From Glutamicibacter soli (GTDB taxonomy: Bacteria; Actinomycetota; Actinomycetes; Actinomycetales; Micrococcaceae): a stretch of 64,000 nucleotides of DNA. Below, piece after piece: positions 1-64,000 of the stretch. A model generated the notes under the pieces. It saw only the letters and a list, made by a program, of their open reading frames with translations. It had not been told where the DNA came from and did not search any database. Location of the stretch: contig NZ_POAF01000008.1 of assembly GCF_003309065.1 (NCBI RefSeq), positions 1-64,000 on the forward strand, given 5' to 3'. A program made the position numbers and the translations under genes. Every line of letters starts with the position of its first letter. Position 1 is the stretch's first letter.

Positions 1-44
1 TCCACGGGGCGGGTGGTCTGGCCGGGACGGCCTGCCGGTGGGGT

Positions 45-71
45 GGGGGAGCGGTGGCTCCCCCCTTTTTT
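45..71 (+). terminator. Rho-independent terminator of the gene upstream of the window
   Basis: An 8-bp GC-rich stem, GGGGGAGC at 45-52 and GCTCCCCC at 57-64 around a GGTG loop, is followed by six T residues at 66-71. It would end a + strand transcript entering from the left edge. The gene it serves lies outside the window. Confidence 0.8.
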
Positions 72-353
72 GTTTAACAGGGAAAGAAGCAACATACCTG
101 GGCATGCGGCGGAACTCCTTGCTGCCTATTCATGAGCCTCGCCCGAATGGTGGGTGCGGATTAGTAGCTGCTTCTGGTCACATGAGTGTCTGCACACATT
201 AGAGGCGAATCCCTATGGTAGAAGTGCTTACTCCCGTAGACTTGAACTAGACGTACATGCCATTGATGCATGGTGATTTGTAAATAGTGAAGTGTTTCGC
301 TGAGGCGAACACGAAGGTTGCGGTATTGAGATATCCGCTGAAGGGGACATTAA
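72..353. other. Intergenic leader of the RGG-repeat gene; no gene seen
   Basis: No convincing coding frame, tRNA or strong hairpin is visible in these 282 bases. The stretch is more AT-rich than the flanking genes and must hold the promoter of the 354 gene. I could not fix a -35/-10 pair with good spacing. The last part carries a GAAGGGGA ribosome binding site about 6 bases before the ATG at 354. Confidence 0.5.
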
Positions 354-2660
354 ATGTCTAACGATTTCCGCCGTAGTTCCGACAATGGACAGGGCGACTT
401 CCGGAACTCAGATTCAAACCGCAACAACTCCCGCGACGGTTTCAAGCGTCGCGATGACAACAACAGCGGTTTCAAGCGCAACGATGATCGTGGCGGATTC
501 CGTGGTGAGCGCCGTGACGACAACCGTGGCGGCGATTTCAAGCGTCGTGACGATAACCGCGGTGGCGGATTCAAGCGAAATGACGACAACCGTGGCGGCG
601 ACTTCAAGCGCCGCGATGATAACCGCGGTGGATTCCGCGGCGACCGCAACGATGACCGCGGTGGCTTCCGTGGAGAGCGCCGCGATGACAACCGTGGCGG
701 GTTCCGCGGGGATCGCAATGAGGATCGTGGTGGGTTCCGCCGTAACGACGACAACCGCGGTGGATTCCGTGGCGACCGCAACGATGGCCGTGGTGGTTTC
801 CGTGGCGAGCGTCGCGATGACAACCGTGGTGGCGATTTCAAGCGCCGTGACGATAACCGTGGCGGATTCCGCGGGGATCGCAATGATGATCGTGGTGGCT
901 TCCGCCGTAATGACGACAGCCGCGGTGGCTTCCATGGCGAACGTCGCGATGACAACCGTGGTGGCGATTTCAAGCGCCGTGACGATAACCGTGGTGGATT
1001 CCGCGGGGATCGCAATGATGATCGTGGTGGCTTCCGCCGTAACGACGACAACCGTGGCGGCGATTTCAAGCGCCGCGATGACCGCAATGACGAGCGCGGT
1101 GGCTTCCGCCGTAACGACGACAGCCGCGGTGGCTTCCGTGGCGAACGTCGCGATGACAACCGTGGGGGCGACTTCAAGCGCCGTGACGATAACCGTGGCG
1201 GATTCCGCGGGGATCGCAATGATGACCGTGGTGGCTTCCGCCGTAATGACGACAACCGTGGCGGCGATTTCAAGCGCCGCGATGACCGCAATGATGATCG
1301 CGGTTTCAAGCGCAGTAACGACCGAGGCGACTTCAAGCGCCGCGATGACCGCAATGATGATCGCGGTTTCAAGCGCAGCAACGACCGAGGCGACTTCAAG
1401 CGCCGCGATGACCGCAATGATGATCGCGGTTTCAAGCGCAGCAACGACCGAGGCGACTTCAAGCGCCGCGATGACCGCAATGATGATCGCGGTTTCAAGC
1501 GCAGCAACGACCGAGGCGACTTCAAGCGCCGCGATGACCGCAATGATGATCGCGGTTTCAAGCGCAGCAACGACCGAGGCGACTTCAAGCGCCGCGACGA
1601 CAATCGTGGCGGCGATTTCAAGCGCAACGATCGTGACTTCAAGCCTCGTGGCGAGAAGAAGTTCGAAGATCCCCGTGCCCAAGAGCCGAAGGCGCACAAC
1701 CCTGGTGATCTGCGTATTTCGAACCGAGCAGACCGCTCGCAGTCCCCGGAGATCGATGAGGACGTCACCGGCAAGGAACTGGACCGCGTCGCCCGCGCCC
1801 AGCTGCGCTACCTGGAAGAACGGTCCGCCAGCTGGGTTGCCAAGCACCTGGTGATGGCCGGCCGTCTGCTGGAAGAGGATCCAGAGCTGGCCTACGAGCA
1901 CACCCTGGCTGCTTCCCGCCGTGGCGGACGCGTGGCGGTGGTCCGCGAGGCCGTTGGCATCGCCGCCTACCACGCAGGCAAGTACGCCGATTCGCTGCGC
2001 GAGCTGCGCACCCACCGCCGTATCTCCGGCTCGGACTACAACCTGCCGCTGATCGCTGATTCGCTGCGCGGCCTGGGCCGTGTGGAGAAGGCCATCGAGC
2101 TGGCCCAATCCGAAGAGTCCGCCAATCTGGAACCATCGGTCAAGGTCGAGATGCAGATCGTCCTGGCCGGCTGCTTCGCAGACCTCGGCAAGCTTGATGA
2201 GGCCTTGGCCGCACTGGAGTCCCTGGAGCAGCTGAACTTCAACCGCGCCTTCTCCTTCAGCCCTCGCCTGTTCGCCGTCTACGCCGAGCTGCTCGCAGCC
2301 GCCGGCCGCACCGAGGAAGCCGCCCGTTGGGAGAAGCAGGTTGCAGTAGCCGAACGTGCCCTGGGCATCGAGGAAGAGACCGAGTCCTTCATCGTCGATC
2401 TTGCTCCCGAGATGGACGAGGAGGAAGAAGAAGCTCCTCGTGCCCGTGATCTGGTCGATTCCGAGGCAGCAGCTGACTCCGACGAAACCCCTGAAGAGGG
2501 CGCTTCGTCTGGGGAAACCGCCGAATCCGACGCAGAGGACGACACCGAATCGGCCGCCGAGCAAACCGGTATCGACGAGGAAGACGGCCTGGCCGAGGTT
2601 GACGCTGATCACATCTCCGACGAGGTCTCGGAGATCACCGACGAGGACGCCGCAAAGTAG
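354..2660 (+). CDS. Low-complexity RGG/DDNRGG-repeat protein with TPR-like domain and acidic tail
   Basis: 768 aa in three visibly different parts. Residues about 20-440 are near-perfect repeats of blocks such as GGDFKRRDDNRGGFRGD, rich in Arg, Asp, Gly and Phe. Residues about 455-690 form a helical, TPR-like region (for example AYHAGKYADSLRELRTHRR). The last about 75 residues are strongly acidic. The C-terminal part occupies the position of the mycobacterial Rv1691 TPR protein, directly upstream of the HAD phosphatase, so the repeat part is an N-terminal extension. RGG-rich tracts commonly bind RNA and favour condensation; that role here is inference. The ATG at 354 follows a GAAGGGGA ribosome binding site. 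Function is unknown. Confidence 0.85.
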   Translation: MSNDFRRSSDNGQGDFRNSDSNRNNSRDGFKRRDDNNSGFKRNDDRGGFRGERRDDNRGGDFKRRDDNRGGGFKRNDDNRGGDFKRRDDNRGGFRGDRNDDRGGFRGERRDDNRGGFRGDRNEDRGGFRRNDDNRGGFRGDRNDGRGGFRGERRDDNRGGDFKRRDDNRGGFRGDRNDDRGGFRRNDDSRGGFHGERRDDNRGGDFKRRDDNRGGFRGDRNDDRGGFRRNDDNRGGDFKRRDDRNDERGGFRRNDDSRGGFRGERRDDNRGGDFKRRDDNRGGFRGDRNDDRGGFRRNDDNRGGDFKRRDDRNDDRGFKRSNDRGDFKRRDDRNDDRGFKRSNDRGDFKRRDDRNDDRGFKRSNDRGDFKRRDDRNDDRGFKRSNDRGDFKRRDDRNDDRGFKRSNDRGDFKRRDDNRGGDFKRNDRDFKPRGEKKFEDPRAQEPKAHNPGDLRISNRADRSQSPEIDEDVTGKELDRVARAQLRYLEERSASWVAKHLVMAGRLLEEDPELAYEHTLAASRRGGRVAVVREAVGIAAYHAGKYADSLRELRTHRRISGSDYNLPLIADSLRGLGRVEKAIELAQSEESANLEPSVKVEMQIVLAGCFADLGKLDEALAALESLEQLNFNRAFSFSPRLFAVYAELLAAAGRTEEAARWEKQVAVAERALGIEEETESFIVDLAPEMDEEEEEAPRARDLVDSEAAADSDETPEEGASSGETAESDAEDDTESAAEQTGIDEEDGLAEVDADHISDEVSEITDEDAAK
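1266..1597 (+). repeat. 63-bp in-frame tandem repeat array (five copies plus partial)
   Basis: Copies begin at 1266, 1329, 1392, 1455 and 1518, with a partial sixth at 1581. Each is 63 bp and encodes a 21-residue unit containing DFKRRDDRNDDRGFKR. The copies are almost identical in DNA, including silent positions, which points to recent expansion or gene conversion rather than only protein-level selection. Looser repeats of the same alphabet fill 430-1265. Confidence 0.95.
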
Positions 2661-2706
2661 ACTCGCAGTAGTACCCGTCGTTTGATGAAGTAGGAACCAC
2701 CTCCCC

Positions 2707-3723
2707 ATGCTGATCTCCGGATTTGATTCTGTCCTCTCCGACCTGGATGGCGTCGTGTACGCCGGACCGAACGCGATTCCCGACGCAGTGGAATCGCTGA
2801 ACGCGCTGGCCGAGGTGAACGTGGCACACGCGTTCATCACGAACAACGCCGGACGTTCGCCCATGTCGGTCGCGGCGCACCTGCGCCAGCTGGGCGTGAA
2901 GACTAGCGCGGAACAGGTCTTCGGCTCGGCAGATGCCGGGGCGGAGATGCTGGCCCGTGAATTGAATCCCGGCAGCAGGGTGCTGGTGGTGGGCTCCCCG
3001 TATCTGCGAGAATGCATCGCCGTACGGGGCCTTGAAGTGGTCGAATCCCACAAGGACGAACCGGTAGCGGTTATCCAGGGATTCGATCCAGAGGTCTCCT
3101 GGAACGACCTGGCTGAGGCCTCCTACGCAATCCAGAACGGCGCCAAATGGGTTGCCACGAATACGGACCTGACCATTCCGCGCGCCGAGGGCATTGCCCC
3201 GGGTAACGGATCGCTGGTCCACGCGGTGAAGCTGGCCACCGGGGTAACCCCCCGTGTGGCCGGCAAACCCGAATCCTATCTCTTCTCCCGCGCCGCGGAC
3301 CGCCTGGATTCCAAGCGCCCGCTGGTGCTCGGCGACCGCCTTGACACCGATATCCTCGGCGGATTCCATGCCGGATTCTCCACCGCCATGGTGCTCACGG
3401 GTGTCGATACCCCTGCCACCGCACTCGGTGCACCGGTGGAGCAACGCCCGAACTACCTAATTGCCACGCTGGCCGACATCTACCGTCCCTACCCGACCAT
3501 CAAGGTGCTGGGCTACGGCGTGCAGGTCGGTGATGCGGTGGCCCGCATCGACAACGGCAAGATCGCCGTCGACGGCAACGAGTCGGATCTCAACGCCTGG
3601 CGTGCGGCCTGCCACGCCTGGTGGCTCGCGCACCCGCGCCAGAGCACCCATGAATCCCCTGAAATCGAATTCACCTCGCGCGGCTTGCAGATGCTGCGCC
3701 GCAAGAACGGTGAAAAGCAGTGA
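2707..3723 (+). CDS. HAD-IIA family sugar-phosphatase-like hydrolase (NagD type)
   Basis: 338 aa. Motif I is DLDGVVYAG near residue 13, with the nucleophile Asp. The class IIA signature ITNNAGRS follows, and motif III/IV is VLGDRLDTDILGG. This matches the NagD/AraL/phosphoglycolate phosphatase group, cytosolic enzymes that dephosphorylate small phosphates; the substrate cannot be read from sequence. The gene is the positional counterpart of Rv1692 and overlaps the next gene at GTGA (3720-3723), so it is probably translationally coupled to the small protein and tlyA. An acidic C-terminal extension after residue about 265 is unremarkable for this clade. Confidence 0.9.
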   Translation: MLISGFDSVLSDLDGVVYAGPNAIPDAVESLNALAEVNVAHAFITNNAGRSPMSVAAHLRQLGVKTSAEQVFGSADAGAEMLARELNPGSRVLVVGSPYLRECIAVRGLEVVESHKDEPVAVIQGFDPEVSWNDLAEASYAIQNGAKWVATNTDLTIPRAEGIAPGNGSLVHAVKLATGVTPRVAGKPESYLFSRAADRLDSKRPLVLGDRLDTDILGGFHAGFSTAMVLTGVDTPATALGAPVEQRPNYLIATLADIYRPYPTIKVLGYGVQVGDAVARIDNGKIAVDGNESDLNAWRAACHAWWLAHPRQSTHESPEIEFTSRGLQMLRRKNGEKQ

Positions 3724-3923
3724 GCGATCTTCCTTCCGCGCCGACGCCGCGTCCCGGGGTCCCCGGCGCCATGCACGGCGGTGCGCCCCAGTTCGACGAG
3801 CAGGCGCTGGAAGCTGCGCTCTCCTCCCTGGCAGACCATGACGTTACCGAGCATGCGGGCATCTACGAGCAGCTGCTCGGCGGCCTGCAGCAGGAACTGA
3901 ATCGATCGGAGTCAGGCTCGTGA
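3720..3923 (+). CDS. Small conserved protein between HAD phosphatase and tlyA
   Basis: 67 aa, with a GTG start overlapping the stop of the upstream gene and a stop overlapping the GTG of tlyA. The N-terminus is Pro-rich. Residues 25-60 form a predicted amphipathic helix region with QALEAALSSLADHD. The same place in Mycobacterium holds Rv1693, a small protein of unknown function. The double four-base overlap supports real translation as part of a coupled operon. There is no known domain, and function is unknown. Confidence 0.75.
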   Translation: MSDLPSAPTPRPGVPGAMHGGAPQFDEQALEAALSSLADHDVTEHAGIYEQLLGGLQQELNRSESGS

Positions 3924-4711
3924 ACCGTCTGGACCAGGAGCTGGTGGTACGCGGCTTGGCGCGCTCGCGCACCGAAGCCGCCAAGCTCATCGAGGCAGGC
4001 AGGGTGCTCGTGGATGGGCTGGAAACCTCCAAGGCGTCCAAGAAGGTATCCGACTCAACGTCAGTAGTGCTCACCCAGGTCGAAGGGGAGCACTACGTTT
4101 CCCGGGCGGGGCACAAACTTGCCGGCGCCCTGGATGTATTTACCACCATTTCTCCTGAAGGTTTGCGTTGCCTTGACGCAGGGGCTTCCACCGGAGGATT
4201 CACTGACGTCTTGCTGCGGCGGGGAGCCGGCCACGTGGTCGCCGCCGATGTCGGCCATGGCCAACTCGTCGACGAAATCCGGTTTGACCCCCGCGTATCG
4301 GTCCATGAGGGGCTGAACGTCAGATACCTGACGCCGGAGGATATCGGTGGAGATGTCGACTTGGTTGTAGCGGACTTGTCCTTTATCTCGCTGCGCCTTG
4401 TGCTCGAGGCGCTGGCCGGGGCGACGCGTCCCGGCGGCTCGCTGGTGCTGATGGTCAAGCCCCAGTTCGAGGTCGGGCGCGAACACCTGAACCGCACCGG
4501 CGTTGTCACGAGCCCCCAGCTGCGCCAAGGCGCGGTGGAATCAGTGGTCGCCAAGGCCGCTGAATGCGGTCTCGCGTTGCGAGGTCTGGCGCGCAGCCCG
4601 CTGGCCGGCCAGGACGGCAACATGGAGTTTTTCCTCTGGCTCAGCGCTGCAGCGAAATCGCAGGATGATGCCGAGAAATCCGCAATGATCCATGCCGTTG
4701 ACTATTCTTAG
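3920..4711 (+). CDS. tlyA: TlyA, rRNA 2'-O-methyltransferase (hemolysin family)
   Basis: 263 aa. An N-terminal S4 RNA-binding domain (residues 1-65, LARSRTEAAKLIEAGRVLVD) precedes an FtsJ/RrmJ-type methyltransferase domain with the SAM motif DAGASTGGFTDVLL near residue 88. In mycobacteria TlyA methylates cytidines in 16S and 23S rRNA and its loss gives capreomycin resistance; the same chemistry is expected here. The GTG start overlaps the preceding stop. Length and domain order are normal. The last about 25 residues are a variable tail. Confidence 0.93.
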   Translation: MNRLDQELVVRGLARSRTEAAKLIEAGRVLVDGLETSKASKKVSDSTSVVLTQVEGEHYVSRAGHKLAGALDVFTTISPEGLRCLDAGASTGGFTDVLLRRGAGHVVAADVGHGQLVDEIRFDPRVSVHEGLNVRYLTPEDIGGDVDLVVADLSFISLRLVLEALAGATRPGGSLVLMVKPQFEVGREHLNRTGVVTSPQLRQGAVESVVAKAAECGLALRGLARSPLAGQDGNMEFFLWLSAAAKSQDDAEKSAMIHAVDYS

Positions 4712-4802
4712 TTAAGAGATGCGGCGTTTTCCGAGAACTTAGGGAAACCGACTGCATATCGCAGAGCCAATCACTCATCACTGTTGAGAGGGGCACGCCG
4801 CC

Positions 4803-5831
4803 TTGCGCAAGATCCTAGTCTTCGCCCACACCGGCCGAAAAGAAGCGATCGCTGCAGCGCTGGAAACCTGCGAACTGCTTGCCGAAGCCGGAACCGTACC
4901 GGTCATGCGGGCCAAGGACCAGGAAGCGGTGATTCGCGCTGTCGGAGAGCCTGTTCCCGGTGTTGAAATCCTGCATGACGACTGCGCGGTGGAAGACATC
5001 GAGTTGGGTGTGGTCCTCGGCGGCGATGGATCGGTGCTGCGCGCCGCGGAATTGGTCCGCGCCGCCCCTTTGCCGCTGGTCGGCGTGAACCTGGGCCACG
5101 TGGGATTCTTGGCCGAAGCTGAGCGCACCGAATTGGCAGCCACCGTCAAGGCGCTGGTCGAGAAGACCTACACCGTCGAGGAGCGCATGACCATTGAGGT
5201 CAAGGTCTGGCAAGACAATATCTGCCTGGCCGAAACCTGGGCGCTGAACGAAGCAGCGGTGGAAAAGGCCAACCGTGAACGCATGGTCGAGGTGGTCATC
5301 GAGGTCGATGGCCGACCGATTTCCACCTTCGGGTGCGACGGCGTCGTCATGGCCACTCCGACTGGCTCGACGGCCTACTCCTTCTCTGCCGGCGGCCCAG
5401 TGGTCTGGCCAGACGTGGCTGCACTGATCATGGTTCCGATCTCCGCCCACGCGCTCTTCGCCAAACCCTTGGTCGTGTCGCCCGACTCGGTGATGGCCGT
5501 GGAAATGCTCACGCGCACGGATGCAGGAGCAGTGCTGTGGTGCGACGGCCGCCGCACCATCGACCTGCCGCCGGGAGCGCGTATCGAGGTCACGCGCAGC
5601 GACACGCCGGTGCGCCTTGCGCGGTTGAATACCACCCCGTTCTCCGAGCGCCTGGTGAACAAGTTCGAACTGCCGATCACCGGCTGGCGCGGGCCGGCCA
5701 AGGACGACATGCGGCGGGCCGCCACCACCGCGCTTCCGGTGATCGGTCCGGGTCTGCAGAGCGTCGAACCGCACCATAAGGACGAGCCCGGAATCCCCAT
5801 GGTCGGCAGCGGGGACGAGCCTCGCCCATAG
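4803..5831 (+). CDS. nadK: NAD kinase
   Basis: 342 aa. The ATP-NAD kinase signature LGGDGSVLRAAEL (around residue 72) and the following NLGHVGFLAE are intact, as is the TPTGSTAYSFSAGGP substrate loop. The enzyme phosphorylates NAD to NADP in the cytosol. The start is TTG at 4803, preceded by GAGAGGGG; no in-frame ATG lies before the conserved ILVFAHTGR strand. It sits between tlyA and recN as in other actinobacteria. About 45 C-terminal residues beyond the core are poorly conserved. Confidence 0.94.
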   Translation: MRKILVFAHTGRKEAIAAALETCELLAEAGTVPVMRAKDQEAVIRAVGEPVPGVEILHDDCAVEDIELGVVLGGDGSVLRAAELVRAAPLPLVGVNLGHVGFLAEAERTELAATVKALVEKTYTVEERMTIEVKVWQDNICLAETWALNEAAVEKANRERMVEVVIEVDGRPISTFGCDGVVMATPTGSTAYSFSAGGPVVWPDVAALIMVPISAHALFAKPLVVSPDSVMAVEMLTRTDAGAVLWCDGRRTIDLPPGARIEVTRSDTPVRLARLNTTPFSERLVNKFELPITGWRGPAKDDMRRAATTALPVIGPGLQSVEPHHKDEPGIPMVGSGDEPRP

Positions 5832-5956
5832 ACCTTCCCTGCAGCGGAAAACGCCATAAGTTTTCCACTTCTTCGAATCTAGCTACGAAAGTGCGCTTAG
5901 AACACATATACTAATCGTGCACGTTTGAACTTGAACTCGACTTTCGGGAGCAGGCC

Positions 5957-7711
5957 ATGATTCAGGAAATCTCGATCTCCAACCTGGGCGTCATCACCAA
6001 TGCCACCCTGCCGCTCGGCCCCGGGCTGACGGTTGTCACCGGTGAAACCGGTGCAGGCAAGACGATGGTGATCACCGCGCTCTCGTTGCTGCTGGGACGC
6101 CGCGCAGATGCCGGCGCCGTGCGCACCGGGGCTGACCATGCCCTGGCGGAGGCCGTCATCCACTTGGACCCTGACCACCACGTGCTCGACGCGGCCGCCC
6201 AGGCCGGCGCCTTCATCGAACCGGCTGGCCAGTGCAGTGAACTGCTGCTCTCGCGGTCGCTGTCGGCGCAGGGGCGCTCACGGGCCACCGTAGGCGGGCG
6301 CAGCGCGCCTGTCGGCTTGCTGGCTGAACTGGGCCAGGAGCTTGTGGCCGTGCACGGCCAGTCCGACCAGATCCGCCTTAAGGAGCCCGGGGCCCAGCGT
6401 GACGCGCTCGACCGATTTGCCGGCAGCGGCGTAGCCCGTATCCTCGGCAGCTACCAGCGCAGCTACCGCCAATGGCGCGCAGCCACCAAGGAGCTGGCCT
6501 CGTTGACGCAGGATTCGCGCAACCGGGTGCGGGAGGCCGAGAACCTCCGCCTGGCACTGGATGAAATCGACTCGCTGGATCCGCAGCCCGGAGAAGACGA
6601 CATGTTGCGCGAGCAGTCCATGAAGCTGGGCAATATCGAGTCCCTGCGCAACGCCAGCCTGCAGGCCCAGGCTGTCATCGACTCCGAGGACTTCGAGAGC
6701 CCTGGAATCACCACCCTTGTTGAAACAGCCAGGGGAGTGTTGGTCCAGGCGAGCGGGGACGACCCGGTGCTCTCCGGATTTGCTGAACGGGCCGCTGAAC
6801 TCGGCATTCTGGCGTCGGAGCTTTCCAGCGATCTTGCCGGTTACGTGGCGGATCTGGACGAGGAAGGCCCCGAGCTGCTGGCGCAGGTCGAGGCGCGCCG
6901 CGCAGACCTGGGCAAGCTGTTGCGCAAATACGCACCCAGCATCGACGAAGTCATCGAGTGGGCGCAGACCGCTCGTAAACGCCTGGAATCTCTGGGAGGG
7001 GATGACTCGCGCATCGAAGTGCTCCAAGATGAGGTCGTCGCGCTGGAACAGAAGGTCGCGGCGCTAGCCTCCGACCTTTCCGACGCCCGCCGCAAGGCCG
7101 CCAAGAAGCTGTCGACCCGAGTTTCGGCGGAGTTGACCGCACTGGCCATGCCTGATGCCAAGCTCGTCATTGAGGTCAACGAACTCGAAGAACCGGGAGC
7201 CTTCGGCCAGGATTCGATTTCCATGCTGCTCGCGCCGCATGCCGGGGCTTCTGCGCGCCCGCTGGGCAAGGGCGCCAGCGGCGGCGAGCTCTCCCGCGTC
7301 ATGCTGGCCATCGAAGTGGTGCTGGCGGCCGTGGATCCCGTGCCGACGTTTATCTTCGACGAGGTCGACCAAGGCGTCGGCGGCAAGGCGGCGGTCAGCA
7401 TCGGCGAACGTTTGGCCATGCTGGCCCGTCATGTCCAGGTTATCGTCGTGACCCACCTGCCGCAGGTCGCCGCCTACGCCGACCGGCACATCCGTGTCAT
7501 CAAGAATTCGGATGCTAAATCCAACGCTGGGGCCGGGTTCACCGCCAGCGACGTCGTCGCTCTCGATGAGCCAGCCCGCATCCGCGAGCTGGCGCGCATG
7601 CTTGCCGGGCAGGAAGAATCCGATACGGCGCAGGCGCATGCTGAAGAATTGCTGGCGGATGCGCAAAAATTAGTGTGTTCGCTCACCGCCAGCGAATCGA
7701 AGAAGCCTTGA
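5957..7711 (+). CDS. recN: DNA repair protein RecN
   Basis: 584 aa, SMC-like ABC ATPase of double-strand-break repair. Walker A GETGAGKT lies near residue 34. A long coiled coil occupies about residues 160-390, and the ABC signature KGASGGELSRVMLA and Walker B PTFIFDEVDQGVGG are near the C-terminus. Full length for the family. It begins 125 bases after nadK and may have its own promoter. SOS (LexA) control is known for recN in many bacteria, but I did not find a clear SOS box in the short spacer. Confidence 0.95.
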   Translation: MIQEISISNLGVITNATLPLGPGLTVVTGETGAGKTMVITALSLLLGRRADAGAVRTGADHALAEAVIHLDPDHHVLDAAAQAGAFIEPAGQCSELLLSRSLSAQGRSRATVGGRSAPVGLLAELGQELVAVHGQSDQIRLKEPGAQRDALDRFAGSGVARILGSYQRSYRQWRAATKELASLTQDSRNRVREAENLRLALDEIDSLDPQPGEDDMLREQSMKLGNIESLRNASLQAQAVIDSEDFESPGITTLVETARGVLVQASGDDPVLSGFAERAAELGILASELSSDLAGYVADLDEEGPELLAQVEARRADLGKLLRKYAPSIDEVIEWAQTARKRLESLGGDDSRIEVLQDEVVALEQKVAALASDLSDARRKAAKKLSTRVSAELTALAMPDAKLVIEVNELEEPGAFGQDSISMLLAPHAGASARPLGKGASGGELSRVMLAIEVVLAAVDPVPTFIFDEVDQGVGGKAAVSIGERLAMLARHVQVIVVTHLPQVAAYADRHIRVIKNSDAKSNAGAGFTASDVVALDEPARIRELARMLAGQEESDTAQAHAEELLADAQKLVCSLTASESKKP

Positions 7712-7812
7712 TTTTCAACGTCGGCGCGCAAATCTCGAAGCAAACTAGGGCTTCGCGAACCCGTGCACTACAGTGAGTGTGGATGCTTGGTAAAAGAATG
7801 GTGATAGGATGA

Positions 7813-9501
<1,689 letters not shown>

Positions 9502-9555
9502 ACAGCCACACTTCAGCCGCTGACGGCGCCTCGCAGGCAGCGTCAGAGCTGAAGC

Positions 9556-9593
9556 CATACGCGCCGGTCATCGTGACCGGCGCGTATGCATTT
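9556..9593 (+). terminator. Terminator after pyrG
   Basis: A perfect 15-bp stem (9556-9570 with 9574-9588, loop TCG) is followed by a short T run. It separates pyrG from the NUDIX gene, implying that the NUDIX/xerD pair has its own promoter or relies on read-through. Confidence 0.75.
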
Positions 9594-9656
9594 AAGCTGG
9601 ACATGGAGCCAGCCGAATTTTCGGACCCGCCGTCTAGTACAGGAGAACCAAGTTTC

Positions 9657-10319
9657 ATGAGCAAGGACCACAACGTGCAGAGCCAGCAGATCTCGGACGA
9701 ACTTTCCCCGCGCACACTGGTCGCCCGCGAAACCGTGTACGAAGGCCGGATCTGGAATGTGCTGCATGATTCCGTGGAGCTGTCCGACGAAGGCGCCGTC
9801 ATCGAACGCGACTACATCGAGCACCCCGGAGCGGTCACCGTGCTGGTGATCGACGAGAGCGAACGTGTGCTCATGGTCAACCAGTACCGGCACCCGGTGG
9901 GGATGCGTTTGTGGGAGCTGCCAGCCGGTCTGCTGGACATCGCGGGGGAGCCGCCACTGGACGCCGCCAAGCGCGAGCTGTGGGAAGAAGCCGACCGCAC
10001 CGCGCAGCAGTGGTCGATCCTCACCGACGTGTTCCTGAGCCCGGGCTCATCCTCCGAAGCCGTGCGCATCTATCTGGCCCGCGGAGTCGAGCTGGTCCCC
10101 GAAGACCATCGCCACACCCGTACCGACGAGGAAGCAGAAATGATCACCGAATGGGTGCCGCTGGACGAAGCCATCGCCCAGGTGCTAGCCGGAAAGATCC
10201 ACAACCCGACGGCGGTCATCGGCCTGCTGGCGGCCAACGCGGCCCGCGCCACTGGCTATGCCACGCTGCGCGATGCCGAGGAGCCCTTCGACGTGCACCC
10301 GGGGCTTCGCAATCAGTAA
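9657..10319 (+). CDS. NUDIX hydrolase, ADP-ribose pyrophosphatase type
   Basis: 220 aa from the ATG at 9657, which follows AGGAGAACC; an in-frame ATG upstream at 9573 lies inside the pyrG terminator and is rejected. The NUDIX box is seen as GLLDIAGEPPLDAAKRELWEEADR, matching GX5EX7REUXEE, within a domain starting near residue 55. This clade (Rv1700 position) cleaves ADP-ribose to AMP and ribose-5-phosphate. It precedes xerD as in other actinobacteria, where the two genes overlap or abut. Confidence 0.9.
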   Translation: MSKDHNVQSQQISDELSPRTLVARETVYEGRIWNVLHDSVELSDEGAVIERDYIEHPGAVTVLVIDESERVLMVNQYRHPVGMRLWELPAGLLDIAGEPPLDAAKRELWEEADRTAQQWSILTDVFLSPGSSSEAVRIYLARGVELVPEDHRHTRTDEEAEMITEWVPLDEAIAQVLAGKIHNPTAVIGLLAANAARATGYATLRDAEEPFDVHPGLRNQ

Positions 10320-11259
10320 GCCAGCCGAAACCGCTTTGGGCCCCTCGCTGGCCCCCGGTTTGCGCCGTTATCTGCAGCACCTGGCGATTGAACGCGGCTT
10401 GGCCGAGAACACGCTGTCCTCGTACCGGCGGGATTTGACCCGCTATCTTGAAACGCTGGAAGAGGCCGGCGTGGGAACTCCCGACGCCATCACCGAGGCG
10501 CACGTCAACGGGTACCTGCAGCAGCTGGCTCGTGGCGACGAGGTGCACCCACCGCTCGGCGCCCGCTCGGTGGCCCGCCATACCGTGGCGGTGCGGCAGC
10601 TGCACAAGTACTGGGAACTGGAAGGCATTTGCGCCCCTAATCCGGCGCGCGAGGTGCAGCCTCCCGCGGTGGGACAATCGCTGCCCAAGGCCATTTCCAT
10701 CGCCGAGGTCACGAGCATCCTCGAGTCAATCGCGGTGGACACCCCGGCCGGGCTACGCGACCGCGCAATCCTTGAATTCCTGTACTCCACCGGGGCGCGC
10801 ATTTCCGAAGTGGTCGCGCTGGACGTAGACGATCTGCATTTTTCCGATGACTCGGTCGTCAGGCTGTTCGGCAAGGGCTCCAAGGAACGAGTAGTCCCCG
10901 TGGGGGCCTATGCCCAGCGCGCGGTCAGCGACTACCTGGTCCGCGCCCGTCCCGGCTTGGCGGCCAAGGGCAAAGGCACTCCCGCCTTGTTCCTGAACCA
11001 GCGCGGCGGGCGGCTCTCCAGGCAGTCCGTCTGGATGATCCTGTCCAAGGCCGCGCAGCGGGCCGGTATCAGCACCGAAGTCTCGCCGCACACCTTGCGC
11101 CATTCATTCGCCACCCACCTGCTGGAGGGCGGTGCGGACGTGCGCGTGGTGCAGGAGCTGTTGGGACACGCATCGGTGACCACCACCCAGATCTACACCA
11201 AGGTCAGCGTCGATTCACTGCGCGAGGCCTATCAGCTGGCGCACCCGCGCGTGAACTAG
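10258..11259 (+). CDS. xerD: Tyrosine recombinase XerD
   Basis: Up to 333 aa. An N-terminal SAM-like core-binding domain (LAPGLRRYLQHLAIERGLAENTLSSYRRDL) precedes the catalytic domain with Arg in TGARISEVV, His-x-x-Arg in HTLRHSFATHLL, His in LLGHAS and nucleophile Tyr in TQIYTKV. With XerC it resolves chromosome dimers at dif at the FtsK-bound septum. The start is uncertain: ATG at 10258 or 10273 overlaps the NUDIX gene, TTG at 10336 does not, and none has a good ribosome binding site. All catalytic residues lie well downstream of any of these. Confidence 0.93.
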   Translation: MPRCAMPRSPSTCTRGFAISKPAETALGPSLAPGLRRYLQHLAIERGLAENTLSSYRRDLTRYLETLEEAGVGTPDAITEAHVNGYLQQLARGDEVHPPLGARSVARHTVAVRQLHKYWELEGICAPNPAREVQPPAVGQSLPKAISIAEVTSILESIAVDTPAGLRDRAILEFLYSTGARISEVVALDVDDLHFSDDSVVRLFGKGSKERVVPVGAYAQRAVSDYLVRARPGLAAKGKGTPALFLNQRGGRLSRQSVWMILSKAAQRAGISTEVSPHTLRHSFATHLLEGGADVRVVQELLGHASVTTTQIYTKVSVDSLREAYQLAHPRVN

Positions 11260-11280
11260 AGTCCCAGCAGGAGAGCAATC

Positions 11281-11778
11281 ATGAGCGCAAACAAGACCCA
11301 TCCCCAGCCGGTGGTGCTGATGCTGGTCCTGCGCGGCCAGGGCGAGCGGCAGGAGGTGCTGCTGGGCCGCAAGCTCACCGGCTTCGGAGCCGGCAACATG
11401 GTGGCCCCCGGCGGAAAAATCGAGCCGGGGGAGCAGGCCGCGGCCGCCGCGATCCGGGAGCTGGAAGAGGAGACGGGGCTGCAAGTCACAGAAAGCGCCC
11501 CGGTCCACCGAGCCACGATCCTGTTCCGTTTTCCCGTACGGCCTGCCTCGGACATGGACTGCCAAGTCTTCCTGGCCACCAGCTACCAGGGTGAGCCGGT
11601 GGCCAGCGAGGAGCTGGAACCGCGCTGGTACCCGGTGGCCAACCTGCCGGTCGATCACATGTGGCAGGACGCGGAGCACTGGCTTCCGCTCATCATCGGC
11701 GGGGAGATGTTCACCGCGACAGTAATCATGGCGCAGGACAACCTCGGCGTCGAGTCGGTGCAGATCACCCCCTGGTAG
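11281..11778 (+). CDS. NUDIX hydrolase, MutT/MTH1-like
   Basis: 165 aa, ATG at 11281 after AGGAG. The NUDIX box is complete: GGKIEPGEQAAAAAIRELEE followed by ETGL, beginning near residue 43. The family cleaves oxidised purine nucleoside triphosphates or other nucleoside diphosphate derivatives; the exact substrate is not determinable. The gene lies 21 bases after xerD and its 3' end overlaps the convergent HTH gene by 14 bases. It marks the left border of the accessory block that splits the xerD-parA core. Confidence 0.88.
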   Translation: MSANKTHPQPVVLMLVLRGQGERQEVLLGRKLTGFGAGNMVAPGGKIEPGEQAAAAAIRELEEETGLQVTESAPVHRATILFRFPVRPASDMDCQVFLATSYQGEPVASEELEPRWYPVANLPVDHMWQDAEHWLPLIIGGEMFTATVIMAQDNLGVESVQITPW

Positions 11779-12019
11779 CGGGCGTGGTGTCCTGCCCGGC
11801 TTCGGCTTGGGCGGTGTCGGGTTCGTAGACGAGCAGGTCCCCGGGCTGGCAGCCCAGGACCTCGCACAACGACTGCAAGGTCGTGAAGCGGACCGCCTTG
11901 GCCCGCCCGTTCTTCAATACCGCCAGATTGGCCGGAGTGATGCCGATCCGTTCAGCCAGCTCTCCGACCGCCATCTTCCGCTTGGCGAGCATGACGTCGA
12001 TATCGACACGGATGCCCAT
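11765..12019 (-). CDS. Small HTH regulator (Cro/CI, YozG-like) paired with DUF2975 protein
   Basis: 84 aa. It is almost entirely a helix-turn-helix domain (VGELAERIGITPANLAVLKNG, then LCEVLGCQPGDLLVY), the YozG-like form usually encoded with a DUF2975 membrane protein. The ATG overlaps the stop of the upstream DUF2975 gene at TGATG, so the two are translationally coupled. TATCGTT-containing repeats upstream of the pair are candidate self-regulatory operators. A longer upstream frame without support was discarded. The physiological signal is unknown. Confidence 0.88.
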   Translation of the reverse strand: MGIRVDIDVMLAKRKMAVGELAERIGITPANLAVLKNGRAKAVRFTTLQSLCEVLGCQPGDLLVYEPDTAQAEAGQDTTPATRG

Positions 12020-12516
12020 CAGATGACACCGCCGAGCTCGGTGCGCAGGGCGGCGGCCTGCGCTTCGGTCTGCGTGGCCTGGAGGAGCAGCTGGCGCAAG
12101 ACGAACACGATCACCGAGATTCCGGCCAGCAGGATTCCGAAGCCGCCGATGAGCAGGACCATTCCCGGGGCGATATCCTCGCCGGGCGCCAGCAGGGCTG
12201 CAAGGGCGAAGGTGGCCAGCGATCCGGCGGCGATCGACCAGATGATCGGTCCGACGTATTTGGACGATGCAGGGTCGAACACCGTGCTGCGGGCCACGCG
12301 GGTGGCCAGCTTCCAGACGCAGACCGAGCAGATCTCGATGACGATCCCGGCCAGAACCAAGTACGCGAGCAGCGCGACCGCGGGCACATCCGGAGCTCCG
12401 GGGTGCGACACCTCGTTCACCGCGATCATCGGCACCATGACCAATTGGACAAAAAGCGTCCCGGCCAGGACCACAGCCAAAATCCCCCTGAGTGCCACAA
12501 TGCTGAATCGGCTCAC
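12019..12516 (-). CDS. DUF2975 membrane protein
   Basis: 165 aa with four predicted transmembrane segments (about residues 5-30, 45-68, 87-110, 117-142) and a hydrophilic C-terminal tail. This matches DUF2975 in length and topology. Genes of this family nearly always precede a small HTH gene, as here. A role as membrane sensor or antagonist of the HTH protein is inferred from the pairing only. Transcription starts in the 12517-12600 region, which holds a palindrome and two related half-sites. Confidence 0.88.
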   Translation of the reverse strand: MSRFSIVALRGILAVVLAGTLFVQLVMVPMIAVNEVSHPGAPDVPAVALLAYLVLAGIVIEICSVCVWKLATRVARSTVFDPASSKYVGPIIWSIAAGSLATFALAALLAPGEDIAPGMVLLIGGFGILLAGISVIVFVLRQLLLQATQTEAQAAALRTELGGVI

Positions 12517-12528
12517 GGTTCACCTCAC

Positions 12529-12581
12529 TTATCGTTTTACAGATGGTATCTATCGTTAAACGATAACTCCTGATCGTTATC
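12529..12581. promoter_or_regulatory. TATCGTT repeats, candidate operator of the HTH/DUF2975 operon
   Basis: A 15-bp palindrome TATCGTTAAACGATA lies at 12551-12565. It is flanked by TTATCGTTTTA at 12529-12539 and GATCGTTATC at 12572-12581, with spacing of roughly two helical turns. The cluster is 13-65 bases upstream of the DUF2975 ATG, where an autorepressor would act. Binding is inferred. Confidence 0.6.
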
Positions 12582-12631
12582 TAGGCAATCCCGAGCGGAG
12601 GTGCTCGTCCGTGGGGACGTGCTGCGGACAC

Positions 12632-12666
12632 AAAAACGCCGGCCCGGACGCGAGGTCCGGGCCGGC
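12632..12666 (-). terminator. Terminator of the prpDBC operon
   Basis: A 12-bp perfect stem, GCCGGCCCGGAC at 12638-12649 with its complement at 12655-12666, is followed on the - strand by five T residues (12636-12632). It lies 17 bases after the prpC stop. Confidence 0.85.
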
Positions 12667-12682
12667 GGCAAGGCGCTACTTT

Positions 12683-13825
12683 TTACAGTGCGCGCTGCTC
12701 CGGGCCGTTGTAGGCAGAGAGCGGGCGGATCAGGGCGTTCGAGGCGCGCTGCTCCATGATGTGTGCGGTCCAGCCGGTGATGCGCGCCGCGATGAAGATC
12801 GGGGTGAACATCTCGGTGTCGAAGCCCATCAGGTGGTAGGTCGGGCCTGCCGGGTAGTCCAGATTCGGCTTGATGGCTTTGGCCTCGTCCATGGCAGCTT
12901 CCAGGCCGTCGTAGAGGCCCAGCATTTCGTGGCGGCCGTAGTGCTCGATCATGCGATCCAGTGCGGCCTTCATGGTCGGAACGCGGGAGTCGCCGTGCTT
13001 GTAGACGCGGTGGCCGAAGCCCATGACCTTCTTCTTGGCTGCCAGGGCCTCTTCCATCCAGGCCTTGGCGCGCTTGGCGGCGTTCTCGCGGGACTCGTCC
13101 TTGTCGATGCCGATCTCGGTGAAGGTGTGCATGACGGCCTCGTTGGCGCCGCCGTGCAGCGGGCCCTTCAGGGCGCCGATGGCGCCGGTGACTGCCGAGT
13201 GCAGGTCCGACAGGGTCGAGGTGATCACGCGAGCGGTGAAGGTCGACGCGTTGAACGAGTGCTCCGCGTACAGCACCATGGAGACGCGGAAAGCGTCGAC
13301 GACCTCAGGCGCTGCTTCTTCGCCGAAGGTCATCCACAGGAAGTTGGCTGCGTAATCCAGATCGTCGCGCGGCGGGACGACGTCCAGGCCGCGGCGGCGG
13401 CGCTGGTCGTAGGCCACGACAGCAGGGAAGGCCGCGAACAGCTCCTTGGACTTCAGTAGCTCGGCTTCGACGGAGGAGTTCTCCGACTGCGAGTGGTTGG
13501 CGCCGATCACGGAGACCGCGGTGCGGCCCACGTCCATCGGGTGGCAGTCGGCCGGCAACAGGTCGATGGCGGCCTTGACGGCCGGATCCAGCGTGCGGTT
13601 GGCGCGCTCGAAGGCTGTGAATTCGGTCAGTTCGCTCTGGGACGGCAGTTCGCCGTTCCACAGCAGCAGGGCAACCTCTTCGAAGGACTTGGATGCTGCA
13701 AGGTCCTGTACCGGGTAGCCGCGGTAGAGCAGGGAGTTGGTCTCTGGGTTGACCTTGGATACGGCGGTGTAGTCGACGACGACTCCAGCCAGACCCTTCT
13801 TGATGTCTTCGGTGCTCGTGCTCAT
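12683..13825 (-). CDS. prpC: 2-methylcitrate synthase / citrate synthase
   Basis: 380 aa. Active-site motifs of the short citrate synthase family are present: GPLHGGANE, MGFGHRVYK, and the Asp in LDYPAGPTYHL. The enzyme condenses propionyl-CoA with oxaloacetate to 2-methylcitrate. The ATG at 13825 follows GGAGGAG; 27 in-frame codons upstream lack support. It is downstream of prpB by 112 bases and ends before a strong terminator, completing prpD-prpB-prpC. Members of this clade often also act on acetyl-CoA. Confidence 0.94.
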   Translation of the reverse strand: MSTSTEDIKKGLAGVVVDYTAVSKVNPETNSLLYRGYPVQDLAASKSFEEVALLLWNGELPSQSELTEFTAFERANRTLDPAVKAAIDLLPADCHPMDVGRTAVSVIGANHSQSENSSVEAELLKSKELFAAFPAVVAYDQRRRRGLDVVPPRDDLDYAANFLWMTFGEEAAPEVVDAFRVSMVLYAEHSFNASTFTARVITSTLSDLHSAVTGAIGALKGPLHGGANEAVMHTFTEIGIDKDESRENAAKRAKAWMEEALAAKKKVMGFGHRVYKHGDSRVPTMKAALDRMIEHYGRHEMLGLYDGLEAAMDEAKAIKPNLDYPAGPTYHLMGFDTEMFTPIFIAARITGWTAHIMEQRASNALIRPLSAYNGPEQRAL

Positions 13826-13937
13826 GGTCGTACTCCTCCTGAATTGTCTTTCAAGACTTTTAGGCCGGTAGCGCGGGCCGTCGAAGAATTCAGACGGCCC
13901 GCGCAACCGGACGCTGCCACAGTGCGGTGGCTCCTGT

Positions 13938-14867
13938 TTAGAGATTCGCGCTGTTGGAATCGATGTCCAGGGTTGGGACCTGGAAGTTGAAGATTCCGGT
14001 GTCGAACCGGTTGTAGGCTTCGTAGTCCACCAGCTCGTACAGACGTGACCTGGTTAACATGTTATCCACTTCGCGCTGCTGGGTGCCGTCTTCGCTGATC
14101 GCGTCCAGCACCCGCTCCGCCGCGCCCATGGCGCTGCGCAGCAGGGTGACCGGGTAGATGATCAGCGCGACGCCGGCATCTGCCAGTTCCTGGCGGTTGA
14201 ACAGCTCGGACTTGCCGAACTCGGTCATGTTGGCCAGCACCGGCACGTCCACTGCATTGCAGATCGCCTCGAACTCGGCCACGTTCTTCATGGCCTCCGG
14301 GAAGATCGCGTCCGCGCCGGCATCCACCATGGCCTTGGCGCGGTCCACGGCCGAAGCCAGGCCCTCGACCGCACGGATGTCCGTGCGGGCCATGATCAGG
14401 AAGTTCTCGTCGATGCGTGCGTCGGCGGCGGCAGCGATGCGCTTGAGCATGGTTTCGGTATCCACCACGTTCTTGCCATCCAGGTGCCCGCAGCGCTTCG
14501 GGTTGAACTGGTCCTCGATGTGGCAACCGGCCAGGCCGGCGTATTCCAGCTCCTGGATGGTGCGGGCCACGTTCATCGGCTCGCCGAAGCCGGTGTCGGC
14601 GTCAACGATCGACGGGAGGTCGGTCATGCGGGCGATCTGCCCGGCGCGGGTGGCGACCTCGGTCAGCGAGGTCAGGCCGATGTCCGGCAGGCCCAGGTCA
14701 TTGGCCAGCACCGCACCGGAGATGTAGACGCCGTCGAAGTTCTTCTCGCTGATCAGCTTGGCCGAGAGCGGGTTGAAGGCTCCGGGGAACTGGCGGGCAG
14801 CTCCCGGGGTCAGCATTTCGCGCAGCGCTACGCGCTTCGCGGCTGGGGTCTTGGTTGAGTACAACAT
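13938..14867 (-). CDS. prpB: 2-methylisocitrate lyase
   Basis: 309 aa, PEP mutase/isocitrate lyase superfamily. The catalytic-loop motif PKRCGHLDGK is visible near residue 120 and the metal-binding DADTGFGEP near residue 87. It splits 2-methylisocitrate to pyruvate and succinate. It starts two bases after the prpD stop, so translation is coupled. Length and motif spacing are normal. Confidence 0.95.
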   Translation of the reverse strand: MLYSTKTPAAKRVALREMLTPGAARQFPGAFNPLSAKLISEKNFDGVYISGAVLANDLGLPDIGLTSLTEVATRAGQIARMTDLPSIVDADTGFGEPMNVARTIQELEYAGLAGCHIEDQFNPKRCGHLDGKNVVDTETMLKRIAAAADARIDENFLIMARTDIRAVEGLASAVDRAKAMVDAGADAIFPEAMKNVAEFEAICNAVDVPVLANMTEFGKSELFNRQELADAGVALIIYPVTLLRSAMGAAERVLDAISEDGTQQREVDNMLTRSRLYELVDYEAYNRFDTGIFNFQVPTLDIDSNSANL

Positions 14868-14869
14868 GA

Positions 14870-16387
14870 TTAGAACAGTCCCTTAGGTGCGGTTTCCAGG
14901 TTGATGACACCGTCGGCGGCCTGGATGTTCAGCTGGTCCAGCTCGCCGGCTGCAAGGTTCTCCAGGTTCTCGGCGGCGGCGATGAAGCGGTTGATCTCCG
15001 CCTCGTCGACCAGGCCCTCGGCCAGGGTGCGGAACTTGTTGATGTACTGCTCGCGGGCGAACGGACGTGCGCCCAGCGGGTGCGCGTCGGCGACGGCGAT
15101 CTCATCGGTGATCACGGTACCGTCGTTCAGGGTGATTTCCACCGAACCGCCGAAGGCCTTCTCTGCGATGTCCAGCGAGTGGTAGCGGCGGGTCCACTCG
15201 GCGTCTTCCTCGGTGGTCACCTTGTTCCACAGCTCAACGGTGTCGGCGCGGCCGGCACGCTCAGGGGAGTAGGAATCCACGTGGTGCCATGCGCCGTCCT
15301 GCAGTGCAACGGTGAAGATGTACGGGATCGAGTGGTCCAGGGTCTCGCGCGAAGCGGTCGGATCGTACTTCTGCGGGTCGTTGGCGCCGGAGCCGATGAC
15401 GTAGTGGGTATGGTGGCTGGTCTTGATCAGCACCGACTTCACGTTCTTCGGATCCGCGGCTTCCGGGTGCTCGCCGTGCAGCTTGCGGGCCAGGTCGATC
15501 CAGGCCTGCGCCTGGTACTCGGCCGAGTGCTCCTTGGTGTAGGTGTCGAGGATGGCGCGCTTGGCTTCGCCGGCCTCTGGCAGCGGAACCTCGTAGGCTG
15601 CGTCCGGCCCGTCCAGCATCCAGGCGATGACGCCGTCTTCGCCTTCGTAGATCGGCACTGGGGAGGTCTGGCCGCGCATGGCGCGGTCGGCTGCCTCAAC
15701 TGCCATCTTGCCGGCGAAGGCCGGGGCGTGGGCCTTCCAGGTGGAGATTTCGCCCTTGCGCGACTGGCGGGTGGCGGTGGTCGTGTGCAGGCCCTGGCCA
15801 ACGGCCTGGAAGATGGTCTCGACGTCCAGGCCCAGCAGGGTGCCGATGCCGGCTGCGGCCGATGGGCCCAGGTGCGCCACGTGGTCGATCTTGTGCTTGT
15901 GCAGGCAGATGGCCTTGACCAGGTCGACCTGGATCTCGTAGCCGGTGGCGATGCCGCGGATCAGGTCCTTGCCCGAAGCGCCGGTGTGCTGCGCCACGGC
16001 CAGGATCGGCGGGATGTTGTCGCCCGGGTGGGAGTACTCGGCGGCCAGGAAGGTGTCATGGTAGTCGAGCTCGCGCACTGCCACGCCGTTGGCCCAGGCA
16101 GCCCACTCGGGGGAGACCTTCTCGGAGATGCCGAACACCGAGGCGCCCTGGCCGCCGGTGGACGGCGCGTGGGTCAGCGCCTGGGCGCGGGCCGCGACGA
16201 TCGGGCCGCGGTTCAGCGACGCGATGGCCACCGAGGCGTTGTCGATGATGCGGTTGATGATCATCTCGGTGACTTCGCTGGTGACCTCGACCGGGTCGGC
16301 GGCGACGGTGGCGATCTTGTGGGCCAGCTGGTCTTCGCGGGCCAGGTTTTCCTCGGAGCGGTATACGCGTACTGGGTGGTTGATCAT
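14870..16387 (-). CDS. prpD: 2-methylcitrate dehydratase
   Basis: 505 aa, MmgE/PrpD family. The N-terminal all-alpha domain contains [16 protein letters not shown] and [29 protein letters not shown]-type sequence. It dehydrates 2-methylcitrate to 2-methyl-cis-aconitate, and a housekeeping aconitase is then needed for rehydration. The ATG at 16387 follows an AAGGTAGC site. A longer reading frame that runs into the gntR gene is spurious. First of three co-directional prp genes, immediately after the regulator. Confidence 0.95.
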
Positions 16388-16394
16388 GGAGATG

Positions 16395-17039
16395 CTACCT
16401 TTCGGATCCAACTGTGTATGTCTTGATGTGTGTAAAAGATTTGTGGAGGTGAACGGTGGTGGCGGCCGCCGCCACCTCTGCGTTCCCCTCGGCAATCGCC
16501 CAGGCGATGGCCGCGTGTTCGCGGGCCGAGTCGCGCAGCCTGTCGGGATTGTCCTTGGCCAGCCGGCGCACCCGTTGCAGATGCACGCGCAGGGTGCGCA
16601 GCGCGGTGGCCAGGTACGGGTTGTTGGCCGCGTCGTCGACCATCTCGTCGAGTCGGGCGACCAGCTGGTAGTAGTCGTCGCGGGCCCCGGAGAGATCCGC
16701 CAGATGCACCGACCGGTCGAAATCCTCGGCCAGGGATGCGAACTGAGCACGGTTTTCCGACAAGGCGGCCTGCCTGGCGCTGGTGATTTCCAGTGCGCGG
16801 CGCAGCACGAAGAGATCTTCCAGATGGTCTTCGCTGACCTCTGAAACCACCACTCCGCGGCCCCGCTGAGGAACCGCCAATCCGTCGGCCACCAATCGGG
16901 CCAGGGCTTCGCGTACCGGAGTGCGGGAAACACCTAGTCGTTCCGACTGTTCAACCTCGGCAAGCACGGTTCCCGGGTGCAAGCGCCACTCGACGATGTC
17001 GGTGCGCAGGCTCTCGTAGACCTTGTCACTTGCTCTCAT
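16395..17039 (-). CDS. GntR-family (FCD) regulator of the prp genes
   Basis: 214 aa. An N-terminal winged helix has the typical [23 protein letters not shown] (residues 32-54), and a C-terminal all-helical FCD ligand-binding domain spans about 75-200. It lies seven bases before prpD and faces prpE divergently. The intergenic region holds three TGTATACA-type sites, the usual form of FadR/FCD-subfamily operators, so it probably controls both arms and its own expression. The effector is likely a propionate metabolite such as 2-methylcitrate (inference). Confidence 0.9.
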
Positions 17040-17046
17040 GCTTCGA

Positions 17047-17163
17047 GTGTATACACAAACCCAGTCAAATGGGGCAAAGCTCGGAAAATATTTTAGAAAA
17101 GTACGAAATATGTATACACGGATGTTGTGATTGTGTGACTGTAGTCATAGGCTTATGTATACG
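17047..17163. promoter_or_regulatory. Three TGTATACA-type operator sites between gntR and prpE
   Basis: A perfect 10-bp palindrome GTGTATACAC lies at 17047-17056, 8 bases upstream of the gntR start. A second TGTATACA is at 17111-17118 and a third, TGTATACG, at 17156-17163. Start-to-start spacings are 63 and 45 bases. Arrangement and sequence suit a GntR-type dimer repressing both divergent promoters, with possible looping. Confidence 0.7.
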
Positions 17164-17226
17164 AGGACGAGTCCAGATATTTAACAGGACGCCGGGCAGC
17201 GACGCCCGACGCCGGAGGAGAACACC

Positions 17227-19143
17227 ATGGCGCAGACCTACCGCCAGGCCTTTGATCAAGCGAGCACTGATCCGGAGACATTCTGGCTTGAGGCCGCCAA
17301 GGATATCCAATGGGATACGGTGCCGTCATCAGCCGTCGATGCTTCGCGCAAGCCGCTGTACAGCTGGTTCCCCGACGGCATGCTGAACCTGTCGGTCAAT
17401 GCGCTGGATCGCCACGTGGCCGCCGGACGCGGCGACCAGGCCGCATTGATCTACGATTCGGCCATGCTCGGGACAGTCCAGACCTATACCTATGCGCAGC
17501 TGCTGCGCGAGGTCGAGATCTTCGCCGGCGTGCTGCTCGCACGCGGAGTCAAGACCGGGGACCGCGTGCTGATCTACATGCCGATGGTTCCGCAGGCCCT
17601 GGTCTCCATGCTTGCCTGCGCCCGCATCGGCGCGGTGCACTCGGTGGTCTTCGGCGGCTTCGCCCCCAAGGAACTGGCAGCGCGCATCACCGACTGCGCG
17701 CCGGTGGCCATCGTGGCAGCGACCGGCGGCATCGAGCCTTCGCGCCGCATCGAGTACCTGCCGGCCGTCGCCGAGGCGCTGAGCCTCGCCGAGCCTGCGG
17801 TCAAGGACGTCATCGTCGCGCACCGCGACGGCTTCGCCCACTCGATCGAGGAATACCACGGCAAGCCGATCAACGGGCAGGACATCAACTGGCTTGACTG
17901 GGACCAGCTGGCTGAAACCGCGCAGCCTGCCGCGCCGGTCTCGGTGCCGTCCACCCACCCGCTGTACGTGCTGTACACCTCCGGAACCACCGGCGCCCCC
18001 AAGGGCGTGGTGCGCGACACGGGCGGCTACGCCACCGCGCTGCAGTTCTCCATGAACGCCATCTACGACGTGCACCCGGGGGACACCATGTTCACCGCCT
18101 CGGACGTGGGCTGGGTCGTGGGACACTCCTACATCGTCTACGCGCCGCTGATCGCCGGCGCCACCACGGTGCTCTACGAGGGCAAGCCGGTGGGCACCCC
18201 GGATGCCGGCGTGTTCGGCCGCATCATCGCAGACCACAAGGTCACCACCATGTTCACCGCCCCGACCGCGCTGCGCGCGGTGCGCAAGGCGGATCCGACC
18301 GGCGGGTTGATGACCTCCCACGACCTGTCCAGCCTGCGGGCGCTGTTCGTGGCCGGCGAACGCCTTGACCCGGACACCTACCACTTCACCTCCGAGCTGC
18401 TGAACATCCCGGTGGTGGACAACTGGTGGCAGACCGAAACCGGCTGGCCGATCGCCTCCAACCCGCTGGGCCTGGAACAGCTTCCCGCCAAGGCCGGCAG
18501 CCCCACCACCCCGGTGCCGGGCTTCGACGTGCAGATCCGCGACGCCCTGGGCGAGGAGGTGCCCACCGGCGAGGAAGGCAACATCGTGGTGCGCCTGCCG
18601 CTGCCTCCGGGCGCCCTGGTCACCCTGTGGGGCGACGACCAGCGTTTCATCGACACCTACCTGAGCCAGCTGGAAGGCTACTACCTCACCGGCGACTCGG
18701 GTTTCCTGGACGAGGACGGCTACCTGTTCGTAATGGGCCGCACCGACGACGTGATCAACGTGTCGGGCCACCGGCTGTCCACCGGCGCCATGGAGCAGGT
18801 GCTCTCCAGCCACCCGGCCGTGGCCGAATGCGCGGTCATCGGCCTGGCCGACGCGCTCAAGGGCCAGCGGGCCAGCGGCTACGTGGTGCTCAAGTCCGGC
18901 GTCGAAGCCGACGAGGAAGCGCTGAAGAAGGAAATCGTGGCCCTGGTGCGTCAGCACATCGGCCCGGTGGCCGACTTCCGCGAGGTCACCGTGGTCGCCG
19001 CGCTGCCCAAGACCCGCTCGGGCAAGATCCTGCGCAAGACCATGCGCCAGATTGCCGACGGCAAGGAATACACCGTGCCTTCGACCATCGAGGACACCGC
19101 GGTGCTCGATGACCTGATGCCGCTGCTGCGTCCGGAAGCCTAG
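17227..19143 (+). CDS. prpE: Propionyl-CoA synthetase / acyl-CoA synthetase
   Basis: 638 aa, ANL superfamily. The AMP-binding signature YTSGTTGAPKGVVRDTGG lies near residue 250, an ACAS N-terminal domain covers residues 1-60, and the C-terminal SGKILRKTMRQIADGKEY carries the acetylatable catalytic Lys (GK motif). PrpE activates propionate to propionyl-CoA and feeds the divergent methylcitrate genes. The ATG at 17227 follows GGAGGAG. Shared operators link its expression to prpDBC. A convergent terminator follows. Confidence 0.92.
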   Translation: MAQTYRQAFDQASTDPETFWLEAAKDIQWDTVPSSAVDASRKPLYSWFPDGMLNLSVNALDRHVAAGRGDQAALIYDSAMLGTVQTYTYAQLLREVEIFAGVLLARGVKTGDRVLIYMPMVPQALVSMLACARIGAVHSVVFGGFAPKELAARITDCAPVAIVAATGGIEPSRRIEYLPAVAEALSLAEPAVKDVIVAHRDGFAHSIEEYHGKPINGQDINWLDWDQLAETAQPAAPVSVPSTHPLYVLYTSGTTGAPKGVVRDTGGYATALQFSMNAIYDVHPGDTMFTASDVGWVVGHSYIVYAPLIAGATTVLYEGKPVGTPDAGVFGRIIADHKVTTMFTAPTALRAVRKADPTGGLMTSHDLSSLRALFVAGERLDPDTYHFTSELLNIPVVDNWWQTETGWPIASNPLGLEQLPAKAGSPTTPVPGFDVQIRDALGEEVPTGEEGNIVVRLPLPPGALVTLWGDDQRFIDTYLSQLEGYYLTGDSGFLDEDGYLFVMGRTDDVINVSGHRLSTGAMEQVLSSHPAVAECAVIGLADALKGQRASGYVVLKSGVEADEEALKKEIVALVRQHIGPVADFREVTVVAALPKTRSGKILRKTMRQIADGKEYTVPSTIEDTAVLDDLMPLLRPEA

Positions 19144-19161
19144 AGCCCGGCGACCCCGAAG

Positions 19162-19208
19162 CACCCGTGCCCTGCGTGCGAATCGTCGCAGGCAGGGCAC
19201 GGGTGTTT
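19162..19208. terminator. Bidirectional terminator between prpE and the VIT gene
   Basis: A 14-bp stem, CACCCGTGCCCTGC at 19162-19175 with its complement at 19192-19205, is followed by TTTAA. It serves the + strand and lies just beyond the 3' end of the convergent VIT gene. Confidence 0.75.
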
Positions 19209-19224
19209 AATCGGGGCGGAAGCC

Positions 19225-19965
19225 TCAGCTGACCGCGACGCCGAAGAGCAGGCCGATCAGGTAGGTGGCGGCCATGGTGGCCGAACCCATCAGGACATTG
19301 CGCACGATGGCCGGAACCAGCGGGGCGCCGCCCAGCCGCGCGCTGATCCAGCCGGTGAGGAACAGTCCCAGCACCACAGCCAACGCGGTGTTGATGATTT
19401 CGCTGCCGAAGGGCAGCAGGATCATGGCCAGCGGGATCAGCGCGCCGACGGTGAAGGCGATGAAGGAGGACAGCGCGGCATGCCACGGGCTGGTCAGCTC
19501 CTGCGGGTCGATGCCCAGCTCCACCTCCGCGTGCGCCGCCAACGCGTTGTGGCTGGTCAGCTCCCGGGCGACCTGCAGGGCCAGCTCTTCGGACAGCCCG
19601 CGCTGGCGGTACAGCCCGGCGAGCTCCTGAAGTTCCTCCTCCGGCTGCTCGCGCAGCTCGCGTTGTTCCTTGGCCAGCAGAGCGCGCTCGGTGTCCCGCT
19701 GGGTGCTGACCGAGACGTATTCGCCTCCGGCCATGGAGAAGGCGCCGGCGACCAGGGCCGCGATGCCAGCGGTGGCGATGGCTGCCAGATTGTTCGGGGT
19801 GGCCGCGGCGACACCCACCACCACGCCGGCCACTGACACGATGCCGTCGTTGGCGCCGAGCACTCCGGCGCGCAGCCAGTTCAGCCGCTGGCCCACGTTC
19901 TGCTCGCCGTGGGCTTCGCCGGGGTGCTGGATCGCGGAGATGATCTCCTGGTTTTCATTGCTCAT
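19225..19965 (-). CDS. VIT1/CCC1-family membrane transporter
   Basis: 246 aa. The family signature is visible: LRAGVLGANDGIVSVAGVVVGVAAA (residues 31-55), and SMAGGEYVSVSTQRDTE after the second segment. A hydrophilic helical insert (about 95-150) and three more membrane segments follow. Plant and yeast members move Fe2+/Mn2+ into vacuoles; bacterial members are thought to export these metals. The ATG at 19965 is chosen; the upstream in-frame stretch overlaps the response regulator. No metal-related neighbour supports a specific role. Confidence 0.88.
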   Translation of the reverse strand: MSNENQEIISAIQHPGEAHGEQNVGQRLNWLRAGVLGANDGIVSVAGVVVGVAAATPNNLAAIATAGIAALVAGAFSMAGGEYVSVSTQRDTERALLAKEQRELREQPEEELQELAGLYRQRGLSEELALQVARELTSHNALAAHAEVELGIDPQELTSPWHAALSSFIAFTVGALIPLAMILLPFGSEIINTALAVVLGLFLTGWISARLGGAPLVPAIVRNVLMGSATMAATYLIGLLFGVAVS

Positions 19966-20032
19966 ACTGCCATCATGCGCCGTGGATCGGGCGCTGACAA
20001 GGATGGTTTGGCTTGGGTAAGTTTGGTATGGG

Positions 20033-20791
20033 TTACCTGCCGGAGAACGCGGACGCGGCCCTGTACTCGTATTCCGGGCGTCCGCGGGTGCCGTGCCGGG
20101 GCTGCTTGACCGCGGCCTTCGACTCGGCCAGGTGTTCCAGGTAGCGGCGGGCGGTGACCCGGGACATGCCCAGCTGGTCCGCCAGCTCGGTGGCGGAGAA
20201 GGCTGTGCCGGCGCTCGCATTCAGATGCTCGCTGATCTGCGCCAGGGTTTCGGGGATCAGCCCCTTGGGCAGCGTGGTGGAGGCGCTCGAAGTGCGCAGC
20301 GCGGAGAAGGCGGTGTCCAGGGCCGCCTGGCTGGCGTCCGGCCCGGTGGAGCGCATGGAGGCGATGAAGCGGCGGTGGTTTTCCAGCTTTTCGGCGAACA
20401 CCGCGAAGGTGAAGGGCTTGATCAGGTACTGGGTGATGCCGGTGGCCACCGCCGAGCGCACCACCGCCAGGTCGCGCACCGCGGTGATGGCGATGATGTC
20501 GGTGGTCAGCCCGCGCCCGCGCATGCGCTTGGCCACGTCGATGCCGTGCAGGTCGGGCAGCGTCATGTCCAGCAGCACTAGGTCGAAGGGCTCGCCGGCC
20601 TGCACCGCGTCGGCCAGCAGGCTCAGCGCCTGCTGCCCGTTGCCCGCCACCGCTGCCGCGGTGAAGCCCTCGATGCGGTTGACGAAGGCCGCGTGGGCGG
20701 CGGCGGTGTCGGGTTCGTCGTCGACGACCAGCACCCGCAGCGGGTGCAGGGTTCCCGGCCCGGGGGTGTTCGCGGTCTGCATGGTGCCCAT
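20033..20791 (-). CDS. Response regulator, CitB/DpiA/DcuR type
   Basis: 252 aa. The receiver domain has acidic residues at VVDDEPD, phospho-acceptor Asp in LVLLDMTLPDLHG, Thr in IAITAVRD and Lys in YLIKPF. The C-terminal HTH is LADQLGMSRVTARRYLEHLAES, the arrangement of citrate/C4-dicarboxylate regulators. The ATG at 20791 follows GGGAGGAG. It starts 36 bases after the sensor kinase and probably activates the divergent dctA. Confidence 0.9.
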   Translation of the reverse strand: MGTMQTANTPGPGTLHPLRVLVVDDEPDTAAAHAAFVNRIEGFTAAAVAGNGQQALSLLADAVQAGEPFDLVLLDMTLPDLHGIDVAKRMRGRGLTTDIIAITAVRDLAVVRSAVATGITQYLIKPFTFAVFAEKLENHRRFIASMRSTGPDASQAALDTAFSALRTSSASTTLPKGLIPETLAQISEHLNASAGTAFSATELADQLGMSRVTARRYLEHLAESKAAVKQPRHGTRGRPEYEYRAASAFSGR

Positions 20792-20827
20792 CGGCTCCTC
20801 CCGAAATCGTTGTGCCCTCGGCGCGGG

Positions 20828-22525
20828 CTAGCTGCGCGGGGTGAAGGGCAAGGTCACTGTGAAGATCGCCCCGGCGTCGTTGTCCACATTCATTGTGCCA
20901 TCCAGGCGCAGCACCGCCTGCTGGACCAGGGCCAGCCCGAGCCCGCGCGGCTGCGCCCCGGACTTGGTGCTGACCCCGAAGCGCAGCAGGTTCTCCAGGA
21001 ACTCGGGCTCGATGCCAGGTCCGGAGTCGGCCACCGAAATGATCAGCTCGTCGTCCAGTGCGGTGACCTCCACCCAGACCGTGGCATCCTCGGTGCCTAC
21101 CGAGACGTCCAGCGCGTTGTCCAGCAGGTTGCCGACGATGGTGACGATGTCGGTGGCGGCGAACGCGTCGGTGGGCATCACGCCCTGCGCGCTGATGTCC
21201 AGCTGGATGCCGCGTTCGTGGGCCTGGGCGGCCTTGGCCACGAGCAGGCTGGAGAGGTAGACGTCGTCGATGCTGTGCACGATCGCGTCGGTCAGCTGCT
21301 GCGAGTGCTGCCGGTCGTCCACCGCGAAGGCCAGCGCCTGGTCGACCTTGCCGTTCTCGATCAGCGTGGCGATGGTGTGCAGCCGGTTGGCGTGCTCGTG
21401 GGTCTGGGCGCGCAACGCGGTGGAGAAGGTCTTCAGCGACTGCAGCTCGCCGGCCAGTTCCTGCACCTCGGTCAGGTCGCGCAGCGTGAGCACCTGCCCG
21501 GTCAGCGGCTGGATGCCGAACCAGCCGCGCCAGGAACCACCCACGCGCGGCAGGTTCGTATTGGTCAGCTTCGCCGGGCCTTGGGAAACTGACAGCACGG
21601 TGTGGGCGCCCAGATGGATTTCGTCCTTGCAGCTGCGCCCGGTGACCATCAGCTCGCGCAGGGTCTCGGGCATCTGCACTTCCTGCGGATCCATGCCCTC
21701 GCCGGGGACTTCTTCGGGCAAGCCCAGCAGCCGGGCCGCTTCCTGGTTGTACAGCACGATGCGGTGCCGACGGTCCAGCAGCACCAGCCCCTCGCGCACC
21801 GAGTGCAGGGCGGAGAAGTAGAACGCGTACAGCCGGCGCAGCCCGTGCGGGCCGAAACCCAGGGTGGCCTGGTTGACGTAACGGGAGAAGAACCAGGCGC
21901 TGAAGCCTGCCAGCAGCAGGGTCAGCGCGGAGACCAGCAGGATCTGCGGGATTTCGCTGCGGTAGATCAGCTGCAGGTTGTGCAGCGTGATGCCGGTGGA
22001 CACCATGCCCACGAGCCTGCCCTGGTGGTAGACCGGGGCGATGGTGCGTACCGAGTTGCCCAGCGTGCCCACGGCCTGCTCGTTGTAGACCTCACCGTGC
22101 AGCGCCTGGCTGGTGGAGCCGGAATAGGGTCTGCCGATCTGCTCCGGGTCGGGGTGGGTGACGCGGATCCGGTCGGGGGTCATGATCGTGATGAAGTCCA
22201 CCACCGGGGCGCGGTTCAGGATCTCGTTCGCATAGGGCTGCAGCTGTTCGGTGGGGTTCTTGCCCGCCAGGGCCTGGCTGACGAACGGGTCGTTGGCCAG
22301 GGTGATGGAGATGGCCGCCACCGTTGACTGCTTGTCCTCCAGGATTACCCGGTTCTGCTGCTGGTAGGTGGCGATCGCCAGCCCGGCGACCACCAGCAGC
22401 ACCACGAGCATCTGCGCCGAGAAGATCAGCACCGCGAAGGACCAGCCGTCGCGGGTCAGCGGGGCCGGGTCGTTGCGGGAATCCAGCGGGCGGGGCAAGG
22501 GGTGATCGGCGAAATGATCGGTCAA
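20828..22525 (-). CDS. Sensor histidine kinase, DcuS/CitA type
   Basis: 565 aa. One transmembrane segment lies near residues 30-52, then an extracytoplasmic PAS-like sensor domain with DKQSTVAAISITLANDPFV, a second segment near 185-207 and a cytoplasmic PAS. The family-specific H-box is RAQTHEHANRLHTIATLIENG; the N box NLLDNALDVS and G boxes DSGPGIE and GLGLALV follow. The start is taken as TTG at 22525 behind AAGGGGGAAG, because no ATG or GTG lies near a good ribosome binding site. It is divergent from dctA, so the likely ligand is a C4-dicarboxylate or citrate (inference). Confidence 0.88.
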   Translation of the reverse strand: MTDHFADHPLPRPLDSRNDPAPLTRDGWSFAVLIFSAQMLVVLLVVAGLAIATYQQQNRVILEDKQSTVAAISITLANDPFVSQALAGKNPTEQLQPYANEILNRAPVVDFITIMTPDRIRVTHPDPEQIGRPYSGSTSQALHGEVYNEQAVGTLGNSVRTIAPVYHQGRLVGMVSTGITLHNLQLIYRSEIPQILLVSALTLLLAGFSAWFFSRYVNQATLGFGPHGLRRLYAFYFSALHSVREGLVLLDRRHRIVLYNQEAARLLGLPEEVPGEGMDPQEVQMPETLRELMVTGRSCKDEIHLGAHTVLSVSQGPAKLTNTNLPRVGGSWRGWFGIQPLTGQVLTLRDLTEVQELAGELQSLKTFSTALRAQTHEHANRLHTIATLIENGKVDQALAFAVDDRQHSQQLTDAIVHSIDDVYLSSLLVAKAAQAHERGIQLDISAQGVMPTDAFAATDIVTIVGNLLDNALDVSVGTEDATVWVEVTALDDELIISVADSGPGIEPEFLENLLRFGVSTKSGAQPRGLGLALVQQAVLRLDGTMNVDNDAGAIFTVTLPFTPRS

Positions 22526-22708
22526 GGCTTCCCCCTTCGCGTGGCCGCCGCGCGGCCGGCCGGCCGTGGCTGCACTGGTGTGCGTGACCAATATGAACTC
22601 AACGGAGATGAAAATCACGAAGGCGCGCACGATGGACATAACGATTCTACGGAATGCCGTCCGGCAACGACGCCGTCGCGGTTCCCACTCACAAGACAGG
22701 TCACTTTC

Positions 22709-24010
22709 ATGGCTATCACCGAGCACGATTCGGCGGCATCCGATGCGCCGCAGCAGGCAAAGAAGAAGGACCGGACGCACTGGCTCTACATCTCGGTGAT
22801 CGCCGCGGTGGTGCTCGGCGCCATCATCGGCCTGGTCGCCCCTGATCTGGGCAAGGCCCTGAAGCCGCTGGGCGACGGGTTCGTCGCCCTGATCAAGATG
22901 ATCATCGCCCCGGTGATCTTCTGCACCATCGTGCTCGGCATCGGTTCCATCGCCAAGGCTGCGACCGTGGGCAAGGTCGGCGGCTTGGCGCTGCTGTACT
23001 TCATCGGCATGTCCACCTTCGCGCTGGCCCTGGGCCTGGTCGTGGGCAACATCATCCACCCGGGCGAGGGCCTTGATTTGCAGCCCTACGATCCGAACAA
23101 GCCGAAGACCGAAAACGGCACCGTCGACTTCTTCATGTCGCTGATCCCGGGATCCCTGCCGGTGCTGCCGACCCTGGTGGTCGCACTGTTCGTAGGTTTC
23201 GCGCTGCAGGGCATGGGCAAGAGTGGCGAACCGGTGCTGCACGGCATCCAGGCCATCCAGAAGGTCGTCTTCCGCATCATGATGATGATCATGTGGGTTG
23301 CGCCGATCGGTGCCTTCGGCGCCATCGCCGCCGTCGTGGGCGCCACCGGCTGGGCCGCCATCGGTTCCATGGCCATCCTCATGGGCGCGTTCTACCTGAC
23401 CTGCATCATCTTCATCGTCTTCGTGCTGGGCACCATGCTGCGCCTGGTCACCGGCCTGAACATCTTCCTGCTGCTGAAGTACCTGGCCCGCGAGTACCTG
23501 CTGATCTTCTCGACCTCCTCCTCCGAGTCGGCCCTGCCGCGCCTGATCGCCAAGATGGAGCACGTGGGTGTCTCGAAGCCGGTGGTCGGCATCACCGTCC
23601 CGACCGGCTACTCGTTCAACCTCGACGGCACTGCCATCTACCTGACCATGTCGGCGCTGTTCGTCTCGACGGCCATGGGCATGCCGATGAACCTCGGTGA
23701 GCAGATCGGCCTGCTGGTCTTCATGATCATCGCCTCGAAGGGCGCAGCCGGCGTGACCGGCGCCGGCCTGGCCACCTTGGCCGCTGGCCTGCAGGCGCAC
23801 CGCCCGGAGCTGCTCGGCGGCATGGGCGTGATCGTGGGCATCGACAAGTTCATGTCCGAGGCCCGAGCGCTGACCAACTTCACCGGCAACGCGGTAGCCA
23901 CCTTGCTGATCGGCAAGTGGACCCACGAGGTAGACCTGGACCAGGCCAAGGCAGTGCTCTCCGGACAGCGCCCGTTCGACGAGGCGCTCATGGAAGAAAG
24001 CATGCACTAG
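22709..24010 (+). CDS. dctA: C4-dicarboxylate/proton or sodium symporter
   Basis: 433 aa, DAACS family (glutamate/aspartate:cation). The hallmark Ser-rich loop is STSSSESALPRL and the substrate-binding segment is PTGYSFNLDGTAIYL, within eight membrane segments and two re-entrant loops. Family members import succinate, fumarate, malate or aspartate; the adjacent DcuS/CitA-like sensor favours C4-dicarboxylates. The ATG at 22709 is used; the in-frame extension upstream overlaps the sensor gene. Followed by a terminator. Confidence 0.92.
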   Translation: MAITEHDSAASDAPQQAKKKDRTHWLYISVIAAVVLGAIIGLVAPDLGKALKPLGDGFVALIKMIIAPVIFCTIVLGIGSIAKAATVGKVGGLALLYFIGMSTFALALGLVVGNIIHPGEGLDLQPYDPNKPKTENGTVDFFMSLIPGSLPVLPTLVVALFVGFALQGMGKSGEPVLHGIQAIQKVVFRIMMMIMWVAPIGAFGAIAAVVGATGWAAIGSMAILMGAFYLTCIIFIVFVLGTMLRLVTGLNIFLLLKYLAREYLLIFSTSSSESALPRLIAKMEHVGVSKPVVGITVPTGYSFNLDGTAIYLTMSALFVSTAMGMPMNLGEQIGLLVFMIIASKGAAGVTGAGLATLAAGLQAHRPELLGGMGVIVGIDKFMSEARALTNFTGNAVATLLIGKWTHEVDLDQAKAVLSGQRPFDEALMEESMH

Positions 24011-24037
24011 CCGCCAACCGGCCACCAGCCTCGCAAG

Positions 24038-24075
24038 CATCCGCCCTCCCGCACCCAGCGGGAGGGCGGATGTTT
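24038..24075 (+). terminator. Terminator after dctA
   Basis: A perfect 15-bp stem, CATCCGCCCTCCCGC at 24038-24052 with its complement at 24058-24072, loop ACCCA, is followed by TTT. Confidence 0.85.
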
Positions 24076-24153
24076 CTCATTAACCGCCACTGGAACGCCG
24101 CTCTGCACAGGCCACGGGTTATGCACGGTGTGGAACTGAGATTGGCCGTGCGT

Positions 24154-24510
24154 TCACTCGCCGGGGTCCGGAATGACGCCGGGGCCGGCGATGACTATCC
24201 GATTGCCATCGGGATCTGCCAGCTGCAGGATCCGTGCCCCACCGCCCTGTTCCGGTCCGCCATGGACGAATCCCGCCTTGGATAGCCGAAGTGCCTCCGA
24301 ATCGAGATTGGAAACTTCCAACACGACCGTAGAGCGGCCGGCGCGTTCAGGCTCATGCCAGACTTGAAGCCCGAACCCGTGACCGAGGTGCCATTCCAGC
24401 AGCCCATCCATCGGGCGGCGGTCCGGCTCGCGGGAAAGCAGTCTCATGTACCACTGCTCGGCGCGTTTTAGATCCGAAACCGTGCAATTGGCAAGCAAGC
24501 TTTTGAACAT
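24154..24510 (-). CDS. VOC-superfamily (glyoxalase/bleomycin resistance-like) protein
   Basis: 118 aa. It has the beta-alpha-beta-beta-beta fold sequence pattern of a single VOC module: MFKSLLANCTVSDLKRAEQWY at the start and ILQLADPDGNRIVIAG at the end. The ATG at 24510 is preceded by AAAGGAGATTGGG; another ATG nine codons earlier has no site. These proteins bind metal and act on varied small molecules, or confer drug binding, so no substrate is assigned. The gene is monocistronic and is the last of the accessory block. Confidence 0.8.
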   Translation of the reverse strand: MFKSLLANCTVSDLKRAEQWYMRLLSREPDRRPMDGLLEWHLGHGFGLQVWHEPERAGRSTVVLEVSNLDSEALRLSKAGFVHGGPEQGGGARILQLADPDGNRIVIAGPGVIPDPGE

Positions 24511-24805
24511 CCCAATCTCCTTTTGCGATGTGGCCATAGTGCAGTCGCCAATGATTCGAGCACTCGGGTACGTTGTCCGCAACGGTCCGTGCCCTCGCGA
24601 GGACCCCGAGTCCGGGGTTCGCTGCCTTTCGGAGCGTCGGAGAAAATACCCAGCGTCCATACAACATTTGAGTTAAGGTTCAAGGTAAAGGCTCGCCGTG
24701 AAAAAGTTGAAAATACGCCGAATGTCCCTCCCGCCCGATAACCTTTAAATGAGCCGAAAGCTCGAAGTTTTTGTCAGGAATAACGGGAAGTGTGGTTGAC
24801 CCATC
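24511..24805. other. Intergenic region before parA; no gene seen
   Basis: 295 bases between divergent genes. No credible short gene was found. The part from about 24660 to 24790 is AT-richer and should hold the parA-scpAB promoter, but I could not identify a -35/-10 pair with good spacing. Confidence 0.5.
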
Positions 24806-25702
24806 GTGAGCGAGGAACAGGCAAGCAAGGTCCGCGGTGCCGGGATGCTCAAGGAGCCCCGCCCGGTGGGCCCCACCGGCAAACCACTCTCGGAATTCCC
24901 CGTACCCGCCGCCCTGCCGTCCCACGGCCCGGCACGCGTCATCGCCATGGTGAACCAGAAAGGCGGGGTGGGCAAAACCACCTCGACCATCAACCTGGCC
25001 GCAGCGCTCGCCGAGTACGGCCGCAAGGTGCTGCTGGTGGACTTCGACCCGCAGGGCGCGTTGTCCGCGGGCTTCGGCACCAACCCGCATGAAATGGACG
25101 TCACCGTCTACAACGTGCTGATGGACCGCAATGTGAAGATCACCGACGCGATCCGCCAGACCGATGTGGAGAACATCGACCTGCTCCCGGCGAACATCGA
25201 CCTGTCCGCCGCCGAGGTGCAGCTGGTCAACGAGGTCGCCCGCGAGCAGGTGCTCGAACGCGCGCTGCGCCACGTGATCGACGACTACGACGTGGTGCTC
25301 ATCGACTGCCAGCCATCCCTCGGCCTGCTGACCATCAACGCGCTGACCGCCGCCCACGGCGTGATCATCCCGCTGACCGCCGAATTCTTCGCACTGCGCG
25401 CCGTGGCCCTGCTGATGGAAACCATCGACAAGGTCAAGGACCGCCTGAACCAGGTGCTGGAACTCGACGGCGTGCTGGCCACCATGTACGACGCCCGCAC
25501 CCTGCACAGCCGCGAGGTCATCACCCGCCTGGATGAGGCTTTCGGCGACAAGCTCTTCGAAACCGTCATCAAGCGCACCATCAAGTTCGCCGACGCGAAC
25601 GTGGCCGCAGAGCCGATCACCTCCTACGCCGCCAACCACCCCGGCGCGGAGGCCTACCGCAACCTGGCCCGCGAGCTGATCTGGCGTGGTGGTGCCCCGT
25701 AA
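24806..25702 (+). CDS. parA: ParA/Soj-family ATPase (scpA-linked)
   Basis: 298 aa, GTG start. The deviant Walker A NQKGGVGKTTSTINLAAALAE lies near residue 50, followed by Walker A' LLVDFDPQGALSAGFG and Walker B VVLIDCQPSLGLLT. The 45-residue N-terminal extension is typical for this copy. It is not followed by parB; it precedes scpA, as Rv1708 does in Mycobacterium. A role in chromosome organisation or condensin loading is inferred from that constant association. The stop overlaps the ATG of scpA. Confidence 0.88.
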   Translation: MSEEQASKVRGAGMLKEPRPVGPTGKPLSEFPVPAALPSHGPARVIAMVNQKGGVGKTTSTINLAAALAEYGRKVLLVDFDPQGALSAGFGTNPHEMDVTVYNVLMDRNVKITDAIRQTDVENIDLLPANIDLSAAEVQLVNEVAREQVLERALRHVIDDYDVVLIDCQPSLGLLTINALTAAHGVIIPLTAEFFALRAVALLMETIDKVKDRLNQVLELDGVLATMYDARTLHSREVITRLDEAFGDKLFETVIKRTIKFADANVAAEPITSYAANHPGAEAYRNLARELIWRGGAP

Positions 25703-26619
25703 TGAGCACCATGCTCAGCGAGGACCAACGCGAACAAACCGCCACCGGCACCCCCGACGAAAGCCCCGACACGGGCCAGGGGGAATCGGCTGGCGGTTTT
25801 CGCCTTGCCCTGGCAAATTTCAACGGGCCCTTTGACGTCCTGCTGCACCTGATCACCAAACGCGAACTGGACATCACCGAGGTGGCGCTCGCCGAAGTGA
25901 CGGACGAATTCATCGCCTACCTGCGCGAGCTGCAGGACAGCAGTCGCGAAGCCGGCAGCGACGGGATGAAGATCCTGGATGAAACGACCGAATTCCTGGT
26001 CGTCGCCTCCACGCTGCTCGATCTGAAGGCCGCCCGGCTGCTGCCGCGCGGGGAAATGGCCGACGAGGAGGACTTCGAGCTGCTCGAAGCCAGGGACCTG
26101 CTGTTTGCGCGGCTGCTGCAGTACAAGGCGTTCAAGCACGCCGCCGCCTTCCTGGGGGAGCGCTACGAGTCCGAAGGCTCGCGCCGTCCGCGCGAGGTGG
26201 CGCTGGAGCCGGAATTCGCCGCGCTGCTGCCCGAGCTGATCTTCTCGATCGGCCCCGAACGCTTCGCCCAGATCGCCGCCGGCGCGCTGGCGCCGAAGCC
26301 CGAGCCGATCACCGAAGTGGGGCTCGGCCACCTGCATGGAGCGAACGTCACCATCGCCGCCGAGGCGGAGTCCATCGCGGAACTGCTGGCCGCGCACGGG
26401 GCCATGGACTTTACCGCGCTGGTCGCCGACGCCGCCGAGCATCTGGTGGTCGTGGTGCGTTTTCTGGCATTGTTGGAGATGTTCAGGCAAAAGGTCATCA
26501 GCTTCGAGCAGCTGGACCCGCTCGGCCCGCTGCAGATCAGCCTGGCCGGGGAGTCTGACTTCGACGCCGACGCGGTGCAGGACGACTACGAGGGGAGTGG
26601 TGAGGCGGATCATGAGTGA
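25702..26619 (+). CDS. scpA: Segregation and condensation protein A
   Basis: 305 aa, kleisin of the SMC-ScpAB condensin. The N-terminal signature FNGPFDVLLHLITKRELDITEVALAEVTDEF lies at residues 34-64 and a C-terminal winged-helix region follows about 190-285. The N-terminal 30 residues are a variable leader. The ATG overlaps the parA stop (TAATG), and its own stop overlaps scpB by 8 bases, so the three genes are coupled. Confidence 0.93.
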   Translation: MSTMLSEDQREQTATGTPDESPDTGQGESAGGFRLALANFNGPFDVLLHLITKRELDITEVALAEVTDEFIAYLRELQDSSREAGSDGMKILDETTEFLVVASTLLDLKAARLLPRGEMADEEDFELLEARDLLFARLLQYKAFKHAAAFLGERYESEGSRRPREVALEPEFAALLPELIFSIGPERFAQIAAGALAPKPEPITEVGLGHLHGANVTIAAEAESIAELLAAHGAMDFTALVADAAEHLVVVVRFLALLEMFRQKVISFEQLDPLGPLQISLAGESDFDADAVQDDYEGSGEADHE

Positions 26620-27202
26620 GATTGCACCCATTGACCAGCTTCCCGGAGGCCTGGAATCGGGGCTCGAAGCGGTGCTGATGGTCGCAGATACCCCCGTATC
26701 CTCGGCGCGTTTGGCCGAAATCTTCGAGGTGCCGGTACCCCGGATCGCTGCCGCCTTGGAGAACCTGGCGAACGAGTATGATAGTAAGGATCGCCCGCGC
26801 GGATTTGAACTGCGACGCGTCGCCTCCGGGTGGCGCTTCTATTCGCGGGCCGATTATGCCGATTTCGTCTCCAGTTATGTGCTCGACGGGCAAACAGCAC
26901 GCCTGTCACAGGCCGCCCTAGAAACCCTGGCTGTCATCGCTTACCGACAGCCGGTCTCGCGTGGACGTATTTCGGCGATTCGAGGTGTCAACGTCGATTC
27001 GGTGGTGCGCACACTGCTCACCCGCGGATTGATCACGGAGTATCCGGAGATGGGCGATGGTGGAGCGACGCTCTACCAAACGACCGAATACTTCCTGGAA
27101 CGACTGGGACTGGGCTCGCTCCAGGAGCTGCCCGCGCTGTCCCCGTATCTGCCCGGGGTGGCCGATCTCGAATCGCTGGATTCGGCAACCTACGACGACT
27201 AG
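26612..27202 (+). CDS. scpB: Segregation and condensation protein B
   Basis: 196 aa. Two winged-helix domains: LEAVLMVADTPVSSARLAEIF (residues 17-37) and LSQAALETLAVIAYRQPVSRGRISAIRGV (about 98-126). ScpB dimers bind ScpA on the SMC neck. The start ATG at 26612 lies inside the last codons of scpA; an in-frame extension further upstream is shadow sequence. Family-typical length. Confidence 0.93.
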   Translation: MSEIAPIDQLPGGLESGLEAVLMVADTPVSSARLAEIFEVPVPRIAAALENLANEYDSKDRPRGFELRRVASGWRFYSRADYADFVSSYVLDGQTARLSQAALETLAVIAYRQPVSRGRISAIRGVNVDSVVRTLLTRGLITEYPEMGDGGATLYQTTEYFLERLGLGSLQELPALSPYLPGVADLESLDSATYDD

Positions 27203-27300
27203 GCAATGCAGCTGTGCAGCATTGCCCGACAGGACCAACGACGCCTAGGCCCACCGGCCGCAGGCGCGCGAATACGTAACAGCAAGGGACAAGTCTTAGC

Positions 27301-28434
27301 ATGAGCAGGGGATCCTCCTCCGGCCGCAACCCACGCGGCAACAATTCAAACTTCGGCAAGCCAGCCGGTTCCCGTTCGGGACAGGGCGGCAAGCCCGGCG
27401 CCGGCGGCAAGTCCTTCGGCAAGACCGGTGGACGCCCGGGCTCCGGCCCGGCCAAGCCCTACGGCAAGCCGGCCGACTCCAAGCCCTACGGCAAGTCCGC
27501 GGGCGCCAAGTCCGGTGGATCCAAGCAGGCCGGCGGCTCGGCCAAGCGCAACACCTCGGCGGCGCGCAAGAACTCCGAGCGCGCCTTCTCCAAGGAGCGC
27601 TTCGGCAACTCGGTGCCGACCAACTACGCCCGCCCGACCCAGCGCGCCCGCGCCCAGGCCCGCGCCGAGAGCCAGGCCGCCCGCGCCCAGTACGGCGAGT
27701 TGATGGACGGCGTGCGCCTGCAGAAGGCCATGGCCAACGCCGGGGTCGCTTCGCGCCGCGTCTGCGAGGAGATGATCCTCGAAGGCCGCGTGGAGGTCAA
27801 CGGCAACCTGGTCGTCGAGCTGGGCACCCGCATTGACCCGGCGAAGGACTCCATCCACGTGGACGGCATGCGCATCCAGCTGAACAAGGCCGCCCGCTAC
27901 TACGTCTTCAACAAGCCCAAGCACGTCATGTGCACCATGGACGACCCCGAGGGCCGCCGCACCATTGCGGACTACTTCAAGAACGAGCACCTCTCCCAGC
28001 GCCTGTTCCACGTCGGCCGCCTGGACTACAAGACCGAGGGCCTGCTCATCCTGACCAACGACGGGGAGCTGGCCAACCGCCTGCAGCACCCGAAGTACGA
28101 GGTCCCCAAGACCTACCTGGTGCAGGTCCCCGGCCCGCTGCCGCGCTCCGTGGGCAAGCAGCTGCGCGACGGCGTCAAGCTGGAGGACGGCTGGATCAAG
28201 GTCGACGACTTCAAGCTGATCGACCAGTCCCCGAAGCACGTGATGGTGGAAGTGACCCTGCACTCGGGCCGCAACCGCATCGTGCGCCGCATGTTCGACG
28301 CCGTGGGCCACCCGGTCGAGCGCCTGGTGCGCGTGGCCATCGGCCCGATCCAGCTCGGCGACCAGAAGCAGGGCGTCATCCGCTCCCTGGGCAACCAGGA
28401 AGTCGGCCACCTGATGAAAATGGTGGGGATGTAG
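27301..28434 (+). CDS. rRNA pseudouridine synthase, RluB/RsuA family
   Basis: 377 aa. The first about 130 residues are a basic, Gly/Ser/Lys/Pro-rich disordered extension. An S4 domain follows (LQKAMANAGVASRRVCEEMILEGRVEVNG), then the catalytic domain with the nucleophile Asp in GRLDYKTEGLLILTNDG. Homologues modify a uridine in 23S or 16S rRNA. Position matches Rv1711 between scpB and cmk. The basic tail probably adds RNA affinity (inference). Confidence 0.9.
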   Translation: MSRGSSSGRNPRGNNSNFGKPAGSRSGQGGKPGAGGKSFGKTGGRPGSGPAKPYGKPADSKPYGKSAGAKSGGSKQAGGSAKRNTSAARKNSERAFSKERFGNSVPTNYARPTQRARAQARAESQAARAQYGELMDGVRLQKAMANAGVASRRVCEEMILEGRVEVNGNLVVELGTRIDPAKDSIHVDGMRIQLNKAARYYVFNKPKHVMCTMDDPEGRRTIADYFKNEHLSQRLFHVGRLDYKTEGLLILTNDGELANRLQHPKYEVPKTYLVQVPGPLPRSVGKQLRDGVKLEDGWIKVDDFKLIDQSPKHVMVEVTLHSGRNRIVRRMFDAVGHPVERLVRVAIGPIQLGDQKQGVIRSLGNQEVGHLMKMVGM

Positions 28435-28437
28435 CCC

Positions 28438-29538
28438 ATGGCCACCTCACACCTCGCCGGGCCGGTGCTGGTCATCGGCACCGGACTGCTGGGCACCTCC
28501 GTGGGACTGGGGCTGCGCGCCAAGGGCGTGAGCGTCTACCTGCAGGACATTTCGCCGACCGCCCAGGGCGTGGCCCAGGACATCGGCGCCGGCGTGGTGC
28601 TGCACGGGGAGAAGATCGCTCCGGAGCTCGTGGTCATCGGCGCACCGCCGGACGTCACCGCCCGTCTGGTCGGCGACGCCCTGCTGGCCTACCCGAACGC
28701 CACCGTGGTGGACATCGCCAGCGTCAAGGGCTCGATCCTGGACGCGGTGCTTGCCGACGAGCGGCTGGGCGAGGCGGAAACCTCGCGCTACGTGGGCACC
28801 CACCCGATGGCCGGACGCGAGAAGTCGGGCCCGGCCGCCGCCCGCGGCGAGCTGTTCACCGCCATGCCGTGGGTCATCTGCGCACACCAGAACGCGCAGC
28901 CGGACCGCGTCATTGCCGCCGAATCGCTGGCCATCGACCTGGGCGCGACCATGCACCGCATGTCGGTGACCGAGCACGACGAGTCGGTGGCGCTGATCAG
29001 CCACTTCCCGCAGGCCGCCAGTTCGATGATCGCCTCCCGGCTGCTGAACGCCGAGGGCCACCAGCTGGCCCTGGCCGGCAATGGGCTGCGCGACACCACG
29101 CGCATCGCCGCCAGCGACGAGAAGCTGTGGATCCAGATCTTCGCGCACAACTCCAAGGCGCTGATCCCGATCCTGACCGGCATGAAGGAAGACCTGGACC
29201 GGCTGATCAACACCCTGCAGCACCCGGAGGAACCCGGCGCGCTGCTTGACCTCTCGCAGCTGATGACCGAGGGCAACGCCGGCCGCGCCCGCATCCCGGG
29301 CAAGCACGGCGCCCCGCCGCAGGCCTTCGCCCTGGTCACCGTGGTCGTGGATGACAAGCCCGGGCAGATCGCCGCGCTGCTGGCGCAGATCGGCGAGGCC
29401 GGGATCAACATCGAGGACCTGCGCATGGAGCACTCCGCGGGCCATCAGGTCGGACTGGTGGACGTCTCGGTGCTGCCGGGGCGCCGAGACGAACTGATAA
29501 ACGCATTGATTTTCAACGGATGGAAGGTTGCCCAGTGA
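28438..29538 (+). CDS. tyrA: Prephenate dehydrogenase
   Basis: 366 aa. A Rossmann NAD(P) motif GTGLLGTSVGLGL lies near residue 12, catalytic motif VGTHPMAGREKSG around residue 120, and a C-terminal ACT domain (FALVTVVVDDKPGQIAALL) begins near 297 for allosteric control by tyrosine. It converts prephenate to 4-hydroxyphenylpyruvate. It begins three bases after the pseudouridine synthase stop and overlaps cmk by four bases at GTGA. Confidence 0.93.
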   Translation: MATSHLAGPVLVIGTGLLGTSVGLGLRAKGVSVYLQDISPTAQGVAQDIGAGVVLHGEKIAPELVVIGAPPDVTARLVGDALLAYPNATVVDIASVKGSILDAVLADERLGEAETSRYVGTHPMAGREKSGPAAARGELFTAMPWVICAHQNAQPDRVIAAESLAIDLGATMHRMSVTEHDESVALISHFPQAASSMIASRLLNAEGHQLALAGNGLRDTTRIAASDEKLWIQIFAHNSKALIPILTGMKEDLDRLINTLQHPEEPGALLDLSQLMTEGNAGRARIPGKHGAPPQAFALVTVVVDDKPGQIAALLAQIGEAGINIEDLRMEHSAGHQVGLVDVSVLPGRRDELINALIFNGWKVAQ

Positions 29539-30230
29539 GCATCGAGAACAACCAGGACCTCGCGGACGCCAAGCTCGTCGTCGCCATCGACGGACCCAGC
29601 GGTTCGGGCAAGTCCTCGGTGTCCAAGGCAGTGGCCCGCAAGCTGGGCGCTGCCTACCTTGACACCGGAGCGATGTACCGGGCGATCACCTACTCGGTGC
29701 TCGCTGACGGCACCGACCTGGCCGACGCCGCCGCCGTGGCCCAGGCAGTGCGCGACGCCAAGCTGAGCATCTCGGTGGACCCGGACGCCGAACTGGTGGT
29801 CATCGGGGACACCGACGTGACCGCCGCCATCCGCGAACCGCGCATCTCCGAGCAGGTCTCCACGGTTGCCACCAACTTGGAGGCCCGCGCCGAACTGGTG
29901 CGCCGCCAGCAGGAGATTATCGCTGCGAACACCCGCATCGTGGCCGAGGGCCGCGACATCACCACCGTGGTCGCCCCCCACGCCCACGCCCGCATCCTGC
30001 TCACCGCGTCCGAGGAGGCGCGCCTGCGCCGCCGCGGACTGCAGCTGGGCGGCACCCAGAACGACGCGCAGCTGGCTACCCAGGTGCTGGCGCGCGACGC
30101 CAAGGACTCGACCGTGGTGAACTTCACCCAGGCCGCGGACGGCGTGATGACCGTGGATTCCTCGGACCTGGATTTCGAACAGACCATTGCCGCCGTGCTC
30201 GACGCCGTCGAGACCGCCACCACCAACTAG
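29535..30230 (+). CDS. cmk: Cytidylate kinase
   Basis: 231 aa from the GTG at 29535, which overlaps the tyrA stop. The P-loop IDGPSGSGKSSVSKAVARKLG lies at about residue 18, followed by YLDTGAMYRAIT, IVAEGRDITTVV and the LID-type Arg residues in EEARLRRRG. It phosphorylates CMP and dCMP, linked in function to pyrG upstream in the same cluster. The cmk-der order is conserved in actinobacteria and firmicutes. Confidence 0.94.
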   Translation: MSIENNQDLADAKLVVAIDGPSGSGKSSVSKAVARKLGAAYLDTGAMYRAITYSVLADGTDLADAAAVAQAVRDAKLSISVDPDAELVVIGDTDVTAAIREPRISEQVSTVATNLEARAELVRRQQEIIAANTRIVAEGRDITTVVAPHAHARILLTASEEARLRRRGLQLGGTQNDAQLATQVLARDAKDSTVVNFTQAADGVMTVDSSDLDFEQTIAAVLDAVETATTN

Positions 30231-30296
30231 CCACGAGCTGGTGCCCATCCTCGGCGAGAGCCGATGAAGATTACCGATCGCTGTGAAGGGAAAATC

Positions 30297-31829
30297 ATGA
30301 GCGAGAACAACTCCACCCACGACGAGGAATACATCCCCGTTGGAGACGACGATATCGCCGAGCGCCTTGCCGAACTGAGCGAAGAAGACGCCGCGATTCG
30401 CACCCAGGCCCTGCTTTCGGGCCTGGACGACTACGACCTGGACGACGAGGACGCCGCGTTGCTCGCGGGCCTGGACGAGTACGACGAGGATGAGAAGGAC
30501 GTTGTCATCCCGCCGGTGCTCGCCGTCATCGGGCGCCCCAACGTGGGCAAGTCCACCCTAGTCAATCGCATTATCGGCCGCCGCGAAGCGGTCGTCGAAG
30601 ACACCCCGGGCGTGACCCGCGACCGCGTGTCCTACTCCGCCGAGTGGATGGGACGCCCGTTCACCATTGTGGACACCGGTGGCTGGGAGCACGATGCCAA
30701 GGGCATCCACGCCTCCGTGGCCGAGCAGGCCGAGATCGCCGCCGACGTGGCCGACGCCATCATGTTTGTGGTCGACTCCCATGTGGGGGCCACCGCCACC
30801 GACGAGGCAGTGGTGAAGATGCTGCGCCGCAAGGGCAAGCCGGTCTTCCTCGTGGCCAACAAGGTCGACGACTTCAACCAGGAAGCCGAGGCCGCAGTGC
30901 TCTGGGGCCTGGGCTTCGGCCAGCCGTGGCCGGTTTCCGCGCTGCACGGCCGCGGCACCGCCGACCTGCTGGACGCGGTCATGGAGAAGCTGCCCACCCA
31001 CTCGGCCTACGGGGGAGTCATCCCCTCCGGCGGCCCGCGCCGCATCGCGCTGATCGGCCGCCCGAACGTGGGCAAGAGCTCGCTGCTGAACAAGCTCGCA
31101 GGCTCCGAGCGCGTGGTGGTCGACGACTACGCGGGCACCACCCGCGACCCGGTGGACGAACTGGTCGAACTGGGCGGGGAAGTCTGGCGCTTCGTGGACA
31201 CCGCGGGCATCCGCCGCCGTCAGCACATGGCCGTCGGCTCGGACTACTACGCCTCGCTGCGCACCCAGTCAGCCCTGGAGAAGGCCGAGGTCGCCGTGGT
31301 GCTGCTGGCCGCGAACGAAACCGTGTCCGAGCAGGACGTGCGCATCATCCAGCTGGCCATCGAGGCCGGCCGCGCGCTGGTGGTGGTCTTCAACAAGTGG
31401 GACGAGGTGGATGAGGACCGCCGCTACTACCTGGAGCAGGAAATCGACCGCGACCTGGCCCACATCCACTGGGCGCCGCGGGTGAACATGTCGGCCAAGA
31501 CCGGCTGGCACAAGGACAAGATGATCCCGGCGCTGCACACCGCGCTGGAATCCTGGGACAAGCGCATCCCGACCGGCAAGCTCAACGCCTTCCTGGGTGA
31601 GCTCGTCGCGGCCCACCCGCACCCGGTGCGCGGCGGCAAGCAGCCACGCATCCTGTTCGGCACCCAGGCTTCGGCCCGCCCGCCGAAGTTCGTGCTGTTC
31701 ACCACCGGATTCCTGGATCCGGGCTACCGCCGCTTCATCACCCGTCGCCTGCGTGAGACCTTTGGTTTCGACGGCAGCCCGATCGAAGTATCGATGCGAA
31801 TCCGCGAACGCCGCGGCCGCAACAGGTAA
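30297..31829 (+). CDS. der: GTPase Der (EngA), ribosome assembly
   Basis: 510 aa. Two tandem GTPase domains have G1 motifs [14 protein letters not shown] and [15 protein letters not shown]3 DTGGWE and DTAGIRRR, G4 NKVDD and NKWDE. A C-terminal KH-like domain ends in a basic tail. A 70-residue acidic N-terminal extension is common in actinobacterial Der. The ATG at 30297 after GAAGGG is preferred over one 33 bases upstream. Essential for 50S subunit maturation. End of the Rv1708-Rv1713-like run. Confidence 0.94.
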
Positions 31830-31931
31830 CGGTTCGAAAAGTCCACCCGACTTGGTGTAGGCTTATCTAGGAGCTTTTCGCAGACGGCACCCTTGGTTCT
31901 CACGACTTGGGGATAACGGCTGCGAAGGCAT

Positions 31932-32008
31932 CGGGCTATGGCGCAGCTTGGTAGCGCGCCTGACTGGGGGTCAGGAGGTCGCAAGTTCAAATCTTGTTAG
32001 CCCGACCA
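31932..32008 (+). tRNA. tRNA-Pro (anticodon GGG)
   Basis: 77 bases including an encoded CCA. The acceptor stem is CGGGCTA at 31932-31938 with TAGCCCG at 31998-32004 and discriminator A. The anticodon stem CCTGA/TCAGG encloses loop CTGGGGG with anticodon GGG. The T arm has GCAAG/CTTGT around TTCAAAT. A TAGGCT -10-like element lies at 31858-31863 about 70 bases upstream. Confidence 0.95.
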
Positions 32009-32017
32009 GCGGATCAA

Positions 32018-32045
32018 CCCCGGCGAGATTCTCGCCGGGGTTTTT
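32018..32045 (+). terminator. Terminator after tRNA-Pro
   Basis: A 10-bp stem, CCCCGGCGAG at 32018-32027 with CTCGCCGGGG at 32031-32040, is followed by TTTTT at 32041-32045. Classic intrinsic terminator. Confidence 0.92.
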
Positions 32046-32082
32046 CATGCCCGAAAACTGCCCGCCGAGCAAGGGAAAAACG

Positions 32083-32913
32083 ATGCGCCGCAGATTCATG
32101 CAGGTCGACGTGTTCAGCCGAGACCCGTACAAGGGCAACCCGCTGGGGGTCGTGCTGGACGGCGAAGGGCTGGACACCGCGCAGATGCAGGACTACTCCA
32201 GCTGGTCCAACCTCTCCGAGGTCACCTTCGTGCTGCCGCCCAGCGACGGGCGCGCGGATTTCCGTTTCAGGATCTTCGCCGGCGAGCAGGAGTTCCCCTT
32301 CGCCGGCCACCCCACCCTGGGCACGGTGAAAGCCTGGCTGGCCGCCGGCGGGAGACCGCAAAACGCTGCCGAGGTGATCGCCGAATGCCAGACGGGCCCG
32401 GTTCCCGTGCGGGTGCAGGACGAGCTGCTGTTCTTCCAGAGCCCTGCGTTGCTGCGCTCCGAGGCGCTGGAGGAGGCAGAAGTCCGGAAGATCAGCGAGA
32501 TCCTGGGCATCGACGCCGAGGCGATCACCGCCGCCTTCTGGGCAGACAACGGTCCGGGGTGGCGCGCGGTGCTGTTGGAGGACGCCGACGCGGTGCTGGC
32601 GCTGGCGCCGGATGCGTCGCGCCATCCCGGCATGTGGAAGATCGGGGTGCTGGGACCGCTGGAGTCCGGTGGCTTCGAGGTCCGCGCGCTGAAGTTCGCC
32701 GACGGCGTCTTGCGCGAAGACCCGGTCACCGGGAGCCTGAACGCCGCCGCGGCCGAGTGGCTCGTCGCGCACCAGCTGGCCGAAGTCCCGTTCTGCAACC
32801 GCCAGGGCACCGTGCTGGGCCGTCGCGGACTGGTTCGATTCCAGCAGGAGGACGGAACCTTGTGGACCGGAGGCGCAACCCACGTGCTGATCGACGGCCA
32901 AATAGAGCTCTGA
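32083..32913 (+). CDS. PhzF-family isomerase/epimerase-like protein
   Basis: 276 aa. The N-terminal half carries FMQVDVFSRDPYKGNPLGVVLDGEGLD with the catalytic-loop Glu region NLSEVTFVLPP, then FAGHPTLGT. The C-terminal half has EDPVTGSLNAAAAEWL. This two-lobed diaminopimelate-epimerase-like fold is shared by PhzF and many proteins of unknown substrate; no phenazine genes are nearby. The ATG at 32083 follows AAGGGA; an in-frame ATG at 32047 lies at the tRNA terminator and is less likely. Confidence 0.85.
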   Translation: MRRRFMQVDVFSRDPYKGNPLGVVLDGEGLDTAQMQDYSSWSNLSEVTFVLPPSDGRADFRFRIFAGEQEFPFAGHPTLGTVKAWLAAGGRPQNAAEVIAECQTGPVPVRVQDELLFFQSPALLRSEALEEAEVRKISEILGIDAEAITAAFWADNGPGWRAVLLEDADAVLALAPDASRHPGMWKIGVLGPLESGGFEVRALKFADGVLREDPVTGSLNAAAAEWLVAHQLAEVPFCNRQGTVLGRRGLVRFQQEDGTLWTGGATHVLIDGQIEL

Positions 32914-32939
32914 GCACCGCGGCGGCAGTCCTGCCGGAT

Positions 32940-33395
32940 TCAGGCCTGGCTGGTGTCAAGCTCCTCGGTTCTGGCCACCACGCTCACCTCGGTTCCCAGC
33001 ACGGACACCGTCACGGACTTCAGCGACGGATCGCCAAACTCTTCCAGCAGCCGCAACGCGAAATATTTCAGATCCCGATCCGTGGTGGGTTCCGAGCCGT
33101 TCACACTCAGTTCCAGCTCGCCGGGCTTCGAGGCTCCCCAGCTGACGATCTGGCGTTCGGCGGTCCCCGGCATCCACAGCTGCACCGAGGAATCATCGCG
33201 CAGCCAATAGGCTTCCATCAGCTGGTCCGCCCAGCGTTGGCCCTCAACGGCTTCGCCGCGTTTCCGCTCCAGCTCGGTCTGCTCTTTGGGGGATACCGCC
33301 GGGGCCGTGGGCGAACTCGGCTCGAACTCCAGCGGCGCGCAACCAACCAGGGCGCAGACGAGCAGCAGGACGCTGGGAACTGCGAGCCTGCGCAT
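32940..33395 (-). CDS. Putative lipoprotein of unknown function
   Basis: 151 aa. The N-terminus has two Arg, a hydrophobic core and lipobox LVGC with the modified Cys at residue 19, so it should be exported and lipid-anchored. The mature part begins with a Pro/Ser/Glu-rich linker. No family is recognised. The end, VTVSVLGTEVSVVARTEELD, suggests a small beta-rich domain. It is convergent with the PhzF gene and diverges from the ABC-F leader, with which it shares an 85-base spacer. Confidence 0.7.
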   Translation of the reverse strand: MRRLAVPSVLLLVCALVGCAPLEFEPSSPTAPAVSPKEQTELERKRGEAVEGQRWADQLMEAYWLRDDSSVQLWMPGTAERQIVSWGASKPGELELSVNGSEPTTDRDLKYFALRLLEEFGDPSLKSVTVSVLGTEVSVVARTEELDTSQA

Positions 33396-33445
33396 TGAAC
33401 CTCCTGGATTGCCGCACTCTGAATTCTAGTTGCCGCACGCTCTCA

Positions 33446-33474
33446 TTGCCCGCGCCAGCGGCTGAGAGTAGGCT
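33446..33474 (+). promoter_or_regulatory. Promoter of the ABC-F leader transcript
   Basis: TTGCCC at 33446-33451 and TAGGCT at 33469-33474 are separated by 17 bases. The start site predicted seven bases after the -10 box is the A of the ATG at 33481, so the leader peptide would be translated from a leaderless mRNA. Confidence 0.65.
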
Positions 33475-33480
33475 GAATCC

Positions 33481-33501
33481 ATGGGTACGTTGCATCATTA
33501 A
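33481..33501 (+). CDS. Six-residue leader peptide MGTLHH upstream of the ABC-F gene
   Basis: ATG GGT ACG TTG CAT CAT TAA. Its first base coincides with the predicted transcription start. It is followed by two competing RNA folds and then, 121 bases after its stop codon, by an ABC-F gene. Antibiotic-resistance ABC-F genes are often controlled by ribosome stalling on such short upstream frames. Translation is not demonstrated; the frame is very short and its meaning rests on context. Confidence 0.5.
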   Translation: MGTLHH

Positions 33502-33585
33502 GACTGCCGCCGCGTTGAGCCGTGCTCCGCGATGGACAGTTCTGATCCGCCGCAGGTCACCTGCGGCGGCACCCTTGAACGTACC
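33484..33585 (+). promoter_or_regulatory. Candidate ribosome-mediated attenuator of the ABC-F gene
   Basis: Fold 1 is a hairpin with a perfect 10-bp stem, CCGCCGCAGG at 33547-33556 and CCTGCGGCGG at 33560-33569. Fold 2 pairs GGTACGTT (33484-33491, inside the leader peptide) with AACGTACC (33578-33585), and TGCCGCCGC (33505-33513) with GCGGCGGCA (33563-33571). The folds share 33563-33569 and exclude each other. A ribosome on the leader peptide would block fold 2. There is no long T tract, so control could act on transcription or on translation. Confidence 0.55.
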
Positions 33586-33622
33586 GGTTCCGCCTGATTC
33601 GCGGGCCGCCAGCAGATGACGG

Positions 33623-35344
33623 ATGGCCATGACCCGACAACACGACCCCTCGAATATCCCTGCGGCTGAGCAGGCCGCGGTGCCCTCAGCGGAATTCACC
33701 TGCCAACTTCTGGACCTGAGCGTGAGCTTCGGCGACCGCGACGTCCTGGAAAACATCGACTTAGCGATCGGACCGGCCGATCGGATCGCGGTGCTCGGCG
33801 ACAACGGCTCGGGAAAATCAACGCTCCTGCGTGTATTGTCAGGCACGCTTGCGCCTGACCGCGGTGAGCGGCGCGCCACCGTGCCCGGCGCCATCGCCTA
33901 CGCCGCGCAGAATCCGCAATTACCTGGCACCGCCAGCATCGCCGAGGTCATCGACTCTTACCATCACCGGCTGCGGCAGCTGGAAGAACTGATCGGCGCC
34001 ATCGGGGCCCGGCTCGCGCAAGCCGAAGACGCCGAGGCTGAACGGCTGCTGGCCCAGCTCCAGCTGGTGACCGACCTGTACGAGGCGGCCGACGGATACT
34101 CCGTCGGTCCGCGGCTGGACAGTTCGTTGCAGCAGCTCGGGCTCGGAGGCATTCCCCGAGGGACGCCGGTTGGCACGTTGTCCGGGGGCCAGCGCTCGCG
34201 GTTGGCGCTGGCCTGCGTGCTCAGCTCCGGTGCGCAACTGCTGCTGCTCGACGAACCGACCAACGACCTCGATGACACCGCGCTGCACTGGCTGGAAACC
34301 ACGCTCCGGCGGCACCGCGGCGCACTGGTGCTCGTCAGCCACGATCGAGTCTTCCTGGAGCGTTTCGCCCGGCGCATCATCCTGGTCGAAAACCGCGGCC
34401 TGACAGCCTACGGCGACGGCTACCGGGGATTCCTGCGGGCCAAGGCCGCCGAACGGGCCGCCGCCATCGCCGCCTTCGACAGCTGGCGCGACGAGCTTGA
34501 ACGCTCCGAAACCCTGGTCGCGAAGAACGCCGCACGCGTGGCGGCCATCCCGCGAAAGCAGGACAAAGCTGGTTTTGGGCACGGCTCCTTCAGGCTGCGC
34601 AGCAGGGACCACGGATCAACCAGCAGGATCCGGCAGGCAAAATCCCGGATCGAAGAACTTGAGTCAAACCCCGCGCCCAGGCCGGCGGAACAACTCGAAT
34701 TCAGGATGCCGCACGGCGGGGACACCCCCGAAGAACCGCGGCAGCCCTTGCTACACTCCACCGGTGCGGCGCGGCGGGGAGTCCCGCGGCTCGTTCTTGG
34801 CGAAATGACGCTGGCCGCGGGGGACCGCTGGCTTGTGGGCGGACCCAACGGCGCCGGCAAAACCACGCTGCTGAAGGTGCTGGCCGGAGAGCTGCCCGTA
34901 GAGCGAGGCCTGGTCAGCCGCCGGGAAGGGCTGCGCATCGGATGGCTGCGGCAGGAACTCGGCAAGCTGCCCGGGGAAACCGTGATCGAGGCGTTCGCCG
35001 CCGCGCTGGGGATCTACCAGGACGAGGCGGTGTCGCGGATTTTCACGCTCGGGCTCTTCGCCCCGCGCGATCTCTTTGTGCACCCCAGGGCGCTGTCAGC
35101 CGGACAACGCCGCCGTCTCGAACTGGCCATCGCGGTCAGCCGGGAAGCGGACCTGCTGCTGTTGGACGAGCCGACCAACCACCTTTCTCCGGACCTGGTC
35201 GAGCAGTTGGAAGATGCGGTGGCGGATTATCCCGGAGCCGTTGTCACAGTGACCCACGACCGACGCTGGAGGGAAAAGCAAGGTGTGCATCGCGGTGTCC
35301 GGTTCCTTGAAGTCAAGCAGGGACGGGTGCGCTTCGACCGATGA
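33623..35344 (+). CDS. ABC-F ATPase, ribosome-protection (antibiotic resistance) type
   Basis: 573 aa with two ABC cassettes and no membrane segments. Cassette 1: Walker A GDNGSGKSTLLRVL, signature LSGGQRSRLALA, Walker B LLLLDEPTNDLDD. A linker of about 100 charged residues contains GHGSFRLRSRDHGSTSRIRQ. Cassette 2: GGPNGAGKTTLLKVL, LSAGQRRRLELA, LLLLDEPTNHLS. It resembles actinobacterial self-resistance factors (TlrC/OleB/LmrC group), which expel macrolides, lincosamides or streptogramins from the ribosome; drug specificity is not readable. The upstream leader peptide and folds suggest drug-inducible expression. Start is ATG 33623 or 33629. Confidence 0.88.
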   Translation: MAMTRQHDPSNIPAAEQAAVPSAEFTCQLLDLSVSFGDRDVLENIDLAIGPADRIAVLGDNGSGKSTLLRVLSGTLAPDRGERRATVPGAIAYAAQNPQLPGTASIAEVIDSYHHRLRQLEELIGAIGARLAQAEDAEAERLLAQLQLVTDLYEAADGYSVGPRLDSSLQQLGLGGIPRGTPVGTLSGGQRSRLALACVLSSGAQLLLLDEPTNDLDDTALHWLETTLRRHRGALVLVSHDRVFLERFARRIILVENRGLTAYGDGYRGFLRAKAAERAAAIAAFDSWRDELERSETLVAKNAARVAAIPRKQDKAGFGHGSFRLRSRDHGSTSRIRQAKSRIEELESNPAPRPAEQLEFRMPHGGDTPEEPRQPLLHSTGAARRGVPRLVLGEMTLAAGDRWLVGGPNGAGKTTLLKVLAGELPVERGLVSRREGLRIGWLRQELGKLPGETVIEAFAAALGIYQDEAVSRIFTLGLFAPRDLFVHPRALSAGQRRRLELAIAVSREADLLLLDEPTNHLSPDLVEQLEDAVADYPGAVVTVTHDRRWREKQGVHRGVRFLEVKQGRVRFDR

Positions 35345-35388
35345 ACCGCTGGTGCCTGCATGGCGCCCGCCTTTTGTGAAGTGTCTTG

Positions 35389-35418
35389 TTGTGCCTTGGT
35401 TCACGCCTCGGCTACAGT
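35389..35418 (+). promoter_or_regulatory. Probable promoter of the aromatic hydroxylase gene
   Basis: TTGTGC at 35389-35394 and TACAGT at 35413-35418 are separated by 18 bases, about 77 bases before the GTG start at 35495. Modest match to the housekeeping consensus. Confidence 0.4.
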
Positions 35419-35494
35419 AATAGTGCGATATGAGAACGTCGCGTTCGATTATTGAACATATGATTTGCTCGACTCAGCTGAATGGGGAGAAACA

Positions 35495-37384
35495 GTGCAG
35501 TTTCATCACAATGGATACGTCTCGGAAGATCCGCGCATCAAGCCTGCGGCGGGGACCGGAATTGACCGGCCCGTCGATCTTCCCGACACCATGGACGTGC
35601 TCATTGTGGGTGCAGGCCCGGCCGGCATCATCACCGCAGCCCAGCTCTCCCAGTTCCCGGACGTGCACACCCGCATCATCGACCGCCGTCCGCACCGCCT
35701 GCAGATCGGCCAGGCCGACGGCATCCAGTCGCGCACAGTAGAGACGTTCCAGGCCTTCGGCTTCGCTGAGAGCATCACCGCCGAAGCCTACCGCATCACC
35801 GAAACCACCTTCTGGAACCCGGACCCGCAGAACCCAAAGCACATCATCCGTACCGACCGCACCCCGGACGACGCGAGTGGTGTCAGCGAATTCCCCCACC
35901 TGGTGGTGAACCAGGCTCGCGTCATCGACTACTTCGCCGACTTCGCCCGGAACTCATCCGCGCGCATCGAACCGGACTACGGCTGGGACTTCGAGACCCT
36001 GGTGATCGAAGACGAGGGGGAGTACCCGGTCAAGGTCACCGTCACCGGAACCGGAGAGAACAACCAGGGGCAAAGCCGCGAGGTCCGCGCCAAGTACGTG
36101 GTCGGTGCGGACGGCGCCCGCAGCGGGGTGCGCCGTTCCATCGGCGCGACCTTGTCGGGCGACAAGGCGAATCACGCGTGGGGCGTCATGGACACCTTGG
36201 CCCTGACCGATTTCCCGGACGTGCGCACCAAGTCGGCCATTCATTCGAGCAACGGGTCGATCCTGCTGATCCCGCGCGAGGGCGGCCAGCTGTTCCGCCT
36301 CTACGTCGACCTGGGCGAGGTAGCGGAAGACGACAACGGAAAGGTGCGGCAGACCTCGCTGGATGAGATCATCCAGCGCGCGCGGGCGATTCTGCAGCCC
36401 TACACGCTGGACGTGAAGAACGTTGCCTGGCACAGCGTTTACGAGGTCGGTCACCGCCTCACCGACCGCTTCGACGATGTGCCGCTGGAGGAGATCGGAA
36501 TGCGGGATCCTCGGGTCTTCATTGCCGGCGACGCCTGCCACACGCACTCGGCCAAGGCGGGCCAAGGCATGAACGTGTCCATGCAGGACGGCTTCAACCT
36601 GGCCTGGAAACTGGGCTACGTGCTCAGCGGACGGTCCCCGCAAAGCTTGCTGTCCACGTATTCCGCCGAGCGCAAGGTCATCGCCAAGGACCTGATCGAT
36701 TTCGACAAGAAGTGGTCCTCGCTGATGGCCGCAAAGCCCGAGGAGCTCGAAGGCGAGGAAGGCGTCGCCGAATTCTACGTCCGCACCGCTGAATTCCCGG
36801 CCGGCTTCATGACCGAATACCAGCCGTCGGAGCTGACTGCCGTGAACGAGTTCCAGCACCTGGCCACGGGATTCCCGGTGGGCAAGCGCTTCAAGTCGGC
36901 CGAGGTCATGCGGCTTGGTGACAACAACCCGGTGCACTTGGGCCACCACCACCGCGCCGACGGCCGCTACCGCATCTACGTCTTCGCCGACCAGGCGGCG
37001 GCCGGTGCCGTATCGGCCGTGGCGAAACTGTCGGACTGGCTGCTGGACTCGGAGGATTCGCCCTTGCGACGCTTCACTCCGGCCGGCGCCGACATAGATT
37101 CGATTTTCGACGTCAAGGTCATCTACCGCCAGGACTACACCACCATCAACCTCAATGACGCGCCAGCGGTCTTCCGCCCGCACTGCGGCCAGTTCGGCCT
37201 GATGGACTACCAGAAGGTGTACACGGCGCTGGAAGGCAACAGCATCTTCGCCCAGCGCGGCATCGCCGACGAGGGAGCCATCGTGATCGTGCGACCCGAC
37301 ATGTACGTGGCCAACATCCTGCCGCTGCAGGCAACCGACCAGCTGCGCGACTTCTTCACCCCTGTGCTGCGCGAACAGCGCTAG
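35495..37384 (+). CDS. FAD-dependent aromatic hydroxylase, 3-hydroxybenzoate 4-monooxygenase-like
   Basis: 629 aa. The N-terminus (MQFHHNGYVSEDP) and overall plan resemble 3-hydroxybenzoate 4-monooxygenase (MobA) and phenol 2-monooxygenase. FAD motifs are VLIVGAGPAGIITAAQL near residue 33, YVVGADGARSGVRR (DG motif) near 200 and FIAGDACHTHSAKAGQGMN (GD motif) near 345; a thioredoxin-like C-terminal domain follows. The substrate would be hydroxylated to a catechol such as protocatechuate. Start is GTG 35495 behind GGGGAGAAAC. No ring-cleavage or transport genes are adjacent, so the substrate is tentative. Confidence 0.88.
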   Translation: MQFHHNGYVSEDPRIKPAAGTGIDRPVDLPDTMDVLIVGAGPAGIITAAQLSQFPDVHTRIIDRRPHRLQIGQADGIQSRTVETFQAFGFAESITAEAYRITETTFWNPDPQNPKHIIRTDRTPDDASGVSEFPHLVVNQARVIDYFADFARNSSARIEPDYGWDFETLVIEDEGEYPVKVTVTGTGENNQGQSREVRAKYVVGADGARSGVRRSIGATLSGDKANHAWGVMDTLALTDFPDVRTKSAIHSSNGSILLIPREGGQLFRLYVDLGEVAEDDNGKVRQTSLDEIIQRARAILQPYTLDVKNVAWHSVYEVGHRLTDRFDDVPLEEIGMRDPRVFIAGDACHTHSAKAGQGMNVSMQDGFNLAWKLGYVLSGRSPQSLLSTYSAERKVIAKDLIDFDKKWSSLMAAKPEELEGEEGVAEFYVRTAEFPAGFMTEYQPSELTAVNEFQHLATGFPVGKRFKSAEVMRLGDNNPVHLGHHHRADGRYRIYVFADQAAAGAVSAVAKLSDWLLDSEDSPLRRFTPAGADIDSIFDVKVIYRQDYTTINLNDAPAVFRPHCGQFGLMDYQKVYTALEGNSIFAQRGIADEGAIVIVRPDMYVANILPLQATDQLRDFFTPVLREQR

Positions 37385-37388
37385 GTCA

Positions 37389-37451
37389 GAAGCGGGCCAG
37401 CGGGTGCCTCAGGGCTCCCGAGGGCCCGCTTCGGAATTTTTACGCCCGGCC
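37389..37451 (+). terminator. Terminator after the aromatic hydroxylase
   Basis: GAAGCGGGCC at 37389-37398 pairs with GGCCCGCTTC at 37433-37442 across a 34-base loop that itself contains a small hairpin; GGAATTTTT follows. Confidence 0.65.
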
Positions 37452-37492
37452 GGGAGTTGATTCTTGACGAAGGCAATCCATCAAGGGGAAAC

Positions 37493-37630
37493 ATGAGCCA
37501 GGAATTTTCGTTCAACCTGCAGAACGTCGTCGAATCGGACATGGCCTGTGTCGACGGCGTGTGCTTTGTACCCGCTGCTACGACTGGAGCTGCGGAAGAA
37601 GATAGTCCCGCAGCACCACCGCGTGATTGA
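37493..37630 (+). CDS. Putative 45-aa cysteine-containing small protein
   Basis: The ATG at 37493 is preceded by AAGGGGAAAC, one of the better ribosome binding sites in this region. The product starts MSQEFSFNLQNVV, contains DMACVDGVCFVP with two Cys four residues apart, and ends in an acidic, Ala/Pro-rich tail. The last 53 bases overlap the 3' end of the convergent DUF488 gene. No known family is recognised. A metal- or redox-binding role, or a modified-peptide precursor, is possible; none is shown. Confidence 0.5.
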   Translation: MSQEFSFNLQNVVESDMACVDGVCFVPAATTGAAEEDSPAAPPRD

Positions 37631-37937
37631 CCTCTTCGTTTTTCGCTCCGTAAACAAACGTCACCGTCGGGTGCTGCGCTAGCAGCTCCAGGAATTCGTC
37701 CACCGCAGGATTCTGGTTCAGCTCCTGCCGGTAGTGTTCGGCGAACTCGGAGAACCGCTCAGGGTCGTGGTGCCAGGCCTTGCGCAGCTCCGAGCTCGGA
37801 GTCACCGCCTTGGCCCATTTCTCGATTTCCAGTTGCTGCTTGGTCAAACCACGAGGCCAGAGGCGATCCACCAGAATCCGGTAGCCATCTGAATCCGAAG
37901 GATCCGCATAGGCACGCTTCAGGAGAATCCTGGTCAT
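37578..37937 (-). CDS. DUF488 family protein (YeaO-like)
   Basis: 119 aa. Characteristic sequence: ILVDRLWPRGLTKQQLEIEKWAKAVTPS and LRKAWHHDPERFSEFAEHYRQEL, ending with TFVYGAKNEEVNHAVVLRDYLL. The family is common and its biochemical role is not established. The ATG at 37937 follows AAGGGTGAG; nine in-frame codons upstream are less likely. The 3' end overlaps the small + strand gene at 37493-37630. Confidence 0.88.
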   Translation of the reverse strand: MTRILLKRAYADPSDSDGYRILVDRLWPRGLTKQQLEIEKWAKAVTPSSELRKAWHHDPERFSEFAEHYRQELNQNPAVDEFLELLAQHPTVTFVYGAKNEEVNHAVVLRDYLLPQLQS

Positions 37938-38175
37938 GACGCTCACCCTTTCACTACGCACCACGGGGCCCGCGGATGTTTTGGACCCCGAACCATCTCC
38001 AATACTTGCATGATCCCACGAATGAGCATGGGGGGAGCTGGAAATATCGGCTTTTCTGTTATCGCCGACCTCTTGAGTAGGCTAATCTGGAAATAGTTTG
38101 GTAGAGCGTATCGAACTAATGTTGATTCAAGGTCGTCTTGCACGAACTTAACGCAGAACTTCTGGAGGACCACAA

Positions 38176-38628
38176 ATGTCGGAAAATGGGCCGGTAACCC
38201 CGCACAACGAGTCTGCGTCCGAGACGACCAATATTTCGCTTCCCTCGTTCCAGAGCTCCTCCGAGCCTGCCGTCATCTACACGCTGAGCGAGGATGAAAA
38301 GCGCGCCGTCGCCGCGCTCCCGTCCGGCTCCGCACTGCTGGTAGCCCACACCGGACCGAACAAGGGCGCCCGCTTCCTGCTGGACACCGACGAAAGCATC
38401 GCCGGCCGCCACCCGAACGCTGACATCTTCCTTGACGACGTCACGGTCTCGCGCCGCCACGCCAAGTTCACCCGCACCGAGAAGGGCTTCACGCTGACCG
38501 ATATCGGTTCGCTGAACGGCACCTACATCAACGGCGACCGCATAGACTCCATTACCCTGACCAACGGTGTCCAGGTTCAGATCGGGAAGTTCCGACTCAA
38601 TTTCTACCAAAGCGTGCCTAACCTTTAA
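38176..38628 (+). CDS. garA: FHA-domain regulator, GarA/OdhI orthologue
   Basis: 150 aa. The N-terminal region holds ETTNISLPSF at residues 16-25, matching the phospho-threonine motif of GarA/OdhI that Ser/Thr kinases modify. The FHA domain (about 52-145) has the phospho-peptide-binding GRHPNADIFLDDVTVSRRHAKF and SLNGTYING. In Mycobacterium and Corynebacterium the unphosphorylated protein inhibits 2-oxoglutarate dehydrogenase and tunes glutamate metabolism. The following genes match Rv1828-Rv1830, supporting orthology. Residue 19 is Asn where GarA has Ser; both Thr residues are kept. Confidence 0.92.
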   Translation: MSENGPVTPHNESASETTNISLPSFQSSSEPAVIYTLSEDEKRAVAALPSGSALLVAHTGPNKGARFLLDTDESIAGRHPNADIFLDDVTVSRRHAKFTRTEKGFTLTDIGSLNGTYINGDRIDSITLTNGVQVQIGKFRLNFYQSVPNL

Positions 38629-38708
38629 ACTGGTTCAGTTAGAGGTCTTGTTGCCTGCATCGATCGCGCCGGCAACCACGTAATCATCGAGGTGTTAGTT
38701 CTTTGCCG

Positions 38709-39458
38709 ATGTTCAATGCAGCCAGTAGCCCACGACTCGAGGCGATCCGTCACGAGGGCGTGCGGCAGGCTGCGCTCAACATCGGCGAGGTGCTGGCCGA
38801 GCTCAAGGATGAATTTCCGCGGGTCACCGCCTCGAAGATCCGCTTCCTCGAAGACAAGGGCCTGATCATCCCGCAGCGCACCTCGGCGGGCTACCGCAAG
38901 TACAGCGCTAGCGATGTCAGCAGGCTGCGCTTCATCCTGTCCGTACAGCGCGACCAGTACCTGCCATTGAAGGTCATCAAGGACCATCTGGACGCCCTGG
39001 ACCGCGGCGAAGCCCCGGCAGCACTGCCAGGCGGCGCTCCGGTGGCGCCGGTCGCCGTCGGCAAGGACATGGCCGAAGCCGTGGAAAACCATTCCCGCTC
39101 GGTATCCATGGCGGAATTGCAAGGAATCACCGGTGCCAGCGAGACACTCATCCACGACCTGATGAAGTTCGGGCTGATCGAGACGCAGGGCGGACTGTTC
39201 GATTCCAACGGCATCCGCATCACCAAGTCTGCAGTCCAGCTTTCCAACCACGGCATCGAGCCGCGCCACCTGCGCCAGTTCCGCACCGCTGCTGAACGCG
39301 AATTCTCGCTGATCGAATCGATCGTGGGCAACGAGCTACGCAAGCCCGAAGTATCCGCCAGGGCGCGGGCTGCCGAAGAAGCCCAGGAAATTTCACGCCA
39401 GTGCCTGGAGCTGCATGAAGCTCTGGTGCAGCGTGCTATTTCCCAGATCGATCGCTAA
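38709..39458 (+). CDS. MerR-family regulator, Rv1828/FtsR type
   Basis: 249 aa. The N-terminal winged helix has LNIGEVLAELKDEFPRVTASKIRFLEDKGLIIPQRTSAGYRKYS. A C-terminal domain (about 125-249) lacks the Cys residues of metal-sensing MerR proteins. In Corynebacterium the orthologue FtsR activates ftsZ. It directly follows garA, as in Mycobacterium. ATG 38709 is preferred; a TTG two codons earlier is possible. Confidence 0.88.
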   Translation: MFNAASSPRLEAIRHEGVRQAALNIGEVLAELKDEFPRVTASKIRFLEDKGLIIPQRTSAGYRKYSASDVSRLRFILSVQRDQYLPLKVIKDHLDALDRGEAPAALPGGAPVAPVAVGKDMAEAVENHSRSVSMAELQGITGASETLIHDLMKFGLIETQGGLFDSNGIRITKSAVQLSNHGIEPRHLRQFRTAAEREFSLIESIVGNELRKPEVSARARAAEEAQEISRQCLELHEALVQRAISQIDR

Positions 39459-39499
39459 GCTGAAGTCAGCAACGAGTTTTCAACCCTCAGGGGGCTATC

Positions 39500-39982
39500 A
39501 TGCTGGATCTGGAGTTTGCGGGAATCCGCATTCAACTGCCGGCGAATCAACCGCTGCTGCTGCTTAAGCAACACGAAAAAGAACTTTATCTGCCGTTGTG
39601 GATCGGTGCACCCGAAGCATCGGCCATCGCGATGTCGGAGCAGGGGCTGACCCCTCCGCGCCCCATGACCCACGATTTGATGATCAACGTCTTCGAAGCG
39701 CTGGGCATCACCCTGGACCGGGTTGAAATCATTTCGGTCCAGAACGCCGTCTTCGCCGCCGAACTCGTGCTCTCCAACGGCAAGCGCGTGGACTCCCGAT
39801 CTTCCGACGCGGTAGCCCTGGCGGTGCGCGTGCAGTGCCCCATCAAGTGCACCGAAGAGGTCATGCAGGAAGCCGGAGTCATCATCGAAGGGGCCGCAGA
39901 AGACGAAGAAGCCCCGGAAGAGCAGATGCGCGAGTTCCGTGAATTCCTCGACAACATCGACCCGGAAGACTTCTCCTCCTAG
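39500..39982 (+). CDS. Bifunctional nuclease (DUF151) family protein
   Basis: 160 aa. BFN domain over residues 1-135: LDLEFAGIRIQLPANQPLLLLKQ, LPLWIGAPEASAIAMSEQG and DSRSSDAVALAVRVQCPI. Plant and archaeal relatives have nuclease activity; the bacterial role is unsettled. The acidic C-terminus (EDEEAPEEQMREF) is typical. Counterpart of Rv1829, between the two MerR genes. Confidence 0.9.
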   Translation: MLDLEFAGIRIQLPANQPLLLLKQHEKELYLPLWIGAPEASAIAMSEQGLTPPRPMTHDLMINVFEALGITLDRVEIISVQNAVFAAELVLSNGKRVDSRSSDAVALAVRVQCPIKCTEEVMQEAGVIIEGAAEDEEAPEEQMREFREFLDNIDPEDFSS

Positions 39983-40079
39983 CCCGCCAGACCGACTTTG
40001 CCGCTTGGCATCCGGACTGCTGTGCTGCGGGAGGTCGCCGGTAAATTCCGACACGCCTTAAAGTTAAACTTGAAGGTCT

Positions 40080-40108
40080 TTGACCCGGGTTGAATATGGC
40101 CGTACCGT
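40080..40108 (+). promoter_or_regulatory. Possible promoter of the second merR gene
   Basis: TTGACC at 40080-40085 and TACCGT at 40103-40108 with 17-base spacing, about 120 bases before the ATG at 40230. The -10 match is moderate. Confidence 0.4.
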
Positions 40109-40229
40109 CATTGCATAGGGATATTTTTCGCTCACCCGGTTTCGTGGTCGTTCATCACTCGCACCCTGCCGGACGGCGAATATTTTGACACTCGCAAACG
40201 GTACGTGCTTACACGCAAGGAGCAATTGG

Positions 40230-40820
40230 ATGGAGACAAGCCAGACAGGCCCACATCACGGGGCTCGCGGCGGCGTTCAGCGATCCAATGCCCAAGGCCT
40301 GCTCTTCACGGATGACCTGCCGCAACTGGACGAGCACGCGGGCTACCGCGGGCCAATCGTCTGCAAGGCCGCAGGAATCACCTACCGGCAGCTCGACTAC
40401 TGGGCCCGCACCGGGCTCGTCGAGCCAGCCGTGAGGGGCGCCAAGGGATCGGGCAGCCATCGGCTGTATTCGTTCCGCGACATCCTAGTCCTCAAGGTCG
40501 TTAAGCGCCTGCTGGACACCGGGGTATCACTGCAGCAGATCCGCACTGCGGTCCTTCACTTGCGTGAACGCGGTGTTGAAGATCTTGCACAGATCACCCT
40601 GATGAGCGATGGTGCCTCGGTCTACGAGTGCACCAGCGCCGACGAGGTCATCGACCTCGTCCAGAAGGGGCAGGGCGTCTTCGGTATTGCGGTAGGCCGA
40701 GTTTGGCGCGAGGTTGAAGGTTCGCTGGCGCAGCTTCCCTCGGAGAACTCCGAGCAGCAAGCGCCGGAAGATGAGCTGGCAGCACGCCGCGCAGCCAAGG
40801 CGGCTCGCCAGGTCGGCTAG
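40230..40820 (+). CDS. MerR-family regulator, Rv1830 type
   Basis: 196 aa. The winged-helix domain is CKAAGITYRQLDYWARTGLVEPAVRGAKGSGSHRLYSFRDIL, followed by a dimerisation helix (LLDTGVSLQQIRTAVLHLRERGVEDLAQ) and a C-terminal domain to about residue 165. Counterpart of Rv1830, last gene of the garA block, but with its own 247-base upstream region. ATG 40230 follows AAGGAG; 15 codons of in-frame sequence upstream are rejected. Target genes are unknown; the first merR gene is a plausible partner. Confidence 0.88.
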   Translation: METSQTGPHHGARGGVQRSNAQGLLFTDDLPQLDEHAGYRGPIVCKAAGITYRQLDYWARTGLVEPAVRGAKGSGSHRLYSFRDILVLKVVKRLLDTGVSLQQIRTAVLHLRERGVEDLAQITLMSDGASVYECTSADEVIDLVQKGQGVFGIAVGRVWREVEGSLAQLPSENSEQQAPEDELAARRAAKAARQVG

Positions 40821-40845
40821 CAGGTGCGCCAGGCTAATAGACATT

Positions 40846-40891
40846 AAAGGCATGGTCCGGACTTCCCTCGGGAAGTCCGGACCATGCCTTT
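40846..40891. terminator. Bidirectional terminator between merR and parA-like gene
   Basis: A perfect 22-bp stem at 40846-40867 and 40870-40891 with a two-base centre, flanked by AAA on the left and TTT plus more T on the right. It ends transcripts from both sides. Confidence 0.92.
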
Positions 40892-40917
40892 TTGTTTGAC
40901 GTCTGGCTTCGAGCCCA

Positions 40918-41733
40918 TTAGGAGTTCGGGAGGGCAGCCTTCTCCATGACGTCCTTGAGCAGGGCGTCGAACTGCGTGAGCATCGGTGCGGTGGTCTTGG
41001 AAGGCCATTGATGCACCGAGTACGCTGCACCCTGGATCTGCTGCCATTCCGGGTGTTCGGGGATTTCAGGCTTGACCATGGAATCGCCGAACATCTGGCG
41101 CATTTCAGACAGGCGGAAGGTGTGCTCGGCGGAGTCCTTGCGCACACGGTTGGCGACAACGCTCACGGGGCCCAGCGACGGGGCGAACTCGCGGCGGAAC
41201 AGTTCCAGGGCACGCTGGGTGCGTTCGGTTCCGGCAACGGAGAACAGGCTCGGTTCGGCTACGAGGACCAGCTGATCCGAGGCGCTCCATGCCATGCGGG
41301 TCAAGCCGTTCAGCGATGGCGGGCAGTCAATGAGGACCAGCTGGTAGCCGCTAGTGCGGCTGAGCAGCTGGGTGAGGCGTCGAAGATCCCTGGTTCGCAG
41401 GTCCGGTCGGTCGTAGATCCCAGTGAACGCGTCACCCACCGCAACGTCCAGAACTGGAATGCGGGTACGGGACTTCTTTTCAGCGGCCTTCGACTGCCAG
41501 GCGGACGCAACCACGTTGTCCTGCAGCCGCACGCGCCGGGCGTTCTTCAGCATCTGCCCGATAGGCTGCTTGCCGTTGGCGCGCACACCAAGACCGGTGC
41601 TTGCGTCTGCATGCGGGTCGAGATCGATTACGAGGGTCGGAATCCCTGCGGCCAGTGCTGCCGAAGCCAAACCGAGTGTTACGGAGGTCTTTCCTACACC
41701 ACCCTTGAGGCTGCTGATGCTCACTACGTGCAC
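40918..41733 (-). CDS. Orphan ParA/MinD-type ATPase
   Basis: 271 aa from GTG 41733. It starts HVVSISSLKGGVGKTSVTLGLASAALAAG with the deviant Walker A Lys at about residue 11, then LVIDLDPHADASTGLGV and LVLIDCPPSLNGLTRMAW. No parB-like gene or centromere repeat is nearby, and it is different from the scpA-linked copy. Such orphan ParA proteins position chromosome regions, polar complexes or other cargo; the cargo here is not evident. A longer form starting at GTG 41745 is possible. Confidence 0.83.
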   Translation of the reverse strand: MHVVSISSLKGGVGKTSVTLGLASAALAAGIPTLVIDLDPHADASTGLGVRANGKQPIGQMLKNARRVRLQDNVVASAWQSKAAEKKSRTRIPVLDVAVGDAFTGIYDRPDLRTRDLRRLTQLLSRTSGYQLVLIDCPPSLNGLTRMAWSASDQLVLVAEPSLFSVAGTERTQRALELFRREFAPSLGPVSVVANRVRKDSAEHTFRLSEMRQMFGDSMVKPEIPEHPEWQQIQGAAYSVHQWPSKTTAPMLTQFDALLKDVMEKAALPNS

Positions 41734-42085
41734 GGACCAGACCACGCCTTTCGCTGTTCGATTCTTGAACGTCCCGCCGAATATTTTAGTCTCTCCTCAT
41801 CATAGTGTGCCCGGCGTGGATTCCCCGACTTTGCAACGGTCGATTTCGAGGTTTGACATAACTTAGTGATTAAAACTTCAGCACCGGTCAATATTTCCTA
41901 TGGTCAGACCACAGGGAGAAATGTTTGGGTGATCTAGGCCTCGTCCGTGTAGGGTGATTGAAGAACGTGCTCGAACGAGCATTTTTGAGAGACCCGACAC
42001 ACCGGTCTCGGGCCATCGAAGTTCCGGGAGTTGCCTTCCGAAACGCGGCCCGGACCCATGTGTGCTGATTCGATGTAGGGACACT
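41734..42085. other. Divergent regulatory region between parA-like gene and pyc
   Basis: About 350 bases without a gene. TTGACA occurs at about 41855. TGCTC-GAAC-GAGCA followed by five T (41968-41986) is a small terminator-like hairpin inside the presumed pyc leader. The AT-rich part is 41780-41940. I see no clear operator. Confidence 0.45.
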
Positions 42086-45000
42086 ATGTTTGAAAAAATC
42101 TTGGTCGCCAACCGCGGGGAAATCGCAATCCGCGCTTTCCGTGCAGGCTACGAACTAGGCGCAAAAACCGTTGCAGTCTACCCGCACGAAGACCGCAACT
42201 CCGTTCACCGCCAGAAGGCCGACGAGGCCTACCAGATCGGCGAAGAGGGCCATCCGGTCCGCGCCTACCTGAATATTGACGAGATCATCCGCGTCGCCAA
42301 GGAAGCCGGCGCAGATGCAATCTACCCAGGCTACGGCTTCATGTCGGAAAACCCCGACCTGGCCCGCGCCGCTGCCGAGAACGGCATTAAGTTCGTTGGC
42401 CCGAAGGCCGAAATTCTTGAACTTGCAGGCAACAAGGTTGCAGCACTGAAGGCCGCCAAGGCTGCCGGCATTCCGGTGCTTGCCTCCTCCGAGCCCAGCG
42501 ACGATGCTGAGCTGCTCATTGCCGAAGCTGACAAGATCGGGTTCCCGATCTTCGTCAAGGCCGTTGCAGGCGGCGGCGGACGCGGCATGCGCCGCGTCGA
42601 CAAGCGCGAAGACCTGCCCGAGGCGCTGGGCGCCGCCATGCGCGAAGCCGGCACCGCCTTCGGCGACTCGACCGTCTTCCTGGAGCAAGCAGTGCTGCGC
42701 CCGCGCCACATCGAGGTGCAGATCCTGGCCGACGAGCAGGGCAACATCGTGCACCTGCACGAGCGCGACTGCTCGCTGCAGCGCCGCCACCAGAAGGTCG
42801 TGGAGATCGCGCCGGCGCCGAATCTGGATGAGAGCATCCGCCAGGCGCTGTTCCGCGACGCCGTGAAGTTCGCCGAGGCCCTGGGCTACCAGAACGCCGG
42901 CACCGTCGAGTTCCTGGTCGACACCGTGGGCGAGCGAGCCGGGCAGCACGTGTTCATCGAGATGAACCCGCGCATCCAGGTGGAGCACACCGTGACCGAG
43001 GAAGTCACCGACATCGACCTGGTGCAGGCGCAGATGCGCATCGCCTCGGGTGAATCGCTGGCCGATCTGGGCATCTCCCAGGACTCCATCCAGGTCCGCG
43101 GCTGGGCCCTGCAGTCCCGCATCACCACGGAGGATCCGGCCAACGGCTTCCGCCCGGACGTCGGAACCATCACCGTGTACCGCTCCGCCGGCGGTTCGGG
43201 CGTGCGCCTGGACGGCGGCACCATCTACACCGGCGCCGAGGTCTCCCCGCACTTCGACTCGATGCTGGTGAAGCTGACCTGCCGCGGCCGCGACTACGCC
43301 ACCGCCGTGGCCCGCGCCCGCCGCGCACTGGCCGAATTCCGCGTCCGCGGCGTGGCCACCAACATCCCGTTCATCCAGAACGTGCTCAACGACCCGCAGT
43401 TCATCGCCGGCGACGTCGCCACCGACTTCATCGACTCGCGCCCGGACCTGCTGACCGGCAACGAGTCCCAGGACCGCGGCACCAAGGCGCTGAACTACCT
43501 GGCGCACGTGACCGTGAACCAGCCCAACGGGGCGCGCATCGAAGGCATCGACCCGCGCAAGAAGCTGCCGACCTTCCCGGGCGACAAGTCCGACGAGCCG
43601 GAGCGTTCGCCGTTCGACGGCCCGTCGAAGACCGCGCACCCGGCCGACGGCTGGCGCCAGAAGCTGCTGGAGCTGGGTCCGGAAGGCTTCGCCAAGGCGC
43701 TGCGCGAGTCCACCGCCGTGGGCATCACCGACACCACGTTCCGCGACGCGCACCAGTCGCTGCTGGCCACCCGCGTGCGTACCCGGGACCTGCTGGCCGC
43801 CGCGCCCGCCTACGCGCACACCGTGCCGCAGCTGTTCTCCATGGAGGTCTGGGGCGGTGCGACCTACGACGTGTCGCTGCGCTTCCTGGGCGAGGATCCG
43901 TGGAAGCGCCTTGAGCTGCTGCGCGCCGAGCTGCCGAACATCCCGCTGCAGATGCTGCTGCGCGGCCGCAACACCGTGGGCTACACCCCGTACCCGACCG
44001 AGGTGACCGACGCCTTCGTGAAGGAGGCCGCCGCCGCGGGCATCGACATCTTCCGCATCTTCGACGCGCTGAACGACGTGTCCCAGATGGCCCCGGCCAT
44101 CAAGGCAGTGCGCGAGACCGGCACCGCGGTCGCGGAGGTGGCCCTGTGCTACACCGGCAACCTGCTGGATGCCAACGAGAAGCTCTACACCCTGGACTAC
44201 TACCTGGACCTGGCGCAGCAGATCGTCGACGCCGGAGCCCACATCATCGCGATCAAGGACATGGCAGGCCTGCTGCGCCCGGCCGCGGCGGCCAAGCTGG
44301 TCACCGCGCTGCGCGAGCGCTTCGATCTGCCGGTGCACCTGCACACCCACGACACTTCCGGCGGTCAGATGGCCACCTTGATGGCAGCCATCAACGCCGG
44401 CGTGGACGCAGTGGACGTGGCCAGCGCCGCCATGGCCGGCACCACCTCCCAGCCTTCGGCCTCCGCGCTGATTGCCGCGCTGGAGAACACCGAACGCGAC
44501 CCGGGCCTGTCCCTGGACGCCGTCGCCTCGCTGGAACCGTACTGGGAAGCCGTGCGCGCCATGTACAAGCCGTTCGAGTCGGGCCTGCCGGCGCCGACCG
44601 GCCGCGTGTACCAGCACGAAATCCCCGGCGGCCAGCTCTCGAACCTGCGCCAGCAGGCCATCGCACTGGGCCTGGGCGAGCGCTTCGAGGCCATTGAATC
44701 GATGTACGCCGCAGTCAACGAAATGCTGGGCAACGTGGTCAAGGTGACCCCGTCCTCCAAGGTGGTCGGCGACCTGGCGCTGCAGCTGGTCGGCTCCGGC
44801 GTTCCGGCCGCGGACTTCGAGGCCAACCCGCAGAACTACGACATCCCGGATTCGGTCATCCAGTTCCTCTCGGGCGAGCTGGGCAACCCTCCAGGCGGCT
44901 GGCCTGAGCCGTTCCGCACCAAGGCGCTGCAGGGCCGCAACGTGAAGTCCCACATCGAGGACCTGAGCGCAGAGGATGCCGCGGCGCTGACCAGCGACTC

Positions 45001-45538
45001 GGACACAATCCGCGGAACCCTGAACCGCCTGCTGTTCGCCGGCCCGACCCGCGACTTCGCGGCCTCGGTGGAGAACTACGGCGACCTGTCGGTGCTGCAC
45101 ACCCGCGACTACCTCTTCGGCCTGGTCCGCGGCCACGAGCACGTCATCTCGCTGGGCACCGGCGTGCGCCTGCTGGTCAAGCTGGTCTCCGTCTCGGAAG
45201 CCGACGAAAAGGGCATGCGCACCGTTGTGGTCACGCTCAACGGCCAGTCCCGCCAGATCAAGGTCCGCGACGAGTCGGTGGAATCCACCGTCAAGTCCGC
45301 ACCGAAGGCCGACCCGAACAACGCCGGCCACGTGGCCGCGCCGTTCGCCGGCGCCGTGACCGTCAGCGTCCAGGTCGGCGACCTGATCGAAGCCGGCCAG
45401 TCGGTGGCGACCATCGAGGCGATGAAGATGGAAGCAGGCATCACCGCCAACGCTTCCGGCGTCGTCACCCAGATCACCCTGAACGGCACCAGCCAGGTCC
45501 AAGGCGGGGATCTGCTGGTGGTCATCGAACCGAAGTAG
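42086..45538 (+). CDS. pyc: Pyruvate carboxylase
   Basis: 1150 aa. Biotin carboxylase domain (1-455) begins FEKILVANRGEIAIRAFRA, with ATP-grasp GGGGRGMRRV and MNPRIQVEHTVTEEVTDIDLV. The carboxyltransferase domain (about 540-1000) has ITDTTFRDAHQSLLATRVRT and metal ligands around HTHDTSGG. The C-terminal biotinyl domain has the biotin Lys in IEAMKMEAG. It makes oxaloacetate from pyruvate and bicarbonate, the main anaplerotic step. The ATG at 42086 is the conserved start. Single-gene unit with a strong terminator. Confidence 0.96.
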   Translation: MFEKILVANRGEIAIRAFRAGYELGAKTVAVYPHEDRNSVHRQKADEAYQIGEEGHPVRAYLNIDEIIRVAKEAGADAIYPGYGFMSENPDLARAAAENGIKFVGPKAEILELAGNKVAALKAAKAAGIPVLASSEPSDDAELLIAEADKIGFPIFVKAVAGGGGRGMRRVDKREDLPEALGAAMREAGTAFGDSTVFLEQAVLRPRHIEVQILADEQGNIVHLHERDCSLQRRHQKVVEIAPAPNLDESIRQALFRDAVKFAEALGYQNAGTVEFLVDTVGERAGQHVFIEMNPRIQVEHTVTEEVTDIDLVQAQMRIASGESLADLGISQDSIQVRGWALQSRITTEDPANGFRPDVGTITVYRSAGGSGVRLDGGTIYTGAEVSPHFDSMLVKLTCRGRDYATAVARARRALAEFRVRGVATNIPFIQNVLNDPQFIAGDVATDFIDSRPDLLTGNESQDRGTKALNYLAHVTVNQPNGARIEGIDPRKKLPTFPGDKSDEPERSPFDGPSKTAHPADGWRQKLLELGPEGFAKALRESTAVGITDTTFRDAHQSLLATRVRTRDLLAAAPAYAHTVPQLFSMEVWGGATYDVSLRFLGEDPWKRLELLRAELPNIPLQMLLRGRNTVGYTPYPTEVTDAFVKEAAAAGIDIFRIFDALNDVSQMAPAIKAVRETGTAVAEVALCYTGNLLDANEKLYTLDYYLDLAQQIVDAGAHIIAIKDMAGLLRPAAAAKLVTALRERFDLPVHLHTHDTSGGQMATLMAAINAGVDAVDVASAAMAGTTSQPSASALIAALENTERDPGLSLDAVASLEPYWEAVRAMYKPFESGLPAPTGRVYQHEIPGGQLSNLRQQAIALGLGERFEAIESMYAAVNEMLGNVVKVTPSSKVVGDLALQLVGSGVPAADFEANPQNYDIPDSVIQFLSGELGNPPGGWPEPFRTKALQGRNVKSHIEDLSAEDAAALTSDSDTIRGTLNRLLFAGPTRDFAASVENYGDLSVLHTRDYLFGLVRGHEHVISLGTGVRLLVKLVSVSEADEKGMRTVVVTLNGQSRQIKVRDESVESTVKSAPKADPNNAGHVAAPFAGAVTVSVQVGDLIEAGQSVATIEAMKMEAGITANASGVVTQITLNGTSQVQGGDLLVVIEPK

Positions 45539-45564
45539 CATCTTAGGCAACGCGAACCTGCCGT

Positions 45565-45610
45565 AAACAAGCCGTGGCCCACGACGAAAGTCGTGGGCCA
45601 CGGCTTGTTT
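45565..45610. terminator. Terminator after pyc
   Basis: A perfect 21-bp stem, 45565-45585 with 45590-45610, around a GAAA tetraloop. The arms start with AAAC and end with GTTT, so it can work on either strand. Confidence 0.88.
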
Positions 45611-45672
45611 ATGGCACGATCATGGAGGCGGCACCCCACCCGGCGCCGGCCACGAACTACCCAGGAGGGAAT

Positions 45673-46187
45673 ATGAAAGCTGGCAGGAACACTTCCGACG
45701 GCGTCCCTGCCGCACGGCAGCAGCAGGCCAAGGAGGTCGCCGCCCTGCGCGCCGAACTGGGCGTGCTGCTGTTCACCCTGGACCCGGCCCTGCCGCTGGC
45801 GGAGCTCGCCGAGCAGCTGGCCGAGCAATTTGCCGAACTGCAGCTGCCCTCCCGAGTCGCCACCGCAGGACCGCAGCGGGTTGCCGCGGTCATGGACGGC
45901 AAGTTCACCGGAATCGACGTGCTGGTGGTGCTGGGGGACGCGAGCTCCGAGACCGAGGACCGGCTCATGGATCTGGTTGAATGGCTGCTGGCCAACGGGC
46001 GCCGCGCGCTGGCCGAGAACCTCGTCTTCGCCCAGCTGGGCCACCAGCCCAAGAACCGCCCGGCGCCGGCCTTCGCCCGTGTGGTGCTTGAGCGGCATTT
46101 CGCCGCCGAGGCACGGAAAAGCGGCCTCAGGTTTCCCTGGGCCGCTTCCTCCCGCGCATCGTGGGAGCTTGCCGGAGCCGTGCTGGA

Positions 46188-46215
<28 letters not shown>
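45673..46215 (+). CDS. Hypothetical protein, 180 aa
   Basis: The ATG at 45673 follows AGGAGGGA, an ideal ribosome binding site. The product is soluble, Ala/Leu/Glu-rich, with a predicted helix at residues 15-60 (LAELAEQLAEQFAEL) and an alpha/beta core with GKFTGIDVLVVLGDASSETEDRLMDLVEWLL. No family is recognised and no membrane segment is seen. Its 3' end overlaps the convergent fadD gene by 28 bases. Codon use looks like that of its neighbours. Confidence 0.7.
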
Positions 46216-47999
<1,784 letters not shown>

Positions 48000-48108
48000 C
48001 TGTGTCTCATCTCCTGAACTCGGTGTGACCCGGTGGGCAATGCGGGGTAATCCGCATCACATTGTTATTACTCTACAGTAACCTAGCGTTCCTCGGGTTC
48101 AAAGTCGA

Positions 48109-48543
48109 TCAGACCCTTGCTCCATCATCTCCCGGATCGCGTTCGGTAGGTAGCCTTCTGAGTAGGTAGATCACGCCGATGATCGACAGCGCGACCAGGC
48201 CGATGTAGACGAAGGTCGGGGCCGAGCGGAAAAAGATCACGCACAGCAGCAAGCCGATGGGCCCGCCGGCGGCCATCGTCCAGGCGAGGTTGACCATCGG
48301 GTTGCCGGAGCCCAGCGCCGCCGGCTCGTCGGGGATGAACTCCTCCTCGGTCTCCTCGACCTCGTAGTCGCGGGGGCCGGTGACCGCGCCGGGGCCGGTG
48401 GAGAACAGTTGGCGCAGCTCGGCCTGGCGCTCTGCGGCGCTCGGTTCGCGCGGGGCGCCCTGGTCCAGGGTGCGGAAATTCTCAACGAGTTCGTCCCAGC
48501 GCGGATCGTCGGCGCCGGACGGCTTATTTTCTGCAGGGTTCAT
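48109..48543 (-). CDS. Small membrane protein of unknown function
   Basis: 144 aa. The hydrophilic N-terminal half contains WDELVENFRTLDQG and an acidic stretch. Two membrane segments (about 82-103 and 108-128) precede a basic/acidic tail. The ATG overlaps the stop of the upstream hydrolase by four bases, so the pair is coupled. It matches no named family I know. Confidence 0.75.
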   Translation of the reverse strand: MNPAENKPSGADDPRWDELVENFRTLDQGAPREPSAAERQAELRQLFSTGPGAVTGPRDYEVEETEEEFIPDEPAALGSGNPMVNLAWTMAAGGPIGLLLCVIFFRSAPTFVYIGLVALSIIGVIYLLRRLPTERDPGDDGARV

Positions 48544-49313
48544 GGCCTGCCCTTCGGGGAGTGCGTGGCCTGCGCGGCTAGGTGGTGGAAGAACCGGGCG
48601 GATTCCTCGAAAATCTGCGCGGCGTCGTAGTCAAGGGTCGCGACATGCTTCGAATGCAGCAGCTGGTGGTGTTCGGCCAGGGTGCCGGGGTTCAGCCCTT
48701 CGGTCAGCGCGTGCACCGAGGCGTCGGAGACCACGTTGTCCACCGTCGAACGGAACAGCTGGACCGGCGCGGTGACCAGGCCAAGCCTGCTGCGGGTCTG
48801 CGCGAACAGCTGGTACAGCTGGTGCACCGCGGCCACCGGGGTGCGCCCGTAGGCCTTTTCGTCGGCCCCGCGTTTGGCGATGTCGTTGCTGATCGGGGCG
48901 ACCGAACGCACCATACGCCGCAGGTACTTGGTATAGGGGGCCAGCGGACTGTCCACGACCAGCCCCGGATTCACCAGCGAAACCCCGGCGACGTTGCGCC
49001 GGGTAGCCAGGTGCAACGCCAGCGCGCCGCCCATCGACAGCCCTGCGACGAACACCTGCTCGTGCGTTGCTTCAAGTTCGTCGAACGACTGCTCGGTGGC
49101 CAGGATCCATTCGGAGAAATTCCGGCCGATCATGTCCTGCCAGGAGGTCTCATGGCCGGGCAGGACCGGGCACAGGGTGTCGAATCCGGCGGACTCGAGC
49201 GCCTGCGCCCACGGCAGCATGGCGGTCCTGGATCCGGTGAACCCGTGGATCAGCAGTACGGCAGGCTTCCTTGCCGGCTGGCCAGCCGCGCCCTGATGTA
49301 CGTCGTGGCTCAT
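48540..49313 (-). CDS. Alpha/beta hydrolase (carboxylesterase/lipase-like)
   Basis: 257 aa. Oxyanion motif HGFTGSRTAMLPWAQAL begins near residue 23. The nucleophile elbow GLSMGG has Ser near residue 92, and the catalytic Asp/His are probably in LFRSTVDNVVSDAS and HHQLLHSKHVATLD. It resembles EST30-type carboxylesterases and monoacylglycerol lipases. Located between plsC and fadD15 with a coupled membrane protein, so acyl-ester turnover is plausible. ATG 49313 follows GGGGGACGTG. Confidence 0.86.
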   Translation of the reverse strand: MSHDVHQGAAGQPARKPAVLLIHGFTGSRTAMLPWAQALESAGFDTLCPVLPGHETSWQDMIGRNFSEWILATEQSFDELEATHEQVFVAGLSMGGALALHLATRRNVAGVSLVNPGLVVDSPLAPYTKYLRRMVRSVAPISNDIAKRGADEKAYGRTPVAAVHQLYQLFAQTRSRLGLVTAPVQLFRSTVDNVVSDASVHALTEGLNPGTLAEHHQLLHSKHVATLDYDAAQIFEESARFFHHLAAQATHSPKGRP

Positions 49314-49458
49314 CACGTCCCCCTTGAGGTGCTGCGTTGTACTGCATTCTTATTCGAGCGTAGTGCACAATTGAAGGGTGCGGACCCACGCCAGTCAACA
49401 CCTCGACGGGCGTGTCCGCCCACGACGCCTGATGACGAGAAGAAGGAACCGCCCCATC

Positions 49459-50133
49459 GTGCTGTACGACTTTCTGAAACGCTTCGCGGTCAAGCCGCTG
49501 CTGCGAATCTTCTTCAAGATTGACATCCAGGGCATCAATAATATTCCCGTCGCGGGCGGCGCGATCCTTGCCTCCAACCACCTCTCGGTCAGTGATTCGG
49601 TGTTCCTGCCGGCGATGATCGAGCGGCCGGTCGTGTTCCTGGCCAAGGACGACTACTTCAACGGCAAGGGCCCCAAGGGACGGCTTGTCGCCTGGTTCTT
49701 CCGCAACATCAACCAGCTGCCGATGGACCGTTCGGGCGGCCGTGGCTCGGCCGCCTCCCTGGCCAGCGCCAATACCGCCCTGGCCGAGGGCAAGCTGCTG
49801 GGCATCTACCCCGAAGGCACCCGTTCACCCGACGGCCGGCTCTACCGGGCGAAGCTCGGCGTCGCCAAGCTGGCCCTGGAATCCCGCGTGCCGGTGATCC
49901 CGATCGCCATGATCAACACAGACAAGGTGCAGCCCATCGGCCAGCGCCTGCCGCACCCGGGCCGCATCGGCATCAAGATCGGCAAGCCGCTGGACTTCTC
50001 CCACCTCGCCGAGCAGTCAGGTGACCCGGCGGTGCTGCGCCAGGTGGCAGACGACATCCGCAAGGCCATCAACGTGCTGTCCGGGCAGAGCTACGTCGAC
50101 GTCTACGCGCCGACCAAGGCCAAAAAGAAGTAG
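49459..50133 (+). CDS. 1-acyl-sn-glycerol-3-phosphate acyltransferase (PlsC family)
   Basis: 224 aa. Catalytic HX4D is seen as SNHLSVSDSVFLPA near residue 40, acceptor-binding EGTRSPDGRLYRAKLGVAKLAL near 115, and motif IPIAMINTD. It transfers an acyl group to lysophosphatidate or a related acceptor in membrane lipid synthesis. Start chosen as GTG 49459, ten bases after AAGGAA; an ATG at 49432 is also possible. Rv2182c-like position next to class II DAHP synthase. Confidence 0.88.
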   Translation: MLYDFLKRFAVKPLLRIFFKIDIQGINNIPVAGGAILASNHLSVSDSVFLPAMIERPVVFLAKDDYFNGKGPKGRLVAWFFRNINQLPMDRSGGRGSAASLASANTALAEGKLLGIYPEGTRSPDGRLYRAKLGVAKLALESRVPVIPIAMINTDKVQPIGQRLPHPGRIGIKIGKPLDFSHLAEQSGDPAVLRQVADDIRKAINVLSGQSYVDVYAPTKAKKK

Positions 50134-50224
50134 CCGGCGCCCGGGGCAGGGGAACCAGCGGGGAGCGTGCCCTGTGTTACGTCCGGTTGTTACATTGCAC
50201 GCGGTGCTTTGCGCGCAAGGCACG

Positions 50225-50240
50225 TAGACTTGTCAAGGTG
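50225..50240 (+). promoter_or_regulatory. -10 element consistent with a leaderless DAHP synthase mRNA
   Basis: TAGACT at 50225-50230 lies seven bases before the GTG start codon at 50238, the usual distance from -10 box to transcription start. No ribosome binding site precedes the GTG. A -35 box at ideal spacing is not obvious (GTGCTT at 50204-50209, 15-base spacing). Confidence 0.45.
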
Positions 50241-51629
50241 AGCGAAGAAAACCGAACCCCATTGCCCGGCTCATCCGTAGCCGGCCCCGCCACCGACCCG
50301 CAACTTGATCTGTGGCGTGATCTGCCTATTGCCCAACAGCCCACCTGGAGTGAGCACCCGGACTATAGTGCTTCCATTGCTGAACTGGGTTCGCGTCCGC
50401 CACTGGTTTTTGCCGGCGAGGTCGACGTTCTGCGTGAACGCCTGGCTCAGGCGGCCCAGGGCAAGGCCTTCCTGCTTCAGGGCGGCGACTGCGCCGAGAC
50501 CTTCGCCGACGCTACCGCGGACAAGATTTCCGCCCGCGTGCGCACCATTTTGCAGATGGCCGTCGTGCTGACCTACGGCGCCTCGATGCCGGTGATCAAG
50601 ATGGGCCGCATGGCCGGACAGTTCGCCAAGCCGCGTTCCTCGAACGACGAGACCCGCGACGGCGTCACCCTGCCGGCGTTCCGCGGTGACATCGTCAACG
50701 GCTACGACTTCACCCCGGAGTCCCGTGCCCACGACCCGAAGCGCCTGGTCCAGGCCTACAACACCTCCTCGGCCACGCTGAACCTGATCCGCGCGTTCAC
50801 CCAGGGCGGCTTCGCCGACCTGCGCAGCGTGCATTCCTGGAACCGCGGCTTCATGGCCAATCCGGCGCACTCGGCCTACGAGCAGCTGGCTGGCGAAATC
50901 GACTCCGCCATCCGCTTCATGGACGCCTGCGGCGCCGGCTTCGAGGGCCTGACCCGTACCGAGTTCTTCGCCTCCCACGAGGCGCTGCTGCTGGACTACG
51001 AGCGTGCGCTGACCCGTACCGATTCGCGTACCGGCCTGCCGTACGACACCAGCGGGCACTTCCTGTGGATCGGTGAGCGCACCCGCCAGCTGGACCACGC
51101 CCACGTGGACTTCCTGTCCCGCGTGCGCAACCCGATCGGCGTGAAGCTCGGCCCGAACACCTCGGTCGAGGACACCCTGGCCCTGATCGAGAAGCTGGAT
51201 CCGAACCGCGAGCCCGGCCGCCTGACGTTCATCACCCGCATGGGCGCCAAGAACATCCGCGAGAAGCTGCCGAACCTGGTGGAGAAGGTCACCGCCACCG
51301 GTGCGCAGGTCCTGTGGGTCACCGACCCGATGCACGGAAACACCGTCACCAGCAAGAACGGCTACAAGACCCGCAACTTCGACGACGTCATGGACGAGGT
51401 CCGCGGTTTCTTCGAGGTGCACGACTCGCTGGGCACCAACCCGGGCGGCCTGCACGTGGAGATGACCGGCGACGATGTGGCCGAGTGCCTCGGCGGCGCC
51501 GATCCGATCCGCGAAGAGGACTTCGACGAGCTCTACGAGTCGGTCTGCGATCCTCGCCTGAACCACCGCCAGTCCCTGGAAATGGCCTTCCTGGTCTCCT
51601 CGGCACTGCAGAGCCGCGCTCGCCGCTAG
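50238..51629 (+). CDS. aroG: Class II 3-deoxy-7-phosphoheptulonate synthase
   Basis: 463 aa, type II (plant/mycobacterial) DAHP synthase. Conserved FLLQGGDCAETFAD near residue 85 carries the metal-binding Cys. Further motifs are VIKMGRMAGQFAKPRS, GFMANPAHSAYE, WIGERTRQLDHAHVDF and VTDPMHGNT. It joins phosphoenolpyruvate and erythrose-4-phosphate at the entry of the shikimate pathway. GTG 50238 is the start; an upstream in-frame ATG at 50187 adds residues unlike the family. Aromatic end products and chorismate mutase usually regulate this class. Confidence 0.94.
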   Translation: MSEENRTPLPGSSVAGPATDPQLDLWRDLPIAQQPTWSEHPDYSASIAELGSRPPLVFAGEVDVLRERLAQAAQGKAFLLQGGDCAETFADATADKISARVRTILQMAVVLTYGASMPVIKMGRMAGQFAKPRSSNDETRDGVTLPAFRGDIVNGYDFTPESRAHDPKRLVQAYNTSSATLNLIRAFTQGGFADLRSVHSWNRGFMANPAHSAYEQLAGEIDSAIRFMDACGAGFEGLTRTEFFASHEALLLDYERALTRTDSRTGLPYDTSGHFLWIGERTRQLDHAHVDFLSRVRNPIGVKLGPNTSVEDTLALIEKLDPNREPGRLTFITRMGAKNIREKLPNLVEKVTATGAQVLWVTDPMHGNTVTSKNGYKTRNFDDVMDEVRGFFEVHDSLGTNPGGLHVEMTGDDVAECLGGADPIREEDFDELYESVCDPRLNHRQSLEMAFLVSSALQSRARR

Positions 51630-51647
51630 GCGCGCACCGGAGAACTG

Positions 51648-51696
51648 AAAAGGTCTGGCCCGTCACCCCTCGGGGGGATGATGGGCCAGACCTTTT
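51648..51696. terminator. Bidirectional terminator between aroG and the PASTA kinase
   Basis: A 14-bp stem, AAAAGGTCTGGCCC at 51648-51661 with GGGCCAGACCTTTT at 51683-51696, encloses a 21-base loop with its own CCCCTCGGGG hairpin. Confidence 0.85.
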
Positions 51697-51717
51697 GCGT
51701 GCACCGGCTGTTGCCTG

Positions 51718-53937
51718 CTAGAACGCGTAGATGCTGATTTCGCTGCCCAGCTCGATGCTCTGGTTCAGCGGCGACTGCATGCGCACCGTCTGCGAGAAGT
51801 CGCCGAGCACATGGTGCGCCTTGACGGTGAACCCTGCCTCTTCCAGCACGCGGGTCGCCTCCTCGACACCCAGACCGATCACCGAGGGGACCTGGGCGAA
51901 CTCCGGGCCCTGCGACAGGTTCACGGTCACGGAGCTTCCCACCTCGGCGGTGCCGTTCTGAGGTGACTGCGCGGCGACCAGGCCCGAAGGGACCTCGCGG
52001 GAATACACCGGATCGCCCACCTGCAGGCGCAGTCCCGCTGACTCGAGGGCCGCAGCGGCGTCGTCTTCGCTTAAGCCCTGCAGCGCCGGAACCTGCACCG
52101 GGGCCGGTCCCTTGGACACCGTCAGTGTGATGGCGTCCTTGCGCGCGGCGGTCTTGCCCGCGGCCGGCGAGGAGGAGATGACCTTGCCCTTCTCCACCTC
52201 TGAGGAGTATTCGCGGACCTCCTTGACCTTGGCCAGCTCGTGCTCGGCCAGCAGCTCGGTGGCCGACTGGAGGCTCTTGCCCTCTACCTGCGGGATCTCG
52301 AAGCGTTCGGGGCCCTGCGAGACGATCAGCTCGACCCCCTGGAACTTCATGATGTTCTCGCCGGTGGCCGGATGCGAGTCGACGACGCGCCCGATGGCGA
52401 TCTCGTCGTCGAAGGCGGAGCCGAGCCTGACCGGGACGCCCTGCTCGGACATCTGCGAAACCGCCTGTTCCTGCAGCAGGCCGTTCAGCGACGGGATGCG
52501 GATCACCGTTCCGGGGCCGCGCCCGAAGAACCAGCCTGCGGCGGCCACCAGCGCCACGATCAGCACCCATGCCGCGATGAACCCGGTCTTCTGCGCTGCG
52601 GTCCTGGGCTTGCGCAGCCGGTGCGTGGGCACCTGGGCTTCCTTGCGCCACTGCTTCTGCGCCGCCTTGGTGGCACGCTTCTCGCCGCGCGGGGAGCGCG
52701 CGGCCGGCTGTGGATCCTGCTCGTTGGGCTCATCGGCACCGAAGGTTTCGATGTCTGTCCGCGAGTAGGCGGCGGTGGCATCTGCTCCAGGGGAGCCTGC
52801 GCCGGCCGTTGGGGCGTGGACCACGGTGGCCTGCGCATCGCGCAGATCCAGCACCTCGGTGGCATCCGACGCGGCGATGATGGTGGTCGCTTCGGAATCG
52901 AGCTGTGCGTCCAGCGAATAGCCGTCCGCCGTGGCGCCGGTTCCCTGCAGCCGCCAACGGCGTTCGCGGGCTTCCTCGCGCTCGCGCTGCCAGTCGTCCA
53001 GGCGCTGCTGCACGGTGGTGGGCATGTGCGACATGGAGCCAGGGGTCAGGTCCTCGATGCCACCCAGCGTGTCCGCGTCGAAGTCCAGCTGCTCTTCGCT
53101 GAGCGTCGAACGGATCTGGATGACCTCGTCCAGCAGCAGCTCGGCGTTCTGCGGCCGCTTCTCGGGGTCCTTCTCGGTGCACCACTGCACCAGCTCGTCC
53201 AGATCGGTGGCCAGCCCGGGCACGACATCCGAGGGCAGCGGCATGGGGGAGTCCAGATGGTGCTTCATCAGCGCGGCCGCATTGGTTTCCGAATACGGCA
53301 GGCGCCCGGTGAGCATTTGGTAGATCATGATGCCGACCGCATAGATGTCGCTGCGCGAATCGGCCGGTGCGCCGGAGACCAGCTCCGGGGAGACATGGGA
53401 AAGGGTGGCCACCAGCGTTGCGGACTGGGTGTGGGCGCTGGCCGCGCGGGCCAGCCCGAAGTCGGTCACCTTGACCTCGCCGGTATCCGCCAGCAGCACG
53501 TTCGCCGGCTTCATGTCGCGGTGGATGATGCCTTCTGAGTGGGCGGCGCCCAGCCCGTGGCAGACCTGCTCCAGCACGCTGAGCATCTGGCGCGGCGTGA
53601 ACCGACCGCGTTCGGAGATCACCTGGTCGAGGTTGCGTCCGCGGACGTACTCCATCACCAGGTAGACGATGTTGTCCGTGACGTTGTGGTCGCGGATCGA
53701 CACCACGTTCGGGTGGGTGATGTTCGCTGCGATCACGGCTTCTGATTCGAAGCGCTCGCGGACGGTGGACTCGCTGGCGAAGTTGTCGTTCAGGATCTTC
53801 ACGACCACCGCGCGGTGCAGGCGCTTGTCCATGGCGCGGTAGATCCTGGACATCCCGCCCAGCGCGAGCAGGTGGTCGATGCGGTAACGGTCATCGAGGG
53901 TCGTACCCAGATTGGGGTCGGCAAGAGCAGGGCTCAT
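51718..53937 (-). CDS. pknL: PASTA-domain Ser/Thr protein kinase (PknL position)
   Basis: 739 aa. The kinase domain (about 15-285) has catalytic HRDMKPANVL, DFGLARA and PAxE-type GAPADSRSDIYAVG. A long disordered linker with many Thr/Ser (about 300-490) precedes one membrane segment (FIAAWVLIVALVAAAGWFFG). Four extracellular PASTA repeats follow, each ending in a phrase such as VELIVSQGP. PASTA domains sense muropeptides or lipid II. Adjacent aroG and plsC match mycobacterial pknL; Corynebacterium PknL also carries PASTA repeats. It is a candidate kinase for the GarA-like protein (inference). Confidence 0.92.
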   Translation of the reverse strand: MSPALADPNLGTTLDDRYRIDHLLALGGMSRIYRAMDKRLHRAVVVKILNDNFASESTVRERFESEAVIAANITHPNVVSIRDHNVTDNIVYLVMEYVRGRNLDQVISERGRFTPRQMLSVLEQVCHGLGAAHSEGIIHRDMKPANVLLADTGEVKVTDFGLARAASAHTQSATLVATLSHVSPELVSGAPADSRSDIYAVGIMIYQMLTGRLPYSETNAAALMKHHLDSPMPLPSDVVPGLATDLDELVQWCTEKDPEKRPQNAELLLDEVIQIRSTLSEEQLDFDADTLGGIEDLTPGSMSHMPTTVQQRLDDWQREREEARERRWRLQGTGATADGYSLDAQLDSEATTIIAASDATEVLDLRDAQATVVHAPTAGAGSPGADATAAYSRTDIETFGADEPNEQDPQPAARSPRGEKRATKAAQKQWRKEAQVPTHRLRKPRTAAQKTGFIAAWVLIVALVAAAGWFFGRGPGTVIRIPSLNGLLQEQAVSQMSEQGVPVRLGSAFDDEIAIGRVVDSHPATGENIMKFQGVELIVSQGPERFEIPQVEGKSLQSATELLAEHELAKVKEVREYSSEVEKGKVISSSPAAGKTAARKDAITLTVSKGPAPVQVPALQGLSEDDAAAALESAGLRLQVGDPVYSREVPSGLVAAQSPQNGTAEVGSSVTVNLSQGPEFAQVPSVIGLGVEEATRVLEEAGFTVKAHHVLGDFSQTVRMQSPLNQSIELGSEISIYAF

Positions 53938-54060
53938 GGTGCACGCACTCCTGACTTGGGATGGCGCGCCGCATAGGCGTGATTCACCCACTGCTCCTTT
54001 CGAACATGATTACTACCTTTTAATGTACCCAGCCGACCTGAGAATTTCCGGTTTAAAGCC

Positions 54061-54096
54061 GAAATCCGCCAGTGGTGTCTACCTCTGGCGGATTTC
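54061..54096 (-). terminator. Terminator after whiB1
   Basis: GAAATCCGCCAG at 54061-54072 pairs with CTGGCGGATTTC at 54085-54096. On the - strand it is followed by GGCTTTAAA, a weak T run. Confidence 0.65.
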
Positions 54097-54139
54097 GTGC
54101 AGCTTCCCGGGTTGCGAGATCTACCTCGGGAGCGGTCTC

Positions 54140-54388
54140 TTAGGATGCGCGGCGGGCACGTGCAGCGCGGCGCTTCAGAGCGCGACGTTCGTCTTCGCTC
54201 ATTCCACCCCACACACCAGCGTCCTGACCGGACTCGATGGCCCACTGTAAGCAGGTTTCGGTCACTTCGCACCGACGGCAGACGCTTTTGGCCTCTTCGA
54301 TCTGTAAGAGGGCCGGACCGGTGTTACCCACCGGGAAGAAAAGTTCCGGGTCCTTATCCAGACACGCCGCGCGGCTACGCCAATCCAT
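54140..54388 (-). CDS. whiB1: WhiB1-type iron-sulfur transcription regulator
   Basis: 82 aa. Four Cys ligands for a [4Fe-4S] cluster are at residues 9, 37, 40 and 46 (AACLD, VCRRC, TCLQW). The G[VI]WGG turn is GVWGGMSEDERRALKRRAAR, followed by a basic DNA-binding tail. N-terminal MDWRSRAACLDKDPELFFPVGN closely follows WhiB1, the essential nitric-oxide-sensitive member that binds the primary sigma factor. ATG 54388 is preceded by AAGGAG; extra in-frame codons upstream are not conserved. Own transcription unit. Confidence 0.94.
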   Translation of the reverse strand: MDWRSRAACLDKDPELFFPVGNTGPALLQIEEAKSVCRRCEVTETCLQWAIESGQDAGVWGGMSEDERRALKRRAARARRAS

Positions 54389-54728
54389 GCTTATTGATGC
54401 TCCTTGAAATCTTTGAGGGGGGACGAAATGCTCATGATCTGAACACACGAACGCCCCGCCTTGGAAAGGTCAGCGGGGGACGGTGTTAATGCCGTAGTGC
54501 TTTTCGCATCGTCGGACGTGAACGACGGGGTCATCGTTTTGCCAACCACATAAGGTTTTCATGTTACGAGAAAGTAAACAAGGGTCAGTGATGCGAAATA
54601 TGTCGTATTGCCTGAGTGCTTTCTCACATGGAAATCGGCCTAGGCTTAGGCTAGTTGACGCGGATGTGGCAGGGGCTACAAGCCCGTTGCGGCGCTGTCG
54701 TTTGAGTTCCGCAAGCGCCTCAACGAAA
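54389..54728. other. Divergent region between whiB1 and a membrane-protein gene
   Basis: 340 bases with no convincing gene. On the - strand it should contain a long whiB1 leader and promoter. The hairpin-forming CCCCGC...GCGGGG lies near 54457-54480. A weak half-site resembling the right arm of a CRP/GlxR site (TCTCACAT near 54632) is present but incomplete. An open frame on the - strand at 54470-54781 has no coding character. Confidence 0.45.
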
Positions 54729-55151
54729 ATGGTTGGGGTGAGCAACGAAGAAACTAAGATCCCGCGTCCGAGCAGTGTCATTGCCGTCGCAGCACTGGTG
54801 ATGTTCGAGGCGCTAGCGGTGCTTGCCTACGCCGTCAACTACGCCATCCACCTCACCTCGGATGGCGCGGTGAACATCGGCGGGCGTCTTTTCATGCTTG
54901 CGCTGTGCCTCTTCCTGGCCATCTGGCAGGGCTCGGTGGCCATCAACTTCTTCCGCGGCAGGGCGTACACCCGAGCCCCGATCATCGTCTGGCAATTGTT
55001 CCAGTTGATCCTCTCGGTCTCCTTCTTCCAGTCCGATATGCCGATCGTCATTTCCGCGGCGGTTTTGTCGATCATTGTGGCCGGAACGACCGTAGTGCTG
55101 CTGTTCGCGCCGAAGACCACTCAATTCCTCGGAGACCGTCCCTCGCAGTAG
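54729..55151 (+). CDS. Four-helix membrane protein of unknown function
   Basis: 140 aa. Membrane segments lie at about residues 17-40, 50-70, 83-103 and 107-130, with short loops. A short cytosolic N-terminus precedes SSVIAVAALVMFEALAVLAYAV. ATG 54729 is chosen; GTG 54738 is also plausible. A longer frame starting at 54561 adds a basic segment with no coding look. The stop abuts the stop of the convergent FtsK-like gene with no spacer. Similar proteins are common in Micrococcaceae but unnamed. Confidence 0.78.
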   Translation: MVGVSNEETKIPRPSSVIAVAALVMFEALAVLAYAVNYAIHLTSDGAVNIGGRLFMLALCLFLAIWQGSVAINFFRGRAYTRAPIIVWQLFQLILSVSFFQSDMPIVISAAVLSIIVAGTTVVLLFAPKTTQFLGDRPSQ

Positions 55152-58100
55152 TCATGGCCCGATGATGATGGCGCGTGGTTGCCCGGCAAAGCCGGCGATC
55201 GCGCGCCATTGCCTTTTCCCGCACGAGCCGCGGCCTGCCGCAGGGGGCAGCGGGCGCCAGGCCAGCGGCAACAGGTCCTGCGGATGGCATGCCTCCACGG
55301 CAATCGCCTGCCGGTCATCGAGCATCATGCCCGGCAACCCCAGATCGTAGGCGAGCCTGGCCGAGGGAGGGAGAAACAGCACCGCCCGGGTGCCCAGCGC
55401 GGCGGTTCGCTGGCGCAGCTCGGCAAGCCTAGGGTCGGAAGTGTCGTGCAGCACGACGCAGATCGTTGGCGCTGCAGGTCCCGCACCTTCAGCTTCGAAC
55501 TCCTGGACCCAGCGCAGCCAGGGCGCGGCGCCATCCACCATGGCCGCCTGCCAGCGTTCGGCCAGGAAGGCAGCGAGCTCCTGCCTGTCGCGTTCGCGAG
55601 GGCAGATGGCCAGTGCCGTTTGGGCTTGGTCGAAGCCGAAAGCCTGCCCGGTGAATGCGGTCCGCCCCACCGCAAGATCGCGCGGATTCCCATCGCCCAC
55701 GAACGGCTGCTGCGCGGGCCACAAAGTCCCGGGCAGGCAATCCGGTTCCTGCTTGGCGGTCACGGCCGTCAACTGGATGGTCATCGGCCCGTTGGCGGGA
55801 CTGAACCTGACCCCTCGGCCTGGCAACTGGCTGGCAGGCGGAAGCTTGGGCCAGGACATGCGCAGGGAATCGGTGGCATTAAGCGGGAAGTACCATTGCT
55901 CGGCGCACAGCCCGGCGGCCTTGAGCAGATTCAGGTCGCGGTCGGCCAGCAGGACCAGCTGCGCCGGGGCCGAAGCTCCATGCCGCAACAGTTCGATGAG
56001 CGCCTGGTCGAATCGCTGGAAGACTGCCGGATCCAGTTGGGACTGCAGCCGGGCGATGCCGTGCACCAGCACCAGCGTCAGGCGGTCAGGGGGCAGCGAC
56101 TCAAGATAGTCGAGCGCTTCCAGGAATTGATACTGGTCTTCTCCACCCACGGTGCGCACCCCGGGCATTAAGGCGGGATCCGGGAACAGGGCCTCGCCGA
56201 AGCACAGGATCCGGCGCTCCAGGCGGGCGAACCCCTCGAGCAGGCGGCGGCCGCCGGCCTCCGGGACGCCGCACACCAGCAATCCCTGGCCGCGGGCTGG
56301 ATCTACGCTCAAGTCCTCCAGCCGGCCCGCGGCGAGGTTGTCGACGACTCCGCAGTAGATGGTGCCGCCCTCGGCGCCCTCCCACTGCTCCGGCAACGGC
56401 GCCGCACTCTGGGGCGGCGGCAGCTGCGGGGCAAAGGGGCACGGTGGAAGGTGCGAATGCTCCCAGCGTTCGGCCAGCAGGCGCACCTGCTGGCGCAGGG
56501 CTTGTCCTTCCGCCTCGGGATCAGGCCGGCCGAAGCTTCCCACGGGATGCAGCACCAGGTTCCCGGGGCCGCGTTCGGCAACGCTCCCGTGCGGGGCGGG
56601 GCTGACCGCCAGGGCGAACTGGACCTGGCGGTTGGCATGACCGGGACCCGCGATGATCGCGCTGCCCGGGCCGGACAGCCGGGCGGCGGCCGGGGAACCG
56701 ACCAGTTCCATGGACTCGGCCGCGTCGTGGACCCGCAACGCAATGACGGTGTTCAGGTTCGCGCGGGTCTGCCCGGACAGCGAGCCGGCGGCCCGCTGGG
56801 TGCTCAGCAGCAGATGGATGCCCAAGGACCTGCCGACCGCCGCCAGCCGGTCGATGCGCGCGGCGGCTTCGGGCAGGGATTCGGTGAACACCCTGAATTC
56901 GTCGACCACCACCAGCAGCCGGGGCAGCGCGGGCACATCGGCCAGCCGGACGTACTCCGAGCGGTCGCTGCAACCATGCGCTGCCAGCAGGCGTTCACGG
57001 CGGGCCACCTCCCGCTCCAGCTGCGCCAAGGTCCGCTGGGCTCCGGCGGCATCCAGGTCGCTGGCCGACAGCTGCACGTGGGGCAGCGGCTCGAAAACCG
57101 CCAAGCCCGCGCCGCCCTTGAAGTCGACCAGGGCGAACGCCAGCTGCTCGGGGCTGCACCGGCCGGCCAGATCTGCGATGATCCGCCGCAAGGCCTCGGA
57201 CTTGCCCGACCCGGTGGTGCCGCACACCAGCACATGCGGCCCGTCCGCGTCGAAGTCCAGCAGCTGCTGCCCATGGGAATCATCCTCTCCGATCACCGCG
57301 GCCAATCTTGCCTGCTCCGGCGGCGGCCCGGCTGGCGCGGGTTCATCCGGGCGGAGCGCCAGGCAGGCCTGGACGATCCGGGCCAGCCTCCCCGCATCCA
57401 AGCGGTCCGGCGATTCCAGATGCAGGCTCCCGTCGGGCAGCTGGGCGCGGCAACCCACCGGATCAACCCAGTAGTCGCACTGCGCCGCGGGCACCGGATG
57501 AAGGCTGATCACCAAGGTGCGCGGCAGCCGGACCGGGCTGAGCATGGTCAGGAAAATCCGTTCGATCATCGGTTCCGGCGCTGCCGTGTTCCCGAGACCG
57601 CCCGATGCCCCGGCGGCACCGGAAGGCGGCTCAGCGTGCCGAGCCAGCTGCCCGGCGGTGCCCTGGCGTGCATGCGGCAACAGCATCAGCTCTGCCGGAA
57701 GCCGGGTGACCGACGGATCGACGACCAGCTCGATGCGGCCGGCGGCCACGTGCGGCAGGAACCTGGCCAGCAGCGCAGCCAGCAGGCGGTCCACCGCCGG
57801 GTCGTCGCCGCCGCGCAACTGCCACACCTGCGCGGCGGCCGGCGCGAAGACCGGGACGCCGGCGATCCTGCGAGCAGAGCGCCTACCGCCGGGCACCCTG
57901 CGCATCCTCCGGGCGCCGCCCTCCCGGGGAGGCTTCCCTCCCGGAAGCTGCCAGCTGCCGCGGCCGAACACCAGGGGAGGCAGCCCCGCGGGAAGCACCC
58001 CCAGCTGCGCCCGGTCGATGCCAGCGACCACTGCGACCCCCAGCGGGCAGGCGAAACGGCCGCGCGCCTGCACCATACTGCGCTGCTGGTCACGCACCGT

Positions 58101-58874
58101 GCGTTTCCACCGGCGGCGCTCGCCGAGCAGCTGCGCCGCAGGGACCACACCCAGCAGCGCGGAGAGCCCGGTGACCGCAAGGAACAGCATGGACCCGGTC
58201 AGCGCCGCCAGCAGCACCCCGGAGAGCACCGGGACCAGCGCGGCCACGCACAGCGTCACCAACCGGCCCAGCTCGGGACGCGGCGGGAGGCTGAACTGGG
58301 GCTGGCCGTCCTCCACCGCCAAACCCGCCTCGGTGCGCGCGGGATCGCCGACCTCCAACACCGTGCCGCCAAGCTGGATCCGGCTGCCCGCATGCAGCTC
58401 CACCTCCCCGCGAACCGGCACCGCACCCCGGTCGGAGAGCACCAGCAGCCGCTGTCCGCCAGCCGCCCGCACACGCAGGGAACGCTCGTCGACCAGCAGG
58501 TGGGCGTGCACCCGCGAAACCTGCGGATCGCCCAGGCGCAGCGGCGCGCCGCGGCCGATGTCGTAGGCGCCTCGCTCCAACTCGATCCAGGCCCCGGCAT
58601 CCGGCCCCTCGGGGACGAACAACTTCAACCGCGTGCTGCCGGCCGACGCCGCGAAACCGGGGCCCGGGACATCGGCCAGCAGCAGCGGCCTTCCCGGAAC
58701 CAGCGCTCCCAGATCCGCCAGCGGCGTCGATCCCACGTACCAGCGGGTGCCCGGCACCTGCTCGTCGAGCACCGACGCCAGCTGCGGGCCGTCCAGGGCC
58801 GAGGAGACCCGCAGCAGCAGCTGCCGGGGATTGAGCAGCGTGCGCGCGGACAGCAGCAGTTCATAATGCAGCAT
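55152..58874 (-). CDS. FHA-FtsK/SpoIIIE ATPase, EssC/EccC-like
   Basis: 1240 aa. An FHA domain lies at about residues 95-190 (YDIGRGAPLRLGDPQVSRVHAHLLVDERSL). Two membrane segments follow at about 204-248, then an FtsK/SpoIIIE motor with P-loop CGTTGSGKSEALRRII near 550 and Walker B LLVVVDEFRVF. A second, degenerate motor (VCGVPEAGGRRLLEGF near 862) and a C-terminal part that keeps no P-loop complete it. This is the plan of type VII secretion ATPases, yet no WXG100 or other ESX gene is visible in the window. ATG 58874 follows GGGAGGGAAG. Divergent from tadA. Confidence 0.87.
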   Translation of the reverse strand: MLHYELLLSARTLLNPRQLLLRVSSALDGPQLASVLDEQVPGTRWYVGSTPLADLGALVPGRPLLLADVPGPGFAASAGSTRLKLFVPEGPDAGAWIELERGAYDIGRGAPLRLGDPQVSRVHAHLLVDERSLRVRAAGGQRLLVLSDRGAVPVRGEVELHAGSRIQLGGTVLEVGDPARTEAGLAVEDGQPQFSLPPRPELGRLVTLCVAALVPVLSGVLLAALTGSMLFLAVTGLSALLGVVPAAQLLGERRRWKRTVRDQQRSMVQARGRFACPLGVAVVAGIDRAQLGVLPAGLPPLVFGRGSWQLPGGKPPREGGARRMRRVPGGRRSARRIAGVPVFAPAAAQVWQLRGGDDPAVDRLLAALLARFLPHVAAGRIELVVDPSVTRLPAELMLLPHARQGTAGQLARHAEPPSGAAGASGGLGNTAAPEPMIERIFLTMLSPVRLPRTLVISLHPVPAAQCDYWVDPVGCRAQLPDGSLHLESPDRLDAGRLARIVQACLALRPDEPAPAGPPPEQARLAAVIGEDDSHGQQLLDFDADGPHVLVCGTTGSGKSEALRRIIADLAGRCSPEQLAFALVDFKGGAGLAVFEPLPHVQLSASDLDAAGAQRTLAQLEREVARRERLLAAHGCSDRSEYVRLADVPALPRLLVVVDEFRVFTESLPEAAARIDRLAAVGRSLGIHLLLSTQRAAGSLSGQTRANLNTVIALRVHDAAESMELVGSPAAARLSGPGSAIIAGPGHANRQVQFALAVSPAPHGSVAERGPGNLVLHPVGSFGRPDPEAEGQALRQQVRLLAERWEHSHLPPCPFAPQLPPPQSAAPLPEQWEGAEGGTIYCGVVDNLAAGRLEDLSVDPARGQGLLVCGVPEAGGRRLLEGFARLERRILCFGEALFPDPALMPGVRTVGGEDQYQFLEALDYLESLPPDRLTLVLVHGIARLQSQLDPAVFQRFDQALIELLRHGASAPAQLVLLADRDLNLLKAAGLCAEQWYFPLNATDSLRMSWPKLPPASQLPGRGVRFSPANGPMTIQLTAVTAKQEPDCLPGTLWPAQQPFVGDGNPRDLAVGRTAFTGQAFGFDQAQTALAICPRERDRQELAAFLAERWQAAMVDGAAPWLRWVQEFEAEGAGPAAPTICVVLHDTSDPRLAELRQRTAALGTRAVLFLPPSARLAYDLGLPGMMLDDRQAIAVEACHPQDLLPLAWRPLPPAAGRGSCGKRQWRAIAGFAGQPRAIIIGP

Positions 58875-58977
58875 CTTCCCTCCCAGCCCGGCCGCGTCCA
58901 GCAGTTTGACCAGCCCATCACGACCACCGCTTTTACCGGGCCGGCGAAAGCCGGACTGGGGATAACCGCCAGTAGCT

Positions 58978-58986
58978 TTATCCACA
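58978..58986 (+). promoter_or_regulatory. Perfect DnaA-box sequence in the FtsK-like/tadA spacer
   Basis: TTATCCACA at 58978-58986 equals the consensus DnaA box. About 25 bases to the left, GGGGATAAC reads TTATCCCC on the other strand, one mismatch from consensus. A single match can arise by chance; occupancy is unproven. Confidence 0.4.
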
Positions 58987-59001
58987 AATTCGCGAAACGT
59001 C

Positions 59002-59030
59002 TTGAAAGGACTTGGCGTCGGGGCTAGGCT
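59002..59030 (+). promoter_or_regulatory. Promoter of the tad operon
   Basis: TTGAAA at 59002-59007 and TAGGCT at 59025-59030 with exact 17-base spacing, 73 bases before the tadA ATG. It uses the same TAGGCT -10 element as the ABC-F leader promoter. Confidence 0.65.
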
Positions 59031-59102
59031 CCACAGACATATCCAGAAATAGGGCTCGGGCCGGTCCCGAGGCCCACCGCTGCACCGGCCGCGCGCTCGC
59101 CG

Positions 59103-60386
59103 ATGGACCCCGAGAATTCCGGGAACGCCGAACTCCCACAAGGCCCGAAGGATCTTGACGTGGATGCCCTGTCCATCGTGGAAGATGAAGTGCGAGAGCT
59201 GGTCCGACGCCGCGGCCTGGACCCTGCCAAGCAGCCCGCATTGATGAAGTCGCTGATCGAGGACGTCGTGCGGGACTACGACGAACGCGCGCTGCTCGGC
59301 GCGGTCCCTGCCCTGGGATCTCTGGAGCAGGCCCGGCGCACGGTCTACGACAACGTCGCCGGATTCGGCGCCCTGCAGCAGCTGCTCGACGATCCGAGCG
59401 TGGAGGAAATCTGGATCAACTCCCCGCACCAGGTGTTCTGCGCCCGCGGCGGGCAAAGCGAGCTGACCCACATCAGGCTGGACGCCGCGGAGGTCGCCGG
59501 ACTGGTCGAACGCATGCTCAAGTCCTCCGGGCGGCGGCTGGATTTGTCCCAGCCGTTCGTGGACTGCCAGCTGCCCGACGGCTCCCGGCTGCACGTGGTC
59601 ATCCCGGACATCACCCACGAGCACTGGGCGGTGAACATCCGCAAGTTCATCGCCCGGGCCGCCCGGCTCGAAGACCTGGTGGATCTCAAGTCGCTCAGCC
59701 CCGCGGCGGCCACCTACCTGGGCTGGGCGATCTCCGCCGGGTTGAACGTCATCGTCACCGGGCCGACCCAGGCCGGCAAAACCACCATGCTCAACGCGCT
59801 GTCCTCCTCCATCGGGTCGCGCGAACGGGTCATCACCATCGAGGAGATCTTCGAACTGAACCTGGTGCTGCGCGATGTCGTGGCGATGCAGACGCGGCTG
59901 GCGAATCTGGAGGGCACCGGCGAAATCACGATGCGCCGGCTGGTCAAGGAGGCGCTGCGCATGCGCCCTGACCGCATCATCGTCGGCGAGGTGCGCGAGG
60001 CCGAATCCCTGGACCTGCTGGTTGCGCTGAACTCTGGTGTGGCCGGCCTGTGCACGCTGCACGCGAACTCGGCCCGCGACGCGATCATCAAGATCTGCAC
60101 GCTGCCGCTGCTGGCCGGGCCGAACATCACCAGCGACTTCACGATCAAGACCGTCGCCGCCTGCCTGGACCTGGTGGTGCACTGCGTGCGCGATGCCTCC
60201 GGCAACCGCTATGTCAATGAGATCCTCGCGGTGCGCAACCGGGTGGAGGGCGGGGCGATCGAAACCTCCACGCTGTTCGAACGCCGGGCCGGGGAGCTGG
60301 TGCCGGCTTCCGGCGCTGACTGGTCGCATGAGAAGTTCAGCCTGGCCGGGCTGAACGTCGCCGAGCGGCTGGGGCAGGAATCATGA
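59103..60386 (+). CDS. tadA: Tad pilus/type II secretion ATPase TadA (CpaF)
   Basis: 427 aa. The N-terminal domain has VEDEVRELVRRRGLDP and PSVEEIWINSPHQVF. The ATPase core has Walker A VTGPTQAGKTTMLNAL near residue 220, Asp box VITIEEIFELNL, Walker B RMRPDRIIVGEVREAESLDLL and His box GLCTLHANSARDAI. It powers assembly of Flp pili. It overlaps tadB by four bases. Complete and normal in length. Confidence 0.93.
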   Translation: MDPENSGNAELPQGPKDLDVDALSIVEDEVRELVRRRGLDPAKQPALMKSLIEDVVRDYDERALLGAVPALGSLEQARRTVYDNVAGFGALQQLLDDPSVEEIWINSPHQVFCARGGQSELTHIRLDAAEVAGLVERMLKSSGRRLDLSQPFVDCQLPDGSRLHVVIPDITHEHWAVNIRKFIARAARLEDLVDLKSLSPAAATYLGWAISAGLNVIVTGPTQAGKTTMLNALSSSIGSRERVITIEEIFELNLVLRDVVAMQTRLANLEGTGEITMRRLVKEALRMRPDRIIVGEVREAESLDLLVALNSGVAGLCTLHANSARDAIIKICTLPLLAGPNITSDFTIKTVAACLDLVVHCVRDASGNRYVNEILAVRNRVEGGAIETSTLFERRAGELVPASGADWSHEKFSLAGLNVAERLGQES

Positions 60387-61234
60387 GCATTTTCCTGGGG
60401 CTGCTGGGCGGGCTGGGACTGGCATTGCTGGCCGACTGGCTGCTGTTCGCGCCCTGGGAACGCACCCGCAGCCGGCACTCGAAGATCGGGCAGGCGCTGC
60501 TGCGCGCCGGGGTCACCGCGGTAAGCCCGGCCAAGTTCATGCTGATCTGCCTGGCCAGCGGGGTGGTGTTCGCGCTGCTGACCTTGGGTCTGACCGCCTC
60601 CTGGCTGTTCGCCTGCGTCTTCGCGATCTTCGGGGTGCTGGCCCCGTGGGTGTACCTGCGCCACCAGGCGGCCAAGCGCCAGAGCGCGTTGCACGAGCAG
60701 TGGCCCGAGGTCGTCGACCACCTGCGCAGCGCCATCCGCGCCGGCCTGTCGCTGCCCGAATCGCTCAGCCAGCTGGCGCAGGTCGGACCCGAGACGCTGC
60801 GCCCGGTGTTCCGCGACTTCGCCCTGGACTACCGGGCCACCGCGAACTTCAGCACGGCGCTGGACCAGCTGGGCGAACGTCTTGCGGACCCCGTGGCGGA
60901 CAAGATCCTGACCACGCTGCGCATCACCCGCGAGGTCGGCGGCACCGACCTGGGCCAGACGCTGGCCACGCTAGCCGCGTTCCTGCGCGACGACGTGCGC
61001 ACCCGAGGCGAGCTGGCCGCCCGCCAGTCCTGGATCGTCTCCGCCGCCCGGCTGGCCGTCGCGGCCCCGTGGATCCTGCTGCTGGTGCTCGGCACCCAGC
61101 CGGCGGCGAAGGACGCCTATCTCACCCCGGCCGGGGTCTTCGTGCTGCTGGCAGGGCTGGTCGTCTCCTTCCTCTGCTACCGGGTGATGCTGCGGCTGGG
61201 CGCGCTGCCGATCGAGGAACGGGTGCTGTCATGA
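60383..61234 (+). CDS. tadB: Tad pilus inner-membrane platform protein TadB
   Basis: 283 aa, type II secretion F domain. Two membrane segments lie near the N-terminus (about 3-20 and 50-85). The T2SSF region is EVVDHLRSAIRAGLSLPESLSQLAQVGPETLRPVF and the C-terminal half ends with two more segments. It forms the membrane platform with TadC. It overlaps both neighbours at ATGA. Confidence 0.9.
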   Translation: MSIFLGLLGGLGLALLADWLLFAPWERTRSRHSKIGQALLRAGVTAVSPAKFMLICLASGVVFALLTLGLTASWLFACVFAIFGVLAPWVYLRHQAAKRQSALHEQWPEVVDHLRSAIRAGLSLPESLSQLAQVGPETLRPVFRDFALDYRATANFSTALDQLGERLADPVADKILTTLRITREVGGTDLGQTLATLAAFLRDDVRTRGELAARQSWIVSAARLAVAAPWILLLVLGTQPAAKDAYLTPAGVFVLLAGLVVSFLCYRVMLRLGALPIEERVLS

Positions 61235-62154
61235 ACAACTACACCGCGTGGGCGGCGCTGTGCGGGCTGGGATTCGGGGCCGGGCTGTGGCTGATGCTCC
61301 TGCGGCTTCCGGCCTGGCGTCCCATGGCCTTCGCCGACCGGGTCGCCCCGCACATCCGCGTCGGCGTGCGCTCCTCGCGCATGCTGCAGGATTCCTGGCA
61401 GCAGGATGCGGCCACCCCGGCGCTGTGGCAGCTGGCCCGCCCGCTGCTGCAGCAGGCCAGGAAACTGGCCAACGTACACAGCCCCTCCTCGGCCACCGTG
61501 CGCAAGCGGCTGCAAGCCGCAGGGCTGCGCCTGAGCCTGGTCGACTACCGCTCCCAAGAGCTGCTGTGCGCGCTGACCGGGCTGGTCATCGGTTCGGCGC
61601 TGATGGCGCTGCTGGCCTTCCGCCAGCCGGTGTCGCTGCCGCTGGCGGTGACGGTGGTGCTGGGCTGCGCGGTCATGGGCTACTTCCTGCGCGGCTGGTG
61701 GCTCGGCGAGCAGGTCAAGCGCCGCGCCCGCCGGATTTTGACGCAGTTCCCCACCGTCGCCGAGGTGCTCGCGCTGACCGTGGGCGCCGGGGAATCGACC
61801 ACCGGCGCGGTCGAGCGCATCTCGCGCATCTGCCACGGCGACATCGGCGCCGAGTTCACCCACACGCTCAACGACATCCACTCCGGCACCACCATGGTGC
61901 AGGCCATGTCCAACATGTCCGACCGGGTGCAGATCGGCGCGATGACCCGCTTCGTGGACGCCATCGTCGTGGCCACCGAACGGGGCACACCCCTGGGGCA
62001 GGTGCTGCGCGATCAGGCGCAGGACGTGCGCGATGCCTCCAAGCGCGAGCTGATGGAGATCGCCGGCAAACGCGAAATCTCCATGCTGGTGCCTGTCAAC
62101 TTTCAATTGGACTATTCCTATGCGAGCAGGAATCTATGCGCGGATCTCACATGA
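61231..62154 (+). pseudogene. tadC: tadC interrupted by an integrated element
   Basis: The frame starts normally at ATG 61231 and carries the F domain (LTQFPTVAEVLALTVGAGESTTGAVERIS, then VDAIVVATERGTPLGQVLRDQAQDVRDASKRELMEIAGKREISMLVPV-type sequence). TadC proteins normally continue after MLVPV with a last hydrophobic segment. Here, after about residue 289 the sequence switches to NFQLDYSYASRNLCADLT and stops at 62154, inside the serine recombinase gene. The final membrane helix is lost, so Tad pilus assembly is probably impaired unless the element excises. Downstream tadE/flp-type genes are not in the window. Confidence 0.85.
62086..62119. other. Candidate left attachment junction (attL) in tadC
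   Basis: tadC-like coding sequence ends around GTGCCTGT at 62089-62096. The next 23 bases to the recombinase ATG at 62120 are AT-richer and have no tadC character. Serine integrases recombine at a two-base core next to the int gene, so the crossover should lie within this interval; the exact core needs the right junction. Confidence 0.6.
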
Positions 62155-63505
62155 TCCATACGAGACAACGTTAGGCGTGCAACGTCAGATCGAAGACTGC
62201 ACCCGCGAAGCCAAACGGCGCGGCTGGGAAGTCGTAGACCAGTTCGTTGACAACGACGTGAGCGCCACCCGCTCCAAAGTGCGCCCCGAATACGAACGCA
62301 TGATGCAAGCCGTCAAGGATCGACACATAGACGCGCTCATTGTCTGGGATATTGACCGCCTCACCCGCACACCCCGCGAACTCGAAGACATCATCGACCT
62401 CGCAGACACCATGAATCTCAGCATGGCCAACATCGGCGGAGAGATCGACTTATCCACGCCCCAGGGCAAAATGACTGCACGCATCAAAGGCAGCGTTGCA
62501 CGTCATGAGTCCGACCAGCTTTCACGTCGCCTCAAACGCGCCTACCAGCAACGTGCAATAGCCGGCAAGCCTCACAGCTTCCCCGGCTTCGGATTCCAGC
62601 GCGTAGAACGCGACGGCGACGTATGGGACATACCGCACCCGGAAAACGCCGCTATCGTCAACGAGGCCGCACGCCGCTATGTTGCCGGCGAATCGCTGCG
62701 CAGCATCTGCCAGGACTTCATGAGCCGTGGCATCCATGGACCTCGCACCGACAACTGGACGACCACGACCCTACGCCAAATCATGCAACGCCCGGCGAAC
62801 ATCGGGCTACGCCAGCACAAGGGCGAAATCGTGGGCAAAGCGAACGCCGACCCCATCATGACCGAAGCACTCTACAATCAGGTCATGGCACGCCTGAACG
62901 ACCCAGAGCGCATCAAGAACTCCTACGGACGAACCCCGAACTATCTGCTAACCGCTATCGCCGTTTGCGGCCTATGCGGGGGCAAAATGAGAATGACGCG
63001 GGAACGTGTATTCAATGGGAAGCGATACCCTGACCAGTACAACTGCAAAGTGTGTTTCAAGGTGCGCCGTAAGCGCGAACCGGTAGACGAACTAGTTACT
63101 GCCGTTCTTGTGGCACGGTTGCAAGATCCCAAGATCCTAGCAGCGCTGGCTAAGGACACCACCGGAGAGTTACCGCGCCTACGTGAGCGCGTCGATGAAC
63201 TCACGGCAAGACTGGACGTTGCCGCAGACAATTTCGCAGACGGCCTGATTACCGGCGAACAGTTGCGCCGAATCAATGGCAAGATCATGCCCGAACTGGA
63301 CGACGCTAAACGCCGTGTAGGCCACTTGCAGGGCACGAACCCGGTAACACAGTTCATTGGTGCGAACGCCGCCGAACGGTGGCACAAAGCCCCGTTGGAG
63401 ATCCAGCGGCAGGCTATCCAGGAACTCATGACAGTAACCATCATGCCGGCAGGTTCCGGCGGCCGGTTTGACCCCGAGCAAATCAAGATTGAATGGAAGG
63501 TCTAA
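62120..63505 (+). CDS. Large serine recombinase (integrase)
   Basis: 461 aa. The resolvase catalytic domain (1-145) has nucleophile Ser at residue 10 in GIYARISHD, plus VQRQIEDC, DNDVSATRSKVRPEYERM and VWDIDRLTRTPRELED. The Recombinase domain (about 160-270) has PGFGFQRVE and RGIHGPRTDNWTTTTLRQIM. A zinc ribbon with CGLCGGKM and CKVC, then a coiled coil (about 350-400), completes the integrase plan. Such enzymes insert phage or ICE DNA at a specific attB and need a directionality factor to excise. The ATG lies within the interrupted tadC frame. Confidence 0.93.
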   Translation: MRAGIYARISHDPYETTLGVQRQIEDCTREAKRRGWEVVDQFVDNDVSATRSKVRPEYERMMQAVKDRHIDALIVWDIDRLTRTPRELEDIIDLADTMNLSMANIGGEIDLSTPQGKMTARIKGSVARHESDQLSRRLKRAYQQRAIAGKPHSFPGFGFQRVERDGDVWDIPHPENAAIVNEAARRYVAGESLRSICQDFMSRGIHGPRTDNWTTTTLRQIMQRPANIGLRQHKGEIVGKANADPIMTEALYNQVMARLNDPERIKNSYGRTPNYLLTAIAVCGLCGGKMRMTRERVFNGKRYPDQYNCKVCFKVRRKREPVDELVTAVLVARLQDPKILAALAKDTTGELPRLRERVDELTARLDVAADNFADGLITGEQLRRINGKIMPELDDAKRRVGHLQGTNPVTQFIGANAAERWHKAPLEIQRQAIQELMTVTIMPAGSGGRFDPEQIKIEWKV

Positions 63506-63507
63506 GC

Positions 63508-64000
63508 GTGACTCATTGGATCTATAAAATTCCGCGTCTCATGGATGCCCCGGAAGCTTTGCGAGGTAAATCTCGATACTCGGAAGATATGCAACTGCCG
63601 CGAATAGGTTTGTATTGCGAAGATGAGTCGCATGCAGGTGCGCCATGGCTCATCTGTTCCTTTGTTCCAAATTATGCGCACCTAGAGCAGTCAGGCGATA
63701 AGCGCTGGACGGTTTCCGATAAATATCGGACAGGTACCGGCGATTTACTGCACCTTAGCTACGTCCAACAGCAACTTATTTCCGATGACCTGGAGCCGGC
63801 GCCTCAGGATGCAAACGGACGTTTATTTACGGGTGAGAAATGGCAGCAGGGCTACGGGCGCTGGAACTTGGGTTGCAAATCGTGTGGAAACAGCCTCACC
63901 ATGAAATCTGATTCCTTCCAGTCAGCCCTATTCGCGCTCTTCAGTGCCGGTGTTATGGAAATTAGCATCGACGGACTTAGGTCTATGAACGACAGATTGA
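63508..64000 (+). CDS. Unknown protein encoded by the integrated element (3' end outside window)
   Basis: GTG 63508 lies two bases after the recombinase stop. The frame stays open for 164 codons to the window edge. It begins MTHWIYKIPRLMDAPEALRG and has no membrane segment. It contains LGCKSCGNSLTMK (one CxxC), which could bind zinc if a second pair lies downstream. Base and codon use is AT-richer than the host. No family is recognised. The neighbouring position to an integrase suggests an element-encoded accessory or immunity gene, but that is only context. Confidence 0.65.
   Translation, partial: MTHWIYKIPRLMDAPEALRGKSRYSEDMQLPRIGLYCEDESHAGAPWLICSFVPNYAHLEQSGDKRWTVSDKYRTGTGDLLHLSYVQQQLISDDLEPAPQDANGRLFTGEKWQQGYGRWNLGCKSCGNSLTMKSDSFQSALFALFSAGVMEISIDGLRSMNDRL

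Follow-up and report, generated by a model that had tools for sequence, protein, structure and literature searches.

The question raised by this locus is how an ABC-F gene (33623-35344, plus strand) of Glutamicibacter soli is controlled, since a very short open reading frame and several predicted RNA folds lie directly before it in the 64,000-nt stretch of DNA analysed here (the window). The answer that we consider rather probable, from comparison of related leaders, is that an ARE4-like ABC-F of the macrolide type is under ribosome-mediated attenuation, with a leaderless upstream open reading frame (uORF) as the sensor. The gene was assigned as TlrC/CarA/OleB/SrmB-like from NCBIfam and from comparison with its relatives; the best of 190 NCBIfam matches is NF000171 (TlrC/CarA/OleB/SrmB; E 2.5e-163), yet its score of 544.4 bits lies under the curated cut-off of 800, and the protein is therefore named ARE4-like, i.e. 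related to the family and not filed in it. The best sequence matches in the PDB are ABC-F proteins of several kinds. The ARE4 members CarA, SrmB, TlrC and OleB are classed among the macrolide resistance factors (PMC6723617), and the window gene probably protects ribosomes from macrolide antibiotics. Its true start may be the second ATG, at 33629; the relatives begin ATGAC. One relative (L014, in G001) carries a single in-frame TGA, and another (G009:C8:148458-149021) was matched as a fragment only, with four stops.

The elements of the leader all lie on the plus strand. A -35-like hexamer TTGCCC (33446-33451), visible in the sequence and resembled by TTGNNN near the same place in many relatives (by eye), is followed after a 17-nt spacer by the -10 hexamer TAGGCT (33469-33474). 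As the latter lies 6 nt before the ATG at 33481, the 5' end of the window transcript is predicted to fall on or adjoining the start codon of the uORF, a predicted frame ATGGGTACGTTGCATCATTAA (33481-33501) that encodes MGTLHH-stop and shares the conserved MG[T/S][L/I] start. A sequence-only reading of the same DNA had placed the promoter, the uORF, a hairpin at 33547-33569 and two long-range helices in this leader, and each is present exactly where it was said to be. Generic searches were uniformly negative: a promoter scan needing 9 of 12 consensus bases gave no site in 33300-33750, a terminator scan gave no U-tract terminator in the same interval, and none of 4227 Rfam models matched 33380-33700 up to E 1. 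The whole leader folds only moderately better than its shuffles (z -1.84; 7 of 200 shuffles as good). Divergent from the ABC-F leader, on the minus strand, is a 151-codon lipoprotein-like ORF (32940-33395) with no Pfam match.

Recurrence of the uORF was counted in 57 ABC-F loci (L002-L020, L167-L171, L173-L176, L183-L210 and L032). Left out of this set were L172, whose gene is the one already counted as L017, and L021-L031, L033-L037 and L177-L182, among which L177 has the gene of L019 and L182 that of L018. A strict test for the uORF (TANNNT, 6 or 7 nt, ATG or GTG, 3-14 codons) was passed by 42 of the 57 loci vs 101 of 5700 dinucleotide shuffles, and a combined test that also asks for a P1 hairpin 5' arm no more than 45 nt past the stop by 30 of 57 vs 2 of 5700, both counts being uncorrected for kinship. 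Distant ABC-F controls passed the strict test in 1 of 20 cases and the combined test in none; under looser criteria a possible uORF appeared in four of the 20 (L254, L258, L261, L268), each time without P1. Across the 44 leaders with a uORF the gap from the -10 box to the start codon is 6 nt in 19, 7 nt in 23 and 8 nt in one, with no match in one; in L187, L188, L189 and L202 the uORF stands 10-12 nt behind a -10-like box (by eye). No uORF was found in nine of the 57 loci. Several distant ABC-F genes (L250, L252, L256, L266) seem by eye to be leaderless, a -10 box preceding their own start codon by 6-7 nt.

The leaderless leader peptide that had been proposed before a resistance-type ABC-F recurs in the genus and also outside its family and order. 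All 16 genomes of the genus in which the ABC-F relative is intact carry a -10 box followed by an MGT uORF, two more genomes of the genus having no intact relative at the similarity used; other genera of the same family have MGALIR, MGTLFS, MGSLFL and MGTLFL, and another family of the same order has MGTLV. Across the class the uORFs include MGSL, MGTL, MGSLFL, MGYRFL and MRLYFFL among others, and MGSLIFL precedes the gene of Actinomadura oligospora; this species, Nonomuraea gerenzanensis and several Streptomyces are the named relatives with such a leader. Members of the MRL type (L197, L201, L203, L204, L207, L208) have an operator-like inverted repeat, AGACG-N3-CGTCT, across the -10 box. The short pattern TAGNNT + 6 nt + RTGGGNAC was tried as a signature of the leader and was dropped: it matches in 162 of 396 genomes, is frequent in controls too, and mostly starts long ORFs, so that the motif alone is unspecific for the ABC-F leader. 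Among 40 such matched stretches five begin short ORFs (MGTQDFHKGLHTVR, MGTVCAEART, MGTA, a 54-codon and a 19-codon ORF) and the rest long ones, many of ~250-270 codons. An ORF of ~250-275 codons starting ATGGGAAC directly behind a TAGNNT box was seen in many genomes of the order (L113-L117, L122, L123, L125, L126 and others).

The residues of the leader peptide appear to be kept more closely than its codons. In 28 leaders beginning MG[T/S], positions 2-4 use all four Gly, seven Thr/Ser and six Leu/Ile codons, and this constancy of MG[T/S][L/I] over drifting codons suggests that it is the peptide, not the RNA, that is kept. We infer that the leader ORF is translated and that it is the peptide itself that counts. 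The peptides end in [F/Y]L-stop in 22 of 44 leaders and in L in 29 of 44, the window's peptide ending HH, and L014 and L016 keep Phe-Leu through codons that lack UUCCU. The shortest peptides are of 3-5 codons (MGSL in three, MGTL in two and MLP in one of the 44). None of the 44 contains the cysteine run that marks the mycobacterial cysteine attenuators. In 2020 Canestrari (cited in PMC13236596) reportedly described leaderless uORFs as cysteine attenuators in mycobacteria.

The most widely conserved RNA element found is the predicted hairpin P1 (33511-33531), which was absent from the elements of the sequence-only reading and is identified by covariation and by its match to a model, R1. Its architecture consists of a lower stem, a bulge beginning with U, GAGC, a loop, GCUC and the return of the stem, which in the window takes the form CGCG, UU bulge, GAGC, loop CGU, GCUC, CGCG, with the bulge 13 nt past the uORF stop and a pair probability of 0.99. 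In 27 aligned examples 85.7% of cells are paired vs 75.1% when shuffled and 32-53% when slid (kinship uncorrected), and the covariation score is 0.317 vs 0.161 in shuffles, while two of five measures are no better than shuffles (double-change pairs 122/500, further pair types 293/500). Entry into the alignment was partly conditional on pairing of the core; the outer pairs (columns 3-7), which were not a condition, also change on both sides. The core is present in 39 of 51 leaders and missing in 12, in a survey that includes seven leaders added by hand (L187, L188, L189, L202, L214, L221 and L030). Among same-genus leaders it is present in 9 of 16, the other seven being without the core though the uORF is kept. 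In a group of MRL leaders the standard P1 is replaced by a form with a long apical arm and a bulge of 3-4 nt; the MRL peptides may be ErmD-like.

Model R1 matches the window at 33505-33537 (34.2 bits, E 4e-4), and over 394 genomes 138 matched at E 0.05 or better. Inspection of 30 matched loci identified 14 as ABC-F leaders, among them L212, in which the uORF is visible. A wider R1 regulon was considered and rejected for these loci, the other 16 having by eye no ABC-F downstream and seeming to be fortuitous hits to GC-rich coding sequence; R1 may still have other target genes. Outside the model set, P1 was tested on 8 of 40 plasmid records with a protein relative (H1, H2, H3, H5, H6, H7, H11, H17), and MGSL-stop followed by P1 was seen in six of the eight, with 19-25 nt from stop to bulge. 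The -10 gap is 7 nt in five of these six leaders, which include two near-copy pairs (H1/H2 and H3/H5), and 10 nt in that of Nonomuraea gerenzanensis; R1 scores them at 22.0 to 37.3 bits vs 14.6 for the best control locus. The Streptomyces griseofuscus plasmid has a different leaderless-type short ORF and no P1, and in the Streptantibioticus cattleyicolor plasmid no such short ORF was seen. Consensus folding with RNAalifold of 14 Streptomyces-type leaders gave P1 together with a short helix inside the uORF, with one double change in 12 pairs; from 10 same-genus leaders, six of which are without the P1 core, it recovered not P1 but the second hairpin, P2, and a helix near the start, with a few double changes.

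By the distance from the uORF stop to the P1 bulge, most of the 39 P1 leaders fall into two groups: 13, whose peptides have 4-7 codons, at 19-21 nt, and 16, whose peptides have 6-11 codons, at 12-15 nt; the remaining 10 (16 to 32 nt) belong to neither. Over all 39 the spread measured from the stop (SD 5.7) is hardly under that measured from the start (6.6), and the groups are defined by the stop-to-bulge distance itself, so that phasing of P1 to the stop rests on those same groups. In L195 and L196 a 12-nt segment with the uORF stop codon in it is tandemly duplicated, where L221 has it once, and it is apparently (by eye) for this reason that their distance is 32 rather than 20 nt. With moderate support, then, it would be a ribosome at the uORF stop codon that meets P1.

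On the proposed mechanism, the promoter would place the start of the transcript on the start codon of the uORF, and a drug would stall the ribosome that translates it, probably by arrest at or near the stop codon if the MsrDL peptide is a valid model. In the window and its relatives such a ribosome would cover part of the 5' side of P1, and in Streptomyces-type leaders it would stand just short of P1; the RNA between P1 and the ABC-F start would then change in such a way that more ABC-F protein is made, and the controlled step could be transcription termination, ABC-F translation or both. The pair probability of P1 in the window drops from 0.99 to 0.09 once 33481-33511 is masked in imitation of a ribosome at the uORF stop. 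Over 42 leaders the ABC-F start region is in the model slightly more accessible with a ribosome on the last uORF codon (0.46 vs 0.40, p 0.0025, kinship uncorrected); a ribosome at the uORF start codon gives 0.44 (p 0.052), and control windows hidden in the same manner have no effect (0.39, p 0.43). The window itself goes from 0.58 to 0.60, practically no gain. From these and from the duplex-energy, uORF-pairing, synonymous-codon and long-range-helix tests L170 and L176 were excluded, a wrong start codon having been assigned to them. Attenuation by the ribosome, which the sequence-only reading had thought the likely logic, is supported as the likely one: the uORF and its promoter spacing recur, and the peptide is conserved over codon drift. 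The leaderless character of the uORF is also the source of the idea that such control would depend on 70S initiation.

The switch originally envisaged was of a different kind, in that uORF codons were to form a long-range fold of two helices competing with P2 (CCGCCGCAGG-TCA-CCTGCGGCGG, 33547-33569), and occupancy of the uORF by ribosomes was to choose between the folds. P2 is itself a candidate terminator or spacer hairpin without a U tract, with a pair probability of 0.99 in the window and two double compensatory changes (A-U to G-C and G-C to C-G), as well as one further pair lost, in the closest relative L003. Both long-range helices are perfect, and their longest Watson-Crick runs exceed mononucleotide shuffles in the window (0/100 for each) and in L003 (0/100 and 1/100), though they were chosen by the earlier reader after the sequence had been seen, and when scored by duplex energy the first stands at 0.095 of shuffles. 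The first helix (33484-33491, within the uORF, with 33578-33585; 8 bp, pair probability 0.78) does not compete with P2 but encloses and coexists with it, and with P1 as well; the second (33505-33513, overlapping the 5' arm of P1, with 33563-33571, overlapping the 3' arm of P2; 9 bp) has a predicted pair probability of ~0 and costs 6.4 kcal/mol to force. Nor would the ribosome choose, since with 33481-33511 hidden neither long-range helix forms and P2 stays at 0.97. As to conservation, the first helix occurs only in the window and L003 of 42 leaders, and an analogue of the second rises above shuffles at the 5% level only in these two of 31 (on average it does not surpass them; mean fraction 0.50 over the 31), L003 having lost one pair and turned another to G-U; what stands of the original claim is therefore the perfect complementarity in two leaders, and what falls is its retention in the others that were tested, 40 leaders in the case of the first helix and 29 in that of the second. 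Absence of the paired segments from close relatives, which had been named beforehand as evidence against the fold, is nearly what was found, the window and L003 alone retaining it. The complementarity of the second helix is explained by the sequence CCGCCGC, which in both the window and L003 occurs in the 5' arm of P1 and again in that of P2. A competing two-helix switch is on these results very improbable as the mechanism, and it is possible that the long-range pairing is an elaboration private to the window species and L003.

A simpler translational control would dispense with P1 except in a secondary role: the RNA of the uORF would mask the ABC-F ribosome-binding site and any ribosome on the uORF would unmask it. 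We regard this as unlikely, and assign the same standing, taken jointly, to its two variants, in which AUGGG of the uORF pairs with CCCAU at the ABC-F start or UUCCU of a Phe-Leu pair of codons pairs with the Shine-Dalgarno sequence. RNAalifold does pair AUGGG (GUGGG in two) with an invariant CCCAU in 10 of 10 genus leaders, and uORF bases 1-12 and 1-18 pair with the start region better than reversed or cross-leader controls (p 0.0012 and 0.0041; 3.9e-6 and 0.0042; kinship uncorrected), but the AUGGG/CCCAU pairs are near-invariant, with a single G-U change, and as they hardly vary no covariation signal comes from them. UUCCU is found in 15 of 42 uORFs, but the two leaders L014 and L016, already mentioned, do without it, and synonymous recoding of the uORF pairs equally well (p 0.33 with the Shine-Dalgarno sequence, 0.083 with a wider region). 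Selection of the uORF for RNA pairing with the ABC-F start was accordingly rejected, there being in the synonymous-codon test no complementarity beyond what the peptide demands. The uORF and hairpin might instead only set basal expression or mRNA stability, as a leaderless 5' end followed by a protective or pausing hairpin, with no sensing of drugs, and this we think quite unlikely. The drug response of these leaders is so far a prediction, some of the peptides have just 3-5 codons, and mycobacteria have many leaderless transcripts with short ORFs (PMC4633059), all of which would suit such a role. Stability alone, however, does not demand that residues be kept over codon drift; distant ABC-F genes of the same genomes are without the uORF-P1 pair; and related resistance ABC-F genes are under uORF control (PMC10314930, PMC8546547, PMC12421871, PMC10201436).

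That uORFs control ABC-F genes is established (PMC8546547, PMC12421871, PMC10201436, PMC10314930), and the feature by which such attenuators are recognised, a short and conserved uORF a little way before the ABC-F gene, is found here as well. The nearest parallel is streptococcal msrD, whose leader peptide MsrDL (MYLIFM) arrests the ribosome at the stop codon with erythromycin, the release factors being blocked (PMC10314930). Both systems have a macrolide-type ABC-F behind a very short uORF, a hydrophobic peptide, with Phe (or Tyr) before its last residue in 22 of 44 of the present leaders, and a hairpin soon after the uORF within touch of a ribosome at the stop codon. Unlike msrD, the present leaders have a leaderless-type uORF, peptides that start MG[T/S] and usually end in Leu (HH in the window), and a conserved bulged hairpin without a U tract, and their arrest is a prediction by analogy (PMC10314930). 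The actinobacterial resistance ABC-F genes lmrC, tiaA and are5sc also have long leaders with uORFs, and predicted terminator/antiterminator folds, but these ARE5 subfamily uORFs (MLV, MVGDDDISG) have ribosome binding sites in the 5' UTRs, and the term 'leaderless' has no occurrence in the text of either source (PMC8546547, PMC12421871). Very short conserved uORFs likewise precede the Firmicutes resistance genes cplR, vmlR, vmlR2 and lsaA, with the different consensus sequences MR[I/M], MIN, MK[L/Q] and MAGN, and the cplR terminator, unlike P1 or P2, has a U tract and covers the Shine-Dalgarno sequence (PMC10201436). Leaderless short ORFs used or proposed as attenuators are found in mycobacteria, where they have cysteine runs and precede cysteine genes rather than an ABC-F gene (PMC4633059); the mycobacterial whiB7 uORF is an attenuation uORF before an actinobacterial antibiotic-response gene, but it lies ~10 nt after a Shine-Dalgarno sequence and is followed by a U-tailed terminator (PMC4128351).

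Neither leaderless uORFs before ABC-F genes as such nor their combination, ahead of ARE4-like genes, with a bulged hairpin close to the stop appeared among the literature matches listed, in a search that left preprints and most subscription journals uncovered. We would advance only tentatively the further notion that the leaders represent a distinct and widespread actinobacterial resistance switch, composed of a leaderless sensor of 3-14 codons and a P1 readout at a set distance from its stop. In such a switch the extreme 5' end of the mRNA would be the ribosome's sole point of entry to the sensor, and P1 would be encountered by a ribosome halted at termination; as a leaderless sensor needs no Shine-Dalgarno sequence, its response to initiation inhibitors would differ from that of attenuators led by one. 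If this is true, inducible actinobacterial ABC-F resistance, including that of relatives of macrolide-producer genes, would be widely wired through leaderless uORFs, and two separate fields, leaderless translation and drug-sensing arrest peptides, would be joined. The leaders would moreover offer natural peptides of 4-11 codons for the study of arrest at termination, and a conserved hairpin that has no Rfam family. The prokaryote workflow of uORF4u includes a Shine-Dalgarno search (PMC10219788), from which we infer that leaderless uORFs may be under-reported, and tools that seek this sequence may have passed such sensors over.

Other ABC-F genes too are preceded by very short uORFs near promoter-like boxes, ATGAAGTCC-stop and MKS in L177, L178, L179 and L181 and MRS in L026; in L177-L179 hairpins with a similar U-bulge and GAGC lie near the ABC-F start. 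In a further ABC-F clade, L030 (G008) has an MQYLLFL uORF with leaderless spacing and the P1 core 25 nt past its stop, before a protein that is only 35% identical.
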